A stretch of DNA of 64,000 nucleotides, taken from contig CALEDJ010000032.1 of the NCBI GenBank assembly GCA_937951485.1, positions 62,001 through 126,000 of the forward strand, in the 5' to 3' direction. The notes beneath the pieces are model-generated. The model was not told the origin of the DNA and made no database searches. It was given only the letters and a program-made list of their open reading frames with translations. Numbering within the stretch: position 1 is the first letter of the stretch; every line of letters starts with the position of its first letter. The DNA is from an uncultured bacterium. Lineage in GTDB: Bacteria > Hydrogenedentota > Hydrogenedentia > Hydrogenedentales > CAILVY01. Below are positions 1 to 64,000 of the stretch, piece by piece. The position numbers were made by a program, and so were the translations under genes.

Positions 1-1092
1 GACAAATCATATATGGGCCGGGCGCTGGCATTGGCGGCGAAGGGCCGGGGACGCACCAGCCCCAATCCGATGGTCGGCTGTGTCATCGTGCGTGACGGCG
101 CCATCATGGGCGAGGGATGGCACCGGAAGGCCGGTGAACCACACGCGGAAGTTGAGGCGGTGGCGGCAGCGGCGGGGGAGATTCGCGGGGCGACGGTCTA
201 TGTGAACCTGGAGCCCTGCGCCCACCACGGCAAGACACCGCCGTGCGCGGATATGCTGGCGGCGTTGCGGCCCGCGCGCGTCGTGGCCGCCATGCGCGAC
301 CCCAATTCCCTGGTGGCCGGAAAGGGCATCGCCCGCCTGCACGCGGCGGGCATCGCTGTGGATGTCGGATTGATGGAGGAAGAGGCGCGCCGGCTGAACG
401 AGGCGTTCATCAAGTACATTACGACGGGCCGCCCCTTTGTCATCGCGAAATGCGCCATGACCCTGGATGGCAAAATCGCCACCCGGACCGGCCATTCGCG
501 GTGGGTGACCGGCGAAGCCTCGCGGCGGCTGGTGCATGAACTCCGCAACGAGGTGGATGCCGTGCTGGTGGGCAGCCGGACGGTGATGCTGGACGACCCC
601 AGTCTGACCACGCGCCTGGACCGACCGGACACCCGCGACCCGATCCGCGTCATCCTCGATGCGGGTGAATACCTGGATGCGGGCCGCAAGGTCTTCCATG
701 TGCCCAGCGAGGCGCCCACCTGGGTCGCCGTGACGGAAGACCGGGACTATCCCGCCGCCGCGCAAGTGATCCGCGTGCCGCGCGGCAACAGCGGCGTGGA
801 CATGGAAATCCTCATGGATGAACTGGGCCGCCGCGAAATCATGACCCTGCTTATCGAAGGCGGCGGCACCACGCATGCCTCCGCATTTGAAGCCGGCATC
901 GTGGACAAGGTCCTGTTTTTCATCGCCCCGAAGATCGCCGGCGGGCGCGAGGCCATCACGCCGGTCGAGGGCAAAGGCGTGCCGCTGATGGACGACGCCA
1001 TCGCGTTGACCAACATGACAGCCACGTCCGTCGGGGAAGACCTGCTTATCGAAGCCTATGTGAAGAAAGCATCATGTTTACAGGAATCATAG
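1..1092 (+). CDS. ribD: RibD bifunctional deaminase/reductase, 5' end cut by window
   Basis: Riboflavin biosynthesis enzyme: deaminates the pyrimidine made from GTP, then reduces its ribose side chain with NADPH. The N-terminal part shows the zinc cytidine-deaminase signature, HAE (in EPHAEVEAV) followed by EPCAHHGKTPPC. The C-terminal part, from about FVIAKCAMTLDGKIAT, is the reductase fold, with LLIEGGGTTHASAF near the end. The reading frame is open to base 1, and DKSYMGRALALAAKG matches the usual start of RibD, so a few residues lie outside the window; the ATG at base 13 is internal. The last 19 bp overlap ribE, which implies translational coupling. It heads the visible rib operon. Confidence 0.95.
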   Translation, partial: DKSYMGRALALAAKGRGRTSPNPMVGCVIVRDGAIMGEGWHRKAGEPHAEVEAVAAAAGEIRGATVYVNLEPCAHHGKTPPCADMLAALRPARVVAAMRDPNSLVAGKGIARLHAAGIAVDVGLMEEEARRLNEAFIKYITTGRPFVIAKCAMTLDGKIATRTGHSRWVTGEASRRLVHELRNEVDAVLVGSRTVMLDDPSLTTRLDRPDTRDPIRVILDAGEYLDAGRKVFHVPSEAPTWVAVTEDRDYPAAAQVIRVPRGNSGVDMEILMDELGRREIMTLLIEGGGTTHASAFEAGIVDKVLFFIAPKIAGGREAITPVEGKGVPLMDDAIALTNMTATSVGEDLLIEAYVKKASCLQES

Positions 1093-1700
1093 AGGAAGTT
1101 GGCGCGGTATCACGCCGATCCGGCGCGCAATTGACCATCCTTGCGCGCGAAGTGCTCAAGGACCTGAGCCTCGGCGACAGCGTGGCAGTGGACGGGGCGT
1201 GCTTGACCGTCGCCGCGCTGCGCCCCGACGGTTTCGTCGTGCAGGTCTCCCCGGAAACCCTGCTGCGCACCACACTGGGACGCCTGCGCGCGGGGCATGC
1301 CGTGAACCTGGAGCGCGCCATGCGGGCTGACGGACGTTTCGGCGGTCATTTCATGCAGGGCCATGTGGACGGCGTGGGCAAGATCGAGAGTGTCATGGAC
1401 CAGGGCGAGTTTTCGCTGTGGCGCTTTCGCGCTCCAGCCGAAGTGGCGCGTTATCTTGTGCCCAAAGGCTCCATCGCCATAGACGGCATCAGTCTCACCG
1501 TCATTGAACCGGAACGCGATACCTTCGCAGTGGCCGTCATTCCAACGACCATCAAGAAAACGACGCTGTCCACCAAGGGTCCCGGCGATTTTGTAAACAT
1601 GGAAGCCGACATGATCGGAAAACATATTTATCATTACCTCAAAGGCGGCAAGAGCGAGGGCATCACGCCCGAACTCCTGGCCCGCCTTGGGTTTGATTAG
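1074..1700 (+). CDS. ribE: Riboflavin synthase alpha subunit
   Basis: Catalyses dismutation of two 6,7-dimethyl-8-ribityllumazine molecules to riboflavin, the last step of the pathway. The protein is 208 residues, the usual length, and starts with the canonical [10 protein letters not shown]. It has the two tandem lumazine-binding repeats, the second beginning near [12 protein letters not shown], and ends with the typical [16 protein letters not shown] segment. Its start overlaps the end of ribD by 19 bp, and ribBA follows after 10 bp. No frame damage is visible. Confidence 0.96.
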
Positions 1701-1710
1701 GAGTCTTATT

Positions 1711-2904
1711 GTGCTGACCCCCATACCGGACATTCTTGAAGAACTGCGCCAGGGCCGCATGATAATCCTGGTGGACGACGAAGACCGCGAAAATGAGGGC
1801 GACCTCGTCATCGCCGCAGAAAAAGTGACGCCGGAAGCCATCAATTTCATGGCGCGATACGGACGCGGGCTGATCTGTATGCCAATGCCGGAAGATCGCC
1901 TCAAGGAATTGGCCTTGCCGCCGATGACCGCCGACAACACTTCGCCGTTCAACACCGCCTTTCATGTCTCCTTTGAAGCCGCCACCGGCATTTCAACCGG
2001 CATCAGCGCGCATGACCGCGCGCGATCCATTCAAGTGGCTGCTGACCCCGCTTCCACCGCGCGCGACCTGGTCCGCCCCGGCCATGTGTTTCCTTTATGT
2101 GCACGCGCGGGCGGCGTGCTGGTGCGAGCCGGGCAGACGGAAGGCTCCATTGACCTCATGCGATTGGCGGGCCTGCGCCCTGCCGCTGTGATATGCGAGA
2201 TCATGAATGAAGACGGCACCATGGCGCGCATGCCGCAACTGGAGCAATTCGCTGACAAACACAATATCAAGATTTGCTCGATCGAGGAATTGATTCAATA
2301 CCGCCGCCGCACGGAAAAACTGGTGCGACGCGCCGCAGCAACCCGACTGCCCACGCGGTACGGCGATTTTGAACTGATTGTTTATGAAACCGAAGTGGAC
2401 AATTACCAGCATCTCGCGCTGGTCAAGGGCGACGTGGCGGGTAAACCGGACGTGCTGGTGCGCGTGCACTCAGAGTGCTTTACGGGTGATGTGCTGGGTT
2501 CCTTGCGCTGCGACTGCGGCGCGCAATTACATGAGGCCCTGCGCATGATCGAAGAGGCCGGTTACGGCGTTCTTGTCTACATGCGACAGGAAGGAAGGGG
2601 CATCGGGTTGCTCAACAAAGTCAAAGCCTATGCCCTGCAGGATCAGGGCATGGATACCGTGGAGGCCAACGTCCATCTCGGTTTTGACCCTGATCCGCGC
2701 GAATATGGCCTTGGCGCGCAGATTCTCAGTGATCTCGGCATCAGCGAAATGCGCCTGATCACCAACAACCCAGTCAAGCGCGCCGGTATCGAAGGCTATG
2801 GTCTGCGTGTCACTGGCCGGGTCCCACTCAATATCCCGCCGAATGACATCAATCGCAAATATCTGGAGACCAAACGCGAAAAACTGGGGCATCTGCTTGG
2901 GTAA
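1711..2904 (+). CDS. ribBA: RibBA: DHBP synthase / GTP cyclohydrolase II fusion
   Basis: Supplies both riboflavin precursors. The N-terminal half makes 3,4-dihydroxy-2-butanone 4-phosphate from ribulose 5-phosphate (signature [14 protein letters not shown], then [12 protein letters not shown]). The C-terminal half opens the GTP imidazole ring; its zinc cysteines are in [15 protein letters not shown] and it has [11 protein letters not shown] chose the GTG at 1711 because AGGAG at 1699-1703 sits 7 nt upstream and the protein then begins [16 protein letters not shown], as expected. A TTG at 1687 is in frame but lacks a ribosome site and would overlap ribE. The result is 397 residues, normal for the fusion. 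Confidence 0.96.
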
Positions 2905-2960
2905 CATTTTAGCCGACTGGCGTAACCTTTGGAATCAACACACATAACGCTTTCTTTTCA

Positions 2961-3052
2961 CCATTGCGAGTGGTGCGGCGCACAGCGCCGCCGAGCGAAG
3001 CAATCCGAGGTGGACCGTGTATCCAGATTGCCGCGCCACGCTCGCAATGACG
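2961..3052. repeat. REP/MITE-like palindromic repeat, copy 1
   Basis: Short imperfect palindrome between ribBA and the DUF2007 gene. The termini are perfect 9-bp inverted repeats, CATTGCGAG (2962-2970) and CTCGCAATG (3041-3049). The interior contains GAGCGAAGCAATCC, which recurs near 28890. Elements with this core are scattered in the intergenic regions of many bacterial genomes. No gene is visible inside it. Confidence 0.7.
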
Positions 3053-3153
3053 GAGTTACGTGCAGTGATTACCTCGGTAGGCTGGAATGTTACCTGCTTG
3101 GTTGAATGAAAGAAAGATTCGAGAAATCCAGGACTTGAGAAAGGAGACGCGGC

Positions 3154-3399
3154 ATGAACACGGAATTTGAGGACCACGAACTGGTATCGGTCTTTTCCTG
3201 CGAAAGCGACGAGGAGGCCGAAATCATCGTGGGTTTTCTGGAGGCAAACGGTATTGAAGCCGTGCGAAACAATGAAGTGCCCCACAGCGTCTTTCCGGTT
3301 TCCAGTGATGCCCATGTTTTGGTCAATGCCTCGGACGCGGACGAAGCCCGACGCCTGATCCGCGAACGGGAAGCGGAAGCGAAAGAGGATGGGATGTGA
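3154..3399 (+). CDS. DUF2007-type small putative signal-transducing protein
   Basis: An 81-residue soluble protein. The pattern LVSVFSCESDEEAEIIVGFLEANGIEAVRNNE, followed by VLVNASDADEARRLI, matches the DUF2007 fold, a small ferredoxin-like domain with no settled function, often found beside housekeeping genes. AAGGAG at 3141-3146 lies 7 nt before the ATG and supports the start. It sits inside the riboflavin cluster between ribBA and ribH, so it may be co-transcribed with them. A role in riboflavin synthesis is not shown; the link is positional only. Confidence 0.8.
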   Translation: MNTEFEDHELVSVFSCESDEEAEIIVGFLEANGIEAVRNNEVPHSVFPVSSDAHVLVNASDADEARRLIREREAEAKEDGM

Positions 3400-3450
3400 C
3401 GCATCCGGCACGGCGCCGCATAAAGAACAACATCAGGAGAAAAAACAAGT

Positions 3451-3915
3451 ATGGCAACAGTAATTGAAGGCAATTTCAACACAAAGGGGAAGCGGTTCGG
3501 TATTGTGGCGTCACGCTTCAACGAATTCATTACGCGCAAACTACTGGAGGGTGCGCTCGACGTCCTGCGTCGTCATGAAGTGTCCGATGACCAGGTCACT
3601 GTTGCATGGTCTCCGGGGTCCTTCGAGATTCCCCTGATTGCCCAGAAAATGGCGGCATCGGGAAAATACAACGCCATCATTGCATTGGGCGCAGTCATCC
3701 GGGGAGCAACCCCGCATTTCGATTACGTGGCGGCGGAGGCCGCCAAAGGCGTGGCGCAGGCGATGTTGAGCACCGGTGTCCCTGTGATCTTCGGCATACT
3801 CACGACAGACTCCATCGAGCAGGCCATCGAGCGGGCCGGCACCAAGGCCGGCAACAAAGGCGGCGACGCCGCGATGGCCGCCATCGAAATGGCCAATCTG
3901 ATGGAGCGCATCTGA
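3451..3915 (+). CDS. ribH: 6,7-dimethyl-8-ribityllumazine synthase
   Basis: Condenses dihydroxybutanone phosphate with the ribitylaminopyrimidine to form lumazine, the substrate of riboflavin synthase; the family forms 60-mer capsids or pentamers. At 154 residues it has the standard length. Landmarks are [32 protein letters not shown], and [16 protein letters not shown], which contains the conserved active-site histidine. AGGAGA at 3435-3440 precedes the ATG. The nusB start lies 2 bp after the stop codon, the common ribH-nusB pairing. Confidence 0.97.
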
Positions 3916-3917
3916 TC

Positions 3918-4364
3918 GTGCACAGCGCCATCTTGCGCCGTCGCGCACGGGAATGCGCCTTGCAGTTTCTTTTTGGCTTGGAATTCACGGGGAATTCCTG
4001 GAAAACGGATATCGGCGATTTCTGGGAGCATTTTCCTGCGCGCCCCGGCGCCAGGGCCTATGCCGAACGCCTGATTCGCGGGGTCTGTGAACACCGGCAG
4101 GCGCTCGATGAGCAGATTTCGGAATCGCTGGAAAAATGGTCGCCTGACCGCGTGGGCCGCATCGAGCGCACCATCCTGCGTATTGCGCTTTTTGAAATGC
4201 GCCATGTCCCGGAAGTCCCGGTGAAAGTTGTCATCAATGAGGCAATTGAAATCGCCAAACGCTTCGGTTCAGAGGAATCGCCGCGCTTCATCAATGGCGT
4301 ACTGGACCGGCTGGCCCAAAAATGTGCGATGCCAACAACCTGTGACGTAAAAAAATCATTGTGA
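3918..4364 (+). CDS. nusB: Transcription antitermination factor NusB
   Basis: RNA-binding antitermination factor that acts with NusE (S10) on boxA elements of rRNA operons. The 148-residue helical protein begins with RRRARECALQFLFGLEF and has the family-typical DRVGRIERTILRIALFEM and VVINEAIEIAKRFGSEESPRFINGVLD. I chose GTG at 3918, 2 bp after the ribH stop, because this gives the normal N-terminus; the longer open frame upstream is the out-of-frame shadow of ribH. It shares a transcript with ribH in many bacteria. Confidence 0.94.
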   Translation: MHSAILRRRARECALQFLFGLEFTGNSWKTDIGDFWEHFPARPGARAYAERLIRGVCEHRQALDEQISESLEKWSPDRVGRIERTILRIALFEMRHVPEVPVKVVINEAIEIAKRFGSEESPRFINGVLDRLAQKCAMPTTCDVKKSL

Positions 4365-4376
4365 AAATCCATCGTT

Positions 4377-5225
4377 ATGTCCTTTATTGATTTGCATTTG
4401 CACAGCAACCACTCGGACGGATCCGATTCTCCGGATCGTGTTGTGGCGCGCGCGTCGGCCATGGGCATCTCCGGTATGGCATTGACGGACCACGACACGG
4501 TTTCCGGTGTCGCAGAAGCGGAAGCCTCGGCAGGAAAAGCCGGCATGGATTTCCTGACGGGGGTGGAAATCACCGCGCAGTTTGATGGACAGGAAATCCA
4601 TGTCATCGGCCTGGGCGTGGACACTGGATGTGGGAAACTGTTGTCGCCGCTGAAAAAAAACGAAATGGCACGCAATGAACGCGCCGCGCTCGTGCTGGAA
4701 AAACTCGCCCAGTGTGGCATTGTCCTGCCGCCGGACCTTCTGCGACGATATGCGCGCGGCGCCGCCGTCAGTCGCATGCATATTGCCCGCGTCCTCTGCG
4801 ACCTCGGAATCACCACAAGCACCCAGGAGGGGTTCGACCGTTTCCTGAATTCGGGACGCCCAGCCTACGTCCCAAAGCGGTTAATGCCGGTGGAAACGGC
4901 GATTGCGGCTATTCATGATGCGGGGGGACTCGCCTTCGTTGCACATCCCGGGCTGAGCCGCAATGTGCGCCGACTCCTGCCGCGACTCGTGGAACTTCCC
5001 TTTGACGGCATCGAAGCATACCACATCAGCCACAGCCAGTCTGCCACGGGCGATTTTCTGAAGTTTGCGGCAACCCGCAGGTTGCTTGTTTCCGGCGGCA
5101 GCGACTGTCATGGCATTATCAAAGGCGCACCGGAAATGGGCAAAGTCCGCGTGCCCTGTGAACGGCTGGGGCCGATTCTTGACGCCTTGGCAGCACGTGC
5201 AAGATTTCCCCGACAAGTCAATTGA
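4377..5225 (+). CDS. PHP-domain phosphoesterase (YciV/RNase AM type)
   Basis: Metal-dependent phosphoesterase of the PHP superfamily, closest in pattern to YciV-like enzymes that hydrolyse 3',5'-bisphosphate nucleotides or trim RNA 5' ends. All metal-binding blocks are visible: DLHLHSNHSDGS, LTDHDTVSG, GVEITAQFDGQEIHVIG, FVAHPG and SGGSDCHG. The 282-residue length is normal. It begins 12 bp after nusB on the same strand, so it probably ends the rib/nus operon. Its 3' end overlaps the convergent coiled-coil gene by 8 bp. The exact substrate cannot be read from the sequence. Confidence 0.88.
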   Translation: MSFIDLHLHSNHSDGSDSPDRVVARASAMGISGMALTDHDTVSGVAEAEASAGKAGMDFLTGVEITAQFDGQEIHVIGLGVDTGCGKLLSPLKKNEMARNERAALVLEKLAQCGIVLPPDLLRRYARGAAVSRMHIARVLCDLGITTSTQEGFDRFLNSGRPAYVPKRLMPVETAIAAIHDAGGLAFVAHPGLSRNVRRLLPRLVELPFDGIEAYHISHSQSATGDFLKFAATRRLLVSGGSDCHGIIKGAPEMGKVRVPCERLGPILDALAARARFPRQVN

Positions 5226-8200
5226 CCACCGGGGTCACCTCGCAATAGGGCATGTCGTAACGCAGCAGAACCAGCCCTTCTTGGGAGATGCCTGTGTTGG
5301 CGATATGCAGACGGCGCAGGGCGCTCATAGCCTTGATTCGGGGAATGCTGGCGTTTGTAATGCGCGCCTGGTTGATCCACAGGTGTTGCAGGTGTCTGAA
5401 ATTGTCAAATACGGCGAAGCCCCCATCGGTCATCGCGACATCATACATTTCGATTTCGCGGAGCATGGTCATGCGTTCCAGATGCTTCAACCCCTCGTCC
5501 GTCACGCTGGTGCGCACCAGATGCAGGCTGCGCAATCCGGTCAGATTCCGGATATATGCCAATCCTTCATCCGTTACCTTGTCGCCCACCAGTTCCAGAC
5601 TTTGCAGGTCGTTGCTGCTCAGCAGGCTGAGCGGGCGCAAATCCGCCCCTGCGTCATAGTCCACCGCCAGTTTGACCTGCGTGCCTTCTGGAATCTGCAC
5701 ATCGCCGCGTGCGTACGAAAATTCCTTCCACGGATCGCTGCCCACAGGACTCCAGGGCCGCGTCAGAATTCGCCCCATGCTCCGGTCCTGCGGGAAATGC
5801 AGCACCCGTGCGGGCGGCCGCGCAGTGGTTTCCGCGATAACCACCGATTCCGGGGGTTTCACGCTGATTACGCAGAAAGGGAGCGCCTCTTGGATGGCGG
5901 TCTTGTCCCGTTCGGAAGTCTCATGATCCACATAGAGTTCCCGTAACTCGTTCAAATGGGCAAGATGCGCCAGATTCTCATCTGTAACCTCGATACGCGG
6001 CAGCCAAAGGGACTTGATGATGCGCGGATTCAGCGCCGCCAGCGGCGATAAATCGTCTGCCGCTTCTTCCAACATCTTCAGGTGAATCGCCAGTCCGGTG
6101 CGCACGGAGACGTTGCCGCGTGCGTCCGCGAACGGCTCCCAATCCTTCGGATCCACAGACTGCGCATCACGCGCATACAATGTGCCTATGGACCGGTCTT
6201 CCGGAAAGGACAGCGTAATCACGCGAGATTCCCCGATTTCATCCTCCGCCCCGCGCCAGATGCCTTGCCAACGCATAAAGAGCACAACGACAGACAACAC
6301 GATGACGGCCACAAGCGCCGCTGTCACCAAGGGAGATTGACGCCTGCCTGCGCGCGCACGCGATAGCAGATATTCCGAACGCGCCAAGGCCTCATCGCGC
6401 TGATCCAGCCGGTCCTGGAGTTTTTGCATTTCCAGCCGTGCTTCTTCAAGCCCGCGCGATTTTTCTTCCTGTTGCCGCCGCAGTTGCTCCAGTTCCAATT
6501 CAATATCCCCTTGCGAACTGGCGGCGTCGTGCGTCACGTTGCGCAGGGATTCCAGTTCTGCCTGAAGACGCGCGATGGTTTCCTCATTGCGCTTTTTCTC
6601 TTCGGCGGCTTTACCGGCGGCGCTTTCGCGCTCCCGCAACAATGATTTGAGCCCCTCCATTTCCTTACGGGCCTCTTCAAGCGCGCGCACATGGGCGGAT
6701 TCGTTTTCTTTTAACTGGGAAAGTTCGCCGAGCAGGTCCTGTTCTGAACGCCGGGTCTGCTCGGTCTGCGCTTTTAGTGAGGCCAATTCCCGTTGGAGGT
6801 TCTCCATGGCCGCCTGGGTCTCCGCGCCACTCTGGGCAACGGCTTCCATTTGCGCCTCCCGTTCTTTCAGCGTGGACCGCAGCCGATCCATTTCCGCGCG
6901 GGCTTCCTCCAGGGCGCGGCTCTTGGCCGCTTCGTTGGCCCGCAGTTGCTCCACTTCGTGCGCCAGCGCACTTTCCGAAGCGGATGCGTGCTCCGCCTGA
7001 GCACGCAACAACTCCAGTTCCTCGCGTAGCCTTGCCGCTTCGGCATCATGCTGCGAACCGCTTTCCTCGGCTTTGCTCACGGCGGCCTGTTGCGCGCTCA
7101 ACTGCGCCCGCAATTGCTCCAGTTCCCCGCGTGTGCCGTCCAGTTCCCGGGCCTTCTGCGATTCGTTGGAACGCAGCACCTCGATTTCATGCACCAGATG
7201 CTTTTCGGATTCGGCAAATTCCTGGGCTTGTGCGTTTAGCGAAGCCAGCTCTTCCTTCAGGGCCGCCAATGCCTCGGCGCTCATCGTGCTCCGCTGTTCC
7301 GCATCGGAAAGACGCGCTTCTTTTTCGGCCAGATGCTTCTGGAGTTTCTCCATTTCTGCGCGCATCGTTTCCAGGGATCCGGCCTTGCGCGATTCGTTCG
7401 CGCGCAACTGTGCCACTTCTTCGGCCAGACGCCTTTCCGATTCGGCGGCGCTTTCCGCCTGTTTGTGAAGCGTTTCCAGTTCTTTGCGCAATGCCGCCAG
7501 CGCCGCTTCGCTTTCGCGGCTGCGACTCTCGGCTTCCAAGGCGGCGCGTTCCCGATCTGCAAGCGACGCGCGCACATTTTCCAGTTCGCGGCGTGCCGCC
7601 TCCAGGGCTTCGCTCTTGCTGCGCTCATTGCCGCGCACCTGCTCCAGTTCCCGCAAAAGCGCCTGCTCGGAACTGGTGGCATGTTCCGCCTGTCCCCGCA
7701 GCGCATCCATTTCACGTTGCATTGCCGTCATGGCCGCTTCGCGCTCAGCGTTTTTCGCTTCCGCCTCAGCAACCGCGCGCTCTCTCTCGGTCAGTTTCTC
7801 CTGCAATTGCGTCAACTGGCTACGCGCTTCGCTCAACGCTTCGTTCTTCTGATCTTCCTGCCTCTTCAAACGCTCCAGTTCGTCATGGATGCTCTTCTCG
7901 GAATTGGCGGCGTTTTCCGCTTTCTCATGCAGGGCGACCAATTCCTCCTCCAACTTCAGCATAATGCGCTCATGGGCTTCAGTTTCACGAGCGGCCTCAG
8001 CCAGCGCCCTTTCCCGGTCCGCCAACGCCTTTCGCAGAGATTCCACTTCGGCGCGGGCTTTGTCCAGCGCTTCTGATTTGCTCTGTTCCCGTTCCCGCAG
8101 TGCCTGCAACTCGGATTGAAGTGTTTGCTCGGAGGCGGAGGCCGCGCTGGCCTTTGAAGTCAACGCCGCCAATTCCGCTTGCAGCATATCAATCTGCTGG

Positions 8201-8571
8201 AGCAGGCGCTGCTTATCCGCATCATCCGTCCGAAAACTCTCAAGCGATGCACGCAGTGCGGCGCCGGCGTTCTCCTGCAGGGAAACAGCCGACTCAAGCC
8301 GTTCGCGCTGCGCCGTATCCAGCATGTCGGAAAGCGCAGCGGCATTCTGCCGCAACGTCTTTAAAGAATCCGTCCACGCGCCGATTGTATCCATCGCCTC
8401 CGCCGTCTTGCCCAGCCCCGCAAAGGATTCCGCCTTGACCCGAAGAAGTTCCACAGAACAGAATCCGGCGTCCTCCAGCGCAGCAATCGCTTCCAAGGCC
8501 TCCGAATATCGTCTGTTGCGGCAATGCTCAATCGCCGTTTGATAATGCTTCTCACTGACATCAAGTTGCAT
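5218..8571 (-). CDS. Giant coiled-coil membrane protein with duplicated LRR module
   Basis: A 1117-residue protein of unknown function. Residues 1-130 are helical and TPR-like (YSEALEAIAALEDAGF). Residues 133-741 are seven full plus one partial copy of a 77-residue repeat, each starting E[LM]xxL and holding a core like RANEAAKSRALEEARAEM; 77 residues are exactly 11 heptads, so the coiled coil stays in register. A single transmembrane segment follows at about 748-766 (LVTAALVAVIVLSVVVLF). The C-terminal part holds two related modules (FPEDRSIGTLYARD and FPQDRSMGRILTRP), each followed by leucine-rich repeats of the TDEGLxxLxxLxxL type. It lies alone on its strand, divergent from the MshEN/HDOD gene. 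Topology suggests a long cytoplasmic rod with an exported LRR head; this is inference. Confidence 0.85.
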   Translation of the reverse strand: MQLDVSEKHYQTAIEHCRNRRYSEALEAIAALEDAGFCSVELLRVKAESFAGLGKTAEAMDTIGAWTDSLKTLRQNAAALSDMLDTAQRERLESAVSLQENAGAALRASLESFRTDDADKQRLLQQIDMLQAELAALTSKASAASASEQTLQSELQALREREQSKSEALDKARAEVESLRKALADRERALAEAARETEAHERIMLKLEEELVALHEKAENAANSEKSIHDELERLKRQEDQKNEALSEARSQLTQLQEKLTERERAVAEAEAKNAEREAAMTAMQREMDALRGQAEHATSSEQALLRELEQVRGNERSKSEALEAARRELENVRASLADRERAALEAESRSRESEAALAALRKELETLHKQAESAAESERRLAEEVAQLRANESRKAGSLETMRAEMEKLQKHLAEKEARLSDAEQRSTMSAEALAALKEELASLNAQAQEFAESEKHLVHEIEVLRSNESQKARELDGTRGELEQLRAQLSAQQAAVSKAEESGSQHDAEAARLREELELLRAQAEHASASESALAHEVEQLRANEAAKSRALEEARAEMDRLRSTLKEREAQMEAVAQSGAETQAAMENLQRELASLKAQTEQTRRSEQDLLGELSQLKENESAHVRALEEARKEMEGLKSLLRERESAAGKAAEEKKRNEETIARLQAELESLRNVTHDAASSQGDIELELEQLRRQQEEKSRGLEEARLEMQKLQDRLDQRDEALARSEYLLSRARAGRRQSPLVTAALVAVIVLSVVVLFMRWQGIWRGAEDEIGESRVITLSFPEDRSIGTLYARDAQSVDPKDWEPFADARGNVSVRTGLAIHLKMLEEAADDLSPLAALNPRIIKSLWLPRIEVTDENLAHLAHLNELRELYVDHETSERDKTAIQEALPFCVISVKPPESVVIAETTARPPARVLHFPQDRSMGRILTRPWSPVGSDPWKEFSYARGDVQIPEGTQVKLAVDYDAGADLRPLSLLSSNDLQSLELVGDKVTDEGLAYIRNLTGLRSLHLVRTSVTDEGLKHLERMTMLREIEMYDVAMTDGGFAVFDNFRHLQHLWINQARITNASIPRIKAMSALRRLHIANTGISQEGLVLLRYDMPYCEVTPVVN
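6349..8175 (-). repeat. Seven full and one partial copy of a 231-bp coding repeat (77 aa each)
   Basis: Inside the coiled-coil gene the protein splits into units starting at residues 133, 210, 287, 364, 441, 518, 595 and 672. The first seven are exactly 77 residues, and the eighth runs about 70 residues into the membrane segment. Units are diverged in DNA sequence but share position-specific features such as ASEQ/SSEQ/SESE near position 14 and NExxKxxxLExARxEM near positions 29-44. The exact spacing points to growth by tandem duplication of an 11-heptad block. Confidence 0.85.
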
Positions 8572-8762
8572 GCGCTTTCGTTCCCTTCAGTGTCCCGGGA
8601 TAACCGTTTTGTTGGCGACAAAACTCGGACGTGGCAACAAAGGCCATATCTAGTGTAACATAAACAGTAGGTGAAGATGAGACAGTGACGCCGAGTGTAT
8701 CGGTTTGATAGTTTAGATCGCAACAATACGACTCGTTGGATGGGGCTGCCAAGGAGAGAAGC

Positions 8763-10214
8763 GTGGCCAAAGACGCTGAGCATATCATTGTTACCTGCCG
8801 GTGTGGACAAAAAATGAAAGCGCCGGCGGAAGTCAAGGGAAAGACATTCAAGTGTGTACGCTGCGGCGAAGCCGTGCGCGTGGGCGAAGCGCCGCCCGCC
8901 GCCGCGCCTCCGAAAAAAGAAAAAGACGCGGGGGACGCACCCCCCACCGAACCTATCGGACAATTACTCATACAGGCGGGGCTGCTCACGGCGACTCAAC
9001 TCGAAGAAGCCCTGGCAAGACAACGGAAATCCGGCGGTAGGACTTTCGAGAATCTTATTGCCCTGGGACATCTCACCAAAGAGGCGCTCCACGAGTTCCT
9101 GTCGCGCCAACCGGGGGTGGCGACGATCGAACTGCGTCGTTTCGAAATTGACCGCAAACTGGTGGAAATCGTCCCCAAAGAAATCGCACAGGAAAATCTC
9201 GTCCTCCCGATAGACCGCCTTGGCAAACTGCTCACCGTGGCCATGGCCTGCCCCCTCGACCGCGCGACCATCGAAAAAGTGGAAGAGATCACCGGGCTGA
9301 AGGTCAAAGCCGTCCTATGCAGACTGGACGATATTCATGCTGCTGTAAAGCGGTACTATCCAAAATCGGATGCCATTCGGGTGCAAGATATTCTGGATGC
9401 CACTCCGGCGAAGGTTGTGGGGCCGAAAAAGGATTGGCGCGTTGCGCTTGACACCCTGATGGCATTGCCCCTGGATTCCGATGTTGTCACCCTGATCCGT
9501 GAACTTGCGCTTTCGGAAGAGCCGGATTTGCGTATGCTTGCCGCCACTGCCGCCACGGATACCAGCGTGGCCGCCGCCCTGTTGCGTTTGGCCAACAGCC
9601 CCATATACGGCCTCTCGAAAACCATAGACTCGGTCCCCATGGCAGTAGCCGTACTCGGAAAAACCGGGGTATTATCCGCACTCGACGGGGGGGACAACAC
9701 CTCGCTTCCATCAGTCCCGGAAATCGCCCGACTCCGCAAGCGGGCCTGCCTCTGCGCTGAAATCGCAGCCGCACTGGCCAAGACAAGCGGTCGGGTGGAG
9801 CCCGGCGCAGCCTATACAGCCGGATTACTTCTTGAACTCGGCTCCCACGCGCTCGCCGCCGTCGCGCCCGACGAATACCTGCGTGTCAATCCTGACACCG
9901 GGGGCGTTGCCCGAAATGAAGCGGAGATTGAAGTAATCGGCATTGGTCATTGCGAAGCGGGGTATATCATGGCCTCGCGCTGGCAGTTTCCCGAATCCCT
10001 CTGTGTGGCGATTCGCCGCTATGCGGACATCGAACACGCCCCCACCGACCAGGACCTCGTCCACGTCGTCGCCATTGCAGCCTTCTTGACTTCCTTGAAG
10101 GCGACCCCGTCCCCGGAAGAAACCGCTGCGTGGCGTAAATCCATGACCATCCTCGCTCTCGACCACGCTGCCTTGACCCGTGTCTATAAGGAAATCACTG
10201 GAGCCTCTGGATAA
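8763..10214 (+). CDS. Zinc-ribbon / MshEN / HDOD regulator
   Basis: A 483-residue three-domain protein. Residues 12-34 hold a small zinc ribbon (CRC and CVRC pairs). After a Pro/Ala/Lys linker, residues 64-150 match the MshEN (T2SSE N-terminal) pattern, IGQLLIQAGLLTATQLEEAL then FENLIALGHLTKEALHEFL, a fold that binds cyclic di-GMP in some ATPases. From about residue 225 comes an HDOD domain (PDLRMLAATAATDTSVAAALLRLANSPIYGL). I chose GTG at 8763 because AAGGAG at 8751-8756 lies 6 nt upstream; an ATG at 8736 is in frame without such a site. It is divergent from the coiled-coil gene and 3.3 kb upstream of the pil operon. A regulatory role is inferred. Confidence 0.82.
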   Translation: MAKDAEHIIVTCRCGQKMKAPAEVKGKTFKCVRCGEAVRVGEAPPAAAPPKKEKDAGDAPPTEPIGQLLIQAGLLTATQLEEALARQRKSGGRTFENLIALGHLTKEALHEFLSRQPGVATIELRRFEIDRKLVEIVPKEIAQENLVLPIDRLGKLLTVAMACPLDRATIEKVEEITGLKVKAVLCRLDDIHAAVKRYYPKSDAIRVQDILDATPAKVVGPKKDWRVALDTLMALPLDSDVVTLIRELALSEEPDLRMLAATAATDTSVAAALLRLANSPIYGLSKTIDSVPMAVAVLGKTGVLSALDGGDNTSLPSVPEIARLRKRACLCAEIAAALAKTSGRVEPGAAYTAGLLLELGSHALAAVAPDEYLRVNPDTGGVARNEAEIEVIGIGHCEAGYIMASRWQFPESLCVAIRRYADIEHAPTDQDLVHVVAIAAFLTSLKATPSPEETAAWRKSMTILALDHAALTRVYKEITGASG

Positions 10215-10313
10215 TCGTCCCCTGAAGACAGTCATGCGCACTGCCGGATGCATTCCTCGGCAGGTTTGCCGGAAATTCCCTGTCCGTCCTCATGGCGAGA
10301 AAAGAACAAATAC

Positions 10314-11162
10314 TCAGGACGGGTTTTCCGCTTCAAAAGCCATGAAATTGGCGATAAGCGAAGGGCAGCCGTCACATCCCTTGGATACTCGGTGTATCTT
10401 TTCCGGAACGGTGTGCGGAAGAGCGGGATCGTGGAGAATCTTGTCAAAGGTGCCTTCGTGAATGGTCCCCAGGCGAAAGTTCTTATTGCCTTCAACCAAC
10501 CCACAGGTATAGAGCACGCCGCGCGCATCAACAAATATCATCCTGGCCGGTCCCTGGCAATCGGGCTTATGTCCGTAGGGTTGCGGATCCGAGGGGGCGA
10601 GTCGAATGCCTTCCGCTTCAAGATGCTTCAAAGAAGGCATGACATCGCGCCGCACAAATAGATGCGTCTTCTCAGGATGCAACGTCTTGATGGCATCAAC
10701 TTCCTCTCGACCAAATGTTTTTTCATCTGTATGCAGACCCACGCGCATGCCATGCGTTTCCTGCGCCCAGCGGGCGATTTCCCATATATCCGGGAATTGG
10801 GAAAAGGGAGCGTGGATCGTAATCACCAACCAGTTCGCGCCATAGGCGGCGGCTTCATCCAAAACATTCAGCCAGTCTTCAAGGGACAGGGGGGACTCTG
10901 GCGTCCCGGCGCCTTCCAATTGCGCAATACCCGCCGTGCTGACGTGTATCCAGAGATACAGAATCTCCTCTTTCGTTTCGTCCGTCTTTTTGGCGCATTC
11001 CCGAATACGCTTCCGTATGCGCTTGGGAAGCGCAAACGGATTCGTCTCGCTGCACAATGCCCTCTTTTTTCTGGAGGTTCCGCTCTTTGTTTTCACATCA
11101 AGTCGCTTTCTGGGGGCCGTTTGCTCCCAATGCTGCATTTTATTGAATCCTAGCCCGCTCAT
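10314..11162 (-). CDS. Radical-SAM/SPASM-like protein lacking the CxxxCxxC motif
   Basis: A 282-residue protein that resembles a radical-SAM barrel. The pattern YLWIHVSTAGIAQLEG, then LSLEDWLNVLDEAAAYGANWLVI and MRVGLHTDEKTF, follows the usual strand/helix order, but no CxxxCxxC cluster motif occurs after the first strand. The C-terminus looks like a SPASM/twitch tail, with FVDARGVLYTCGLVEG, LGTI and a final CDGC. I chose ATG at 11162 because GGGAG lies 7 nt upstream; a TTG 36 nt further up is possible. No partner gene adjoins it. It may be a catalytically inactive or repurposed relative. Confidence 0.6.
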   Translation of the reverse strand: MSGLGFNKMQHWEQTAPRKRLDVKTKSGTSRKKRALCSETNPFALPKRIRKRIRECAKKTDETKEEILYLWIHVSTAGIAQLEGAGTPESPLSLEDWLNVLDEAAAYGANWLVITIHAPFSQFPDIWEIARWAQETHGMRVGLHTDEKTFGREEVDAIKTLHPEKTHLFVRRDVMPSLKHLEAEGIRLAPSDPQPYGHKPDCQGPARMIFVDARGVLYTCGLVEGNKNFRLGTIHEGTFDKILHDPALPHTVPEKIHRVSKGCDGCPSLIANFMAFEAENPS

Positions 11163-11357
11163 GCAACATCTCCCGGTTCGGCATTCGCAATTGTGCAAGT
11201 GCCCGCCATCGCCTATCGCTGCGTCCTGAACATCAACGATCAGGAAACACCCTTCCCGTGCGTTTCATTTCCGATTGCTTTCCGAGAAGAGACCGGGTGG
11301 AATCCCTGAAGACGAAACCTCCACCGGACTGTTCCCGGCCGCGCGTCGCTCCCTGAC

Positions 11358-12623
11358 TCACTTCTGGATCACAAGTTCGTCCAGAATGACGCCGTCCTTG
11401 TCATAGGCGCGATAGGTGAGTCGGTCCGGATTCGTGGTGATGGCAATGACCTGATAAGTCGAGGTATTGGCAAAAGCGACTTCCGCGCAATCGCGCGGCT
11501 CCAGCGCGTAGTACTTTGTGCCTGATACGGAAACCACATGCACCGTGCCTTCTCCGGGGGTATCCGCCCGCTTCCCGTCTTTCATCGGAAAAGTGCGCAT
11601 GTAGGCATGGTCATGTCCCTCCAGCGCCATGTCCACGCCATATCGTTCAAAAAGCGGCGTCCAGTGCCGCCGGATTTCCGGGTTGTCTCTGTTTGCCTTG
11701 GGCGAAAAGGCAGGATGATGATAGGTAACGAATTTCCATGTCGCCCTGGAATCCGCCAACTGCTTCTCCAGCCATTCGGCCTGTGCGCCTGGTGAACGAT
11801 TGGAATCGAGGCTGACAAAGAACGCATTCCCATATTCAAAACTGTAGGACAACTCCGGAGGAATGTTCTTGGAGCCGTTCTGCGGCAACGCAAACATGTC
11901 CAAGTACATACCGGGCGTTTCCCGCTTGTCATAATCGTGATTGCCCGGCGTGGGCACAATCGGAGTGCGGTCAAATACACCCTGCGCACCTGCAAAGAAC
12001 ACATCCCACTCATTGCGATAACTGCCTTTGTTCACCAGGTCCCCGGCGATCACGTGAAATGCCGCGTCAGGATGGCGGACATAGGCGCTTCGCAGCAATT
12101 CGCCCCAGAAATCAAGCCCGATTTGCGGGTCGCCCAAATAGAAAAATTCAAAAGGTTCCGCCCCGTCGGGGGCAGTTCTGAATTCGCTCCATTCGCTCCA
12201 AATATCCTTCTCACGACTGCCCACGCGGTAAAGATAGGTTGTGCCTGGAAGCAGCCCTTCCAGATACGCCGTAAAACGGTGAACCACGGGGTCATTTTCC
12301 AGCATCCGGTCTTCAATACGCGACGCCCGCGCTTCAACAACGCTGGCCTGTTCCTCCGCTCCTTCCTTCTCACGGAATGCCACCCAGCCATCCATAACGG
12401 ACACGTCCGTTCGCCATTGCACCGCCTGACTCGTGCGCGGGTCATTCGCCCAAGTGAGACAGATTTGGTCTGGATGTGCTGACGCCGGATACGGCGTCAC
12501 ACGAGTGATATACGTATCCGCATACCAAGAGTAAACCCTGCCTTTGTACTGCTGAAAAACAATGTACCCCGCCGTCAACACCACCACGGCGCATAAAATC
12601 AATACCGCTTTTCGTCTCATCAT
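11358..12623 (-). CDS. Membrane-anchored purple-acid-phosphatase-like metallophosphoesterase
   Basis: A 421-residue phosphoesterase predicted to act outside the cytoplasm. An N-terminal signal anchor (KAVLILCAVVVLTAGYIVF) is followed by a fibronectin-III-like purple acid phosphatase N-domain (DQICLTWANDPRTSQAVQW, LPGTTYLYRVG). The catalytic domain has the dinuclear-metal motifs GDPQIG, AGDLVNKG, PGNHDYD, YHHPAFS and GHDHAYMR. The substrate is unknown; this group hydrolyses phosphomonoesters and some diesters. It is monocistronic, with a 190-bp region upstream before the divergent 6S-like RNA promoter. Confidence 0.88.
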   Translation of the reverse strand: MMRRKAVLILCAVVVLTAGYIVFQQYKGRVYSWYADTYITRVTPYPASAHPDQICLTWANDPRTSQAVQWRTDVSVMDGWVAFREKEGAEEQASVVEARASRIEDRMLENDPVVHRFTAYLEGLLPGTTYLYRVGSREKDIWSEWSEFRTAPDGAEPFEFFYLGDPQIGLDFWGELLRSAYVRHPDAAFHVIAGDLVNKGSYRNEWDVFFAGAQGVFDRTPIVPTPGNHDYDKRETPGMYLDMFALPQNGSKNIPPELSYSFEYGNAFFVSLDSNRSPGAQAEWLEKQLADSRATWKFVTYHHPAFSPKANRDNPEIRRHWTPLFERYGVDMALEGHDHAYMRTFPMKDGKRADTPGEGTVHVVSVSGTKYYALEPRDCAEVAFANTSTYQVIAITTNPDRLTYRAYDKDGVILDELVIQK

Positions 12624-12814
12624 GGAAACCTCATTCCGCTGGAAGACCCACGTCGAGCAGATGTTGATGCCGGCTGCATCGGCCGGTTAAAAGCATTCTG
12701 CCAGACCTTTCGGCCTAAACACAATGTCTTTCATGACGGATTGCGCTTGTGAAACATCTTGGATAAAAATGCGCAATTATTAAAATTCACACTTATCTTT
12801 ATCTTATTAGTTCC

Positions 12815-12843
12815 TTGACCGCCATGGTCTTTTCTGATATACT
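12815..12843 (+). promoter_or_regulatory. Sigma70-type promoter for the 6S-like RNA
   Basis: A -35 box TTGACC (12815-12820) and a -10 box TATACT (12838-12843) are separated by exactly 17 bp, close to the sigma70 consensus. Transcription would start near 12850, directly before the structured RNA candidate. Confidence 0.75.
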
Positions 12844-12849
12844 ATGCAC

Positions 12850-13025
12850 AGTAACGAAAAAATTTGAATCCAAATTTCCCTGCGGTGTTCGAGTGGGCTT
12901 ATAAGCGAAGATCCTTTCATGTAAACCGGGAGTTCAATATTTGCGTGGTCTACGACAGGCCACCACAGCGTGGAAGCCGGACGACCACCGTGAGAACACC
13001 CCCCTATCGAGGGAAAGGTTCCATG
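12850..13025 (+). ncRNA. ssrS: Candidate 6S RNA
   Basis: A structured RNA lies between a strong promoter and a terminator and has no convincing reading frame. UCCCU (12877-12881) pairs with AGGGA (13010-13014); GGUGUUC (12884-12890) pairs with GAACACC (12994-13000); GUGG (12893-12896) pairs with CCAC (12985-12988). A large open region at 12897-12925 follows, then CCGG (12926-12929) with CCGG (12977-12980) and an apical hairpin GUGGUC/GGCCAC (12945-12963). A long closing stem, large central bubble and apical stem of about 175 nt is the 6S architecture, and GCGGUGUUCG resembles the 5' strand of known 6S RNAs. 6S binds sigma70 RNA polymerase. A different structured RNA is possible. Confidence 0.6.
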
Positions 13026-13066
13026 TGCTTTTGGCCTGACGGCACGCGCGGGGTTTTTTCAGCCAT

Positions 13067-13096
13067 AAGGGCGGAGTTTGTGCTCCGCCCTTTTGC
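13067..13096 (+). terminator. Rho-independent terminator after the 6S-like RNA
   Basis: A perfect 10-bp stem, AAGGGCGGAG (13067-13076) and CTCCGCCCTT (13083-13092), with a 6-nt loop, runs into a short T tract. It closes the transcription unit that starts near 12850. Confidence 0.8.
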
Positions 13097-13179
13097 TCTA
13101 TCTGTTGTCAAGGACCTTTGCCTCCGATCCATGCACGAAGCGTCATGCGTTCCAGGCAGCACTCTCCGAAAATAATTAC

Positions 13180-13208
13180 TTGACATTTTCACTAGGAATG
13201 CGTAAACT
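13180..13208 (+). promoter_or_regulatory. Sigma70-type promoter, distal to pilM
   Basis: TTGACA (13180-13185) and TAAACT (13203-13208) are separated by 17 bp. It points toward pilM, more than 300 bp upstream of that gene's start. The stretch between it and the proximal promoter (13209-13381) shows no convincing gene; it may be a long untranslated leader. Confidence 0.65.
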
Positions 13209-13381
13209 ACAGATAGGGAGTTGAATGGTTTTGCCGGTCATCAGGGTCTATTGAATGCCCGTTGGTCTGGGGTGATATATGGCTGTTACCGCAGAAAAAT
13301 GTAACTTCTTTCGTAGTTGGCCGCTATTTCGCAAGCGTTGGACACCCGGGTTGCAGAGAAAATTTGAACACAGGTAATGAC

Positions 13382-13410
13382 TTGACAAAAACTCCGATTT
13401 GTGATAGATT
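13382..13410 (+). promoter_or_regulatory. Sigma70-type promoter, proximal to pilM
   Basis: TTGACA (13382-13387) and TAGATT (13405-13410) have a 17-bp spacer. It lies about 120 bp upstream of the pilM start, giving tandem promoters for the pilus operon together with the one at 13180. Confidence 0.65.
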
Positions 13411-13533
13411 TAGCGAATCCGGAAGAGACCGGGAAGTGATGCATGGTTTGGGTTACGGGGGTGTGCGACATGCTTGCGGACAGGAGGCGTACCGATTCGC
13501 GTACGGTCGCGATGCGAAAGGAGCGTGATTCCC

Positions 13534-14757
13534 TTGTGGTTCACTAAGCCCCAAAAATCAATCGGCCTGGACATCGGCACGCATTCGGTAAAAGCCGTAT
13601 TGATGTCACGCGCCGGAGGGCGTTTATGTGTGGAGGACGCGGCGCATGTGGTGCTGGATCGAAACCAGGTAAGCGCCAATCCCGTTGAAGCAAATGCCGA
13701 TGCCATTCGCAGCGCCGTTCAGGACATGTCCCCGGCGATGTGCTTGGTGGTTGCGGCTTTGCCGGGGCAGACAGCCGTGATTCGCTATCCCCGCATCGCC
13801 GATGTTCCTCGCGACAAGATGAGTGAGGCAGTGCTTCATGAAGCGGGACAGAACATTCCCTATGAGTTGAGTGATGTCTTTCTGGACTGGGCGCCGCTGG
13901 ACGAAGCCCGCGAGGGGGAACAGCGCCAGACCAAAGTGCTCCTGGTAGCAGCCAAACACGAAGTGATTAACAATCGCCTGCAACTTTTGGACGCAGCGGA
14001 AATCAAATGCGGCATCCTGGGGGTGGACTCGCTGGCGCTGGCGGACGCAGCCGAGGTGTGCGGTATGCTGCGCGAAGGCGAAACGGTGGCGATGGTGAAT
14101 ATCGGCCTGACATCCTCAAGCATCCATTTTTTGAAGGACGGCGTGTCAAATTTCATCCGCGACGTCACTTGGGGCGCCCGTGAAATAATACAGGCCATCG
14201 CGAAAGATCGCCGGTGTTCCTTCGAGGAAGCGGAGAAACAACTGCGCATGTCTGCGGAGCAAAGCCACGCAGAATCTTCATATGCGTCACAGGACGAACT
14301 TACGCCTCTCATCCCCATCGAGGAGCCACCCGAACAGTCTCCAGGAGGATCTTTGCTCGATCCGCTGGATGACGAATTGGGGTTGGGTGCTTCCTTGGGC
14401 GAAACACCTTCAAAGCCGGCAGTTTCGGAGAGTGCAGCGCAACGAAATGTCCGGGAATTGCTTCTGGGACCGCTTTCGCGGCTGGTGGCCGAAGTGCGCA
14501 AATCATTCGACTTCTATGAGCATCAGTTATACGAGCGGCCAGTGGACCGGGTGCTGCTCAGCGGCGGCTTGGCCAGTTTGCCGTTGGTGGGTGAGACCAT
14601 TACTGAGGAGGTCGGCGTCAGCGCCGTGCAAATCGCCGACCCGACCAGTGGTTCTCTCATGCTGGGAGACGACGCCGCCGTCGCCACATTGCGTGAACAT
14701 CCGGCCCAGTTTATGGTGGCCATAGGCCTGGCGGCGCGGGGAATGGCGGATTTATGA
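13534..14757 (+). CDS. pilM: Type IV pilus assembly protein PilM
   Basis: Actin-like cytoplasmic ATP-binding protein that docks to PilN in the type IV pilus or type II-like alignment complex. I chose TTG at 13534: AAAGGAG at 13517-13523 is 10 nt upstream and the protein then begins WFTKPQKSIGLDIGTHSVKAVLM, the standard PilM start. A GTG at 13525 is too close to the ribosome site. The rest shows VNIGLTSSSIHFLKDG, TWGAREIIQ and VDRVLLSGGLASLPLVG. Residues of about 248-302 form an unusual Pro/Glu/Ser-rich insertion before the last subdomain. It overlaps pilN by 4 bp (ATGA). Confidence 0.93.
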   Translation: MWFTKPQKSIGLDIGTHSVKAVLMSRAGGRLCVEDAAHVVLDRNQVSANPVEANADAIRSAVQDMSPAMCLVVAALPGQTAVIRYPRIADVPRDKMSEAVLHEAGQNIPYELSDVFLDWAPLDEAREGEQRQTKVLLVAAKHEVINNRLQLLDAAEIKCGILGVDSLALADAAEVCGMLREGETVAMVNIGLTSSSIHFLKDGVSNFIRDVTWGAREIIQAIAKDRRCSFEEAEKQLRMSAEQSHAESSYASQDELTPLIPIEEPPEQSPGGSLLDPLDDELGLGASLGETPSKPAVSESAAQRNVRELLLGPLSRLVAEVRKSFDFYEHQLYERPVDRVLLSGGLASLPLVGETITEEVGVSAVQIADPTSGSLMLGDDAAVATLREHPAQFMVAIGLAARGMADL

Positions 14758-15425
14758 TTACAGTCAATCTGCTGCCGCATGAACTGCGACCTGTCAAGCA
14801 TTCTGCGACACCCTATGTGGCCAGCCTGGCCTTTGCCTTGGCGGCCCTGTTCCTGATGATGTCATTGTTCGTCCGCATGCAGACGCGCATCGCGGAGGCC
14901 AGGGACGAACTGGAAGCGAGAAAGACGGAGTTTGCGGCGCTGCAAGACGTGGTCGAGCGCTACAACGAACTCACAGAACAAAAAAAAGAACTCGACGTCA
15001 AAGTCAAAATCATCAAGGAAATCCTGAGCGACCGCATCATCTGGTCGGAACATCTGCACCGGCTGGCCAGCCTGACCCCAAAAAATATCTGGTATCGGCG
15101 CATCCGCGTCACATGGCAGAGTTTCAAGGAACAACAAATCAAGAAGGATGCGCGCACCGGCAATCCCGTGCTGGACCCGCGCACCCGGCAGCCCCAGATG
15201 GAAATGATCACAGTGCAGCGGCCTGTGCTTGAAATATCGGGCTATGTCATCGCAGATGAGCAGGGTGAGCGACAGATTTCCCCATTGCTGGACAAGACCA
15301 CGGAGCCGGGATCGGAATTCGCGAAGGATTTCACGCTGCTCCGTCCGCGAATCGAAGACACGGAATACAAAGGATTCTCAGTGCGTGGGTTCACGTTGGA
15401 ATATCTGATCGAAGCGGGAGCCTAG
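14754..15425 (+). CDS. pilN: Type IV pilus assembly protein PilN
   Basis: Inner-membrane alignment-complex protein that binds PilM through its short N-terminal tail. The start ITVNLLPHELRP carries the conserved INLLP-like PilM-binding motif. One transmembrane segment follows (PYVASLAFALAALFLMMSLF), then a coiled coil to about residue 90 and a ferredoxin-like periplasmic domain. At 223 residues it is slightly longer than most PilN, owing to a charged insertion around VLDPRTRQPQMEM. It overlaps pilM by 4 bp and is 3 bp from pilO. Confidence 0.92.
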   Translation: MITVNLLPHELRPVKHSATPYVASLAFALAALFLMMSLFVRMQTRIAEARDELEARKTEFAALQDVVERYNELTEQKKELDVKVKIIKEILSDRIIWSEHLHRLASLTPKNIWYRRIRVTWQSFKEQQIKKDARTGNPVLDPRTRQPQMEMITVQRPVLEISGYVIADEQGERQISPLLDKTTEPGSEFAKDFTLLRPRIEDTEYKGFSVRGFTLEYLIEAGA

Positions 15426-15428
15426 CCC

Positions 15429-16040
15429 ATGTTTGATCTCTTTAGAGGCAAAGTGACGCCCGTTGATTGGGCGATTGTCGCGGGTATCGTCGTGGTCACG
15501 CTGCTGCTGTTTTCAGGTTTCTATCTCGTCATCTACGGAGGGCAGGAGAAGAAACTCGGCGCCCTTCAGACTGAATTGACGGAAATTCGGGCACAGTTGA
15601 AATTGGCCTATAATACCAAGGCAAATTCGGAACTGCTGCAGAAGGAATTCGAAAAACTGAAAACGCTTGTTGACCTCTTCCAGCACCGACTTCCCGACGA
15701 GCGCGAGATTCCCAGCCTCCTGAGAAAATTCGAGGGCATTGGCGATTCAATCGGCCTGCGCGTGGAACTGTCCGCCCTGCCCAGCATCCGGGATGCCAAC
15801 AAGGAAACCATCCCTTACCGCGTCAAAGCCCGGGGAAATTTTCACCAGATTGCCGGTTTCATCAATATGCTGGAGCGCGACGAACGCTATTTGAAAGTAT
15901 CCGACATTGATATCGGCGAGGAAGAATCCGGTATTTCGGAAGCCACATTCACCCTGAGCACGTTTCGCTTTCTTCAGCCGGCGACAACCCCGCCAACGCC
16001 TTCAGTCGCGGCGTCGCCGCGCGCGGGAGCACGCCCATGA
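15429..16040 (+). CDS. pilO: Type IV pilus assembly protein PilO
   Basis: Partner of PilN in the inner-membrane alignment complex. It has 203 residues, with one transmembrane helix (WAIVAGIVVVTLLLFSGFYL), a coiled coil of about residues 35-85 and the periplasmic domain with LLRKFEGIGDSIGL and FHQIAGFINMLERDERYLKV, typical of PilO. The C-terminus is Pro/Ala-rich. It sits 3 bp after pilN and overlaps the next gene by 4 bp. Confidence 0.92.
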   Translation: MFDLFRGKVTPVDWAIVAGIVVVTLLLFSGFYLVIYGGQEKKLGALQTELTEIRAQLKLAYNTKANSELLQKEFEKLKTLVDLFQHRLPDEREIPSLLRKFEGIGDSIGLRVELSALPSIRDANKETIPYRVKARGNFHQIAGFINMLERDERYLKVSDIDIGEEESGISEATFTLSTFRFLQPATTPPTPSVAASPRAGARP

Positions 16041-16573
16041 ACGCACAAAATCGCAAGCAGATCATCATCGCCGGCGTCTTGGTGGTTGTGTTGCTCGTAG
16101 TGGTGGTGTATCAGGTATTCATTGCCGGTGGAACGCCGACGGCACCGCCCTCCGTCCAGACAACCAGAACACCTCAGACCGTCCCCCCGCGTACACCCGC
16201 CGCGCAACCGATCATGTTGGAGACCGTGGACATCGATCCGGAGCAATTGCTGCGGGAGGTGGAGGTGGTTCCCTTTGACTATCAATTGAATCGCATTGAT
16301 CGCAATCCCATGACCCCCCTGATTGGAACCGTAACCGGCCCCCGTATGCCTGTGTACTCTCCCGGAACACTCCCGCGTACGGTCGAGGTGCTGCAAAAGA
16401 AGGTCTCCGGGATTATGTGGGACGAGAGGGAACCGATTGCGGTGGTAGACAATGAAGTCGTCGCTCCCGGACATGAATATCCCGATGGCGTGCTCGTGCA
16501 CTCCATTGAGCCAGATCGCGTCGTTTTTAAGGTCGGTGATTCGTATTATCCCGTTCCAATCAAGGAGCTCTAG
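16037..16573 (+). CDS. pilP: PilP/GspC-like alignment protein
   Basis: A 178-residue bitopic protein with an N-terminal membrane helix (IIIAGVLVVVLLVVVVYQVF), a Thr/Pro-rich periplasmic linker and a C-terminal domain, VSGIMWDEREPIAVVDNEV followed by VHSIEPDRVVFKVGDSYY. That domain fits the homology-region fold shared by PilP, GspB and GspC, which links the inner-membrane complex to the secretin. Canonical PilP is a lipoprotein; this one has no lipobox and keeps a membrane anchor instead. Its place between pilO and pilQ supports the call. The 4-bp overlap with pilO implies coupling. Confidence 0.78.
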   Translation: MNAQNRKQIIIAGVLVVVLLVVVVYQVFIAGGTPTAPPSVQTTRTPQTVPPRTPAAQPIMLETVDIDPEQLLREVEVVPFDYQLNRIDRNPMTPLIGTVTGPRMPVYSPGTLPRTVEVLQKKVSGIMWDEREPIAVVDNEVVAPGHEYPDGVLVHSIEPDRVVFKVGDSYYPVPIKEL

Positions 16574-16576
16574 ACC

Positions 16577-19294
16577 ATGCCACGATATCGTCGCATGCCG
16601 GTTGCGGTCGCACTGGCGGCCGTGTTGGGGGGATGCATGGCGAGTGTCCATGCCGCTCCCTCTTTGCAGGAACGCAAAGAACAAGTTGTTTCAAAAGCGC
16701 TGTCCGGCCGCGCGCCAGATGATGTTCGCGCGGTGATGGCGGCAACTTCGTCTGCTTTTGCCTTGGTGGATATGACCTTGTCATCCACGCCGGGGGAAAC
16801 CACGCTGACCCTTCATACGACAGGGAATCCGGAGTGCCGGATTTTCGATTTGGACTCAGGGAAGCGGGTGGTGGTGGATTTGAACAACACCGTCAACCTG
16901 CAAGCGGGCCGCACATTGTCGCCTTCCGGAGCGCCGTTGGTCCGGGCAGTCCGCACCAGCCTCTTTGCCGTGGAACCCGCTTTCGTCTCGCGCGTTGTTT
17001 TTGATCTGACCGTGCCCTGCGCGTTTCGGTTAATCCGCGAGGATGAAACCGTGAAAATATATCTGCGTCCAAGGTATCGGCAGACAGTTCCCCTTGAGAT
17101 GGATTCCGTCGTTGATACCCCCCGAAAAAACCTTCCCCCGGAGCGTATTGCAGCCCTGGCCCGACAATTGGAAGAACTGCTTGACGATCAGGCGATACTC
17201 TTTTCTTCCCATTCGATGCTCCAGGAACCCGAACATGCCATCGCCGATGCCATCGTCCGCAACAGCCCCGCACAGCCGGAAAAGACTGACTCAACATTTG
17301 CAGAGACTCACCGCGGTCCGGCTGATGCGACGTTTTCGGATCGTATCGCCCTGCTGACCAATCAATTGGAGTCTGTTTCTGACGCCACTTTCGACATCCG
17401 ACCCGCCCTGTCCACGCAAAACACGTTCGTGGATGCGCAACAAACCGTTCCGGAAGACATCACAGATGTAGAAGAACCACAAGCAGAGAAAACACCTGCA
17501 CCCATCGAGGAGAGAAAAGAGATTCCGGAACCGGAGACTGAAATCGCCTCTGAAGAAATTCCGCCCCCGCCGCGCGCGGAGGCGATTGAGGATACTACCG
17601 AGGCAAATGTTGCGATCGTGCGAATGATTCAGGAATTGGTGGGGATGGAAGCCGCTGGTGCCGAGATAGCGACTGAAAAAGGCTTGCAACCGGCTGCAAC
17701 ACCTGCAAACCGGTCGGCGGTCGCCGATAGCCCCGCGCCCAGACCCTACACGGGGGATCCGCTGAAACAACTGGTGAATGTTGACTTCCGCGAAATGGAA
17801 CTAACCAATGTGGTGGCGCTGCTGGCGCATAAGGCAGGGATCAATGTCATCGCCGGCACTGATCTGACCGGTACCGTCACCGCCAAACTGACCCGCGTTC
17901 CCCTGATTCAGGCCATGCAGATGGCCCTGCGCATGAATGGCCTGGGCATGGTGGAGGAAGAGGGCATCTATCGCATTGTCCCATATGACGAAGCCATCAG
18001 CGCGCAACGCACGACCGTCATGGTGACTTTGCAAAATGCCAAGGCTGAAGACGTTGAAAAGGTTCTCACCGACATTCTGAAAGGATCGCGTGATCAGCGA
18101 CTCTTCAGCATTACCTCGAACAAAGCAGCCAATCTGGTGGTCATCGCCGGACCCGAAACGCGCATCGGCGATTTGGTTCGAATGGCCCATGATCTGGACA
18201 TCACCGAACCTGTCCTGCCCACGGTTACGGAACCCATCAAACTCAATTACGCAGAAGCGCAACAACTTGTGCCGATGATCGAAAGAATGCTCACGCCCGA
18301 GGTCGGCAATGTCGCCGCTGATGCACGCGCCCGTCACGTCATCGTAACCGATGTCCCGGTGGTGGTGGAGCAGGTACGCCAACTCATCAGTCAGTTGGAC
18401 ATCCCGGTAAAACAGGTGATATTGGATACCATGGTGGTGGACGCCATCCTCAACGACACCGCAGAGACCGGCGTCAATTGGCTTCTTTCGGCCGTCCAGA
18501 GCCAGAACGCCCGACAGGCCCTCCTTGGCGATGAAGGACGCGCCATCGGAACCATTCAGGATCTATCCCTGGCATCCATTATGCCCATGGCCAACCCTGC
18601 CGGCGCGCTGGCGTTCAGTCTGCTGACAAGCGACATTGACTGGCGCGGCGTGATTCAGGCTGAAGTCCGAAATCGCAACGGCAATCTCGTATCGAATCCC
18701 GTACTGGTGACCGTGGAAAACAAGGAAGCGAAAATATCCATTTCGCAGGAAATTCCCTATATCGAACTGTCGCAGACAAGCGCCGGCGGCTCCCAAACAA
18801 ATACCCGGTTCAAAGATGTAGGCACAGTTCTCACGGTTACTCCGCGCGTCACCCATGACAACCACATTATTGTTGACATCGCAGGAAAGGAAAGCGGCAC
18901 TGCCGGTGAGTTCAACGGCGTACCCATCGAAGCCAAACGGGAATTGACAAGCACCCTGCGCATGATGAGCGGCCAGACCATTTTTATCGGCGGCCTCCGC
19001 AAGAGCGACCGTGACGCAACCATCCGCAAAGTGCCTGTCCTGGGTGATATTCCCCTGGTCAATTTCGCATTTAAGAACAACAGACGCACCGAACAAGTTA
19101 ATGAACTGATGATCTTCCTCACCTGCACGGTGCTTGATGACGATATGAACGACCCATCGCCCTATCAGCAGCAAAAATATGAGCAAGCCAGTGATTTCGC
19201 GCTGCATGTGGATGCACAACGTGGCGTTCTTCGCGACATCGTCCGTCCCGGCGAAACCCGCGATCCCGCCTGGAAATGGCGCCGCGGCGATTGA
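16577..19294 (+). CDS. pilQ: Type IV pilus secretin PilQ
   Basis: Outer-membrane secretin that forms the pilus exit channel. It has 905 residues. An N-terminal signal sequence (VALAAVLGGCMASVHA) contains a possible lipobox cysteine. An AMIN peptidoglycan-binding domain (about 55-160) follows, then a Pro/Glu-rich linker, secretin N0 and N1 domains (NVDFREMELTNVVALLAHKA, about 395-480; then VTLQNAKAEDVEKVLTDIL), a further N-type domain and the secretin core (NPVLVTVENKEAKISISQEI, then KVPVLGDIPLVNFAFKNN). AMIN occurs once, whereas many PilQ carry two. The start is 3 bp after pilP. No pilB, pilT or pilC is in the window. Confidence 0.93.
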   Translation: MPRYRRMPVAVALAAVLGGCMASVHAAPSLQERKEQVVSKALSGRAPDDVRAVMAATSSAFALVDMTLSSTPGETTLTLHTTGNPECRIFDLDSGKRVVVDLNNTVNLQAGRTLSPSGAPLVRAVRTSLFAVEPAFVSRVVFDLTVPCAFRLIREDETVKIYLRPRYRQTVPLEMDSVVDTPRKNLPPERIAALARQLEELLDDQAILFSSHSMLQEPEHAIADAIVRNSPAQPEKTDSTFAETHRGPADATFSDRIALLTNQLESVSDATFDIRPALSTQNTFVDAQQTVPEDITDVEEPQAEKTPAPIEERKEIPEPETEIASEEIPPPPRAEAIEDTTEANVAIVRMIQELVGMEAAGAEIATEKGLQPAATPANRSAVADSPAPRPYTGDPLKQLVNVDFREMELTNVVALLAHKAGINVIAGTDLTGTVTAKLTRVPLIQAMQMALRMNGLGMVEEEGIYRIVPYDEAISAQRTTVMVTLQNAKAEDVEKVLTDILKGSRDQRLFSITSNKAANLVVIAGPETRIGDLVRMAHDLDITEPVLPTVTEPIKLNYAEAQQLVPMIERMLTPEVGNVAADARARHVIVTDVPVVVEQVRQLISQLDIPVKQVILDTMVVDAILNDTAETGVNWLLSAVQSQNARQALLGDEGRAIGTIQDLSLASIMPMANPAGALAFSLLTSDIDWRGVIQAEVRNRNGNLVSNPVLVTVENKEAKISISQEIPYIELSQTSAGGSQTNTRFKDVGTVLTVTPRVTHDNHIIVDIAGKESGTAGEFNGVPIEAKRELTSTLRMMSGQTIFIGGLRKSDRDATIRKVPVLGDIPLVNFAFKNNRRTEQVNELMIFLTCTVLDDDMNDPSPYQQQKYEQASDFALHVDAQRGVLRDIVRPGETRDPAWKWRRGD

Positions 19295-19314
19295 TTCAAT
19301 CCATCAAAACAATG

Positions 19315-19352
19315 AAAACGAGAATCCATGCCGATGCATGTATTCTCGTTTT
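19315..19352 (+). terminator. Terminator of the pil operon
   Basis: A perfect 11-bp stem pairs AAAACGAGAAT (19315-19325) with ATTCTCGTTTT (19342-19352), about 20 bp after the pilQ stop. The A-rich and T-rich flanks allow action in either direction. Confidence 0.8.
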
Positions 19353-19420
19353 ACTTTTCAGCGACAACCCGCTATCCTGTTTCAATTCTTTCACAACCCC
19401 ATTCCCTGCGGGGCGCTTCC

Positions 19421-21358
19421 ATGGCAGTTCAATCACCCGGAAAAGCGCTGCTGAGCGCACAAAACATCGTATTGAGTTACGGCTCTCAACCCGTGCTCCG
19501 CGACATTTCCCTGACCATCCACGAAGGCGACCGGATCGGTCTCATTGGGCAGAATGGGTCCGGAAAATCCAGCCTGCTCAAGGTCCTGTCGGGGGCAATT
19601 ATCCCAGACAGCGGTTTTGTCACGCGCAGTGAGGGACTGCGCATTGCCATGCTTGCCCAGGATAACCTTCTGGACCGCACCATGACTGTCGGGCAAGCGC
19701 TGCAGGAGGGAACCGCAGAACTTCGCGCCATGTTGGACGCTTACCACGCCGCCGTGGAGCGCCTTGCCGTCATCCCAGGCTCTTGTTGGGAACACCGGGA
19801 AGCACAGGAGGAATGCGATGCGTTACACCATCTCCTGGAGATGCACGGCGCCTGGCAGATGGACCAGGAAATCAAGCGGATCGCCGTGGCGTTGAATCTG
19901 CCATCTTCGGATAGAATCCTGTCAACCCTCTCAGGCGGCGAACTGCGTCGCGTTGACCTGGCCGCAAAACTGATTCAACGACCTGATGTACTTCTCCTTG
20001 ACGAACCAACCAACCATATAGACACCCGAAGCGTGGAGTGGATGGAGGCGTTCCTGGAGCAGTATCCCGGAAGTTGTGTCCTGGTCACCCATGATCGCTA
20101 TTTTCTGGACCGCATCGTAAATCGCATTGTGGAAATTGAAGCCGCTAAACTGCTTTCGTTTCCCGGAAGATATGACCGATTCCTGGAATACAAGGCTGTT
20201 CGGGAAGACACCCTTGTACGGACAGAAGCAAACCGCCGGGCGCTTGTCCGCCGGGAACTCGCCTGGTACAGACGCGGCGCAAAGGCCCGGACCACCAAAC
20301 AAAAAGCCCGTATCCATCGTTTCGAACGACTTCTGGAGAATGTCCCGCCGCCGCGCCGGCGGGAATTCTTCTTCGAAATTCCGCAAACAGCCCCATTGGG
20401 AAAAACCATCCTGGAGGCGCGGCGCATTGCCCATGGCTTCGAGAATCGCACCCTCTTCAAGGACTTCTCCCTGATCATGCAACAGCACATGCGAATCGGG
20501 ATCATCGGTCCAAACGGTTGCGGCAAGACCACCCTCTTGCGGGTATTGATGGGTTTGGAAGAGCCGCGCCGGGGAAAAATCATCATCGGCGAAGCCACCA
20601 CATTCCTTTACATTGATCAGGCGCACGAGAAACTGAATCCCGACCAAAGCGTCCTGCAGTTCATCTCCGACGGCGCAAAAACCATCGAAATCAATCGTAG
20701 AAAGATATTCGTGCCCGCATATCTGGAACGCTTTCTTTTCGACAAAGCCACCGCAGACACCCCCATCGGGAAACTGTCCGGCGGCGAAAAAAACCGCCTT
20801 TACATTATCAAACAGTTATTGCAGGGCGGCAATTTTCTGGTGCTGGACGAGCCCACGAACGATTTGGACCTCTATTCGCTGCGTGTACTGGAGGAAACCA
20901 TTGAGGCGTTCCATGGTTGCGCGCTCATTGTCAGTCACGATCGCTATTTTCTCAATCGCATTTGCACACATATGCTGGTGTTCGAAGACGACGGACATAT
21001 CAAGACAATTGTGGGCAACTATGATGATTATCTGCTCTATAAGGGCCGATGCGCCGCCGAGACGCCACAGCAGCAAGCGGCTTCCCGGATGGAAACCAAC
21101 AATAGAGACGTGGTCGAGAAGCCCCGCCGCCTGACCTGGAAAGAGAAACGGGAATATGAGACTATCGAAGATGCGATTTTGCAGGCCGAAGCGCGGGTGG
21201 CGGAATTGGAAACCCTGATTCAGGAGCCGGGATTCTACGAACGTGGCCATGAAAACGTCAGGCAAACGCTGGCCGAACTCGACCGCGCACGTGATGCAGT
21301 GAACCATGCTTACGCGCGCTGGCAGGCGCTGGAAGCCATTGCGCGCGGGGACGAATGA
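19421..21358 (+). CDS. ABC-F family ATPase
   Basis: Soluble duplicated ATPase of the ABC-F group, which acts on ribosomes rather than in transport. Two nucleotide domains are present: [12 protein letters not shown] with [12 protein letters not shown], and [12 protein letters not shown] with [12 protein letters not shown]; each has a [11 protein letters not shown] or [10 protein letters not shown] Walker B. The linker between them is rich in Arg/Lys ([19 protein letters not shown]) and the C-terminal 90 residues form a coiled coil, as in Uup. I chose ATG at 19421 ([16 protein letters not shown], 645 aa) because the upstream codons cover the terminator region and do not resemble the family. The exact subgroup is uncertain. 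Confidence 0.88.
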
Positions 21359-21442
21359 CGTTCCTCCGTCTCGCTCGTGTTTGTCTGTTTGAGTCGCTGT
21401 TTTCTCGTGATCCCCATGCACGGAGAGGGGTGCAGCGTCAAA

Positions 21443-23257
21443 TCAATCCCGCGACACGACGTAGAGCGCCTCTTCGGCGAACAGATTGGGCCAATACTGG
21501 ATTACCCCTTCAGCGGTCAGGGGAATCTCCTTTTCAATGCGAACGCCCAATTCTTTGCAGAAACCGCGAAAATCCTTGAGTGAGAGCATGTGCCTGTTTG
21601 GGGATTGATACCAGGCATAGGGCAGATTCCGGGTGACCGGGGCGCGCCCGAAGACCAGCGTTTTCAGGCGCACGCGCCACAATCCGAAATTGGGAAAACT
21701 TACGATGCATTTCCTTCCGACGCGGAGCATTTCCCTCAATACCAAATCCGGCTTCTGAATAACCTGCAGGGTCATGCTCAGCAGAACATAGTCAAAACTG
21801 TTGTCCGGAAGCCTTCCAAGACCTTCATCAATGTCGGCGTGAATCACGGATATACCGCAACCGATGGCGCTGACCACCTTCTCCTGGCAAACCTCAACAC
21901 CCACCCCCTTGACCTGCTTCTGGCGGTCAAGCCGACACAGCAGTTCACCGCCGCCGCAACCGATGTCCAGTACCCGGCTGCCCGGTTCCACAAGGTCCAC
22001 GATGAGGTCATAGTCCACGCGGCGGCTGCTGTAAATGCTGTCCGGTGTCGCGGTCGGCGGGTCATAAGTAATCTTGGATGCATTATCAATGCAACGAACA
22101 CAGGGACGCTCCGGGTGAAACGTATGCTTCAGGAAACCTTCCACAACCTTGGTCATCACGTCCACTTCCAGGAGAAATGCGTCATGTCCGTAGTCGGATT
22201 GGATGTTACAGTAAGTTACGTCCTTTTTCTGGCGCGCAAGTGCGTACACGATTTGCTCGGACTGATATGGCGGATACAGCCAGTCTGAGGAAAATGAAAG
22301 CACAAGCGTTTTCGCCTGCACCTGGGCCATCGCGGCGTCCAGTGAGCCATACTTCGCGGAAATATCGAAATAGTCAATCGCCTTGCTTACGTACAGATAG
22401 GTATTGGCGTCGAACCGGTTGACAAATTGCGCACCCTGGTGATCAAGATAACTCTCTACCTGAAATTCCCGGCCCATGTCGAAACGCAGCGTGCCGTTTC
22501 CCTGCAGGCGGCGCCCAAATTTATGGCGCATGGACTCGTCAGAGAGATAGGTGATGTGCGCAAGCATCCGGGCAATGGCCAGACCCCGCTCCGGACGTGC
22601 GCGGCTGCTGTAGTATTCCCCGTCCTGAAAACTGCCGTCTGCCTGGATGGCGTGTCGGCCCACCGCATGAAAAGCGATCTGTTGCGCCCCGCTCAGGTGC
22701 GTCGTGGAAATGAGCAGCGCAGCGCGCACCATGTCCGGAAATCGGACCGCCCAGTCCATCGCCTGCATCCCGCCCATCGAGCCGCCTGCGACCGCCAACA
22801 GGCGGTCAATCCCCAGATATCGGATCAGTTCACGCTGCGCTTTCACCATATCGCCGATGGTAACGAACGGAAAATCCAGGCCGTAGGGCTTGCCGGTCGC
22901 CGGATTGATGGACGACGGCCCCGTAGACCCCATGCATCCGCCCAGCACATTGGAGCAGATCACAAAGTATTTCTCTGTGTCAAAGGCTTTGCCCGGTCCG
23001 ACCATGGTGTCCCACCAGCCGGTCTTTTTGTCGTCGGGATGATGCTTGCCGGCCACGTGCGCATCGCCGGATAGAGCATGCAGGATCAGCACCGCATTCG
23101 ATTTGTCTTCATTGAGCGCCCCGTAGGTCTCATAGGCGAGCGTAATCGGTCCCAATTTCGCGCCGCTTTCCAGCACCATTTCATTGGGCGGTTCCGCAAA
23201 GGTGAAATATTGGGTCTTGACAATGCCCACCGACCCTGGTTCAACCGTCGCATTCAT
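21443..23257 (-). CDS. metX: MetX-MetW fusion: homoserine O-acetyltransferase plus methyltransferase-like MetW
   Basis: A 604-residue fusion. Residues 1-380 are an alpha/beta-hydrolase homoserine O-acyltransferase with nucleophile Ser160 in AGGSMGGMQA, Asp325 in SSDWLYPPYQ and His358 in DYGHDAFLLE. Residues of about 405-604 are MetW, with VLDIGCGGGELL (429-440), DNSFDYVLLSMTLQVI and the MetW-specific LPYAWYQSPNRHMLS. MetX activates homoserine for methionine synthesis; MetW is needed for full MetX activity in some bacteria where the genes are adjacent. It follows cysK and metY on the minus strand, 57 bp after metY. No clear ribosome site is visible, so it may depend on coupling. Confidence 0.92.
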   Translation of the reverse strand: MNATVEPGSVGIVKTQYFTFAEPPNEMVLESGAKLGPITLAYETYGALNEDKSNAVLILHALSGDAHVAGKHHPDDKKTGWWDTMVGPGKAFDTEKYFVICSNVLGGCMGSTGPSSINPATGKPYGLDFPFVTIGDMVKAQRELIRYLGIDRLLAVAGGSMGGMQAMDWAVRFPDMVRAALLISTTHLSGAQQIAFHAVGRHAIQADGSFQDGEYYSSRARPERGLAIARMLAHITYLSDESMRHKFGRRLQGNGTLRFDMGREFQVESYLDHQGAQFVNRFDANTYLYVSKAIDYFDISAKYGSLDAAMAQVQAKTLVLSFSSDWLYPPYQSEQIVYALARQKKDVTYCNIQSDYGHDAFLLEVDVMTKVVEGFLKHTFHPERPCVRCIDNASKITYDPPTATPDSIYSSRRVDYDLIVDLVEPGSRVLDIGCGGGELLCRLDRQKQVKGVGVEVCQEKVVSAIGCGISVIHADIDEGLGRLPDNSFDYVLLSMTLQVIQKPDLVLREMLRVGRKCIVSFPNFGLWRVRLKTLVFGRAPVTRNLPYAWYQSPNRHMLSLKDFRGFCKELGVRIEKEIPLTAEGVIQYWPNLFAEEALYVVSRD

Positions 23258-23314
23258 GTCTTTTTATCACTATCATGCGCACATCGGCCTTCGCCATGCG
23301 CCGCCGCGCGTCGT

Positions 23315-24670
<1,356 letters not shown>

Positions 24671-24695
24671 CTATGTACATGCAGCAAACGATGCA

Positions 24696-25628
24696 TCAGG
24701 TCGTCTGAAACAGCGGGGTGGAGAGATAACGTTCCCCGGAATCAGGAAGCACGACCACGATGAACTTGTCCTGATATTCGTCCCTCGCTGCGAGCCGCAA
24801 CGCCACGGCGGCGGCTGCGCCGCTGCTGATGCCGGAAATAATGCCTTCCTCCCGGGTCAAACGGCGGGCCATCTCAAAGGCTTCCTCGTCGGTCACTTGC
24901 TCTACCTTGTCCACAAGGCTCATATCAAGCACATCCGGCTTGAATCCCGCTCCGATGCCCTGAATTTTGTGCGGGCCGGGCTTGCCGCCCGACAACACAG
25001 GCGAATTGGCCGGCTCTACGGCCACGCTCTCGATTTTTTTGTTCTGCGTCTGCTTGATATAACGGCTCACTCCCGTGATGGTGCCGCCGGTGCCCACGCC
25101 AGACACCAGCACATCTATAGCGCCATCGGTGTCATTCCAAATCTCCGGGCCGGTGGTCTGGAAATGAATCTCCGGATTGGCCGGATTCTTGAATTGCTGC
25201 GGCAGAAAATACTCGGGATTGTCCGCTGCGATCTGTTCCGCTTCAGCGATCGCACCGGGCATGCCCTTGGCGCCGGGCGTCAGAATCAATTCCGCGCCGA
25301 ACGCCTTCAACATGGCGCGCCGCTCCATGCTCATGGTCTCCGGCATGGTCAGAATCAAACGGTAACCACGCGCCGCCGCAACATAGGCCAAGGCAATCCC
25401 CGTGTTGCCCGATGTCGGCTCCACGATAACGCTTCCGGGCTTCAGGATTCCGCGCTTTTCCGCATCCCAGATCATGCTTGCACCGATGCGGCATTTCACC
25501 GAATACGCCGGATTGCGTCCTTCAATTTTAGCGTAGACTTTCTCCGTCTTTAGTCCCTTCGCCAGTTTTCCAAGCCGCACCAGGGGGGTGCGCCCGATAC
25601 TCAGACTGTTGTCATCAAAGAGTTGCAT
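24696..25628 (-). CDS. cysK: Cysteine synthase (O-acetylserine sulfhydrylase)
   Basis: PLP enzyme joining O-acetylserine and sulfide to give cysteine. The 310-residue protein has the PLP lysine within [20 protein letters not shown], the asparagine loop [12 protein letters not shown], the phosphate loop [11 protein letters not shown] and [10 protein letters not shown] chose ATG at 25628 because GAGGAG is 6 nt upstream and the protein then begins [20 protein letters not shown]. It leads the cysK-metY-metXW set. No SAM riboswitch or other structured leader is visible in front of it. Confidence 0.95.
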
Positions 25629-25642
25629 TTTCGTTCTCCTCA

Positions 25643-25753
25643 TCAGCCCGCTTCGGATTCTGTCCGTGAGACGCCTGTAACCCTTCCCCAAATCGTCCAG
25701 TAAATAAGCATGGGGGCTACCACACCAGTGAATAGGGCCTCATACATGACCAT
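25643..25753 (-). CDS. Possible 36-residue membrane peptide upstream of cysK
   Basis: A short frame ending 15 bp before the cysK start. It reads [19 protein letters not shown] then TIWGRVTGV and ends in a charged tail before TGATGA, whose second half merges with the cysK ribosome site. The central stretch could span a membrane. No good ribosome site precedes it, and it could be chance, but the placement would suit a leader peptide or small membrane protein coupled to cysK. Confidence 0.25.
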
Positions 25754-25765
25754 GCCAGTCCGCAC

Positions 25766-25794
25766 TTGTTCAATCGAAACAAATCCATTACACT
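25766..25794 (+). promoter_or_regulatory. Possible promoter for the gene at 25957
   Basis: TTGTTC (25766-25771) and TACACT (25789-25794) are separated by 17 bp, pointing toward the hypothetical gene about 160 bp downstream. The match is moderate. The rest of 25795-25956 shows no other feature. Confidence 0.35.
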
Positions 25795-25956
25795 ATGGCC
25801 TGTCTTCATGACTTCTGAAATGCGTAAATACTTTGGCAGCAAAAACAACCCGTGGAGAATGCGTATTCCCATGTCACAGGAAGCGAAAATGGGATAACTC
25901 GAAGATTCACAAACACATGCCGATAATACATCAATTGCACGGAAGATTCAAGGATA

Positions 25957-26781
25957 ATGCCGATTAATTTGCTTGTAATAATCTTGGCCGCCACACAAGA
26001 ACTCATTGTGCTGGAAAATCAAGCAGTGCGGCTGGAAATTGATCCCGCCATCGCAACAATTCGCTGTATCGCGCTCAAGAATGGAATGAATTGGCTGGAG
26101 CCGTTGCAATTGCCTGACACACAGCAATCCTCCGAGGATAGGGTGGAACCAGGTGGTTTTTCCACAGCGTTGGTCCTTGAAGAGGCGCAACGTGTTATTC
26201 CTTATCGCGGTCCGGCGCAAGTGCTGCGCAAGTCTGCGCTTTCTCTCGTTCTGCTTACTCCGGCATCGCCCGACCTCCCACTCAAACTGCAACAGGAAAT
26301 CCGGCTGATCCGCAACACTACTCAGATTCGCTATACCGTAACGGCATTGAATCCCGGCGGTGCACCTGTGGCGGCGGCGTTGCGCAACACGGCGCGACTG
26401 CCCTTCAATGTCACCATTCGCTGCAACCGGAGCGACGGCGCAATGCGTCCCCTCTCAGGAACCGAGTCCATCTATCCTGCTGTGGCCAAGGTGTTGGAGT
26501 TTTGGCATATCGCCATTCCCCCATCGCCACGTGTGGGCGGCGAAATGACCTTTGGAGGTCCTTTTCCCGCAATTACAGTGCATCGCGGCAATGATATCTG
26601 GCAGCGCAGCATTCTCACCATGCCGGAATCTGTCGAAAATATCCCGGAACAGTGTTCATTCATTTGCCACTTGGATAATCTGCGCCATGTTTATTCTGCA
26701 TCATTGCAGAGTGAATTCGCTGTGGTAACTGTGGCCGAGCCGCTGGTTTTTACCGAAGAGTGGCGATTGGACGGCCGCTGA
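25957..26781 (+). CDS. Hypothetical protein, possibly a mutarotase-like beta-sandwich
   Basis: A 274-residue protein not assigned with certainty. It begins with a short hydrophobic stretch (INLLVIILAATQELIVL) that may be a weak signal or the first strand. The pattern of a ligand-recognition opening (NQAVRLEIDPAIATIRCIALKNGMNWL), alternating beta strands and a conserved-looking NPGGAPVAAALRNTARLPFN resembles the galactose-mutarotase-like DUF4380 fold. The C-terminal FTEEWRLDGR is also strand-like. It precedes a sugar-type ABC permease by 80 bp on the same strand, so a role in carbohydrate handling is possible, by position only. Confidence 0.55.
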   Translation: MPINLLVIILAATQELIVLENQAVRLEIDPAIATIRCIALKNGMNWLEPLQLPDTQQSSEDRVEPGGFSTALVLEEAQRVIPYRGPAQVLRKSALSLVLLTPASPDLPLKLQQEIRLIRNTTQIRYTVTALNPGGAPVAAALRNTARLPFNVTIRCNRSDGAMRPLSGTESIYPAVAKVLEFWHIAIPPSPRVGGEMTFGGPFPAITVHRGNDIWQRSILTMPESVENIPEQCSFICHLDNLRHVYSASLQSEFAVVTVAEPLVFTEEWRLDGR

Positions 26782-26860
26782 CACCGACTGTGGACAGTTC
26801 ACTTTCACGGAACGTCGGAATATCGCCGCGTTGGGGCCTATTGGACAGGGAGTGTGAACT

Positions 26861-27874
26861 ATGCTTGGGGAGAGACTTCGGCGTTGGCAGGCGGACAGTC
26901 CCGTTGGCCGGGCATTGGGTGCGCCGTTCACCCGCGCCCTGCTGGCCCTCCTGATCATTTTCGCCCTGGGCATGCTGTTCCATGCCGATGGCGCCTTCTT
27001 CAAGTGGGGCACGCACCGCGATATGCTTCGCCATATCTCGCGCTATGGCATCCTGGCCTGCGGCATGACCGTGGTGATCATCAGCGGCGGAATTGACCTG
27101 TCAGTGGGATCAGTACTCGGCCTGGTGGCCGTCATTTCCTCATTGCTCTGCATCCATTGGGGGATGTCGCCCCTGCTGGCGGTGCCATTGTGCCTGCTGG
27201 CGGGGCTTGCCTGCGGCGTCACCTCCGGAGCGTTGGTGGCGCGCTTTCGTGTACAGCCCTTTATCGCCACCCTCGCCATGATGGTTTTTGCGCGCGGGCT
27301 GGCAAAGTACATCTCCGGCGGACAGAAAATCTCGCGCGGCATGCAAACCACCGACGGATTCGTCTATCTGGATGAACCCCGGCTTTTCACCTTCCTGAAC
27401 ACGCAAATCCTCGGCAACAATCTGGCGGTGGTGACCATCATTTTCCTGGTCTGCATCGCCATTTCCTGGCTGGTGCTGACCAGACTGCGCTTCGGGCGCT
27501 ACATGTACGCCGTGGGCGGCAGCGAAGACGCGGCGCGACTCTCCGGCGTACCGGTCACCATGACCAAGGTGCTGGCCTACGGCATGTGCGGCGTCTTTGC
27601 GGCGCTTGCCGGCATATGCCAGGCAGCCCAGGAAACCCACGGCGATCCGGAAGCCGGCGCGACGTATGAACTGACCGCCATCGCCATTGTCGTCATTGGC
27701 GGCACCAACCTGATGGGCGGACGCGGAAACGCGCTGTTGACCTTGCTCGGCGCGTTGACGATCGGGTATCTTGAGAAAATCCTGAGCATCAACGCCGTCG
27801 GCGAGGCAGGTCGCCTGATGCTGACCGGCCTGATCATCGTGACGGCGGTGCTCTTTCAGCGGGGTGAAAAATAG
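26861..27874 (+). CDS. RbsC-type sugar ABC transporter permease
   Basis: Inner-membrane permease of the ribose/galactose/autoinducer-2 family. The 337 residues contain eight or more hydrophobic segments and the family motif MTVVIISGGIDLSVGSVLGL, plus the later IAIVVIGGTNLMGGRGNALLTLLGALTIGYLE. A GGGAG ribosome site precedes the ATG. The partner binding protein starts 28 bp after the stop. No gene for the twin ATPase (RbsA type) occurs upstream or downstream, so it must be supplied from elsewhere. The transported sugar cannot be read from the sequence. Confidence 0.9.
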   Translation: MLGERLRRWQADSPVGRALGAPFTRALLALLIIFALGMLFHADGAFFKWGTHRDMLRHISRYGILACGMTVVIISGGIDLSVGSVLGLVAVISSLLCIHWGMSPLLAVPLCLLAGLACGVTSGALVARFRVQPFIATLAMMVFARGLAKYISGGQKISRGMQTTDGFVYLDEPRLFTFLNTQILGNNLAVVTIIFLVCIAISWLVLTRLRFGRYMYAVGGSEDAARLSGVPVTMTKVLAYGMCGVFAALAGICQAAQETHGDPEAGATYELTAIAIVVIGGTNLMGGRGNALLTLLGALTIGYLEKILSINAVGEAGRLMLTGLIIVTAVLFQRGEK

Positions 27875-27901
27875 CGGCATTGGTCGCTGGAGAAACACAG
27901 C

Positions 27902-28870
27902 ATGAATACAATGCGCATGTTCGCACTTCCCGTGACGCTGGTGTTGTTTGCCGTTATGGCGGGCTGCTCCGGAGAACAGCCGACCACGCCCGGAGAGAAA
28001 AAACATGTCATCGGGATGAGCCAGTGCAATCTGAACGAGCCTTGGCGCGTGCAGATGAACTCGGATATTCAGCAGGCCGCGGCAAAGCATCCCAACCTCC
28101 AGGTCATTTTCAAGGATGCGCAGAATGACACCATGAAGCAGGTCTCCCATATCGAGGAATTCATCAACCAGCGTGTGGACGTGCTCATCGTCAGCCCCAA
28201 GGAGGCTGCGCCCCTGACCGAACCTGTGGCCAAGGCCTACCGTCAGGGCATCCCCGTCATTGTGCTCGATCGCCGCGTTCTCGGCGACGAATACACCGTA
28301 TTCATCGGCGCGGACAACAGGCTGATCGGCGAAGCGGTGGGACGCTGGGCGGTCAAGACGTTGGGCGGCAAGGGCAAGATCGTGGAATTGAAGGGCCTGA
28401 TGACCAGCACCCCGGGACAGGATCGCCACAGCGGGTTCCGCAAGGGCATCGAGGGCAGCGAACTGGAAGTCATTTTCGAGGCCGACATGCAGTGGCTGCA
28501 ACCCAACGCCCAGCGCGAAATGGAGTCCGCCCTGGCGCGGTACAGCGAAATTGACCTGGTTTACGGCCACAATGACCCCGGCGCCTACGGCGCCTGGCTG
28601 GCCGCCAAAGCCGCGGGGCGCGAGAAGGCGATGCGCTTCGTCGGCATTGACGCGCTTCCCCAGGAAGGCATCGCTTACGTTTCGCAGGGCATTCTCGATG
28701 CCTGCTTTGAATACCCCACCGGCGGCCGCGAAGCCATTGACATTGCGCTGAAAATCATCTCCGGAGAACCCGTTCCAAAAGAAATCGTGCTGCCGTCCCG
28801 TTACTTCACCCCGGAAAACCTCGACAAAGGCGGCGAATGGGTTGCGTCCCAGGAAGAAAACATGGGATGA
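27902..28870 (+). CDS. Sugar-binding lipoprotein of the RbsB family
   Basis: Periplasmic substrate-binding lipoprotein for the permease upstream. The N-terminal signal ends in a lipobox (FAVMAGCSG). The mature part is a type I periplasmic fold: IGMSQCNLNEPWRVQMNSDI, the DALIVSP-like loop VDVLIVSPKEA, VIVLDRRV, and GHNDPGAYGAWLAA for the ligand hinge. The 322-residue length is usual. It lies 28 bp after the permease and probably shares its transcript. The ligand is likely a pentose, hexose or inositol; this is family knowledge, not shown here. Confidence 0.9.
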   Translation: MNTMRMFALPVTLVLFAVMAGCSGEQPTTPGEKKHVIGMSQCNLNEPWRVQMNSDIQQAAAKHPNLQVIFKDAQNDTMKQVSHIEEFINQRVDVLIVSPKEAAPLTEPVAKAYRQGIPVIVLDRRVLGDEYTVFIGADNRLIGEAVGRWAVKTLGGKGKIVELKGLMTSTPGQDRHSGFRKGIEGSELEVIFEADMQWLQPNAQREMESALARYSEIDLVYGHNDPGAYGAWLAAKAAGREKAMRFVGIDALPQEGIAYVSQGILDACFEYPTGGREAIDIALKIISGEPVPKEIVLPSRYFTPENLDKGGEWVASQEENMG

Positions 28871-28880
28871 AGCGGCGAAT

Positions 28881-28958
28881 CGTCATTGCGAGCGAAGCGA
28901 AGCAATCCTACGCAGTCCGAAAAAATTGGAGACAACACCTTTCTTTGGACTGCCGTGG
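28881..28958. repeat. REP/MITE-like repeat, copy 2 (partly decayed)
   Basis: It begins CGTCATTGCGAGCGAAGCG and shares CATTGCGAG and the GAAGCAATCC core with the element at 2961. The right half (TGGACTGCCGTGG) no longer forms the inverted terminus CTCGCAATG, so this copy looks degraded. It lies just after the binding-protein gene. Confidence 0.6.
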
Positions 28959-29041
28959 CTTGCCGCCGCTTTCATGCGTCCAGGATCGCCTGGACGACAT
29001 GCCATCCTGCCGGCGATAGGACATACTGACTGGATGCTTGG

Positions 29042-29599
29042 ATGATTGAGTATATATGCCGAAAAAGAGTGAGTCTGTGCGTTCTCTTGACGGTGTTGTT
29101 TTGCATGACGGGCTGCGCGCCCAGCCTGCACGACACCGTGGCCCGGGGCGATGTCGAACGCGTCAGGGTGATGCTCGAACGCGATCCGCAACTGGCCAAC
29201 GCGCGCGGTCATTTGGACAAAACGCCCGTGCATTATGCCGTCACCTACAAACAGTCCGAATGCCTCGAACTGCTGCTGCGCCACGGCGCGGACATCAACG
29301 CCGCCGACTATACGGGCATGACGCCGCTGCATGTCGCGGCCATGCTGGGACGGAAAGAGGAAGCGGAATGGCTCCTGGAGCAGGGCGCGGAACTGGAACC
29401 CCGCGACATCTTCGGCGACACGCCGCTGATGACCGCCGCCATCTTCGGCAACGGGCACATCGTGGAACTGCTGTGGCGGCGCGGCGCGGACATCCACGCC
29501 CGCAACAACGACGACCGCAACGCCCTCGAACTCGCCCGGCATTACCGGCAGGACCGCGTCGAAAAATTCATCGAGCGGATCATGTCCAGACAACGATGA
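29042..29599 (+). CDS. Ankyrin-repeat lipoprotein
   Basis: A 185-residue exported protein. A signal sequence with a lipobox (VLFCMTGCAPS) suggests anchoring to the outer or inner membrane. Four to five ankyrin repeats follow, seen as DKTPVHYAVTYKQSECLELLLRHGADI, YTGMTPLHVAAMLGRKEEAEWLLEQGAEL and FGDTPLMTAAIFGNGHIVELL, with a shorter last unit (NDDRNALELARHY). Such proteins bind partners; no enzyme domain is present. The preceding 170 bp hold the repeat at 28881. Confidence 0.85.
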   Translation: MIEYICRKRVSLCVLLTVLFCMTGCAPSLHDTVARGDVERVRVMLERDPQLANARGHLDKTPVHYAVTYKQSECLELLLRHGADINAADYTGMTPLHVAAMLGRKEEAEWLLEQGAELEPRDIFGDTPLMTAAIFGNGHIVELLWRRGADIHARNNDDRNALELARHYRQDRVEKFIERIMSRQR

Positions 29600-29612
29600 T
29601 CTCCGTGGAGTC

Positions 29613-29626
29613 CACGCTTTAGCGTG
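29613..29626. repeat. Short palindrome CACGCT-TT-AGCGTG
   Basis: A 14-bp perfect palindrome between the ankyrin gene and rnhA. The same core, CACGCTTCAGCGTG, appears at 39760-39773 inside a larger inverted repeat, so this is probably a dispersed element. It is too short to be a convincing terminator by itself. Confidence 0.5.
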
Positions 29627-29691
29627 CGGGGTATGGAGCAACCCTGACAGGCCGAATCCTGTACTCCGGAACTTTTTTGGGAGTCCCGGCA

Positions 29692-30165
29692 TTGGACGAA
29701 GAGAAAGACATCGTGAAAATCTACACCGACGGCGGCTGCGAACCCAATCCCGGCGTGGGGGGGTGGGCTGCAATCCTCTCCTACAAAGGTCGGCTGAAAG
29801 AACTGTCCGGGGGCGAACCATACACCACCAACAACCGCATGGAGATGATGGCGGCCATCTGTGCGCTCGAAGCGCTCAAGCGCCCCTGCCGCGTGCTGCT
29901 GCACACCGATTCCGAGTACCTCAAGCGCGGCATCACCGAATGGTTGCCGAAATGGAAAAAGCGGAACTGGAAGCGTAAAGGCGGCGCGCTGAAAAACGAA
30001 GACCTCTGGCGCCAACTTGACGCCCTCGCCGAAAAACACCAGATCACCTGGAAATGGGTGCCCGGCCATTTCGGAATCCCCCTCAACGAACGCTGCGACC
30101 AACTCGCCAACGAAGCCATCCGCCGACAACGCCTGACAACAAAAAGGCGCGATAATAATCGTTGA
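29692..30165 (+). CDS. rnhA: Ribonuclease HI
   Basis: Cleaves the RNA strand of RNA-DNA hybrids. The catalytic acidic residues are all seen: D in [13 protein letters not shown] in [10 protein letters not shown] in LLHTDSEYL and D in [21 protein letters not shown] is the conserved loop histidine region. I chose TTG at 29692 because GGGAG at 29679-29683 lies 8 nt upstream; a TTG at 29677 and a GTG at 29713 are alternatives. The C-terminus ends in an Arg/Lys-rich tail. About 157 residues, normal for the family. Confidence 0.92.
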
Positions 30166-30342
30166 TATTGTAGACGAGGACTTCGCAACAATCCTCAGTC
30201 GCCCTTGCTCATTGCAGCCGGTTTCCGGACCGCGCCACGCATTCGACCGAAGGTCTCCCCGCTTGTGCACAAAGAAACTGCCGCGCATGGCGGATCAGTA
30301 ACGGCATTCGTCATTCTGTCAATAGCGTGTGTTGCGTTTTTG

Positions 30343-30384
30343 CGCCTTCGCGTTGAAAAAATTCCCGAAATAAACGCAAAGGCG
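30343..30384. repeat. Inverted repeat, CGCCTTCGCGTT family
   Basis: CGCCTTCGCGTT (30343-30354) pairs with AACGCAAAGGCG (30373-30384) with one mismatch, across an A-rich 18-bp centre. The GCGCCTTtGCGTT core is common in dispersed intergenic repeats of several phyla. Confidence 0.55.
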
Positions 30385-30605
30385 TGGCGGAGCAAAGGCA
30401 AGGGCATGACCAAGCGAGAATTCTTGTGGATTTCATTGTTCCCCCTCCACACAGATTAAACTGGTTTCGCACGCTTTTCTTATTTGCTTTGGCGCAATCG
30501 GTTTCTTTTATCAATCAACAGGTTTTTTTACGGGATTGGGGAGTTATGGGGATTTTCGGATAGTGCCGGGGCCGCTGCCTTCCGTGTGTGTCAGCAAGGC
30601 CCCTT

Positions 30606-30722
30606 TTTGGAGTGCGCAAGCCGCGCTTGCGCTTTATTCACCAATGTCCTTGCCTATGGCGCATTCTCCAAGTTTGCAGTGATTTTCGGGGAAAAGCGCA
30701 AGCGTGGCTTGCGCACTCCAAA
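30606..30722. repeat. 117-bp inverted repeat with palindromic arms
   Basis: Two 30-bp arms (30606-30635 and 30693-30722) are inverted copies with a single mismatch, separated by 57 bp. Each arm is itself a palindrome, GCGCAAGC ... GCTTGCGC. This structure, palindromes arranged as an inverted pair, is that of REP doublets (BIME-like) that are mobilised by REP-associated transposases. Confidence 0.75.
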
Positions 30723-31011
30723 TGAGGATGTGGCAAGTTGCCGCATGTACATGGGCGAATAAAGCGGACGCGGCATCCTGCCGCGTTCCCTGCGTGCGGA
30801 TTTGGAATGTGATGAATGACTTGTTTCCCGACCTGGCACGGAACGCTCAATGGCAACAACGCCCGGGCGTTGTGCTGATGCAGATGTTGTTCGGTCATGG
30901 GGGATGGAGGATGGGGACTGGGGCCGATATCGGGGTGTGGGAACGGCTTTATTCAGGCTGTCGCGGCATGGCATACTTGAGGCAGTAACAACGCCAAGAT
31001 TTTCCGGGACA

Positions 31012-33819
31012 ATGACCACACAAAATCATCTCCGCAGACGCATTGCGCTGTATGTGATTCCGATTCTCATCGGGATGGGCGGCATTGTCTTTTCGCAGCA
31101 GTGGGACAATCTGGTCATCCGCAGTCTTATGCTGCTGGCGTCGGTTTCCGTGCCGCTTTTCGCCGGGGGGACCCTTTGGGTGCGATTTCACGCGGGGCGG
31201 CTGGAGCGGCTCATCCTGCTTGGCGGCATACTGCTGCTGATTGGGGGGGCGACGCTGAGCGTCTCGGGCGTCTCGGATGTCATCCGGGAACAGCAGGCAT
31301 TGTCCGATTTCGCGGAGGACCTGCTGCGTTTTCTGGGCGCGTTCAGCCTTCTATTGGGGTTGTTCGTGGTGTTGTACATGGTGGTGCGCACGGGAGAGGA
31401 CCTGAGCGAAATTGCGGAACGATTCCGTCACCTGGCGGAGCACATCTCCGAAGGACTGATCCTGAGCAGTGCGGACGGTGTGATTTTTCTGGTGAACAAC
31501 CAGTTCCTGGAGATGTTCGATTTGCGCCGCGAAGACGTGATTGGCCGCAACTCCTCCGAGTTGGCCCTGTCGCTCAAGGCGGACCGCATCGCTGAAGAAG
31601 TCGAAAAACGGGGATTTGGCATTGCTTCCGAGTATGAGTTGACGTGGCGCGTGCACGGCGAGGAGCGCCGCTTCTGGTTCAAAGGCGCACCCATTTATGA
31701 CCGACACGGCCGGCATACGGCCATCCTCGCTACCGTCCGCGACATCACCGAGCATCACCGCCTGTCGCAGCGGGTGGAACGTTACGCGCAGGGCCTTCAG
31801 AAACTCGTGGAAGAACAGACCCGGAAACTGCAACAGTCGGAGGAACGGTTCCGGCAACTGTTGCTGTCCATGAACGAGGGCTTTCTGACGATTGATGCCG
31901 AGCACCGCATCCGGTTTGCCAACGACCGCATCTGCAAGATGCTGCGGGTGTCGCCGGAAAGCATTCTCGACCGGGTGATTTTCGATTTTGTGGAGCCCAT
32001 CAGCCGGGTGCGCCTGATTAATTTATTTGCGCAGGGTGCGTCTGCGAGCCGCGCGGAATTGCGACAGGAATTGACATTTGTAGACAGCGAGGGGCGCCCT
32101 GTGCCGAGTCTGACGGCCATCACGCATATCGGACCGGGCGGCGCCAATGATCCGGCCTTTTCGCTGGTGATCACCAATCTTGCCGAACAGAAGCAGATGC
32201 AGCACCAGTTGGAATTGCGGGCGCGGGAACTGGAGCGGGTCAACGAAGAACTCCGCCTGCACGATCGCGCCAAGGACAGTTTCCTGTCAAATGTCAGCCA
32301 TGAACTGCGCACGCCCCTCAGCACCGTTCAGGGTTACGTGGAAATGCTCGAATCAGGCAGTTTGGGTGAAATTCCCGACCCGCAGCAAAGCGCGGTACGA
32401 ATCATGAAACGGAACGTCGAGCGGCTTGCCGCGTTGATCAATGAGATGATCGAATTCAGCCGGATGGAGATTCGGGGGGTACAGATATCCGCTGATCTTT
32501 TCAGTCCGGCGCGTCTCGCCCGCGAAGCCGCCGCGTCCATCCACCCGCTGACCCTGGCAAAGGACATCAGCGTCAACGTTTTTGTGGAGGACCACCTGCC
32601 ATACGCCTGGGGCGATCGGGAAAAACTGGCGCAAGTGCTCGGCATTCTTCTGAACAATGCGGCGAAATTCACCGACCCAGGCGGCATGATCCAACTCCGG
32701 ATGTCCAGCGCCCGGGAAGAAAGCCTCGTCATCGCCGTGTCCGACACCGGTATCGGCATTGACCCGGCGCATCATGAAAAGATTTTTTCCAAGTTTTACC
32801 AGGTGGACAGTTCGAAAACCCGGCGCTACGAAGGGGCGGGCATCGGCCTCTCCATTGCCAAGAGCATCGTTGAGTCGCACCGCGGGCACATCGAGGTGGA
32901 AAGCGTCCCCGGCAAAGGAAGCACCTTTACGGTAACCCTGCCGCATGCGTTGTTGGCCATAGACTGCGCCCCGGAAGACCTCGAGGATTTTTCACGATTG
33001 CGCGTGTTGTGCGTCAATCCCGTTCCCGAATCGCACGCGGCCATCACGGCCTTTCTGGAGGGCGCAGGCTGCGCCGTGCGGTCCGCGCCAAACGGCTATG
33101 AATGTTTCCGCATCGCCTTGGAGACACAGCCCGACCTTATCATCATGAGCGAAACCTCTGAGGTGGAATCACACGAGGCCATATCCCAGTTGCGCCAACA
33201 TGAAGTCACGGAACACACGCCTGTCATTATCATTGTGGACGCCCAATCAGACACCATTGCGCCGAAGGCTGTCGCTTGGGAGGCTGTTCACCAACTGAAA
33301 CGGCCTTTCCCAGTCAAGACCTTTGTCGAGCATATCCGCGCACTGTGCTTTGGCGAACCCATCCTTCTTCCCGATGCGTCGGGCGAAGAAAGCGCCGAAG
33401 TGGAGTTCCGGCCCCACGTATTGGTTATTGACCATGACCCCTGTTTGCTTGAATGGATAGAGATGGCCCTGCGCCATCGCCACATTCCCTTCAGCGGCGC
33501 GAGCGCCGCCGCCGAAGCCCTGAAAATCGCCGCGCAACAGCCCGCCGATATTATCTTTCTTGATGTGGACACGCGCGGCGCGCGTGCCTTGGAAGAATCG
33601 GGGCTGCTGCTCAACCACGACAGCACCCGCCACACGCCTTTGTATATCATGACCGGATTGCCGGACAAGGCGCCGCCGGTCAACGGCGTCGCCGGCATAC
33701 TCCGAAAACCTTTTGCCATCGAGGAATTCATTAAAATCGTACAGGACGTCGTCCGCCGGAAAACCCGTACCATGGACCGCAGCCAGGGCGCTGCGACCGC
33801 GCAGACGACACCCGGTTAA
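31012..33819 (+). CDS. Membrane hybrid histidine kinase with two PAS and two receiver-like domains
   Basis: A 935-residue sensor. Four predicted membrane helices lie in the first 130 residues. Two PAS domains follow (HLAEHISEGLILSSADGVIF; LLLSMNEGFLTIDAEHRIRF), then HisKA with His430 in NVSHELRTPLSTVQGY and a HATPase with LNNAAKFTDPGG, SDTGIGIDPAHHEKIF and GAGIGLSIAKSIV. Two receiver-like domains end the protein. In the first, the phosphoacceptor position holds Ser713 (LIIMSETSEV), so it is probably inactive; the second keeps Asp851 (IIFLDVDTRG). I chose ATG at 31012, which gives MTTQNHLRRRIALYVIPIL; an in-frame extension to 30850 is unlikely. The stimulus is unknown. Confidence 0.88.
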   Translation: MTTQNHLRRRIALYVIPILIGMGGIVFSQQWDNLVIRSLMLLASVSVPLFAGGTLWVRFHAGRLERLILLGGILLLIGGATLSVSGVSDVIREQQALSDFAEDLLRFLGAFSLLLGLFVVLYMVVRTGEDLSEIAERFRHLAEHISEGLILSSADGVIFLVNNQFLEMFDLRREDVIGRNSSELALSLKADRIAEEVEKRGFGIASEYELTWRVHGEERRFWFKGAPIYDRHGRHTAILATVRDITEHHRLSQRVERYAQGLQKLVEEQTRKLQQSEERFRQLLLSMNEGFLTIDAEHRIRFANDRICKMLRVSPESILDRVIFDFVEPISRVRLINLFAQGASASRAELRQELTFVDSEGRPVPSLTAITHIGPGGANDPAFSLVITNLAEQKQMQHQLELRARELERVNEELRLHDRAKDSFLSNVSHELRTPLSTVQGYVEMLESGSLGEIPDPQQSAVRIMKRNVERLAALINEMIEFSRMEIRGVQISADLFSPARLAREAAASIHPLTLAKDISVNVFVEDHLPYAWGDREKLAQVLGILLNNAAKFTDPGGMIQLRMSSAREESLVIAVSDTGIGIDPAHHEKIFSKFYQVDSSKTRRYEGAGIGLSIAKSIVESHRGHIEVESVPGKGSTFTVTLPHALLAIDCAPEDLEDFSRLRVLCVNPVPESHAAITAFLEGAGCAVRSAPNGYECFRIALETQPDLIIMSETSEVESHEAISQLRQHEVTEHTPVIIIVDAQSDTIAPKAVAWEAVHQLKRPFPVKTFVEHIRALCFGEPILLPDASGEESAEVEFRPHVLVIDHDPCLLEWIEMALRHRHIPFSGASAAAEALKIAAQQPADIIFLDVDTRGARALEESGLLLNHDSTRHTPLYIMTGLPDKAPPVNGVAGILRKPFAIEEFIKIVQDVVRRKTRTMDRSQGAATAQTTPG

Positions 33820-33847
33820 CCCGCCACATGACAGGATCAGGAGAAAA

Positions 33848-35026
33848 ATGACCCGAATATCCCCCAACCCTCGAATCAGTGTGATTCCTTTTGTCATCAT
33901 CTTGCTTGTGGCGCATGCCGCGCCCGCCGCGCCGACTCCAAAAACGCTTCCTGTCAGCGCGATTTGCATCGAAGCCGACACCGGCCTGGTGATCCATGAA
34001 GAGAACGCCGAATTAAAGCGGCCTCCAGCCAGCATGCTGAAACTTATGCAGATGCTGCTTGTGGTCGAGGGAATGGATGCGGGCAAATGGACGCCTGACA
34101 CCCCCGTCACCGCGTCGAAGGAGGCTGAGCGCATGGGGGGGACCCAGGTCTTTCTGAGCGAAGGGGAAACCTGGCCCCTCAAAGACATGCTTAAAGCGCT
34201 CGCGGTCGCCTCCGCAAACGATGCCGCCGTCGCCATCGCCGAAGCGTTCTGGGGCAGCAAGGAAGATTTCCTTAAAGCGATGAACGCCCGCGCCCGCGAA
34301 CTCGGCATGAACGACACCACATTCCACAGCGTCCATGGCCTCCCGCCCGACCGCGGCGGCGAATTCGACGTTACCACCGCGAAAGACATGGCCATTCTCG
34401 CCCGGGAATGCGTCAAGCACCCTGAAATCATAAAATTGACCGCACAGAAAGAAGCATATTTCCGTGGCGATGGCACGCCCTACCACAACACAAACAAACT
34501 GCTGTGGCGCATGGCCGACTGCGACGGCCTCAAGACCGGTTACATCCGCGCCGCCGGTTTCTGCATCACCGCCACCGCCCAACGCGACGGCATCCGGCTC
34601 ATCGCCGTCGTCATGGGCGAGGGCCGGAACGGGCATTTCACCCGCGCCCGACAACTCCTCGAAAACGGTTTCACCCGCATCGCCCGCATCAAAATCCTGG
34701 ACAAAAACCAACCCGTCGGCGAACCCGTCCCGGTGGACCACTGCGAGATCGAACACATCCGCCTCATGCCCGCCGAGGATGTCTGGGCGCTTCTCATCAA
34801 AGACGACCTCAAACGCCTCGAATTCCGTCCCGAACACCCGAATCCCCTGCAGCCGCCCATGCAGGAAGGCGAAATCGCCGGCGAAATCCGCGTGCTGCTG
34901 CGCGGCGACACCATTGCCAGCGCCCCGCTCGTTGTCCCGCAAGCGCTCACCCCCAGGGGATGGCGGCTCCATATCCAGGATGGCATCGCCCGATGGGAAT
35001 ATCTCGATATCGTTGACAGCAGGTAA
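33848..35026 (+). CDS. D-alanyl-D-alanine carboxypeptidase (PBP5/6 family)
   Basis: Periplasmic serine peptidase that trims the terminal D-Ala from peptidoglycan stem peptides. It has 392 residues, with a signal peptide (VIPFVIILLVAHAAPA). The three penicillin-binding motifs are present: S62-M-L-K65 (PPASMLKLMQML), SAN in AVASANDAAVAIAEAF, and KTG in CDGLKTGYIRAAG. The C-terminal part (after about 270) is a PBP5-type beta domain. CAGGAG lies just before the ATG. It follows the histidine kinase by 28 bp and is likely co-transcribed with it. Confidence 0.92.
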   Translation: MTRISPNPRISVIPFVIILLVAHAAPAAPTPKTLPVSAICIEADTGLVIHEENAELKRPPASMLKLMQMLLVVEGMDAGKWTPDTPVTASKEAERMGGTQVFLSEGETWPLKDMLKALAVASANDAAVAIAEAFWGSKEDFLKAMNARARELGMNDTTFHSVHGLPPDRGGEFDVTTAKDMAILARECVKHPEIIKLTAQKEAYFRGDGTPYHNTNKLLWRMADCDGLKTGYIRAAGFCITATAQRDGIRLIAVVMGEGRNGHFTRARQLLENGFTRIARIKILDKNQPVGEPVPVDHCEIEHIRLMPAEDVWALLIKDDLKRLEFRPEHPNPLQPPMQEGEIAGEIRVLLRGDTIASAPLVVPQALTPRGWRLHIQDGIARWEYLDIVDSR

Positions 35027-35296
35027 TTCGCGCACCGACACCGGGCGCTAAGAGATGGAACAGGTCACTCCGGACGTCTTGCAAGCACCACAGTCACTTT
35101 CGGCATGCCGTGTGTCTGCATACTGACCATACGAAAATATAACGTGCCCTCTTCTCCAGAAGCATCTCATCACCAGGACAAAAAGAGGTGAACAGATGTG
35201 GAACTGTCTGCATGCGCATCGTTCCGGCTTACTTGTCTGTTCGGTTTCGCGCCCATACGCATAACCGTAATGCCGGGCAGGCACGGTGAATTTCTG

Positions 35297-35944
35297 TTAT
35301 CCTGCGGCTTTAAGGGTTTCGATGGCTTCAAGGTAGGAGTTGGGGTGCTGGAAGATATAGGATCCGGCAACGAGCACGTTTGCGCCGGCTTCGACGACGA
35401 GGGGGGCCGTGGAGTCGTCAATGCCGCCGTCCACTTCGAGGTCGCGGTCGCCGATCATGGCGCGGACATTGCGGATTTTTCGCAGCATGTCGGGGATGAA
35501 GCGCTGACCACCAAAGCCGGGGTTTACAGTCATGAGCAGGACCATGTCAACGATTTCGACCAGAAACTCGATTTCATCTTCCGAGGTGCCGGGGTTGAGC
35601 ACAATTCCGGCCATGCACCCCAGATCTTTGATTTGCGAAAGGATGCGGTGGGGATGCCGCGCGGCCTCGATCTGGATGGAAATGATGTCGGCCCCGGCGC
35701 CGGCGAAGTCCTGTATGTATGCACCGGGATCATCAATCATGAGGTGGACGTCGAAGGGGACGGTGCTGTGCCTGCGTAACGCGGCGATCACAGGCGGACC
35801 GATGGTGATGTTGGGGACGAAGTGCCCGTCCATAACGTCAATATGGATGTAGTCCGCACCTGCGTCAATCACGGCGCGGATTTCTTCACCGAGGCGGCTG
35901 AAGTCACTGGCCAGAATGGACGGAGCGATCTTGATTGGAGGCAT
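35297..35944 (-). CDS. rpe: Ribulose-phosphate 3-epimerase
   Basis: Interconverts ribulose 5-phosphate and xylulose 5-phosphate in the pentose phosphate pathway. The 215-residue TIM barrel shows APSILASDFSRLGEEI, HIDVMDGHFVPNITIG, FDVHLMIDDP, LMTVNPGFGGQRFIPDML and LEVDGGI, with metal-binding His and Asp residues in place. It is the last gene of the ybaB-fmt-rsmB-PASTA-rpe set, 5 bp after the PASTA gene. The 270 bp downstream to the convergent carboxypeptidase gene hold nothing recognisable. Confidence 0.95.
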   Translation of the reverse strand: MPPIKIAPSILASDFSRLGEEIRAVIDAGADYIHIDVMDGHFVPNITIGPPVIAALRRHSTVPFDVHLMIDDPGAYIQDFAGAGADIISIQIEAARHPHRILSQIKDLGCMAGIVLNPGTSEDEIEFLVEIVDMVLLMTVNPGFGGQRFIPDMLRKIRNVRAMIGDRDLEVDGGIDDSTAPLVVEAGANVLVAGSYIFQHPNSYLEAIETLKAAG

Positions 35945-35949
35945 ACGGT

Positions 35950-37095
35950 TTAGAATTCTCCTGTTTGCATGCGTTCGCTTCGAGTGACGGGCGGCTGTCC
36001 CTGCGAAAGGTAATACGACTCCTCCAGAATACCGTTGATATAGATTTCAACGATGACTTCGCCGACGTAGGTGATGGGGATACGGATGGCGCTGCCGGCG
36101 CGGTAAGTGCGCTTGGATTGTTCGTCGAAGAGCGGCGACTTGGTCCATGCGACGCTGCGGTTGCCGTTGCGGTCAATCACCTCTACGCGCACATCGCGGT
36201 CGAACCAGTCATAGCGCATCACATGACGCACTTCAGCCTGGTGGCGCATGTCCGGCACTTCCACGGCGCCTGAAGGTTTGACATCATAAGTCACGATCTG
36301 GCCCGCATAAATCAGCGTATCGGGCGGCGGGTCCTGGTTGAGGGCGACGTCCTCCATGGCGCCGGGGATGTCCACGAGATTCGGGACGAGGGTGACGTTG
36401 TACGGTGCCAGGATAGCGAGGACTTCCTGTACGGTTTTGCCCCGGATGTCGGGCATGAACGCGCTCTGGCGGTCGGTGCCGGCGCTGACAAGCAGGTGGA
36501 TGCTGCCCTGGCTGGGGATGGGTTGTCCGGGCGGCGGGTCCTGCGCAATGATGGTGTCGCGGGGGCTTTTGTGGGGAATGCGGGCGACAGTGCCGACCCG
36601 AAACCGCGATTCCGTGATTTCCTGTCGGGCGTCGTTGAGCGCCTTCTTGAGAAACGACGGCGCGGTCAGGAACGGCGTGCCCATGCTGACCACGGGATAG
36701 ACCTTGCGTCCGGTACGCACGACGCGCCCCGCGTCGGGGCGTTGCGCAATCACATGGTACTTCGGGACAGTGGGGTGGGTCACCTGTTCCTGCTTGCCCA
36801 GTTCAAGGCCGCGCTCCGCCACAAGAAACGACGCTTCGGTGATGGGCAGGCCGACGATATTGGGCACAGTGACATACTGGCCGCCGTCCAGCGCCTCCAT
36901 AAACACATAATAACCCGCACCCGCCATCACAAGCAGAAAAAACACCGTGGCGATGGTCCACTGAATGGACCACGCGACAAAGCGCAGGATGAAGAACACG
37001 AAACTCAGAATCGCTTCCGCAATCGTGTCAAGAAGAAACCGTCCCACGCCCCGTCCGAGGGGAGGATGCGATACTGTCCCTTGTCCGTCTGCCAC
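35950..37095 (-). CDS. Membrane PASTA-domain protein without kinase
   Basis: A 381-residue bitopic protein. Residues 21-68 hold hydrophobic segments (FLLDTIAEAILSFVFFIL and TIATVFFLLVMAGAGYYVF). Three extracytoplasmic PASTA domains follow, starting near YVTVPNIVGLPITEASFLV, FLTAPSFLKKALNDARQEI and AFMPDIRGKTVQEVLAIL; each ends with the AQRPDAG/AQDPPPG/NQDPPPD motif. The last 110 residues are a beta-rich domain of unknown type. PASTA domains bind muropeptides or beta-lactams. The GTG at 37095 overlaps rsmB by 91 bp; the next in-frame GTG, at 37047, is possible but has no ribosome site. It occupies the place between rsmB and rpe that PASTA kinases take in other phyla. Confidence 0.82.
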   Translation of the reverse strand: MADGQGTVSHPPLGRGVGRFLLDTIAEAILSFVFFILRFVAWSIQWTIATVFFLLVMAGAGYYVFMEALDGGQYVTVPNIVGLPITEASFLVAERGLELGKQEQVTHPTVPKYHVIAQRPDAGRVVRTGRKVYPVVSMGTPFLTAPSFLKKALNDARQEITESRFRVGTVARIPHKSPRDTIIAQDPPPGQPIPSQGSIHLLVSAGTDRQSAFMPDIRGKTVQEVLAILAPYNVTLVPNLVDIPGAMEDVALNQDPPPDTLIYAGQIVTYDVKPSGAVEVPDMRHQAEVRHVMRYDWFDRDVRVEVIDRNGNRSVAWTKSPLFDEQSKRTYRAGSAIRIPITYVGEVIVEIYINGILEESYYLSQGQPPVTRSERMQTGEF

Positions 37096-38336
37096 TTGTC
37101 AAAATACCCCGGACCGTCTTCCAATGTGACACGGCCCTCTTTGCACACAGTCTGCACCACTTCCCGTGTTTCCTGGCGCGTGAAGGTGCATACTGCATAG
37201 ACGATAAGGCCGCCATTCTTGCAGAGTTCCACGCCGGATCGCAACAGTGCGGCCTGCTGCCGCGCCAGCCGCGCAACGCTTTCCGGCGTCACGCGCCACT
37301 TCAAATCCGGGTGCCGCCGGATCGTCCCCAGACCCGAGCATGGCGCGTCCACCAGCACCCGATCGAAACCCGGCGCCAACGGGGGCTGCGCCCCGTCGCC
37401 GCAGACCACAAACACGTTGCGCATGCCCATCCGGTCGAGGTTCTCGCGGATGGCTGTGATGCGGTTCGGGGCGATATCCAATGCGACGACCAGCGATCCG
37501 CATTCCGTCCGTTGCGCGATGTGGGTGGCTTTGCCGCCGGGCGCCGCACACAGGTCCAATACCCAATCCCCTGCTTCGGGTTCCAACAAATGCACCGGCA
37601 GCATGGACGCAGCGTCCTGCAGCATGAAGCAACCCTGCTGAAACCATTTGCTCCGGAGCGCCCGGCCTGTGTCAGCAATGGTTACCTCCTCGGGGATATC
37701 CGTCTGTTTGGCTGCGGCGATCCCGGATTTTTCCAGTCGTTCAATCAATATTTTGGCAGGATTTCTCAGGGTATTTGCCCGTAACGTAATGGGTGCCTGG
37801 GTATTCGACGCGGCGCAAAGCACTTCCGCCTGTTCCGGGCCGAATTCCGCCAGCCAGTCACGCGCCATCCACAACGGCATGGAGTGGCGGACAGCGAGAT
37901 ATCGCGCGAGGTCCTCGTCACGGTCCGGCAGGACAACGTCATCCAGACTGTCGGGTGCGCGCCGCAGGACGGCGTTCACCAGGCGGGCGAGTCCAGCATG
38001 GCCGCGCCGTTTCGCCAGTTCCACGGAGGTATGTACCATCGCTGGGCGGGTGACTTGACTGCAGAACAACGCCTGAAACACCGCCATGCGCAGGATAGTC
38101 AGAATGGGGGAGGGGAGCCGGTCGAGCGGTTCCGTGCATATCCCCGTCAGCACATGATCGCAAAGCAGCCGGTGGCGCACCGTACCATAGACGAGATGGG
38201 TGAGGAAACGGCGTCCGCGTTCGGTCATGCCGCGCTTGCGGAGGCTTTTGTCCAACGCCGCGTCCAGATGGACGCCGCGATCAAACACGCGCAACAGCAC
38301 GTCTATCGCGACATCGCGGACCGGATCAACAGGCAT
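37005..38336 (-). CDS. rsmB: 16S rRNA m5C967 methyltransferase RsmB (Sun)
   Basis: SAM-dependent RNA cytosine-5 methyltransferase. The N-terminal 150 residues form a NusB-like RNA-binding domain (VAIDVLLRVFDRGVHLDAAL). The catalytic part has the SAM loop VLDLCAAPGGKATHIAQ, the catalytic VDAPCSGLG and the second cysteine YAVCTFTRQE. The 443-residue length is normal. ATG at 38336 overlaps the fmt stop as TGATG; a preceding TTG is the wrong choice. Adjacent fmt and rpe match a common gene order. Confidence 0.94.
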   Translation of the reverse strand: MPVDPVRDVAIDVLLRVFDRGVHLDAALDKSLRKRGMTERGRRFLTHLVYGTVRHRLLCDHVLTGICTEPLDRLPSPILTILRMAVFQALFCSQVTRPAMVHTSVELAKRRGHAGLARLVNAVLRRAPDSLDDVVLPDRDEDLARYLAVRHSMPLWMARDWLAEFGPEQAEVLCAASNTQAPITLRANTLRNPAKILIERLEKSGIAAAKQTDIPEEVTIADTGRALRSKWFQQGCFMLQDAASMLPVHLLEPEAGDWVLDLCAAPGGKATHIAQRTECGSLVVALDIAPNRITAIRENLDRMGMRNVFVVCGDGAQPPLAPGFDRVLVDAPCSGLGTIRRHPDLKWRVTPESVARLARQQAALLRSGVELCKNGGLIVYAVCTFTRQETREVVQTVCKEGRVTLEDGPGYFDKWQTDKGQYRILPSDGAWDGFFLTRLRKRF

Positions 38337-39271
38337 CAAAGGATTTCCTCGAAACGTTCACCGACCTGCATGGCGTGCCCCCGAAGATACTCTTCCATCG
38401 TCATGGCGCGCTTGCCGGGCGTCTGAAATTCCAGAATCGCCAGCCGGCCCTCGCCCGTGGCGACCAGCACGCGGTCGCTTTCCACCGCGGCAATCGTCCC
38501 CGGTCCGGCCCCCGCGTCTTCTGGGACCACTGCAGACCGATGAATACGGCAGACTTCCCCGCCATAGAGGCAATGCGCCACCGGCCACGGGACACATGCG
38601 CGGACCTGGTTGTGAATGCTCTGGGCGGATCGGTACCAGCGAATGCGCCCATCCTCTTTGGTGATTAACCGGGTAATCGTGACTTTTGCGGGGTCCTGCG
38701 GCGTAAACCGGGCTTTGCCCGAAGCCACCAGCCGCAAGCCCTCCACCATCAGCGCCGCCCCCATGGTTGCAAGCCGCGATGCCAGTTCGGCGGCGTTCTC
38801 GTCCGGACCGATGGGCGTGGCTTCCTGCAGGAGCACATCGCCTGCGTCCATATCCAGCACGACTTGCATGATGGAGACCCCGGTTTCCGTATCGCCTTCG
38901 AGGATCGCCGTCTGGACCGGAGACGGCCCGCGATGGCGGGGGAGCAGGCTGGGATGGAAGTTGAGCCATCCCTTCGGCGGAATGTCGAGAATCGGTTGTT
39001 TCAGCAACCGGCCATACGCAGCCACCACGCCGATTTCCGGGGCCAATGCGCGCAGCCACTCCTCAAAAACCCCATCGTTGAGTTTCTCCGGCTGATGCAC
39101 CGGAATCCCCAATTCCTGCGCGCAGGTTTTCACGGGCGGCGGCACGGGTTTTTTGCTGCGGCCTTGCGGGCGGTCCGGTTGGCACACTACGGCTGCCACC
39201 TCGTGATGGGCCGACACCGCCCGCAGCACGGGCACGGCGATCTCCGGCGTGCCAAAGAATACGATGCGCAC
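38336..39271 (-). CDS. fmt: Methionyl-tRNA formyltransferase
   Basis: Formylates initiator Met-tRNA using 10-formyl-tetrahydrofolate. The 311 residues begin with RIVFFGTPEIAVPVLRAV and contain the catalytic block NFHPSLLPRHRGPSPVQTAI followed by TGVSIMQVVLDMDAGDVL. The C-terminal OB-like domain includes LYGGEVCRI. The start codon is GTG (39271-39269), overlapping the ybaB stop by one base. The usual partner def is not adjacent. Confidence 0.95.
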   Translation of the reverse strand: MRIVFFGTPEIAVPVLRAVSAHHEVAAVVCQPDRPQGRSKKPVPPPVKTCAQELGIPVHQPEKLNDGVFEEWLRALAPEIGVVAAYGRLLKQPILDIPPKGWLNFHPSLLPRHRGPSPVQTAILEGDTETGVSIMQVVLDMDAGDVLLQEATPIGPDENAAELASRLATMGAALMVEGLRLVASGKARFTPQDPAKVTITRLITKEDGRIRWYRSAQSIHNQVRACVPWPVAHCLYGGEVCRIHRSAVVPEDAGAGPGTIAAVESDRVLVATGEGRLAILEFQTPGKRAMTMEEYLRGHAMQVGERFEEIL

Positions 39272-39603
39272 TAGGTCAACCCAGGGATGTCCAGGCCGCT
39301 CGCCACCTCGCGCATCTTCGCCTCCGCCAACTCCCGCGCCCGGGCGATGCCTTCGTTCACGGCGGCCCGAACCATGGTTTCCAACATTTCCGGTTCGTTG
39401 GGATTGATGATTTCGGGGTCTATCTTGACGGACAAGACATCCATCGTCCCCGTAAGTTCTACGCGCACCATCCCGCCGCCCGCCGCCGCCTCCAGCCGCT
39501 CATGGCGAAGTTTCTCCTTCACCTCTTCGATCCGCTGCTTCATTTCCATGGCCTGCTTGAGCATGTTGCCCATTTTAGCCAGATCGCCGATACCTTTCAG
39601 CAC
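39271..39603 (-). CDS. ybaB: YbaB/EbfC nucleoid-associated protein
   Basis: Small dimeric DNA-binding nucleoid protein. I chose GTG at 39603 because AAGGAGG lies 9 nt upstream and the product is then 110 residues, starting LKGIGDLAKMGNMLKQAMEM. The core LEAAAGGGMVRVELTGTMDVLSVKIDPEII and the C-terminal VRAAVNEGIARARELAEAKM fit the family. It is usually next to dnaX or recR; here it opens the fmt-rsmB operon with a 1-bp overlap. Longer in-frame starts upstream add non-family residues. Confidence 0.9.
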   Translation of the reverse strand: MLKGIGDLAKMGNMLKQAMEMKQRIEEVKEKLRHERLEAAAGGGMVRVELTGTMDVLSVKIDPEIINPNEPEMLETMVRAAVNEGIARARELAEAKMREVASGLDIPGLT

Positions 39604-39740
39604 AGGATGATGCCTCCTTGTCGGTTCATGCTGCATTTCCTCAGGAGATTGCACAAAAGCGATAGCCTGTTTTGGGGAGTATAACGCCCGAAGCATAAAC
39701 CCCGCAAACCCACGAAAGTGCAGCCCCGCAATAATTGCGC

Positions 39741-39746
39741 TATACT
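39741..39746 (+). promoter_or_regulatory. Possible -10 box in front of thiC
   Basis: TATACT lies 126 bp before thiC, directly upstream of the inverted repeat at 39753. The sequence 17 bp upstream, GTGCAG, is a poor -35 match, so this is tentative. Confidence 0.3.
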
Positions 39747-39752
39747 ATCATT

Positions 39753-39833
39753 TGTTGTTCACGCTTCAGCGTGCCAGGGCGCCCGGGAACCCGGGCCTGT
39801 CTCCAATCATGGCACCCTAAAGCGTGAACAACA
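39753..39833. repeat. Large inverted repeat in the thiC leader
   Basis: TGTTGTTCACGCTT (39753-39766) and AAGCGTGAACAACA (39820-39833) are perfect 14-bp inverted repeats. Between them lies a second palindrome, CCCGGG-AA-CCCGGG, around 39783. The outer arm includes the CACGCTTCAGCGTG core also found at 29613. It would form an extended hairpin in the thiC leader. Whether it acts there or is a dispersed repeat is open. No TPP riboswitch is visible in this leader. Confidence 0.7.
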
Positions 39834-39871
39834 TACTTAAGAGCGAATCACGCCATGGAGCCATGCGATAG

Positions 39872-41746
<1,875 letters not shown>

Positions 41747-41771
41747 CAGCCCATACGAAACGACGAAATGC

Positions 41772-42779
41772 ATGCGTATTGGAAACATTGACATACACCA
41801 ACCCCTGTGCCTCGCGCCGATGGAGGATGTCTCGGACCATCCTTTCCGCCGCATCTGCAAGGAACAGGGCGCTGATCTGCTCTATACGGAATTTGCCAGT
41901 TGCGAAGCCCTGATTCGCAACGTCCGTAAAATGCGCGAAAAGATTGAACTGAACGAGAATGAGCACCCCATTGCCATCCAACTCTATGGAAGCGCCGAGG
42001 CGTCCATGGAGCGCGCCGCCGCCATCGCCCAGGAGGCGGGCGCGGACTTTATTGACGTCAACTGCGGCTGCTGGGTGAAAAAAATCGCAAATCGGGGCGA
42101 TGGCGCGGGGTTACTCCGCGATCTCGACAAATTCGCGTCGGTCGTCCGGGCCGTCATGCGCGGCACAACCCTCCCGGTTACGGTCAAAACGCGATTGGGC
42201 TGGGACGCGGACAGCATCGTGATTCTCGACGTCGCGCGCATGTTGGAAGACCTCGGCGTCCACGCGCTCACTGTTCATTGCCGCACCCGCGTACAGGGAT
42301 ACACCGGTCATGCCGATTGGTCGTGGATTCCGAAAATCAAGGCGGTCAGTGCGATTCCTCTTATTGCCAACGGCGACATCAAAAGCCCGCAGGATGTCCG
42401 CGACTGTTTTGATTTGGGTTGCGACGGCGTGATGATCGGGCGCGGCGCCATCCACAGCCCCTGGATTTTCCGGCATGCGCGCCACTATCTTGACACCGGT
42501 AAACTGCTCCCAGAACCAGATTTGGCCGAACGCATGGCCATGTGCATCCGCCACCTGAGCGACCAGGCCGCCTATCGCGGCGAACGCCGCGGCGTGCTGT
42601 CATTTCGCCGCCATTACGCAGGCTACCTGAAATCCGCGCGCAACATCGCGCATCTCCGCCGCGACCTCATGCAGTTTGAAGCCGTCGCACCAATCGTTGA
42701 ACGGCTCCACCGATATCTTGAAACAGAGGAAGCGGAAAATGCTGCCGAAACCTGCGGGACGGACATGGCAAGCCCTTAA
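41772..42779 (+). CDS. dus: tRNA-dihydrouridine synthase (DusB-like)
   Basis: FMN enzyme that reduces uridine in tRNA D-loops. The 335-residue protein starts MRIGNIDIHQPLCLAPMEDV; the in-frame region upstream of ATG 41772 is the thiC shadow. The catalytic region reads INCGCWVKKIANRGDGAGLLRD: the active cysteine is kept, though NCGCW replaces the usual NMGCP. ALTVHCRTRVQGYTG, IPLIANGDIKSPQD and GCDGVMIGRGAIHSPWIF are the FMN-binding blocks. It is probably co-transcribed with thiC. Confidence 0.9.
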   Translation: MRIGNIDIHQPLCLAPMEDVSDHPFRRICKEQGADLLYTEFASCEALIRNVRKMREKIELNENEHPIAIQLYGSAEASMERAAAIAQEAGADFIDVNCGCWVKKIANRGDGAGLLRDLDKFASVVRAVMRGTTLPVTVKTRLGWDADSIVILDVARMLEDLGVHALTVHCRTRVQGYTGHADWSWIPKIKAVSAIPLIANGDIKSPQDVRDCFDLGCDGVMIGRGAIHSPWIFRHARHYLDTGKLLPEPDLAERMAMCIRHLSDQAAYRGERRGVLSFRRHYAGYLKSARNIAHLRRDLMQFEAVAPIVERLHRYLETEEAENAAETCGTDMASP

Positions 42780-42833
42780 ATGCGAGGGAATCCAATTTGT
42801 CTGACTGATGCTTCTTTGTCCCTGTTATCGTTA

Positions 42834-42860
42834 TTGTCCTTGCTGTCCTTGTTGTCCTTT
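42834..42860 (+). repeat. Three copies of a 9-bp tandem repeat
   Basis: TTGTCCTTG, CTGTCCTTG and TTGTCCTTT lie in tandem in the 110-bp gap between dus and araD. Similar GTCC-rich words upstream (TTTGTCCCTG) suggest a degenerating simple repeat. It ends just before the araD ribosome site. Confidence 0.5.
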
Positions 42861-42889
42861 TGAGAACTCCCCGGAGGAACCAATTACCC

Positions 42890-43594
42890 ATGCTCGACGC
42901 CTTGAAAAAAACGGTATGGGAAATCAACCTGGCGCTGGTGCGCGAAGGACTGGTCGTGCAAACCTGGGGCAACGCCAGCGGCATTGATCGCGAACAGAAC
43001 CTGGTTGTTATCAAGCCCAGCGGCGTGCCCTACGAAAAAATGCGGGCCCGGCACATGGTCGTGATGGATATGAACGGCGCCCTGGTGGAGGGGGACTTGA
43101 AACCTTCCGTGGACGCGCCGGCGCATTTGGCGTTGTACGCCGCTTTCCCGCAAATCGGCGGCATCGTGCATACGCACTCCCGTTATGCTACGGCTTGGGC
43201 GCAGGCGCGGCGGCCCATTCCCTGTCTGGGAACCACGCACGCTGACTATTTCCATGGCGAAGTGCCGCTGACCGAATCCCTCCGGCGGGACGAGGTGGAG
43301 AACGACTATGAAACCAATATCGGCAGGGCCATCGTCCGGCGTTTCGCCGGCATGGACCCGCTTCGGCATCCAGCGGTGCTTACTGCCGGGCATGGACCTT
43401 TTGCGTGGGGGAAGGACCCCGCGCACGCGCTCGAAAACGCGCTTGTGCTGGAGGAGATCGCGCGCATGGCGATGCACACGCTGGCCATCAATCCCGATGC
43501 GCCGCCCTTGGAGTCCTATCTGCTCGACAAGCATTTCCTGCGCAAACACGGAACAAGCGCCTATTATGGACAGAACCCTGCGCCCGGATCCTGA
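42890..43594 (+). CDS. araD: L-ribulose-5-phosphate 4-epimerase (class II aldolase family)
   Basis: Zinc enzyme interconverting L-ribulose 5-phosphate and D-xylulose 5-phosphate. The 234 residues align by eye with AraD throughout: LVVQTWGNASGIDREQNLVV, KPSGVPYEKM, IVHTHSRYATAWAQARRPIP with the zinc histidines, GTTHADYFHG, GHGPFAWGKDP and the C-terminal DKHFLRKHGTSAYYGQ. ATG at 42890 with GGAGG 12 nt upstream. No araA or araB is near, so a role in ascorbate or other pentose use is equally possible. The following hydrolase is 61 bp away. Confidence 0.9.
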   Translation: MLDALKKTVWEINLALVREGLVVQTWGNASGIDREQNLVVIKPSGVPYEKMRARHMVVMDMNGALVEGDLKPSVDAPAHLALYAAFPQIGGIVHTHSRYATAWAQARRPIPCLGTTHADYFHGEVPLTESLRRDEVENDYETNIGRAIVRRFAGMDPLRHPAVLTAGHGPFAWGKDPAHALENALVLEEIARMAMHTLAINPDAPPLESYLLDKHFLRKHGTSAYYGQNPAPGS

Positions 43595-43655
43595 TCATGC
43601 AGCGCATACACCGAAACAGAGGGGAACGCCGCCGCAACAGCCGGAGACACGCCGT

Positions 43656-44483
43656 ATGATTGTTTTTAAGTTTCTCCTTTTCGCCGCGATCGGCTATGCC
43701 CTGATCCTCCTGTTGGCCTGCCTCTTTCATGACCGCATCATCTTCCCCGCGACCCGCGCCATCTATCGTGATCCGTCAGCATTCGGTTGGGTTTTCGAGG
43801 ATGTAATCGTCCCTGTCAACGGCCACACCACGCACGGATGGTTCATTCCGCTTGAAAATGCGCGCGGCGTCGCCCTTTTCTCCCACGGCAATGCGGGAAA
43901 CATCGCGGACCGCCTGGAATCCATTTCGCTGCTCCGGGAATTGGGGTTTACTGTACTGGCCTATGATTATGGCGGATACGGTAAGAGCACGGGACGGCCT
44001 TCCGAGCAGCGCTGCTACGCAGACATCCGCGCCATGTGGCGCCATCTCACCGAAACGCGCGGCATCCCGCCGGAAAAAATCCTCATCTTCGGCAGGTCGC
44101 TCGGCGGTGCAGTCAGCGCGGACCTGGCCACCGAGGTGACCGCCGCCGCGGTGGTGCTCGAAAGCACCTTCCTCTCAACGGTGGATGTCGCCCGCGACGC
44201 ATTTCCCTGGCTGCCCGCGCGCTGGTTCGTGCGCCATTACTTTGAGAACAAACACAAAGTCGGACGCATCAAAAGCCCCCTGCTCCTCATCCACAGTCCG
44301 GACGACCGTGTCATCCCCTGCCGTCACGGCAGGGAACTGTTCCAACTGGCCACGGAACCCAAGCAATTCCTGGAAATCCGCGGGGATCATAACGAAGGAT
44401 TCGTAATCTCGGCGCCCACCTACCTCGCCGGATGGGAATCCTTTCTCGCCCCGATATTGCCGCGACCGGCTAAGGAGTACTGA
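43656..44483 (+). CDS. Membrane-anchored alpha/beta hydrolase (BEM46/YfhR type)
   Basis: A 275-residue serine hydrolase with an N-terminal membrane anchor (FKFLLFAAIGYALILLLACL). The catalytic triad is visible: Ser in FGRSLGGAVS, Asp in HSPDDRVIP and His in GDHNEGF. LFSHGNAGNIADRL is the oxyanion region typical of the YfhR/BEM46 group. The substrate is unknown. I chose ATG at 43656 with GGAG 10 nt upstream; longer frames start inside araD. Its 3' end overlaps the convergent 48-residue gene by 14 bp. Confidence 0.85.
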   Translation: MIVFKFLLFAAIGYALILLLACLFHDRIIFPATRAIYRDPSAFGWVFEDVIVPVNGHTTHGWFIPLENARGVALFSHGNAGNIADRLESISLLRELGFTVLAYDYGGYGKSTGRPSEQRCYADIRAMWRHLTETRGIPPEKILIFGRSLGGAVSADLATEVTAAAVVLESTFLSTVDVARDAFPWLPARWFVRHYFENKHKVGRIKSPLLLIHSPDDRVIPCRHGRELFQLATEPKQFLEIRGDHNEGFVISAPTYLAGWESFLAPILPRPAKEY

Positions 44484-44616
44484 AATCGAAAAAGAGAAGA
44501 ATAAATTTGAATGGCAAAGTAACAAGGTCTATAATGAACGCAAAGAACATGCTCAGATAGAATGCTGCAAATGCACCCACTGCCGAAACCGCTGTTATTG
44601 GGCCTTTCTCATACAT
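44470..44616 (-). CDS. 48-residue membrane protein
   Basis: A short protein with the sequence start MYEKGPITAVSAVGAFAAFY followed by LSMFFAFIIDLVTLPFKFI, giving one or two membrane helices. AAGGAG lies 9 nt before ATG 44616, a strong ribosome site, which separates it from chance frames; in-frame codons further upstream lack one. The FIIDLVTLPFK part resembles small YceK-like envelope proteins, but no clear lipobox is present. Function unknown. It overlaps the convergent hydrolase gene by 14 bp. Confidence 0.55.
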   Translation of the reverse strand: MYEKGPITAVSAVGAFAAFYLSMFFAFIIDLVTLPFKFILLFFDFSTP

Positions 44617-44710
44617 GTCGCGCTTCTCCTTTCTTCGCATCTTCCTCAGATACTCAAACCGGTTACATTGTAGCCTATTGGCGAGCAACGGGGAATGTTG
44701 TGTTCTTTCT

Positions 44711-44753
44711 ACATCCCCCTTTGAAGGGGGTGGCGCGCAGCGCCGGGGGATGT
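44711..44753. repeat. Palindromic dispersed repeat
   Basis: ACATCCCCC (44711-44719) and GGGGGATGT (44745-44753) are perfect inverted repeats enclosing CCCCCTTTGAAGGGGG and GGCGCGCAGCGCC. The rest of 44617-44977 shows no gene. Elements with this sequence type are common in intergenic DNA of many genomes. It could also act as a terminator, since AAAA follows. Confidence 0.6.
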
Positions 44754-44977
44754 AAAAGGCTATATAGTGCGCCCCTATGCTTTATGCCATTTCGCTAAAA
44801 TGTTACTCAAACCGTTTTTCCGGTACCACAATATTACTGTTTATTGTTGATTATCTCAAGACCTTCCGCATCCATTTGCCGCATTCGTGACTTCCACACT
44901 TTTCACGGAAACATTTATATCACAAACCCGCCGCAAAGGAAAGCAGTCCACCTGTTTCTGGCCCTTCGATCGGATCC

Positions 44978-45568
44978 CTACGCATCCATATTGTAAATGA
45001 CCGAATAATCCACCGGCTGCCCCCGGCCCTTGTCGAGGTAACGCGCGAGCACATAGAGGTAATCGCTGAGACGGTTGGCGAAAGCGATCAGCGCCGCCGC
45101 CTTGAATTCCGGAATCGCCTCGCTCAGGCGCACGAGGCTGCGTTCGAAATCGCGTGCCACGGTGGCTACGACGTCGGCCAGGGCGGCCGTTTTGTTGCCC
45201 GCCGACACGATGAATGCACGCGGGAAAGTCACCAGCGCTTCCAATCGCGCCTGTTCCGTCTCCAACCGGTCGAGATGGAATGCGCCGATTTCCCCCTGCC
45301 GGTATTCCGGATGCTTTCTCTTCGGATCGTTCACCTCCGCGCCCACGAGGAAACAACAGTGCAGCAGCCAGAACAAAAATTTATCAACCGCCTCCTGTTC
45401 ATTCGGCTTGGCCGCGATGATTTCCAGCCGCAGCAGCGCGAGGTGCGCGCGCAGCGCGTCCAGGCGGCCCGTACATTCCAGTATCGGATGCGACTTGGAG
45501 AGCACATCCCCCCCCAGCGTGCGCGTATTGCCGGTGTCGCCGTTTTTGGTGGTCACGCGTGAACGCAC
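44978..45568 (-). CDS. Cob(I)alamin adenosyltransferase, PduO type
   Basis: Transfers the adenosyl group of ATP to cob(I)alamin to give coenzyme B12. The 196-residue helical protein has the ATP-binding N-terminus TTKNGDTGNTRTLGG, the helix with GRLDALRAHLAL, and the C-terminal NRLSDYLYVLARYLDKG. The N-terminal loop departs slightly from the usual TKxGDxGxT, with TKNGDTGNT. Start GTG 45568 has GGAG 7 nt upstream; that GGAG spans the xth stop codon, so the genes are coupled. Confidence 0.88.
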   Translation of the reverse strand: MRSRVTTKNGDTGNTRTLGGDVLSKSHPILECTGRLDALRAHLALLRLEIIAAKPNEQEAVDKFLFWLLHCCFLVGAEVNDPKRKHPEYRQGEIGAFHLDRLETEQARLEALVTFPRAFIVSAGNKTAALADVVATVARDFERSLVRLSEAIPEFKAAALIAFANRLSDYLYVLARYLDKGRGQPVDYSVIYNMDA

Positions 45569-45572
45569 AGTG

Positions 45573-46334
45573 CTACTCCAGTTCGATGCCTATGGGGCAG
45601 TGATCGGAACCCATCACATCGGAAAGAATCCAGGATCGGCGCACATGCGGCAGGAATGCCTTGTTCACGCAATGATAGTCAATGCGCCACCCGACGTTTC
45701 GTTCCCGCGCGCGGGTCCGGTACGACCACCAGGTGTAATGCCCCGGTTCTTTGTTGAAATGCCGGAACGTGTCCACGAATCCGCCCTTGAGAAACTTCGT
45801 CATCGCTTCCCGTTCTTCAATGTAGTACCCGGCGCAATTCTCGTTCTCCTTGGGGTTGGCCAGGTCAATTTCCGTATGGGCGATATTGAAATCGCCGCAC
45901 ACCAGCACGTTCTTTTTCTTTTTCGCCAGTTTTTTCGCCAATTCCAGCACCGCGTCGCAGAATGCGAGTTTGTAGGAAAGCCGTGCCCGTTCCGCCTGGC
46001 TGTTCGGCCAATAACCGTTGAGAATCGTCAGGTCCGGATACTCCAGCACCTGCAAGCGACCCTCCTCATCAAATTCCTTCACACCCAATACGCTGGTAGA
46101 GACTGGGGGATGTTTTGCATAGACCGCCGTGCCGCTGTATCCGCGTTTCTTTGCGGGATGCCACACGCTGATATATCCGTCAGGACTGAGCAGGTCCTCA
46201 TCCAGGTCGGCGGGCAGCGCGCGCGTCTCCTGCAGGCACAGAATATCCGGCCGTTCCTGTAACAGCCAGTCCATAAATCCATTCTTCAGAACTGCGCGGA
46301 TGCCGTTGACGTTCCACGAGATTACGACGGTCAT
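45573..46334 (-). CDS. xthA: Exodeoxyribonuclease III
   Basis: AP endonuclease and 3'-5' exonuclease of base-excision repair. The 253 residues begin MTVVISWNVNGIRAVLKNGF and include the metal-binding CLQETRA, NGYWPNSQ, VCGDFNIAHTEIDL and the catalytic SDHCPIGIEL. WRIDYHCVNKAFLPHV is also typical. I chose ATG at 46334 because GGGAG is 7 nt upstream; the longer frame adds residues foreign to the family. The adenosyltransferase gene starts 4 bp after it. Confidence 0.95.
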   Translation of the reverse strand: MTVVISWNVNGIRAVLKNGFMDWLLQERPDILCLQETRALPADLDEDLLSPDGYISVWHPAKKRGYSGTAVYAKHPPVSTSVLGVKEFDEEGRLQVLEYPDLTILNGYWPNSQAERARLSYKLAFCDAVLELAKKLAKKKKNVLVCGDFNIAHTEIDLANPKENENCAGYYIEEREAMTKFLKGGFVDTFRHFNKEPGHYTWWSYRTRARERNVGWRIDYHCVNKAFLPHVRRSWILSDVMGSDHCPIGIELE

Positions 46335-46479
46335 GATAGACTCCCTTTCGCCAGTATCGGAGCATAACGCCCGTCGGCGGCGCTTTGCAAGAGAATACAA
46401 AAAGGGAAACAGGGATTGTCATAAAGGAAAAGAACCAAGATTGAGACAGGCGTGATAATCAGTGTTTTCTCGCGATTCC

Positions 46480-46670
46480 AACAGGACCTATAGGACGCAT
46501 ACGACCTATGGAATCTGTGAATTGGGCGACACCCGGCAAAGAAAGCGAGCATACGATGTGATCAACCAAGCAAATGTTCACCAGGCACAGAGGATCCGAA
46601 ACGCCCTTCATGTATAATACTTCCGGTTGTGCCATGTCCTGTAGGTCCAATTCGTCCTGTAGGTCCTGTT
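46480..46670. repeat. Inverted copies of a GTCCTRTAGGTCCTGTT word
   Basis: AACAGGACCTATAGGAC (46480-46496) matches, in inverted orientation and with one mismatch, GTCCTGTAGGTCCTGTT (46654-46670). Next to the right copy lies an 18-bp direct partner (46636-46653). The motif core, TCCTRTAGGTCC, is itself palindromic. The gap 46335-46715 between xth and fetA holds these and no gene. Confidence 0.6.
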
Positions 46671-46715
46671 CGCCTCGTTTTTTAATGATTTTTTGGGATA
46701 TCGCCCCACAATCCA

Positions 46716-47396
46716 ATGCCCCGCAATGCCAAATCACACAACGGCCCCGTGCTTTCCCTCCGGGAAATCGCCATCGCGGCGGGCGGCAAACGCCTGATTG
46801 ACGGCCTGACCTTGGACCTGCATTCGGCGGAGTTGCTCAGCGTGTGCGGTCCGTCAGGCTGCGGCAAAAGCACGCTGCTGCGCGCGATTGCAGGGTTGGT
46901 TTCACCGACTGAAGGCCTGGTGTTGCTTCAAGGTTCCGAACCCCGCGCCATCGGCTGGCCGGTATTTCGGCGGCGCGTCGTTCTGGTGTCCCAGCGGCCG
47001 GTGCTTTTCGATGACACTGTCCGCGAGAACCTGGCGCGTCCGTTCACCTATCGTTATGCGCCAAGTCAATTTCCCGACACCGCCGCCTTGGCGCTTCTGG
47101 AACGCCTGGGCATTGAACCCGAACGGTGGAAGCAGAACGCCTTGTCGCTGTCCACCGGCCAGCAGCAGCGGGTGTGTGTGGTGCGGGCATTGCTTCTCAG
47201 GCCGGATGTTCTGCTGCTGGATGAGCCGTCCAGCGCGCTGGATGAGCAATCGGCGGCGGCGCTGGAGGACACGATATCCCGGTGGGTGCGGGAGGAGGGG
47301 GGAAGCGCCATTCTGGTTTCGCACGACCGTTATCAAGTGGCCCGGTGGTGCGACAGGGAGGTGGACTTGAGGGATTTTCGAGCGGAGCAAAACTGA
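46716..47396 (+). CDS. fetA: FetA-like ABC transporter ATPase
   Basis: ATP-binding subunit paired with the UPF0014 permease downstream; in Escherichia coli FetAB exports iron under oxidative stress. The 226 residues show Walker A GPSGCGKST, the variant signature LSTGQQQRV, Walker B VLLLDEPSSALDEQ and the switch histidine in ILVSHDRYQ. The reading frame starts at ATG 46716; no strong ribosome site is visible. It ends 6 bp before the permease, so they form an operon. Metal specificity is family knowledge, not shown here. Confidence 0.85.
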   Translation: MPRNAKSHNGPVLSLREIAIAAGGKRLIDGLTLDLHSAELLSVCGPSGCGKSTLLRAIAGLVSPTEGLVLLQGSEPRAIGWPVFRRRVVLVSQRPVLFDDTVRENLARPFTYRYAPSQFPDTAALALLERLGIEPERWKQNALSLSTGQQQRVCVVRALLLRPDVLLLDEPSSALDEQSAAALEDTISRWVREEGGSAILVSHDRYQVARWCDREVDLRDFRAEQN

Positions 47397-47402
47397 ATCC
47401 CC

Positions 47403-48209
47403 ATGGACGGCGGCACGATAGAATTGGGCATGGCGGACCTGCTGATCGCCACATTGCTGGTGGCGGTGGCGGGCGGCGTCAGCCTTGCGCTGCGGCTGGG
47501 ACTGGAACGCCGCCTGGCCTTGGCCGCCGTGCGCACGGTTGTGCAGTTGTACATCATCGGCTTCGTGCTGAAATGGGTTTTCCAAGTGGACACGCCGTGG
47601 GCGCTGGTCCCGGTGATCGCCGTCATGATCCTGGTCGCCGCGCGCGAAGCGGTGAACCGCGCGGCCCGGCGCTATCCGCGCGCCATGCTCGATACCTTTG
47701 TCACCCTGGTTCTCTGCGGCCTGCTGAGCACCTTAATGGTGACGCAGGCCGTCATCCGCGTGGACCCCTGGTACAAACCGCAGTATGTTATCCCACTTCT
47801 GGGCATGATACTCGGCAACGGCCTGACCGGCATCTCGTTGTGCATTGACATCCTGCTGGAGCGCTTCAGCGAACACCAGACGCTGGTCGAGATGGAACTG
47901 GCGCACGGCGCAACGCGCTGGGAAGCCGCGCGCGGGGTCTTGCGCGAAGCGGTGCGCAGGGGGATGATCCCCATCATCAATTCCATGATGGTGGTGGGAT
48001 TGGTTTCGTTGCCGGGGATGATGACGGGGCAGATTCTTGCGGGCAATCCGCCGATGCAGGCCGTGAAATACCAGATCGTCGTGATGTTCATGATTGCCGC
48101 CGCAACATCGTTGGGCTGCATCGGCACGGCTCTGCTCGCCTATCGCCGGCTTTTCAATGCGGACCATCAATTGCAATCCGAACTTATCACGAAAATGAAA
48201 AGGCCGTGA
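47403..48209 (+). CDS. fetB: FetB-like permease (UPF0014 family)
   Basis: Inner-membrane partner of the upstream ATPase. The 268-residue protein has about six or seven hydrophobic segments and the family landmarks RTVVQLYIIGFVL, ILGNGLTGISLCIDIL, ELAHGATRWEAARGVLREAV and the loop VGLVSLPGMMTGQILAGNPP. The permease is a single complete chain. The convergent glycosyltransferase gene begins 24 bp past its stop on the other strand. Confidence 0.88.
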   Translation: MDGGTIELGMADLLIATLLVAVAGGVSLALRLGLERRLALAAVRTVVQLYIIGFVLKWVFQVDTPWALVPVIAVMILVAAREAVNRAARRYPRAMLDTFVTLVLCGLLSTLMVTQAVIRVDPWYKPQYVIPLLGMILGNGLTGISLCIDILLERFSEHQTLVEMELAHGATRWEAARGVLREAVRRGMIPIINSMMVVGLVSLPGMMTGQILAGNPPMQAVKYQIVVMFMIAAATSLGCIGTALLAYRRLFNADHQLQSELITKMKRP

Positions 48210-48232
48210 TCGAGTAATGGATTCAATGGTCG

Positions 48233-49015
48233 TCAGGATGGGGGAGAGGGTATCTTTCCCTCCTGTTCCATGCGTTCCATGTTCCACAACTTCGCGTATT
48301 TCATGAATACCGAAAACGCCCCCAATCCGCAAAGCACCGCCCCGTGGTAACCATCCAGAAATCCGTGGCGGATAACATACATTTTGAAAAAGCGCAGGAG
48401 CGGGCGCAGGGTCACATCGAAGATACCGGCGCGCTTTCCCTGTTCATAGGCATCCTGTGCGCCCCACGTCGTGAAGCGCTGAAAGGTGGTGAAATACTCC
48501 TCAAAATCCCGGTAGGTGTCGTGATACATGACCTCATGAATGCGTCCGACCGGACCGTCCACCAGCACCTTTGAATGGACCCGCTGCTCCAGATAGCGGC
48601 CTTTGCGCGTACGGAACAGACGCAGATTGTAGTCCCGGTGCCAACCACAGTGACGGATCAGTTTTCCTAGAAAATAAGAGAGTCGCTTGACGTAATACCC
48701 GTCGAGACTCTTCGGATTGCAAATGATTTCCTGGATTTTCCGGGCCAGTTCCTCTGAAACCCACTCATCAGCATCCAGCACCAGGGTCCATTCGGTTTCA
48801 ATCTGAGGCAGCGCCCAATTCCGTTGGTTTGCCGCGTTGACGTACTCGTGCACAACAACATGGTTCGTGTAACGCTGCGCCACTTCTAACGAACCGTCGT
48901 TGGTTCGGGGGTCAACCACGCAGAAGATGTCGTCCGCCCAGCGAACACTCTCCAGACAACGCGGCAGACGGTCACCCGCGTTTGGCACGAGCGTCAAGAC
49001 GGTAATATCGCTCAT
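48233..49015 (-). CDS. Family 2 glycosyltransferase, WaaE/KdtX-like
   Basis: A 260-residue cytoplasmic-face enzyme that adds a sugar, probably to the inner core of LPS or a similar glycolipid. It shows a GT-A fold with VLTLVPNAGDRLPRCLESVRW, VVDPRTNDGSLEVA and the metal-binding VLDADEW. The block WHRDYNLRLFRTRKGRYLEQ and the later VHSKVLVDG match the WaaE/KdtX group. ATG at 49015 gives this length; an in-frame extension to 49084 is unsupported. It ends the glycosyltransferase operon that begins near 51737. Confidence 0.85.
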   Translation of the reverse strand: MSDITVLTLVPNAGDRLPRCLESVRWADDIFCVVDPRTNDGSLEVAQRYTNHVVVHEYVNAANQRNWALPQIETEWTLVLDADEWVSEELARKIQEIICNPKSLDGYYVKRLSYFLGKLIRHCGWHRDYNLRLFRTRKGRYLEQRVHSKVLVDGPVGRIHEVMYHDTYRDFEEYFTTFQRFTTWGAQDAYEQGKRAGIFDVTLRPLLRFFKMYVIRHGFLDGYHGAVLCGLGAFSVFMKYAKLWNMERMEQEGKIPSPPS

Positions 49016-49058
49016 GATCAAATTCCCGGAAAGATCATCCCAAGTTTCAAAACAAGAA

Positions 49059-49448
49059 TCATAGAAACTCTTTCCACATATCAATCACCAACAATCGGGT
49101 GATCCATACGCATACAGCCAGCAACCCCGCGTAAAACACGCTTAATACAAGGATGGGCGCATATCGCCGCGTCCTGCGCGGAGCGCGTAAGAAACTCGCC
49201 CACATCCAGATGCCGCAAGAGGGCGCAACGATGGTCCCATAGTAGAACCACGGCAGAATTAGCAGGCCGATGGCATCCAGGGAACTGTCATGGTAACAGG
49301 TTGATTGTATCAGCCACGACAACACGATCAACCCAAAGGCCGCTTCCACAACCGATATTCCCGCATTGACCCGCAAGGCGGATCGGTATTGGGTATAATG
49401 CCAGAGTTGCGTATCGCTGTCGGCGCTGCTTTCCCGCGTAGATGGCAT
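49059..49448 (-). CDS. Small membrane protein in the glycosyltransferase cluster
   Basis: A 129-residue protein not recognised. It has three hydrophobic segments (SVVEAAFGLIVLSWLIQS; AIGLLILPWFYYGTIV; APILVLSVFYAGLLAVCVWI) separated by short charged loops. It lies between two glycosyltransferase genes, 23 bp from the first, in the same orientation. A role in envelope glycolipid export or synthesis is possible by position only. A GTG directly before ATG 49448 is an alternative start. Confidence 0.65.
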   Translation of the reverse strand: MPSTRESSADSDTQLWHYTQYRSALRVNAGISVVEAAFGLIVLSWLIQSTCYHDSSLDAIGLLILPWFYYGTIVAPSCGIWMWASFLRAPRRTRRYAPILVLSVFYAGLLAVCVWITRLLVIDMWKEFL

Positions 49449-49471
49449 CACATTAAGGCCCCGTTCTCGAA

Positions 49472-50557
49472 TTAACCATCTCGCAAGAGCATATCATACG
49501 CCAAAACAGTCCGCTCAACCATCCGTTCCGTCAGAAACAATTCTTCGACCAGACAGCGCCCGTTTCGCGCCATAAACTTGGCGTTCTCCCGATTGGCAAG
49601 ACTTTCGATGATTGCAGCGGCAAGCGCGGGCGGGTCGCGACTTGGCACAAGATACCCTGTTTCGCCGGGACGCACCATCTCGGGAACGCCCCCCGCCACG
49701 GTCGCCACCACCGGGGTCTCGCAGGCCAACGCCTCAAGCACGGAGGTTCCCAGACCTTCCGACCAACTCGACGAAACATAGAGGTCTGCGGCGCGAATCA
49801 GGCGCGGAGCGTCCGCGCGATGTCCCAGCAGCGTCACCGCGTCTTCCAACCCGAGCGCGGCAATGCGCGCTTCAATGGCCGGGCGCAATGCGCCCTCTCC
49901 AGCGATAACCAATCTGACCCGCGGGAAATGTTTCAGCACCTGCGGCATTGCGGCGACCAGCGTTTCATGGTCTTTATGACCAACCAATGCGCCGACGCTC
50001 ACCAGCAACAAGGCGTCCGCCGACACGCCGATTTCCGTCCGGGGAATCGGTTCCACCTCCAGGCGCGACCAATCCACAGAACTGTGGATTACCGCAAGCC
50101 GCGACTCAGACACGCCGAACTCCCGCATCACCTCGCCCACCTTCCCGGAAACGGCGATAATCAAATCCGGTTGCGCATATTTCCAGCGGTTCAGAACATG
50201 GTCTTTGGGCCGAAAACTGACACGCCGCGATACCACCACCTTGCCGCGTCCGGCGATCTTTCGCGCGCACACCGCGATGCTGTGGGCATGGCTGCTGTGC
50301 GCGTGCAGAATATCAATATTTTCTTTGCGCACCACCCCCGCCAGTTTCCAGGCGGTCAACAAATCAAATTCCCCGAGAAATGGCAACGCGACTTTTTCCA
50401 CCCTCGCGCCGCCGTGGTCGGATGTCAAAAAGGCGCTGCCGGGCCGCCCTGCAATAATTACACGATGGCCGCGCTTGACCAACCCTTGAATCAGCCAACT
50501 GGCCTGCTGCTCCCCGCCGCGCCAGCCGGTCTGTTCATCGAGATGCAGTACGTTCAC
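49472..50557 (-). CDS. Family 4 glycosyltransferase
   Basis: A GT-B glycosyltransferase of 361 residues. It opens with VNVLHLDEQTGWRGGEQQAS, a donor/acceptor cleft start seen in GT4 enzymes, and has the C-terminal GT4 block LRPAIEARIAALGLEDAVTL, SSSWSEGLGTSVLEALACETPVVAT (the EX7E motif region) and GGVPEMV. I chose GTG at 50557 because GGAG is 8 nt upstream; longer in-frame codons are a shadow of the next gene. It overlaps that gene by 23 bp. The sugar is unknown. Confidence 0.85.
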   Translation of the reverse strand: MNVLHLDEQTGWRGGEQQASWLIQGLVKRGHRVIIAGRPGSAFLTSDHGGARVEKVALPFLGEFDLLTAWKLAGVVRKENIDILHAHSSHAHSIAVCARKIAGRGKVVVSRRVSFRPKDHVLNRWKYAQPDLIIAVSGKVGEVMREFGVSESRLAVIHSSVDWSRLEVEPIPRTEIGVSADALLLVSVGALVGHKDHETLVAAMPQVLKHFPRVRLVIAGEGALRPAIEARIAALGLEDAVTLLGHRADAPRLIRAADLYVSSSWSEGLGTSVLEALACETPVVATVAGGVPEMVRPGETGYLVPSRDPPALAAAIIESLANRENAKFMARNGRCLVEELFLTERMVERTVLAYDMLLRDG

Positions 50558-51737
50558 GATGAATCTCCAAGGCGCGCCGGCAGGCGTCCAGTGTTTTGCC
50601 GGCGAACGTCTGCACGGAAAACTCCGCCAGGACGCGTTCGCGCCCGCGTTTCCCCATGGCGGCCCGCAGCGCAGGGTCGCCCAGCAAGCGCGACATCGCC
50701 TCCGCGAGCGGCGCCACAATCCCGGCGGGAACCACAAACCCTTCCACGCCGTCGTCAATGATCTCCTTCAGGCCGCCGTAATCCGAGGCGATGACGGGTT
50801 TTTCCGCGGCCATTTCTTCTTTCAGGCTGAATGATGACGTATCGCAATCAATGGAGGGGAGCACGCCGATATCAAATGCCTGCGTGCAATATGGCATATC
50901 CTGGCGGAATCCGGCAAAATGCACAATATCCGCGATGCCCAGGTCTTCAACCTGTTGCCGCAGGGTTTCTTCCAACTCTCCTTGTCCCAGGACCAGCAGG
51001 CGCATGTCCGGGAATCGCCTCCGGATGGAGGCGGCGGCCTGGAACAGAAACGTATGGCCCTTGGCCGCTGTCAGGCGCGCAGCAATACCGCATACAACAT
51101 CGCTTTCCGCGAATCCGAACTCCGCCCGCGCGCGGGCGCGCGCCGCTGGATCAGGGCGATACTGTTCGACGTCCACCCCGTTGTGAATGGCGCACATGCG
51201 CGCAGCATCAAAAGCGGGGTGCGCCGCAAGGGTTTGGCGAACGGTATCACAGACGATGATCTGGTAGTCCGTCCACGCGCGATTCAGGATGCGATTGGGG
51301 AAGTTGTTCTTTACGGGATAAGTGTTGTGGCGGGTGCGGACAAGACATACAGGCCTCCCCAAAAGACGATTCGCCGCTGCGCAGACCCAATGGTCCTGCG
51401 ATCCGTTCACATGAATGATGTCCGGCTTTTGCTCAAGGATGAACCGGCGAACCTCAAGAATATCGTGCAACCACGCGCCCGGGCGCATGCCCCCCTTGAA
51501 GATGAAACGGTCGTGAACATGACAGCCTGGCCCGGTCGCCCGATGCGCCAATGCGCTCCCCGCCCTGCAGCCGATGCTTACCCGATGCCCCAGTCGTATC
51601 AATTCGCCCGCCAGACGCAGCACGTACGTCACCTGACCGCCCCCTGTTTGGTGTGGATCAGTCATGAGGATATGAAGCGCGCTGTCGCCCTTCGATTTGT
51701 GTGAAATGGGGCCGTATTGAGAGGCTGATGAGGGCAC
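50535..51737 (-). CDS. Family 4 glycosyltransferase
   Basis: A second GT-B enzyme, 400 residues, in the same operon. The N-terminal ILMTDPHQTGGGQVTYVLRL is the GT4 acceptor-side start, and the C-terminal half contains AARLTAAKGHTFLFQAAASI, LLVLGQGELEETLRQQVEDL and SFSLKEEMAAEKPVIASDYGGLKEI, which carries the EX7E pair. The GTG at 51737 has only a weak ribosome site; an in-frame ATG near codon 25 could also serve. Likely part of LPS core or capsule assembly. Confidence 0.83.
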   Translation of the reverse strand: MPSSASQYGPISHKSKGDSALHILMTDPHQTGGGQVTYVLRLAGELIRLGHRVSIGCRAGSALAHRATGPGCHVHDRFIFKGGMRPGAWLHDILEVRRFILEQKPDIIHVNGSQDHWVCAAANRLLGRPVCLVRTRHNTYPVKNNFPNRILNRAWTDYQIIVCDTVRQTLAAHPAFDAARMCAIHNGVDVEQYRPDPAARARARAEFGFAESDVVCGIAARLTAAKGHTFLFQAAASIRRRFPDMRLLVLGQGELEETLRQQVEDLGIADIVHFAGFRQDMPYCTQAFDIGVLPSIDCDTSSFSLKEEMAAEKPVIASDYGGLKEIIDDGVEGFVVPAGIVAPLAEAMSRLLGDPALRAAMGKRGRERVLAEFSVQTFAGKTLDACRRALEIHRERTASR

Positions 51738-51770
51738 TACCCTGTTCCCCTTGGTCCCGGTCAGGAGAAA

Positions 51771-51998
51771 TTAGCCGGTTGTCGTATGCTGCGCTTCAGA
51801 GGCCGATTCGGATGCGCCCGTTTCCGGCGCGCCGTCGTCTGCGGCTTCGGTGGCCGGCGCAACATGCGCTTCCGTTTCCAGCAATTGTTGCACGCGATCG
51901 TTGACTTCTTCGAGACGCTCCAAGGCATGGCACAATTCTTCGTCAACGGACTCAAAATCTTTTGATCGAACAATAGCGATTTTCTCTTTACCTGGCAT
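51771..51998 (-). CDS. Small acidic coiled-coil protein
   Basis: A 75-residue frame beginning MPGKEKIAIVRSKDFESVDE, with a short predicted coiled coil (ELCHALERLEEVNDRVQQLL) and an Ala/Glu/Ser/Thr-rich tail. No family is recognised. It lies between the HDOD gene and the glycosyltransferases, in the same orientation. The ribosome site is weak, and a second overlapping frame exists, so this is tentative. Confidence 0.45.
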   Translation of the reverse strand: MPGKEKIAIVRSKDFESVDEELCHALERLEEVNDRVQQLLETEAHVAPATEAADDGAPETGASESASEAQHTTTG

Positions 51999-52053
51999 TG
52001 CGTGAAATCCGCATTCGGGCGCCTCCGCCCACGTCTGGAAATTGCTCCAAAAA

Positions 52054-52923
52054 CTACAAAGGCAATCTCGGCGCGCTTTTCAGTTCCTCAATGAACGCCG
52101 CAAGAAATGCAAACCGCCTTTCAGGCGGAACAGGTCTTTTCGCGTTCGCCAATTCCCCCCAAGCCTCCTCTTCACGAAGACACAGCGGCTTTCCCGGCCC
52201 GCTGAAGTCATCCATGGCAGCCCGCTTGGCGATGCGCACCACGGCGGCCAGTTTGGGATCGCTGGCCGTTCTCAGCGAATACCCCGCGCGCGGGTATTGC
52301 CGCCACAGGGCATCCGCAAGCGGCTGCGGCAGATTCCAACGCACCGCCAGCGCCATGGCGATGTCGGCATGATCGCAGCCGATTTCATGGAGTTCGGCTT
52401 TGCATAACGCGACCGGGTCAGTTCTATTCGCCTTCAGCACTTCAAGATAACTGAGGCCTATGCAGTTCAGCATGACCATCTTGCCGATGTCGCTCAGCAG
52501 GCCGGTGATAAACTCCTCGCCCTGAAGCCCCAACCCCATGGACACGCCTAAATGCTTGGCAATGGCCGCCACCCGCAGCGAATTATCCCAAATCTCACGC
52601 AGCAGGTCGCCGCCGAGCGCCTTGTTCTGCAGCGCGTCAAAAACGGATATGCCCAGAACAATATTGCGTACTTCGCGCACTCCCAGGATCACCAGCGCCA
52701 GTTTGATGGTCCCGACATACTGCTTCATGCCGTAATAGGAGGAATTGCTCACCCGAAGTATCTTGGCCGTCAGCGCCGGGTCCACTTGCACGGCGGCACT
52801 GACCTTGGCCATATCGCTGTTGGGATCATCTGTCACACGCAGTACTTCAGCCACGACCGCCGGTATCGCGGGGAGGTCGCCCACCCGCGAGACAATTTCA
52901 TCCACAATGGCTTGCTGAGGCAT
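52054..52923 (-). CDS. HDOD-domain protein
   Basis: A 289-residue protein consisting of one HDOD domain, a metal-less relative of HD hydrolases that acts as a signalling scaffold. Landmarks are VGDLPAIPAVVAEVLRVTDD, VDPALTAKILRVSNSSYYG, LALVILGVREVRNIVLGISV, and the segment LLSDIGKMVMLNCI, in which a serine takes the place of the HD-domain histidine. A histidine pair in the second half (IGCDHADIAMALAVRW) is typical of HDOD. It is 22 bp after the universal stress gene. Function is not predictable. Confidence 0.88.
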   Translation of the reverse strand: MPQQAIVDEIVSRVGDLPAIPAVVAEVLRVTDDPNSDMAKVSAAVQVDPALTAKILRVSNSSYYGMKQYVGTIKLALVILGVREVRNIVLGISVFDALQNKALGGDLLREIWDNSLRVAAIAKHLGVSMGLGLQGEEFITGLLSDIGKMVMLNCIGLSYLEVLKANRTDPVALCKAELHEIGCDHADIAMALAVRWNLPQPLADALWRQYPRAGYSLRTASDPKLAAVVRIAKRAAMDDFSGPGKPLCLREEEAWGELANAKRPVPPERRFAFLAAFIEELKSAPRLPL

Positions 52924-52945
52924 CTGATATCATTCCTTGTCAAGG

Positions 52946-53776
52946 CTACCGTGCCAGCAACACGGGACACGGCGCGTGATTTATCGCATGGGCTGTCGTG
53001 CTTCCCATCACCAGTTCGCGGACTTTTGAGTGCCCATAAGCGCCCATCACCAGCAGGTCTGCGGCGCACTCCGCTGCGTACGTCACAATGGTTTCGCCGG
53101 GATCCCCTTCACGCCGAACAAATTCCACCTCGATATTATGCGCCTGCAGATAGCGGCGCGCCTCGTCCAGCGTCGCTTCTTCGGCGGAGCCGCCCACCGT
53201 CAAAAGGTGAAAAGGCATCTCCCAGGCCGCTGCGATAACGGCTGCCGTTTTCAGTGCCTGGCGCGCATAGGCGGACCCGTCGAATGCCACCAGAAACCGA
53301 TTATATCCAGGTACATCCCTGCCCGTCACCAGCACCGGCAGGGGGGAACGTCGGGCCACCGCTTCCGTGGTGGAACCGACCAAACCGTTCAGCCATTGGT
53401 TGTGTTCCCCGCCCCGCCCCATAATGATCAAATCGGCCAGACCGCAGTTTTCCAAGATGGTCCTGGGCACCACACCGGTGGCCAGTCGGGCCTCGCAGGG
53501 TACCCCCGCCGCATCGCAGAGTTCGCAAAACGCCCTGAGCGCCGCCTTGCCCCGTTCATCCAGAAGCATGGCAATATTGTTCTGATAATTGACAAACGGC
53601 GCCGTGCCCAGTGACGCCGAAAGATCGCGCAGGAAAGGACCTTCCAGAAGTTTTACGTCAACAACATGCAACCCCAGCAGCGTCGCACCCCGGCGTTGCG
53701 CCAGCGCAATCGCATAGCGCACACCCACTGTGGCGGCCTCGCTGCCGTCAGTGGGCACCAATATCCGCTTGAACAT
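52946..53776 (-). CDS. Universal stress protein with tandem Usp domains
   Basis: A 276-residue protein with two Usp domains (about 1-145 and 150-276). Each ends with a nucleotide-binding loop: MGRGGEHNQWLNGLVGSTTE and MGAYGHSKVRELVMGSTTAH, both with the G-x2-G-x9-G-S pattern that indicates ATP binding. The start is FKRILVPTDGSEAA. Usp proteins are induced under stress and growth arrest. It overlaps hisH by 29 bp, so its start sits inside hisH. Confidence 0.9.
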   Translation of the reverse strand: MFKRILVPTDGSEAATVGVRYAIALAQRRGATLLGLHVVDVKLLEGPFLRDLSASLGTAPFVNYQNNIAMLLDERGKAALRAFCELCDAAGVPCEARLATGVVPRTILENCGLADLIIMGRGGEHNQWLNGLVGSTTEAVARRSPLPVLVTGRDVPGYNRFLVAFDGSAYARQALKTAAVIAAAWEMPFHLLTVGGSAEEATLDEARRYLQAHNIEVEFVRREGDPGETIVTYAAECAADLLVMGAYGHSKVRELVMGSTTAHAINHAPCPVLLAR

Positions 53777-54413
53777 TCGCGGCGGTCCTCTCCCGGATTA
53801 AGTCTCCAAACGCCCGAAGGATGGCAATCCCATCCGATTGGCTCTTTTCCGGATGAAACTGCACCGCATACACATTGCCGCGCCCTACAATTGCCGGAAA
53901 ACGCACGCCGTATTCGCACGTGGCGAGTACTATCTCTTCGTCAGCGGGACGCGCAAAGTAACTATGCACAAAATAAGTATAAGGATTCCGGCCCGCGTTG
54001 TTCAACAACGGACACGCCCGGCCCGGCACCCGATCCAGGCGATTCCAGCCCATGTGCGGCACTTTAAGCCCCGTTTGCGCGGCGTCCGGAAAGCGCACCA
54101 CGCGCCCCGCAAAAATGCCCAGCCCTTCCCGGGCATCGCCCTCCTCGCTGCTCTCAAAAAGCAATTGCAGGCCGACGCATATCCCCAGGAAAGGACGGCC
54201 GCTTGCGGCGGCCTCCTTCACAGGATCCACCAAGCCCCGTGCGCGCAACCCTTCATAGCAATCCTTGAAAGCGCCGACACCGGGAAGCACGACGGCCTCC
54301 GCCTCGGCAATGAGGACCGGGTCGTCCGTGATAACCGCCTTGCAGCCGGCCTTTTCAAAACCCTTCTGCGCGCTGCGCAGGTTGCCCATACCGTAGTCTA
54401 TGATCGCAATCAC
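53748..54413 (-). CDS. hisH: Imidazole glycerol phosphate synthase subunit HisH
   Basis: Glutaminase subunit that supplies ammonia to HisF in histidine synthesis. The 221 residues start IAIIDYGMGNLRSAQKGFEK. The catalytic triad is Cys in FLGICVGLQLLFESSEEG, and His and Glu in VQFHPEKSQSDG. I chose GTG at 54413, overlapping the hisB stop as GTGA; longer in-frame sequence is a hisB shadow. hisF and hisA, the usual neighbours, are not in the window. It overlaps the stress protein gene by 29 bp. Confidence 0.94.
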   Translation of the reverse strand: MIAIIDYGMGNLRSAQKGFEKAGCKAVITDDPVLIAEAEAVVLPGVGAFKDCYEGLRARGLVDPVKEAAASGRPFLGICVGLQLLFESSEEGDAREGLGIFAGRVVRFPDAAQTGLKVPHMGWNRLDRVPGRACPLLNNAGRNPYTYFVHSYFARPADEEIVLATCEYGVRFPAIVGRGNVYAVQFHPEKSQSDGIAILRAFGDLIRERTAANVQADIGAH

Positions 54414-55000
54414 GTTTCCAGCATTCCCTTGGTGGAGGGGATGTCCTTCACGCGCGGGTCCTGTCGCAACGCTTCGCCCAGCGCGCGCGCGAACGCCTTG
54501 AAGATGCCTTCGATGCAATGATGCGCATTGCGACCGTGACGCAATACGATGTGCAGCGTCATCCGGGCATTCACACTGAAAGCGCGCAAGAACTCCTCCG
54601 TCAGTTCAATGTCAAATTCGCCGACACGGCCCTGCGGCAGGTTCGCCTCAAAATGCAGAAAGGGGCGTCCGCTGAAATCCACCGCCGCTTCCGCCAACGC
54701 CTCATCCATCGGCGCAGCCGCATGCCCAAAACGAACCAGGCCGCGGCCGTCGCCTGCTGCCTCAAGAAATGCCTTTCCCAGGCAAATGCCGACATCCTCA
54801 ACGGTGTGGTGCGGATCTATGTGGAGGTCACCCTTGGCGCGCACACGAATATCGAACAACCCGTGCCGGGCGAGGTGATGCAGCATGTGATCGAAAAAGC
54901 CGATCCCCGTATCCACCTCGGCGCGGCCTTGCCCGTCAATCACCACGGTGACTTCGATCTGCGTTTCCGCGGTCTTTCGCTTGATTTTTCCGCTTCGCAC
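54410..55000 (-). CDS. hisB: Imidazoleglycerol-phosphate dehydratase
   Basis: Dehydrates imidazole glycerol phosphate, the sixth step of histidine synthesis. The 196-residue protein has the manganese-binding motifs FFDHMLHHLARHG, DLHIDPHHTVEDVGICLG and GRNAHHCIEGIFKAFARAL, and ELTEEFLRAF. I chose GTG at 55000: GGAG lies 8 nt upstream and the product has the usual length and start (VRSGKIKRKTAETQIEV). The frame extends upstream through the 27-bp hairpin array, which would add GKRNSDTNF repeats, but that is foreign to the family. It overlaps hisH by 4 bp. Confidence 0.94.
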   Translation of the reverse strand: MRSGKIKRKTAETQIEVTVVIDGQGRAEVDTGIGFFDHMLHHLARHGLFDIRVRAKGDLHIDPHHTVEDVGICLGKAFLEAAGDGRGLVRFGHAAAPMDEALAEAAVDFSGRPFLHFEANLPQGRVGEFDIELTEEFLRAFSVNARMTLHIVLRHGRNAHHCIEGIFKAFARALGEALRQDPRVKDIPSTKGMLET

Positions 55001-55013
55001 TGTCTTTTCTCCA

Positions 55014-55157
55014 CCGAAATTCGTGTCGGAATTTCGCTTGCCGAAATTCGTGTCGGAATTTCGCTTGCCGAAATTCGTGTCGGAATTTCGCTTGCCGAAA
55101 TTCGTGTCGGAATTTCGCTTGCCGAAATTCGTATCGGAATTTCGCTTGCCGAAATTT
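55014..55157. repeat. 27-bp tandem hairpin array before hisB
   Basis: Five full copies of a 27-bp unit begin at 55014, 55041, 55068, 55095 and 55122, and a partial sixth begins at 55149. The first four are identical in the hairpin part. Each unit holds a perfect hairpin, CGAAATTC-GTGTCG-GAATTTCG, followed by a 5-bp spacer CTTGC. The fifth has one base change in the loop (GTATCG). The array fills most of the 172 bp between the phosphoesterase and hisB. It has no unique spacers, so it is not CRISPR. Confidence 0.9.
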
Positions 55158-55172
55158 CCGGGGGATTCTCGA

Positions 55173-55898
55173 TCATCTTCCCAAGGCCAACCGGTCCGCA
55201 AGAAATATCGGCAATCGCGCCTCGATCACCCTTGCCGCCGCTTTTTCCACGGGATAGCGAACTCTGACCAGTTGGAATAAGTTGCTTTCCGTATCCAGCA
55301 CGCCAAATGCCGCATCAGGATTGGTGTCGCGCGGCTGGCCGACCGAACCCGGATTGATGAAAAAGAGTTTCTCATCGCCCAACGGAAAACGTCCCTCGTC
55401 ATCCGGCGTGTACGCGCCATCCACCGAAAATATCCCCGGCGTATGCGTATGCCCGATCATGCAGACCCGGCAATTCTGCTCCTCAAGAAAGTACAGATGC
55501 GGCAGAATGTCTTCCCATGTGAACAGATAGGCATTATGATTCTTGGGCGCGCCATGCACCGCGACAAAATCCCCGAAGTTCAACGCATCCGGAAGCGCCC
55601 GCAACCACTCGATGTTCTCCGGGGTCAACACCTCGCGCGTCCACATCGCCGCCGAAAGCGCCACAGGATTGAAACCCCAAGGTTCTTCCAGCCCGCAAGC
55701 CACCGCGTCATGATTGCCCAATATCGTTGGAATGCCGCGATCGCGAAGAAGGTTGGCGCACTCATTCGGCGTTGCGTTGTAGCCCACGACATCGCCCAGA
55801 CATACTGTCTGATCAATCCCCATTTCCTCAATGCGCGCCAACACCGGCTCCAACGCATCTATATTGGCGTGGACATCAGAGATTATCGCGAATTTCAA
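55173..55898 (-). CDS. Calcineurin-like metallophosphoesterase (YfcE/ApaH-like)
   Basis: A 241-residue phosphodiesterase. The metal ligands are seen in IISDVHANIDAL, CLGDVVGYNATPNE, ILGNHDAVACG, AVHGAPK and MIGHTHTPG. The pattern fits small single-domain phosphodiesterases that act on nucleotide substrates; the exact substrate is unknown. It leads a minus-strand set with hisB, hisH, the stress protein and the HDOD gene. The tandem array sits between it and hisB. Confidence 0.9.
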   Translation of the reverse strand: MKFAIISDVHANIDALEPVLARIEEMGIDQTVCLGDVVGYNATPNECANLLRDRGIPTILGNHDAVACGLEEPWGFNPVALSAAMWTREVLTPENIEWLRALPDALNFGDFVAVHGAPKNHNAYLFTWEDILPHLYFLEEQNCRVCMIGHTHTPGIFSVDGAYTPDDEGRFPLGDEKLFFINPGSVGQPRDTNPDAAFGVLDTESNLFQLVRVRYPVEKAAARVIEARLPIFLADRLALGR

Positions 55899-56321
55899 CT
55901 GACCGCCTCCGACCCCCCAAGGGCATCCTGCGCCTGCCGCGCACCTATCTTTACTTTACTGGTCTGCCGCAATCAATGCCGCACACGCCACAGGGAAAAT
56001 CATGAATCCTGAATCCTCGCCAATGGCAACAAAGAGATGCTATTGTGCATCCAAACGCATCTTGGAATCAAAAAAACGACTTGCCCCCCTTTCCCGTTGT
56101 GCCAACAGGGGATAATACAGCATCTGGTGCTGACTTTGCATGATCTGTTTCCACCAAAAGGGAGGATTCAACGACTGCGGTCCAGTGTCTTGACTCATGC
56201 TGTCTGGATTTTATCTTGGTCACGCCAATCCGGCAACTTGCACAGGGCAGGCAAAACTCACCCCTGCGAGGTGCTACTCAACCCGCAAGATCAATCGTTC
56301 CGTCAATCCCGTGACATTGCA
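55899..56321. other. Gene-free region
   Basis: About 420 bp between the phosphoesterase start and the PHP gene stop. I see no reading frame with family features and no clear promoter pair or repeat. It should contain the promoter of the minus-strand phosphoesterase gene, whose location I cannot fix. Confidence 0.5.
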
Positions 56322-57680
56322 CTAGGATGCTTCCACCCCTATCGGGTTGGTATAGACCCACGGCACCCATTCACCCAGGATGTCCAATTCCGCCTCCGCG
56401 CGGTAACGGCCCGGACCGGGCGGGGACCAGATTGTCTCGCGGCCTTCTGCCACGTGCATGACTTTTCCGTCGGAAAGAATGGTGAAACGGCAGGGGATGG
56501 GGGAGGCCACGCGCAAACGCATGCCTTCCGTAAACGTCACTGACTCCCCCATCACCGCCATTTCGTTGCCATGTTCCGCTACAAAGGAGAAGCCTGTGGC
56601 GTCGGCGATCATATGGAACGCGATGAAGACACGTCCTTCGCGCAGGGCGTCCAGGAGCGCCTCTTCGGTCAATTCCCGCGCCAGCAGATGGGTCTGCACA
56701 AAGCGCACGCTTCGCTCATAGGGATCGAGTTGAAAGGTGAAGAGCCTTTTCCCCGGTTCCAAGGGGCCGAAAAAAGCCCGTAACAAGATTCTGGTGAGAA
56801 AGTTGAGGTTGTATTCGCCGATCTTCTTGGCATTGGCCTCGTGCAAGAGTAATGTGCCCTTGTCGGTATAGTACCCCCGGACTCCGACATTGCGGTGTGC
56901 GTCATTGGCGGCAATACCCACCACTTTCTTGATCTCGTTCAATCGGTCCCATTTGGCAAGCAGTTCCGTCTGCCGGTCGAAGATCAGGCGAATCGTGTGA
57001 TCCGGATACGCGCCAAGGCATAACAATATATTGGGGGCGAGTTGTCTCACGTTTTCATCCATGAAATCCGCGTGAATGTTATAAATCTCTATCCCCACCA
57101 GTTCCGGCAATTCCCAGCGGCGATCCTGTTCGGCATGGGCGAAAAACAACAAACCTCCCAAGGCATCAATCTGCTTCGCCAGCACCTCCGGGTCTTCCCG
57201 GCAATCCAGGACGGTCTCACTCGGCAATCCGAACGGCATGAATCCTTCCTGCATCTCAAAGCCGGGGGCGAAAAGAATTCCGTCATGGATACCCCGCCAT
57301 TGGAGGGAATAATCCGCTTTGCCGTCTATGCAGTGGTCGGACATGAAAATGAAATCCGATCCGGCGATTTTCAGCGCCTCGAGAATCTCCTCAAACGGCA
57401 CATCGGAATCATGCGATAACTCAGAATGGCTGTGGATTACCCCCCTGTACTCATTCCATCCATGCCGGATGGAAACCGGTTCGATTTGGGCGCGCAATGC
57501 TTCCCATGCGCGCGCTTCACGTGGAAAATAAACAAACCTGTTGTAAAGCGCACTGTGAAAAACCGCCAGAAAAGCAATCAACAACAACAGGATCAGTGCG
57601 CCCGTAACGCGCACCGTCCAGCGCAACAGCAACGACCGGATTGTGCGCGGCTTCTTCTGCGTCGGCGTGTATTGTGTCAT
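56322..57680 (-). CDS. Membrane-anchored PHP-domain protein
   Basis: A 452-residue protein with an N-terminal membrane helix (VTGALILLLLIAFLAVF). The PHP-like domain shows YRGVIHSHSELSHDSDVPFEEIL, SDFIFMSDHCIDGKADY, LLFFAHAEQ and VVGIAANDAHRNVGV, the histidine blocks of PHP phosphoesterases. A C-terminal beta-rich part of about 130 residues (RFTILSDGKVMHVAEGRE) resembles the accessory domain of extracytoplasmic PHP proteins. Substrate unknown. I chose ATG at 57680; a TTG at 57686 has a closer GAGGAG and is equally possible. Confidence 0.8.
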   Translation of the reverse strand: MTQYTPTQKKPRTIRSLLLRWTVRVTGALILLLLIAFLAVFHSALYNRFVYFPREARAWEALRAQIEPVSIRHGWNEYRGVIHSHSELSHDSDVPFEEILEALKIAGSDFIFMSDHCIDGKADYSLQWRGIHDGILFAPGFEMQEGFMPFGLPSETVLDCREDPEVLAKQIDALGGLLFFAHAEQDRRWELPELVGIEIYNIHADFMDENVRQLAPNILLCLGAYPDHTIRLIFDRQTELLAKWDRLNEIKKVVGIAANDAHRNVGVRGYYTDKGTLLLHEANAKKIGEYNLNFLTRILLRAFFGPLEPGKRLFTFQLDPYERSVRFVQTHLLARELTEEALLDALREGRVFIAFHMIADATGFSFVAEHGNEMAVMGESVTFTEGMRLRVASPIPCRFTILSDGKVMHVAEGRETIWSPPGPGRYRAEAELDILGEWVPWVYTNPIGVEAS

Positions 57681-57862
57681 CGTCAAGGGTACTCCTCGTC
57701 ATTTCGTGGTCCAGGCAGCGATGGAACTCTACACGACCAGCATCACTCCGGGCAAACATTCCGAGATGTATTGAGAACCACTTCTGTCGCGAAGCGTGGT
57801 AAAATACCCACGTTGGAGGCCGGTCAAAGGGCCGGGATCGTCAACTATCGCGGGAGAAAACA

Positions 57863-60175
57863 ATGGAATTCATCAAAGGGTGGCTGGGGTTCTACTGGAG
57901 CGGCCTGTTGCAATGGCCGCTCTCGTGGATAGAACAGGCATTCAACCTGGACCCGCAAACGGGATGGAAATCTGCGGCGTGGAAAGTATTCTTTACTTTT
58001 CTCATCCTGTTGCTGGTTTATGAAGTCTATATCCGGATTCGCCGCGCCGTCCGCAAGCGACGGATGAAGGAGAAGATGCAGGATGTCATCCCCAAAGACG
58101 CGGCCTATGTGAACAAGGATCCTCGATTCACGGAGCAACTGGAGGCGGCGCAAGACCCGCACAGCACCATTCAATCGTTGAAAAAACAAAAGCAATGGGT
58201 GCGGCTCGGTGAAGTCTATGCTGCGTTGAATCGCAACAAAGAAGCAGCATGGGCCTACCGGAAGGCGGGCGACAAGAAGCGCGCGGCGATGGAACTGGCC
58301 AAAGCGGGAAAGACGGTAGCGGCGGCGCGCCTGCTGGAGAAAGCCGGAGACCATGCCACGGCGGCGCGCTTCTATGCCGAGAAAAGGCGATACAAACGCG
58401 CGGTGCGGGCCTTCCAAAATGCAGGGGATATGTCAGGGGCCGGCGCCTGTTATGCCGAGTGGGGAAAGCCCGCCGAAGCGGCCAAGGTTTTCCTTGACTA
58501 TTTCAAGACAACCGCCGATGCCCCGGACAAGCAACTGCTCGCGGCGGAACAATGCTTCCGGGCATTTGAGTCGGAGAAGGCCCGGGCGGCACTGGAACCG
58601 GACCAAACCAAAACCCTTTTCCTGGAAGTGGCCCGCCGCTTTGATGCTGCGCAACGCAATGATTTGGCCCTGCAACTCTATCGTCTGGTGGGCGATCCGG
58701 GGCGGGCAGGAGCGGTGCTGCTGCGCATGGGGCGTCTGGAAGAGGCGGCGCGTTGCATGAAAGAAGCCGGGCGCGCCAAGGAAGCCGCAGAAATCGGGGG
58801 CCGCTTCTATGAATCCAAGGGACTTTGGAAAGAGGCCGGCATGGCCTATGAGGGTGGGGGGGCATTCCGGCGCGCCGGCGATTGCTACTCCAAGGCCAAC
58901 GAGCCCCTCCGTGCCGCGCAGTGCTATGAAAAGGCCGGGGAATTCTTCGGCGCGGGCTTTGCCCTGGTGCACGCGCAGCGCTGGGATGCCGCGATTCCGA
59001 TGCTGCAGCGGGTGAAAGAAGACCATCCCCGCTATGACGAATCCCGCGCCCTCCTGGGCCGCTCCTTCTACGAGTTGAAAGATTACGCTCATTGCGCCGC
59101 CGCCCTGGAGAACCATCTGACCGGCGCCCGGGTGAACAAGGCCAACATAGATTATTTCTGGATGCTCGCACTGGCCTACGAACAACTGGGCGAACTGGAA
59201 AAATCACGCGCCGTGCTTCAGAAAATCCGCACCGTGGACATGGGCTACCGCGACGTCACCCAGCGCCTTTCCAGCGTGGAATCGCGCATATCCATGAGGC
59301 CTTCCCCGGCCGGGCAACCGACTTCGGCAGCCCCAGCGGCAAGGGGAGAACAGCCCACCGCCATCGTGCAAATGATCGAAAGTTCTCTCGGACAGCGTTA
59401 TGTGATCGAACGCGAACTCGGACGGGGGGGCATGGGGGTGGTCTATCTGGCCCGCGATACCCAATTGGACCGGCCCGTCGCGCTTAAGTTCCTGGGGAGC
59501 ATGATGGATGACTCCGCGGAACTACGGCAGCGTTTCGTGCGGGAGGCCAAGGCCGCCGCCAAGGTTTCCCATCCCAACATAGTGAGCATCTACGATATCG
59601 GCGCCCAGGAAGGCGGCGCCTACATTGCCATGGAATACGTGGAAGGGATCAATCTGCACCGCTACGTCTTGGAAAAAGGCCGGCTGTCGCCGCGAGAAGC
59701 CGTCAACGTGATGGTCCAGGCGTGCTCCGCGCTGGAAGCCATCCACCAACAGGGCATCGTCCATCGAGACATCAAACCGGACAACATTCTCATCGCCAAG
59801 GGAGGATTGGTGAAGGTAATGGATTTTGGGCTGGCGAAACTCCAGGGCGCCCGCATTACGGCATCCAACATCGTCATGGGCACGCCCTGCTACATGTCGC
59901 CGGAGCAGGTGCGTGGTCAGGACGCAGACGCCCGCTCTGACATCTATTCCCTGGGATTGGTGCTCTATGAACTGATTACCGGCAGAATGGCCTTTGAAGG
60001 CGGCGATGTACTGGAAAAACAACTGAACCAGATGCCCCCTGCGCCCCGGTCCCTGGTGCACGACATCCCGGAAGCGCTGGACAGTATCGTGATGAAGTGC
60101 ATAGCGAAACAGCCGGAGGAACGCTTTGCCTCGGTAGCGGAATTGGCCGCCGCCCTGCGGCAGGCAACTCGCTGA
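57863..60175 (+). CDS. Membrane TPR-Ser/Thr protein kinase
   Basis: A 770-residue protein with an unusual order. An amphipathic stretch and one membrane helix (FFTFLILLLVYEVYI, about 43-57) come first. Residues 95-490 are a long run of TPR-like helices (AAWAYRKAGDKKRAAMELAKAG; MLALAYEQLGELEKSRAVL). A complete eukaryotic-type kinase domain closes the protein (513-770): GRGGMGVVY, catalytic Lys in VALKFLG, HRDIKPDN, DFGLAK, and GTPCYMSPEQ. All catalytic residues are present, so it is likely active in the cytoplasm. Most bacterial kinases of this type have the kinase first. Targets are unknown. Confidence 0.9.
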   Translation: MEFIKGWLGFYWSGLLQWPLSWIEQAFNLDPQTGWKSAAWKVFFTFLILLLVYEVYIRIRRAVRKRRMKEKMQDVIPKDAAYVNKDPRFTEQLEAAQDPHSTIQSLKKQKQWVRLGEVYAALNRNKEAAWAYRKAGDKKRAAMELAKAGKTVAAARLLEKAGDHATAARFYAEKRRYKRAVRAFQNAGDMSGAGACYAEWGKPAEAAKVFLDYFKTTADAPDKQLLAAEQCFRAFESEKARAALEPDQTKTLFLEVARRFDAAQRNDLALQLYRLVGDPGRAGAVLLRMGRLEEAARCMKEAGRAKEAAEIGGRFYESKGLWKEAGMAYEGGGAFRRAGDCYSKANEPLRAAQCYEKAGEFFGAGFALVHAQRWDAAIPMLQRVKEDHPRYDESRALLGRSFYELKDYAHCAAALENHLTGARVNKANIDYFWMLALAYEQLGELEKSRAVLQKIRTVDMGYRDVTQRLSSVESRISMRPSPAGQPTSAAPAARGEQPTAIVQMIESSLGQRYVIERELGRGGMGVVYLARDTQLDRPVALKFLGSMMDDSAELRQRFVREAKAAAKVSHPNIVSIYDIGAQEGGAYIAMEYVEGINLHRYVLEKGRLSPREAVNVMVQACSALEAIHQQGIVHRDIKPDNILIAKGGLVKVMDFGLAKLQGARITASNIVMGTPCYMSPEQVRGQDADARSDIYSLGLVLYELITGRMAFEGGDVLEKQLNQMPPAPRSLVHDIPEALDSIVMKCIAKQPEERFASVAELAAALRQATR

Positions 60176-60664
60176 TCATTCCAAAACGGCGACCGCTCTA
60201 CGCAGCGCTTCTTCCCAGCCTTCCGGCAGCAACCCCGGATTCACGATGCAAACAGCGCGCCGGTCGTTTCCCGCATGCCGCATGACAATCCTGATGCACC
60301 GGTCCGGCAGTAACCTTTCTGCACGTTCCGCCCATTCCACCGCACACACATTCAGGGAATCAAAAATCTCCTCGCAGCCGAGTTCCACCGCCTCCTCCGG
60401 TCCGGCAAGACGATACAAATCAATGTGAAACAGCGTCGGATTCCCCCGATATTCGTTGATCAGGGTGAATGTTGGACTATGAACCTCCCGTTTGCCGGTG
60501 AAGTGCGCGGCCATGCCCCGAACCAGACAGGTCTTCCCCGTGGCCAAATCCCCGTAAAGCGCCACGGTGCTTCCCTCGGGCAGCAGACGCGCCAGCGCTT
60601 CCCCCAGGCGCTCTGTTGCGGTGGAGGAGGGACTGATCAATTCCAGCGTCCGCTCAGCATTCAT
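60176..60664 (-). CDS. tsaE: tRNA threonylcarbamoyladenosine biosynthesis protein TsaE
   Basis: ATPase that drives the t6A37 tRNA modification complex with TsaB and TsaD. The 162 residues carry the P-loop GDLATGKTCLVRG, the later EVHSPTFTLINEYRG and FHIDLYRLAGPEEAVELG, and VCAVEWAERAERLLP, all typical. It converges on the kinase gene with no spacing and overlaps glgA by 4 bp. tsaB and tsaD are not in the window. Confidence 0.92.
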   Translation of the reverse strand: MNAERTLELISPSSTATERLGEALARLLPEGSTVALYGDLATGKTCLVRGMAAHFTGKREVHSPTFTLINEYRGNPTLFHIDLYRLAGPEEAVELGCEEIFDSLNVCAVEWAERAERLLPDRCIRIVMRHAGNDRRAVCIVNPGLLPEGWEEALRRAVAVLE

Positions 60665-62127
60665 GCCGCTGCAATGGCCTCTTCATACAGGCGGATGTAT
60701 TCGCGACACGACCGATCCCAGGAAAAATCCTCGCGCATGCACGCCTGGCGCACCTTCGCCAGCCGCTTTTTGTCCGCATACAGTTCCATCGCCTGACCTA
60801 CCGCCCGGACAATCGCCTCGGGAGTCAGCGGCACAAACGTAATCCCTGTCGCATCACCGCGTTTCAAATGGACGGGATTGATGTTTCTGACGGTGTCGGC
60901 CAATCCGCCGGTCCGACGCACCACCGGAACCGTGCCGTAGGCCAGGCTGTAGAGTTGACTCAAGCCGCACGGTTCATAGCGCGAAGGCATGACGAAAAAA
61001 TCACCTCCGGCCTGCACTTGATGCGCCAGTGGAACATCAAAGGAGAAGCGGACGGCGACCTTATCCGGATAACGTCGCGCGACGTCGGCCAGACGGCTCT
61101 CCAGCGCCGGGTCTCCCGCACCAAGAATGACAAACTGCAGATTCATCGCCGCCAGCCGGTCCATGGCATCGGCCAGCAGGTCCAGTCCCTTTTGCCAATA
61201 CAAGCGGCTCACCACTCCGAAAACCGGCGCATGGCATTGCGGCAAACCAAAGGCCTTCTGCAGTGCGCGTTTGCAGGCCGCTTTTCCCATGAGGTTGTTC
61301 ACATCATAATTTGCGACGATATGCGGGTCGGTCGCAGGATTCCAGTGTTCATAATCCACGCCGTTGAGAATGCCACGCAGGTCCCCGCTGCGCGTTCGGA
61401 GCATCCCGTCGAGTCCCGCCCCGTATTCCAGCGTCTGAATCTCGCGCGCGTAGCGCGGGCTGACCGTGTTAAGTCGGGTGGCGAATGCGATAGCCCCTTT
61501 CATCAGGTTCATATCGCCTTCATATTCGACGTATTGCGGCGAGAAAAGCCAAGGTTCAAAGCCGGTGCAGGCGAATTTTTCCGCGGCATATCGTCCTTGA
61601 AAGGCGATATTGTGGATGGTGAACAGCGCAGGCACACCGCTCCAAAATGCATCGGCGCGATACCGGGTCCGCATGAATACCGGGATGGGAGCGGTATGCC
61701 AGTCATGACAATGCACAATATCCGGCTTCCAAGCGCTCTGCGCGATGCCGTGCAACACCCCCTGCGAGAAGAAACAGAAGCGCTCGGCGTTGTCATCATA
61801 TTCATATGCGCCCACGCCGTAAGGCCGTTCCCGGCCAAAGTACCCCTCGTGCTCGACGAAATACAGCGGTATCTTCGTCCCGGGAACCACCGTTCTGCGC
61901 ATGGCCCCGTATGCCGTCTTTACGCCCAGATCCGCCACGCACATTGCCACCGGATCGCCGCGATGCTGCGACGCAATGCTCCGGTAATGCGGCATCACCA
62001 CGCGCACATCACAACCCTGATCATGCAACGCGCGCGGCAGCGCCGCCGCCACATCCGCCAGGCCGCCCGTACTCACCAGTGGCGCCAATTCCGACGTGAC
62101 AAACAGTATCTTCAGATGTCGTTTCAA
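60661..62127 (-). CDS. glgA: Glycogen synthase
   Basis: ADP-glucose-dependent glycogen synthase of the GT5 family. The 488 residues contain the ADP-glucose-binding start KILFVTSELAPLVSTGGLADVA (first 20 residues of the family block), VHCHDWHTAPIPVF, the GT5 pattern LNTVSPRYAREIQT, and the C-terminal EX7E region PSRYEPCGLSQLYSLAYGTV. I chose TTG at 62127, which gives LKRHLKILFV and has GAGG about 10 nt upstream; an ATG at 62160 adds 11 residues. No other glycogen gene is adjacent. It overlaps tsaE by 4 bp. Confidence 0.93.
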   Translation of the reverse strand: MKRHLKILFVTSELAPLVSTGGLADVAAALPRALHDQGCDVRVVMPHYRSIASQHRGDPVAMCVADLGVKTAYGAMRRTVVPGTKIPLYFVEHEGYFGRERPYGVGAYEYDDNAERFCFFSQGVLHGIAQSAWKPDIVHCHDWHTAPIPVFMRTRYRADAFWSGVPALFTIHNIAFQGRYAAEKFACTGFEPWLFSPQYVEYEGDMNLMKGAIAFATRLNTVSPRYAREIQTLEYGAGLDGMLRTRSGDLRGILNGVDYEHWNPATDPHIVANYDVNNLMGKAACKRALQKAFGLPQCHAPVFGVVSRLYWQKGLDLLADAMDRLAAMNLQFVILGAGDPALESRLADVARRYPDKVAVRFSFDVPLAHQVQAGGDFFVMPSRYEPCGLSQLYSLAYGTVPVVRRTGGLADTVRNINPVHLKRGDATGITFVPLTPEAIVRAVGQAMELYADKKRLAKVRQACMREDFSWDRSCREYIRLYEEAIAAA

Positions 62128-62272
62128 AATGAATTGTCCTCGGTGACAAACCCGCCCCATGCAGCATATGCGGTCCAGCGCCGCCTTTCAGATTGGGATT
62201 ATACCCGATGGCATACATGCTGTGGAAAGGAAAAGAAAATACCGTTCACATACACACCATGCATCACGATCC

Positions 62273-62359
62273 ACATTCCCCATTCCGCAGTTCCCATTCC
62301 TCACTCCGCATTCCCCATTCCCCATTCCGCATTCCACAGTCCCCAGTCCGCATTTCCCC
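62273..62359. repeat. Degenerate CATTCCCCATTCCG simple repeat
   Basis: A run of about 14-bp units built from CATTCC, CCATTCCGCA and ACTCCGCATTCC words fills most of the gap between glgA and the NIF3 gene. Copies vary by substitution and slippage. No coding meaning is apparent. Confidence 0.6.
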
Positions 62360-63475
62360 TCATTTCCCCTTCTCACCAAGCCACCGAAAACAGTCCTTCT
62401 CCCCATGGACCGACACCCGCATCCCGGAAAAACGCCCCGCCAGAAACCGCTTAATCTTTCCAAGAATCGGGCGTTCGCTCCCTGCGTGGCCGGCATCAAT
62501 CACCGACAGGCCTCGTTCCCGGGCGGCCAGCGCATCGTGGTATCCCACATCCCCCGTAACCAGCGCATCCACATCATCAGGAATCTCGCTCACCTGGCCG
62601 CCGCCCGACCCGCCAATTGCCGCCACTCGGCGCACCAGCCTTTTTCCTGGTCCCACCACCCGCAAATGTTCCAATTTCAAAGCATTCCTCACGTGTTCCG
62701 CGAAGATGTCCAAAGGCTGCGCCCGCTCCAGCGTTCCCAGAACCCCCAGCCCGACCGATGGATCAGTGTTTTCCAGTGTGACGATGTCATATGCGACTTC
62801 CTCGTAGGGATGCGCCGCGAAAAGCGCCGCCAGCACGCGCCCCAGCCGGGGCTTTGGGACAAGCGTCTCAAAACGCCGCTCCGCCTCCTCGTTGATCTTC
62901 CCCTTCTTGCCGGAGAAAGGATTTGCGGCGTCGCCCGGAAGAAACGTGCCAACTCCTTCTGTGCTGAATGAGCAATGCGTGTAGTTGCCGATAACACCCG
63001 CCCCCGCGGCGGATACGGCGTCGCGCACCGCCGCCAGATGCGATTCGGGCACAAAGGTCACCAGTTTTACCATGGCCGCGTGCGCCACTGGCATGAGGGG
63101 GCGCATGTCGTGCAGTCCGATGGCTTCTCCCAACGCGCGGCTCACCCCGTCGGCGACCACATCGAGATTGGTGTGCATGGCGAAGCATGCGATCCCCGCC
63201 CGCGCGATGTCCAGACACAGCCGCGCATGCGGCTCATCCGCGCGCAATGTTTTCAAGGGTTCCCAGATCAGAGGATGGTGCGACACAATCATCTGCGCCC
63301 TGGCTTTCCTGGCCGCCGCGAACGCCGCCGGCATAACACTGAGGCAGACCAGGACCCGATCCACACGCGCCTCCGGGTCGCCCACACTCAATCCTATACG
63401 GTCCCAGGAATAGGCCAGCCCCTGCGGCGCCCATGTTTCCAGCGCATCACAAATATCCCTGACCGTCGTTTTCAT
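62360..63475 (-). CDS. NIF3-like dinuclear metal protein with insertion
   Basis: A 371-residue member of the NIF3/YbgI family, a ring-forming metalloprotein linked to GTP cyclohydrolase-like activity but without agreed function. The metal ligands are in MIVSHHPLIW and CFAMHTNLDVVADGV. Between the two NIF3 halves lies an extra domain (about 130-270) with MVKLVTFVPESHLAAVRDAV and HPYEEVAYDIV, the PII-like insertion found in longer members. VVTGDVGYHDALAARERG ends the second half. It overlaps the Memo gene by 4 bp. Confidence 0.88.
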   Translation of the reverse strand: MKTTVRDICDALETWAPQGLAYSWDRIGLSVGDPEARVDRVLVCLSVMPAAFAAARKARAQMIVSHHPLIWEPLKTLRADEPHARLCLDIARAGIACFAMHTNLDVVADGVSRALGEAIGLHDMRPLMPVAHAAMVKLVTFVPESHLAAVRDAVSAAGAGVIGNYTHCSFSTEGVGTFLPGDAANPFSGKKGKINEEAERRFETLVPKPRLGRVLAALFAAHPYEEVAYDIVTLENTDPSVGLGVLGTLERAQPLDIFAEHVRNALKLEHLRVVGPGKRLVRRVAAIGGSGGGQVSEIPDDVDALVTGDVGYHDALAARERGLSVIDAGHAGSERPILGKIKRFLAGRFSGMRVSVHGEKDCFRWLGEKGK

Positions 63476-64000
63476 GCAACACGCTCCATGGAAATCGCGG
63501 CATAGCCGACCACCCGGTGATAGTCTCCGGACGCCGCGCCGCTGGTGCGATAGTCCAGCAGACGCCAGTCATTCGCCCCCATTGCCAGCGCACAGGCCAT
63601 CGCCGTCACCACCGCCGTGCCGCCACACATCGAGCACGTGTCATCCGCCACGCCTGCGCACGCCGCCCGGCAGTCCTGTCCCAAGATCACGTCAATCGTA
63701 TGCCGGTCTATCGCGTTCGCCCTGGCTTCGGACAGAAAATGAGACAGATCGGTTGAGGCAACAACCAGGTCTGACGGGTCCAGCATCGCCGCAAGCCTCT
63801 CTCCCAACCGGATATGCCATTCATCCGGGTCGGAACCAAAAAGCACCGGGACAATCGGCGTGTCCGGCATCGCCACCTGAAGAAAAGGAACCTGTACCTC
63901 CAATGCATGCTCGGCGTGATGCGGCGTATCCGGCATCCCGCCGCATTCTTCCGCCAACGTCCGCGCAAAGTCCACATCCACCTTTGCCAATCCCAATGGC
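63472..64000 (-). CDS. Memo/AmmeMemoRadiSam protein B, 5' end cut by window
   Basis: Partial gene running off the right edge. The visible 174 residues match Memo proteins, an extradiol-dioxygenase-like fold: HHAEHALEVQVPFLQVAMPD, IVPVLFGSDPDEW, LVVASTDLSHF, DRHTIDVIL and CSMCGGTAVVTAMACALAMG. In bacteria it usually sits beside AmmeMemoRadiSam proteins A and B-linked radical-SAM genes. The start lies beyond base 64000. Its stop overlaps the NIF3 start (ATGA), implying one transcript. Confidence 0.88.
   Translation of the reverse strand, partial: PLGLAKVDVDFARTLAEECGGMPDTPHHAEHALEVQVPFLQVAMPDTPIVPVLFGSDPDEWHIRLGERLAAMLDPSDLVVASTDLSHFLSEARANAIDRHTIDVILGQDCRAACAGVADDTCSMCGGTAVVTAMACALAMGANDWRLLDYRTSGAASGDYHRVVGYAAISMERVA

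Follow-up and report, generated by a model that had tools for sequence, protein, structure and literature searches.

A long rod protein encoded in the window (the whole stretch of DNA that was analysed, 64,000 nucleotides from an uncultured member of the Hydrogenedentota) is real, occurs throughout the phylum and is undescribed in the sources searched. Its gene, at positions 5218–8571 on the reverse strand (the strand of all its features given below), codes for 1117 amino acids from an ATG start and comprises, in this order, a TPR head, eight coiled-coil units of 77 residues, a transmembrane helix and two modules that each join a β-cap to a leucine-rich (LRR) stretch. As far as sequence and prediction reach, this architecture is secure. 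An earlier note on this DNA had not recognised it, and indeed searches of Pfam, NCBIfam and the PDB found no established family of the same domain order; the literature searched, which was covered in part, holds no account of such a protein in Hydrogenedentota. Coiled-coil matches to Pfam models (ATG16, GAS and MAD) stay under the models' own cut-offs and are driven by composition, and a search of the same genome with the whole protein returned the protein itself as the sole match. The protein matters because it is conserved, single-copy and syntenic, has a domain order not described before and belongs to an almost uncultured phylum. We infer its function below, taking the anatomy from sequence and models and the topology from charge. 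The coiled coil, the membrane helix and the duplicated LRR module of the earlier note are supported; what the note did not see is that the protein starts with a TPR head, is conserved throughout the phylum, varies in length by whole units and has a divergent HDOD neighbour.

Structure of the coiled-coil rod

The rod consists of eight ungapped units of 77 residues each (residues 127–742), with pairwise identities of 30–48%. Unit 1 is located at 7963–8193 (residues 127–203) and is followed by unit 2 (7732–7962), unit 3 (7501–7731), unit 4 (7270–7500), unit 5 (7039–7269), unit 6 (6808–7038), unit 7 (6577–6807) and unit 8 (6346–6576), the last of which has a lower score and ends at the membrane helix. 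The rod helix starts before unit 1, at 8194–8316 (residues 86–126), and is continuous from residue 86 to residue 202 in the model. The repeat had previously been counted as seven full units and a partial one, instead of the eight scorable units found here. The constancy of the units and their common register are borne out: adjacent units align without gaps, a single heptad register runs unbroken through all eight, and comparison of the rod with itself gives peaks at lags of 77, 154, 231 and 308 residues (37, 36, 33 and 32% identity, respectively), the next-best lags reaching only about 18%. Identity at lag 77 was 0.395, against 0.168 ± 0.016 (maximum 0.236; z 14) in 2000 shuffles of the rod's own heptads. 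The earlier account had been staked on unit lengths that stay constant on alignment and on the lack of an established family with the same order of domains; the lengths are constant, and no such family was found. Leu, Ile, Val or Met occupy 61% of the a and 48% of the d core positions, and a hendecad periodicity was ruled out, the power lying at 3.5 and not at 3.667.

The core of the unit is made of 22 positions, most of them of the Leu type. Ala predominates at positions 14, 17, 45 and 66, and four further positions are charged and conserved: 21 (E), 35 (E), 38 (K, 90%) and 59 (R). Sequence conservation in the unit is strong beyond the heptad pattern, and a set of charged residues in and beside the core (E21, R32, E35, K38, R46, R59 and E60) recurs across 306 units. 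Charged core layers usually set the register or the choice of partner at a cost in stability, and those of the rod may serve the same purpose. The rod is markedly acidic, with 22% Asp plus Glu and a net charge of −37 over 616 residues. Its calculated length is about 91 nm here (616 residues × 0.1485 nm) and about 80–160 nm in the orthologues, one unit corresponding to an axial step of 11.4 nm.

Domains flanking the rod

The head, at the N-terminal end (8335–8571, residues 1–79), is built of two helical hairpins. An AlphaFold2 model of residues 1–203 (mean pLDDT 92.7) contains a two-hairpin TPR head followed by a long helix, and a head profile made from 20 orthologues matched TPR proteins in the PDB (best E 3.3e-6), so that the confident model and the profile both identify the fold as TPR. 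The best Foldseek matches of the head model were likewise TPR domains, yet none reached E ≤ 0.001. In most orthologues unit 1 lies at a distance of 126 residues from the start Met, and the 126-column head alignment (20 sequences) has no gaps, against 27 distinct gap blocks in the C-terminal alignment; the 20 sequences were picked for a Met at 126 residues, and the constant length of the head therefore rests mainly on the Met-to-unit-1 distances and on full-length profile matches over residues 1–126.

A hydropathy peak at residues about 748–766 (6274–6330), preceded by RARAGRR, marks the transmembrane helix, placed between the rod and the LRR part as had been proposed from the sequence. It is the single transmembrane region of the protein, as in FimV/HubP. 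Of 38 orthologues, 33 have more Lys and Arg on its N-terminal side and four have equal numbers on both sides. This bias predicts a cytoplasmic location for the N-terminus and the rod and a periplasmic one for the LRR part, which supports the long cytoplasmic rod suggested earlier.

The C-terminal part was modelled by AlphaFold2 (mean pLDDT 87.7) as two modules, each composed of a five-stranded cap followed by LRRs. β-cap 1, which carries the motif FPxDRSxGTL..W..A.G.V, was delimited by alignment and model strands at 6073–6222 (residues 784–833), and LRR stretch 1 by the model at 5854–6066 (residues 836–906). β-cap 2 is found at 5662–5808 (residues 922–970; alignment and model) and LRR stretch 2 at 5221–5655 (residues 973–1117; model, PDB profile and VIA-align). 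Over 95 ungapped residues the modules share 38% identity (E 3e-18), in agreement with the twice-repeated leucine-rich module of the earlier note. Profile and fold both identify LRRs: the C-terminal profile matched LRR proteins in the PDB (E 4.4e-23), Foldseek also supports the assignment, and VIA-align superposed an F-box LRR protein (Z 17.5, rmsd 2.7, 168 aligned), the structural matches from VIA-align and Foldseek covering mainly the second module. No Pfam or NCBIfam model matched the β-cap, which gives this small domain an interest of its own.

Conservation and length variation in Hydrogenedentota

The first alignment made for a scan of public genomes was too divergent, and a five-sequence alignment was used; it retrieved four near relatives, all of them Candidatus Hydrogenedentota MAGs. 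Among 68 Hydrogenedentota genomes, the C-terminal profile found 44 at E ≤ 1e-45 and the head profile also 44, at E ≤ 1e-16, with one match per genome in each case. The union of both profiles gives orthologues in at least 51 of the 68, in single copy, and the genomes left without a match may reflect incomplete assembly, divergence or true loss. The head profile was run on 291 genomes and had no match among the 223 outside the phylum. The cap profile had one in the same 223, at G238:C72:19275-19451, within a frame of 224 residues. In three relatives (G019:C40, G013:C49 and G003:C213) there are long frames in which the LRR part finds many tandem matches, an apparent expansion of related LRR proteins that was not seen in this genome.

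A unit profile applied to 38 orthologues yielded 283 spacings, 279 of them of exactly 77 residues, two of 74 and two of 447, with none of 70 or 84. Both spacings of 447 are stray matches in family f4, which makes the unit counts of this family (about 6–7) less certain. The spacings of 74 residues, one each in L016 and L079, are consistent with a coiled-coil stutter, in which three residues are lost and the coil stays continuous. Unit number ranges from about 6–7 to 14 across the orthologues, in whole-unit steps only: there are seven units in families f7 and f10, eight in f1, f2, f3 and f8, 8–13 in f5 and 8–14 in f11. On a tree of 32 orthologues, unit number is clustered and needs nine changes, all of whole units, the least possible for its seven states being six. 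The best match of a unit between genomes of one family is usually the unit of the same index, and the units are therefore mostly old and keep their places. Recent whole-unit duplicates are found in some lineages, with unit identities of up to 0.97 (L086) and 0.82 (L025).

SMC was taken as a control; its length, too, hardly varies in these genomes (full matches mostly of 3543–3552 bases). Resistance to indels is therefore not special to the rod, and invariance alone is no proof of a ruler. What is special to the rod is that its length changes by whole copies of one 77-residue unit only. Such whole-unit variants provide a natural length series in which coiled coils can be tested as quantised rulers.

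Genomic context

The gene divergent from the rod gene (8736–10214, forward strand) encodes a protein with MshEN and HDOD domains (Pfam E 8.5e-18 and 1.8e-33, respectively) and an N-terminal Cys-rich, zinc-ribbon-like segment. The divergent pair is found in 25 genomes of ten families, with 116–382 bp between match edges; several of the other 19 rods are near contig ends. This conserved pair is the best evidence for a partner, and synteny points to the HDOD/MshEN protein as the best candidate client. Co-occurrence of the two proteins is unspecific, because 65 of the 68 genomes have HDOD/MshEN homologues (up to nine matches per genome), including genomes in which no rod was matched. The MshEN part of the neighbour scores 52.7 bits with the NCBIfam model c-di-GMP_motif (cut-off 38). 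In the c-di-GMP motif of MshEN as defined in PMC12943098 (two RLGxx...Q), the first Arg is missing here and in many orthologues.

The convergent neighbour (4377–5225, forward strand) is a PHP-domain protein that adjoins nusB/riboflavin genes, in conserved synteny. A link with type IV pili by adjacency was weakened, since PilM is nearly universal and pil genes are found beside the rod only in families f1, f2, f3 and f11. In three genomes of f11 (L016, L031 and L073) the PilM matches are split in two by an insertion. A link with cell division was also rejected, the FtsA-like neighbour having been seen in genus g19 only. In L022 and L023, which belong to this genus, the rod gene is near the FtsA-like gene and a tyrosine recombinase, away from the HDOD and riboflavin genes, and a PASTA-domain and LRR protein (L023:10903-12108, forward strand) lies directly upstream of the rod gene in L023. 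Elsewhere in the window there are an α/β-hydrolase (acyltransferase-like) fused with MetW (21446–23257, reverse strand) and a hybrid histidine kinase with PAS and receiver domains (30850–33816, forward strand).

Possible function

The layout of the rod protein corresponds to that of FimV/HubP read backwards, and for this reason we favour, tentatively and at somewhat less than an even chance, an envelope-anchored organiser or tether that would work in a FimV/HubP-like way with mirrored topology. It would then be a candidate envelope organiser from outside the Proteobacteria. The single membrane helix would anchor the bitopic protein in the inner membrane, with the periplasmic cap/LRR modules binding an envelope ligand, and the coiled coil, probably a parallel dimer, would reach about 91 nm into the cytoplasm, where the TPR head at its end may recruit clients such as the syntenic HDOD/MshEN protein. 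Rod length would evolve in steps of whole 77-residue units, gained or lost, probably because the heptad register and the conserved pattern of polar core residues would not survive most other changes.

With the LRR part outside, the head inside and a conserved divergent gene of regulator-like type, the protein could instead be a signal receptor, whose periplasmic LRRs would sense a ligand, the TPR head and the HDOD/MshEN protein receiving the signal through the rod. However, rods of 80–160 nm with conserved polar and alanine core patches would be poor signal transmitters, and a two-fold variation in rod length between species would be hard for a signalling register to tolerate, which makes a receptor quite improbable. 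The presence of the same charged core and flanking residues in every unit, over 306 units, would also fit rods that pair laterally at whole-unit offsets (11.4 nm) into filaments or bundles, forming a membrane-attached cytoskeletal layer; staggered packing of this type would need a fixed axial repeat. Against it, no clear periodicity of charge near 9.5 residues, as in intermediate filaments, was found in the rod, and we regard filament or bundle formation as rather unlikely.

A further explanation concerns what the period means, and it could hold alongside an organiser or tether. The 77-residue step may have no function of its own, the unit having arisen once and whole-unit duplication by unequal recombination being the easiest change that keeps the register, so that the rod would be a plain spacer. 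The nearly constant length of SMC in the same genomes indicates that coiled coils resist indels anyway, and recent whole-unit duplicates do exist (L086 and L025). Nevertheless, indels of seven residues would keep the register too, yet none of the 283 spacings is of 70 or 84 residues, and this, together with the strong conservation beyond the heptad, leads us to consider a functionless step somewhat unlikely. At the other extreme, the protein could be a phylum-specific molecular ruler, that is, a dimeric, membrane-anchored rod whose length comes in quanta of 77 residues (11.4 nm), with a polar core latch in each unit. This is a speculative and rather doubtful proposal; if it were true, rods would pair, or bind their clients, at set distances along the axis, and lineages would tune their reach by unit number.

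Comparison with known systems

Golgins are long cytosolic coiled-coil tethers, often anchored by a membrane helix (PMC5082667). The rod protein resembles them in layout only, by its long, predicted cytosolic coiled coil with a membrane anchor on the C-terminal side; in contrast to these eukaryotic proteins, it is bacterial and has a TPR head, a putative periplasmic LRR part and units of fixed length. Proteins of the crescentin/FilP type are, like the rod, long bacterial cytoplasmic coiled coils, whereas the rod protein has in addition a membrane helix, a TPR head and a predicted periplasmic LRR domain. The arms of SMC proteins, with natural lengths in steps of about 100 residues (PMC5344682), are also coiled coils under length constraint and in this respect a precedent for the rod, but the rod protein contains neither ATPase head nor hinge, would be membrane-anchored and has steps of exactly 77 residues. 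Membership of the SMC family was rejected: the score is 68.3 bits against a cut-off of 567, Pfam finds no SMC head, and the SMC of this genome is a separate gene.

The closest likeness in organisation is to FimV/HubP of the Proteobacteria, in which a wall-binding domain in the periplasm is joined through one membrane helix to an acidic cytoplasmic spacer and a TPR end that binds clients (PMC12918733); the cytoplasmic region of HubP also has repeats (PMC12918733), and FimV binds the diguanylate cyclase DgcP (PMC7033161). The rod protein was not accepted as a member of this family, given that Pfam and NCBIfam scans found no LysM, that its TPR is N-terminal and not C-terminal, and that its N-terminus is predicted inside. 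In place of a signal peptide and a periplasmic N-terminus, the charge bias puts this end in the cytoplasm and residues 1–79 form the helical TPR head. It further differs by having LRRs instead of LysM and, as its spacer, an ordered coiled coil made of units of exactly 77 residues. The acidic cytoplasmic region of FimV/HubP does have its counterpart in the rod, and the two proteins would have in common one membrane helix, a periplasmic binding domain and a long acidic cytoplasmic region with TPR at its far end.
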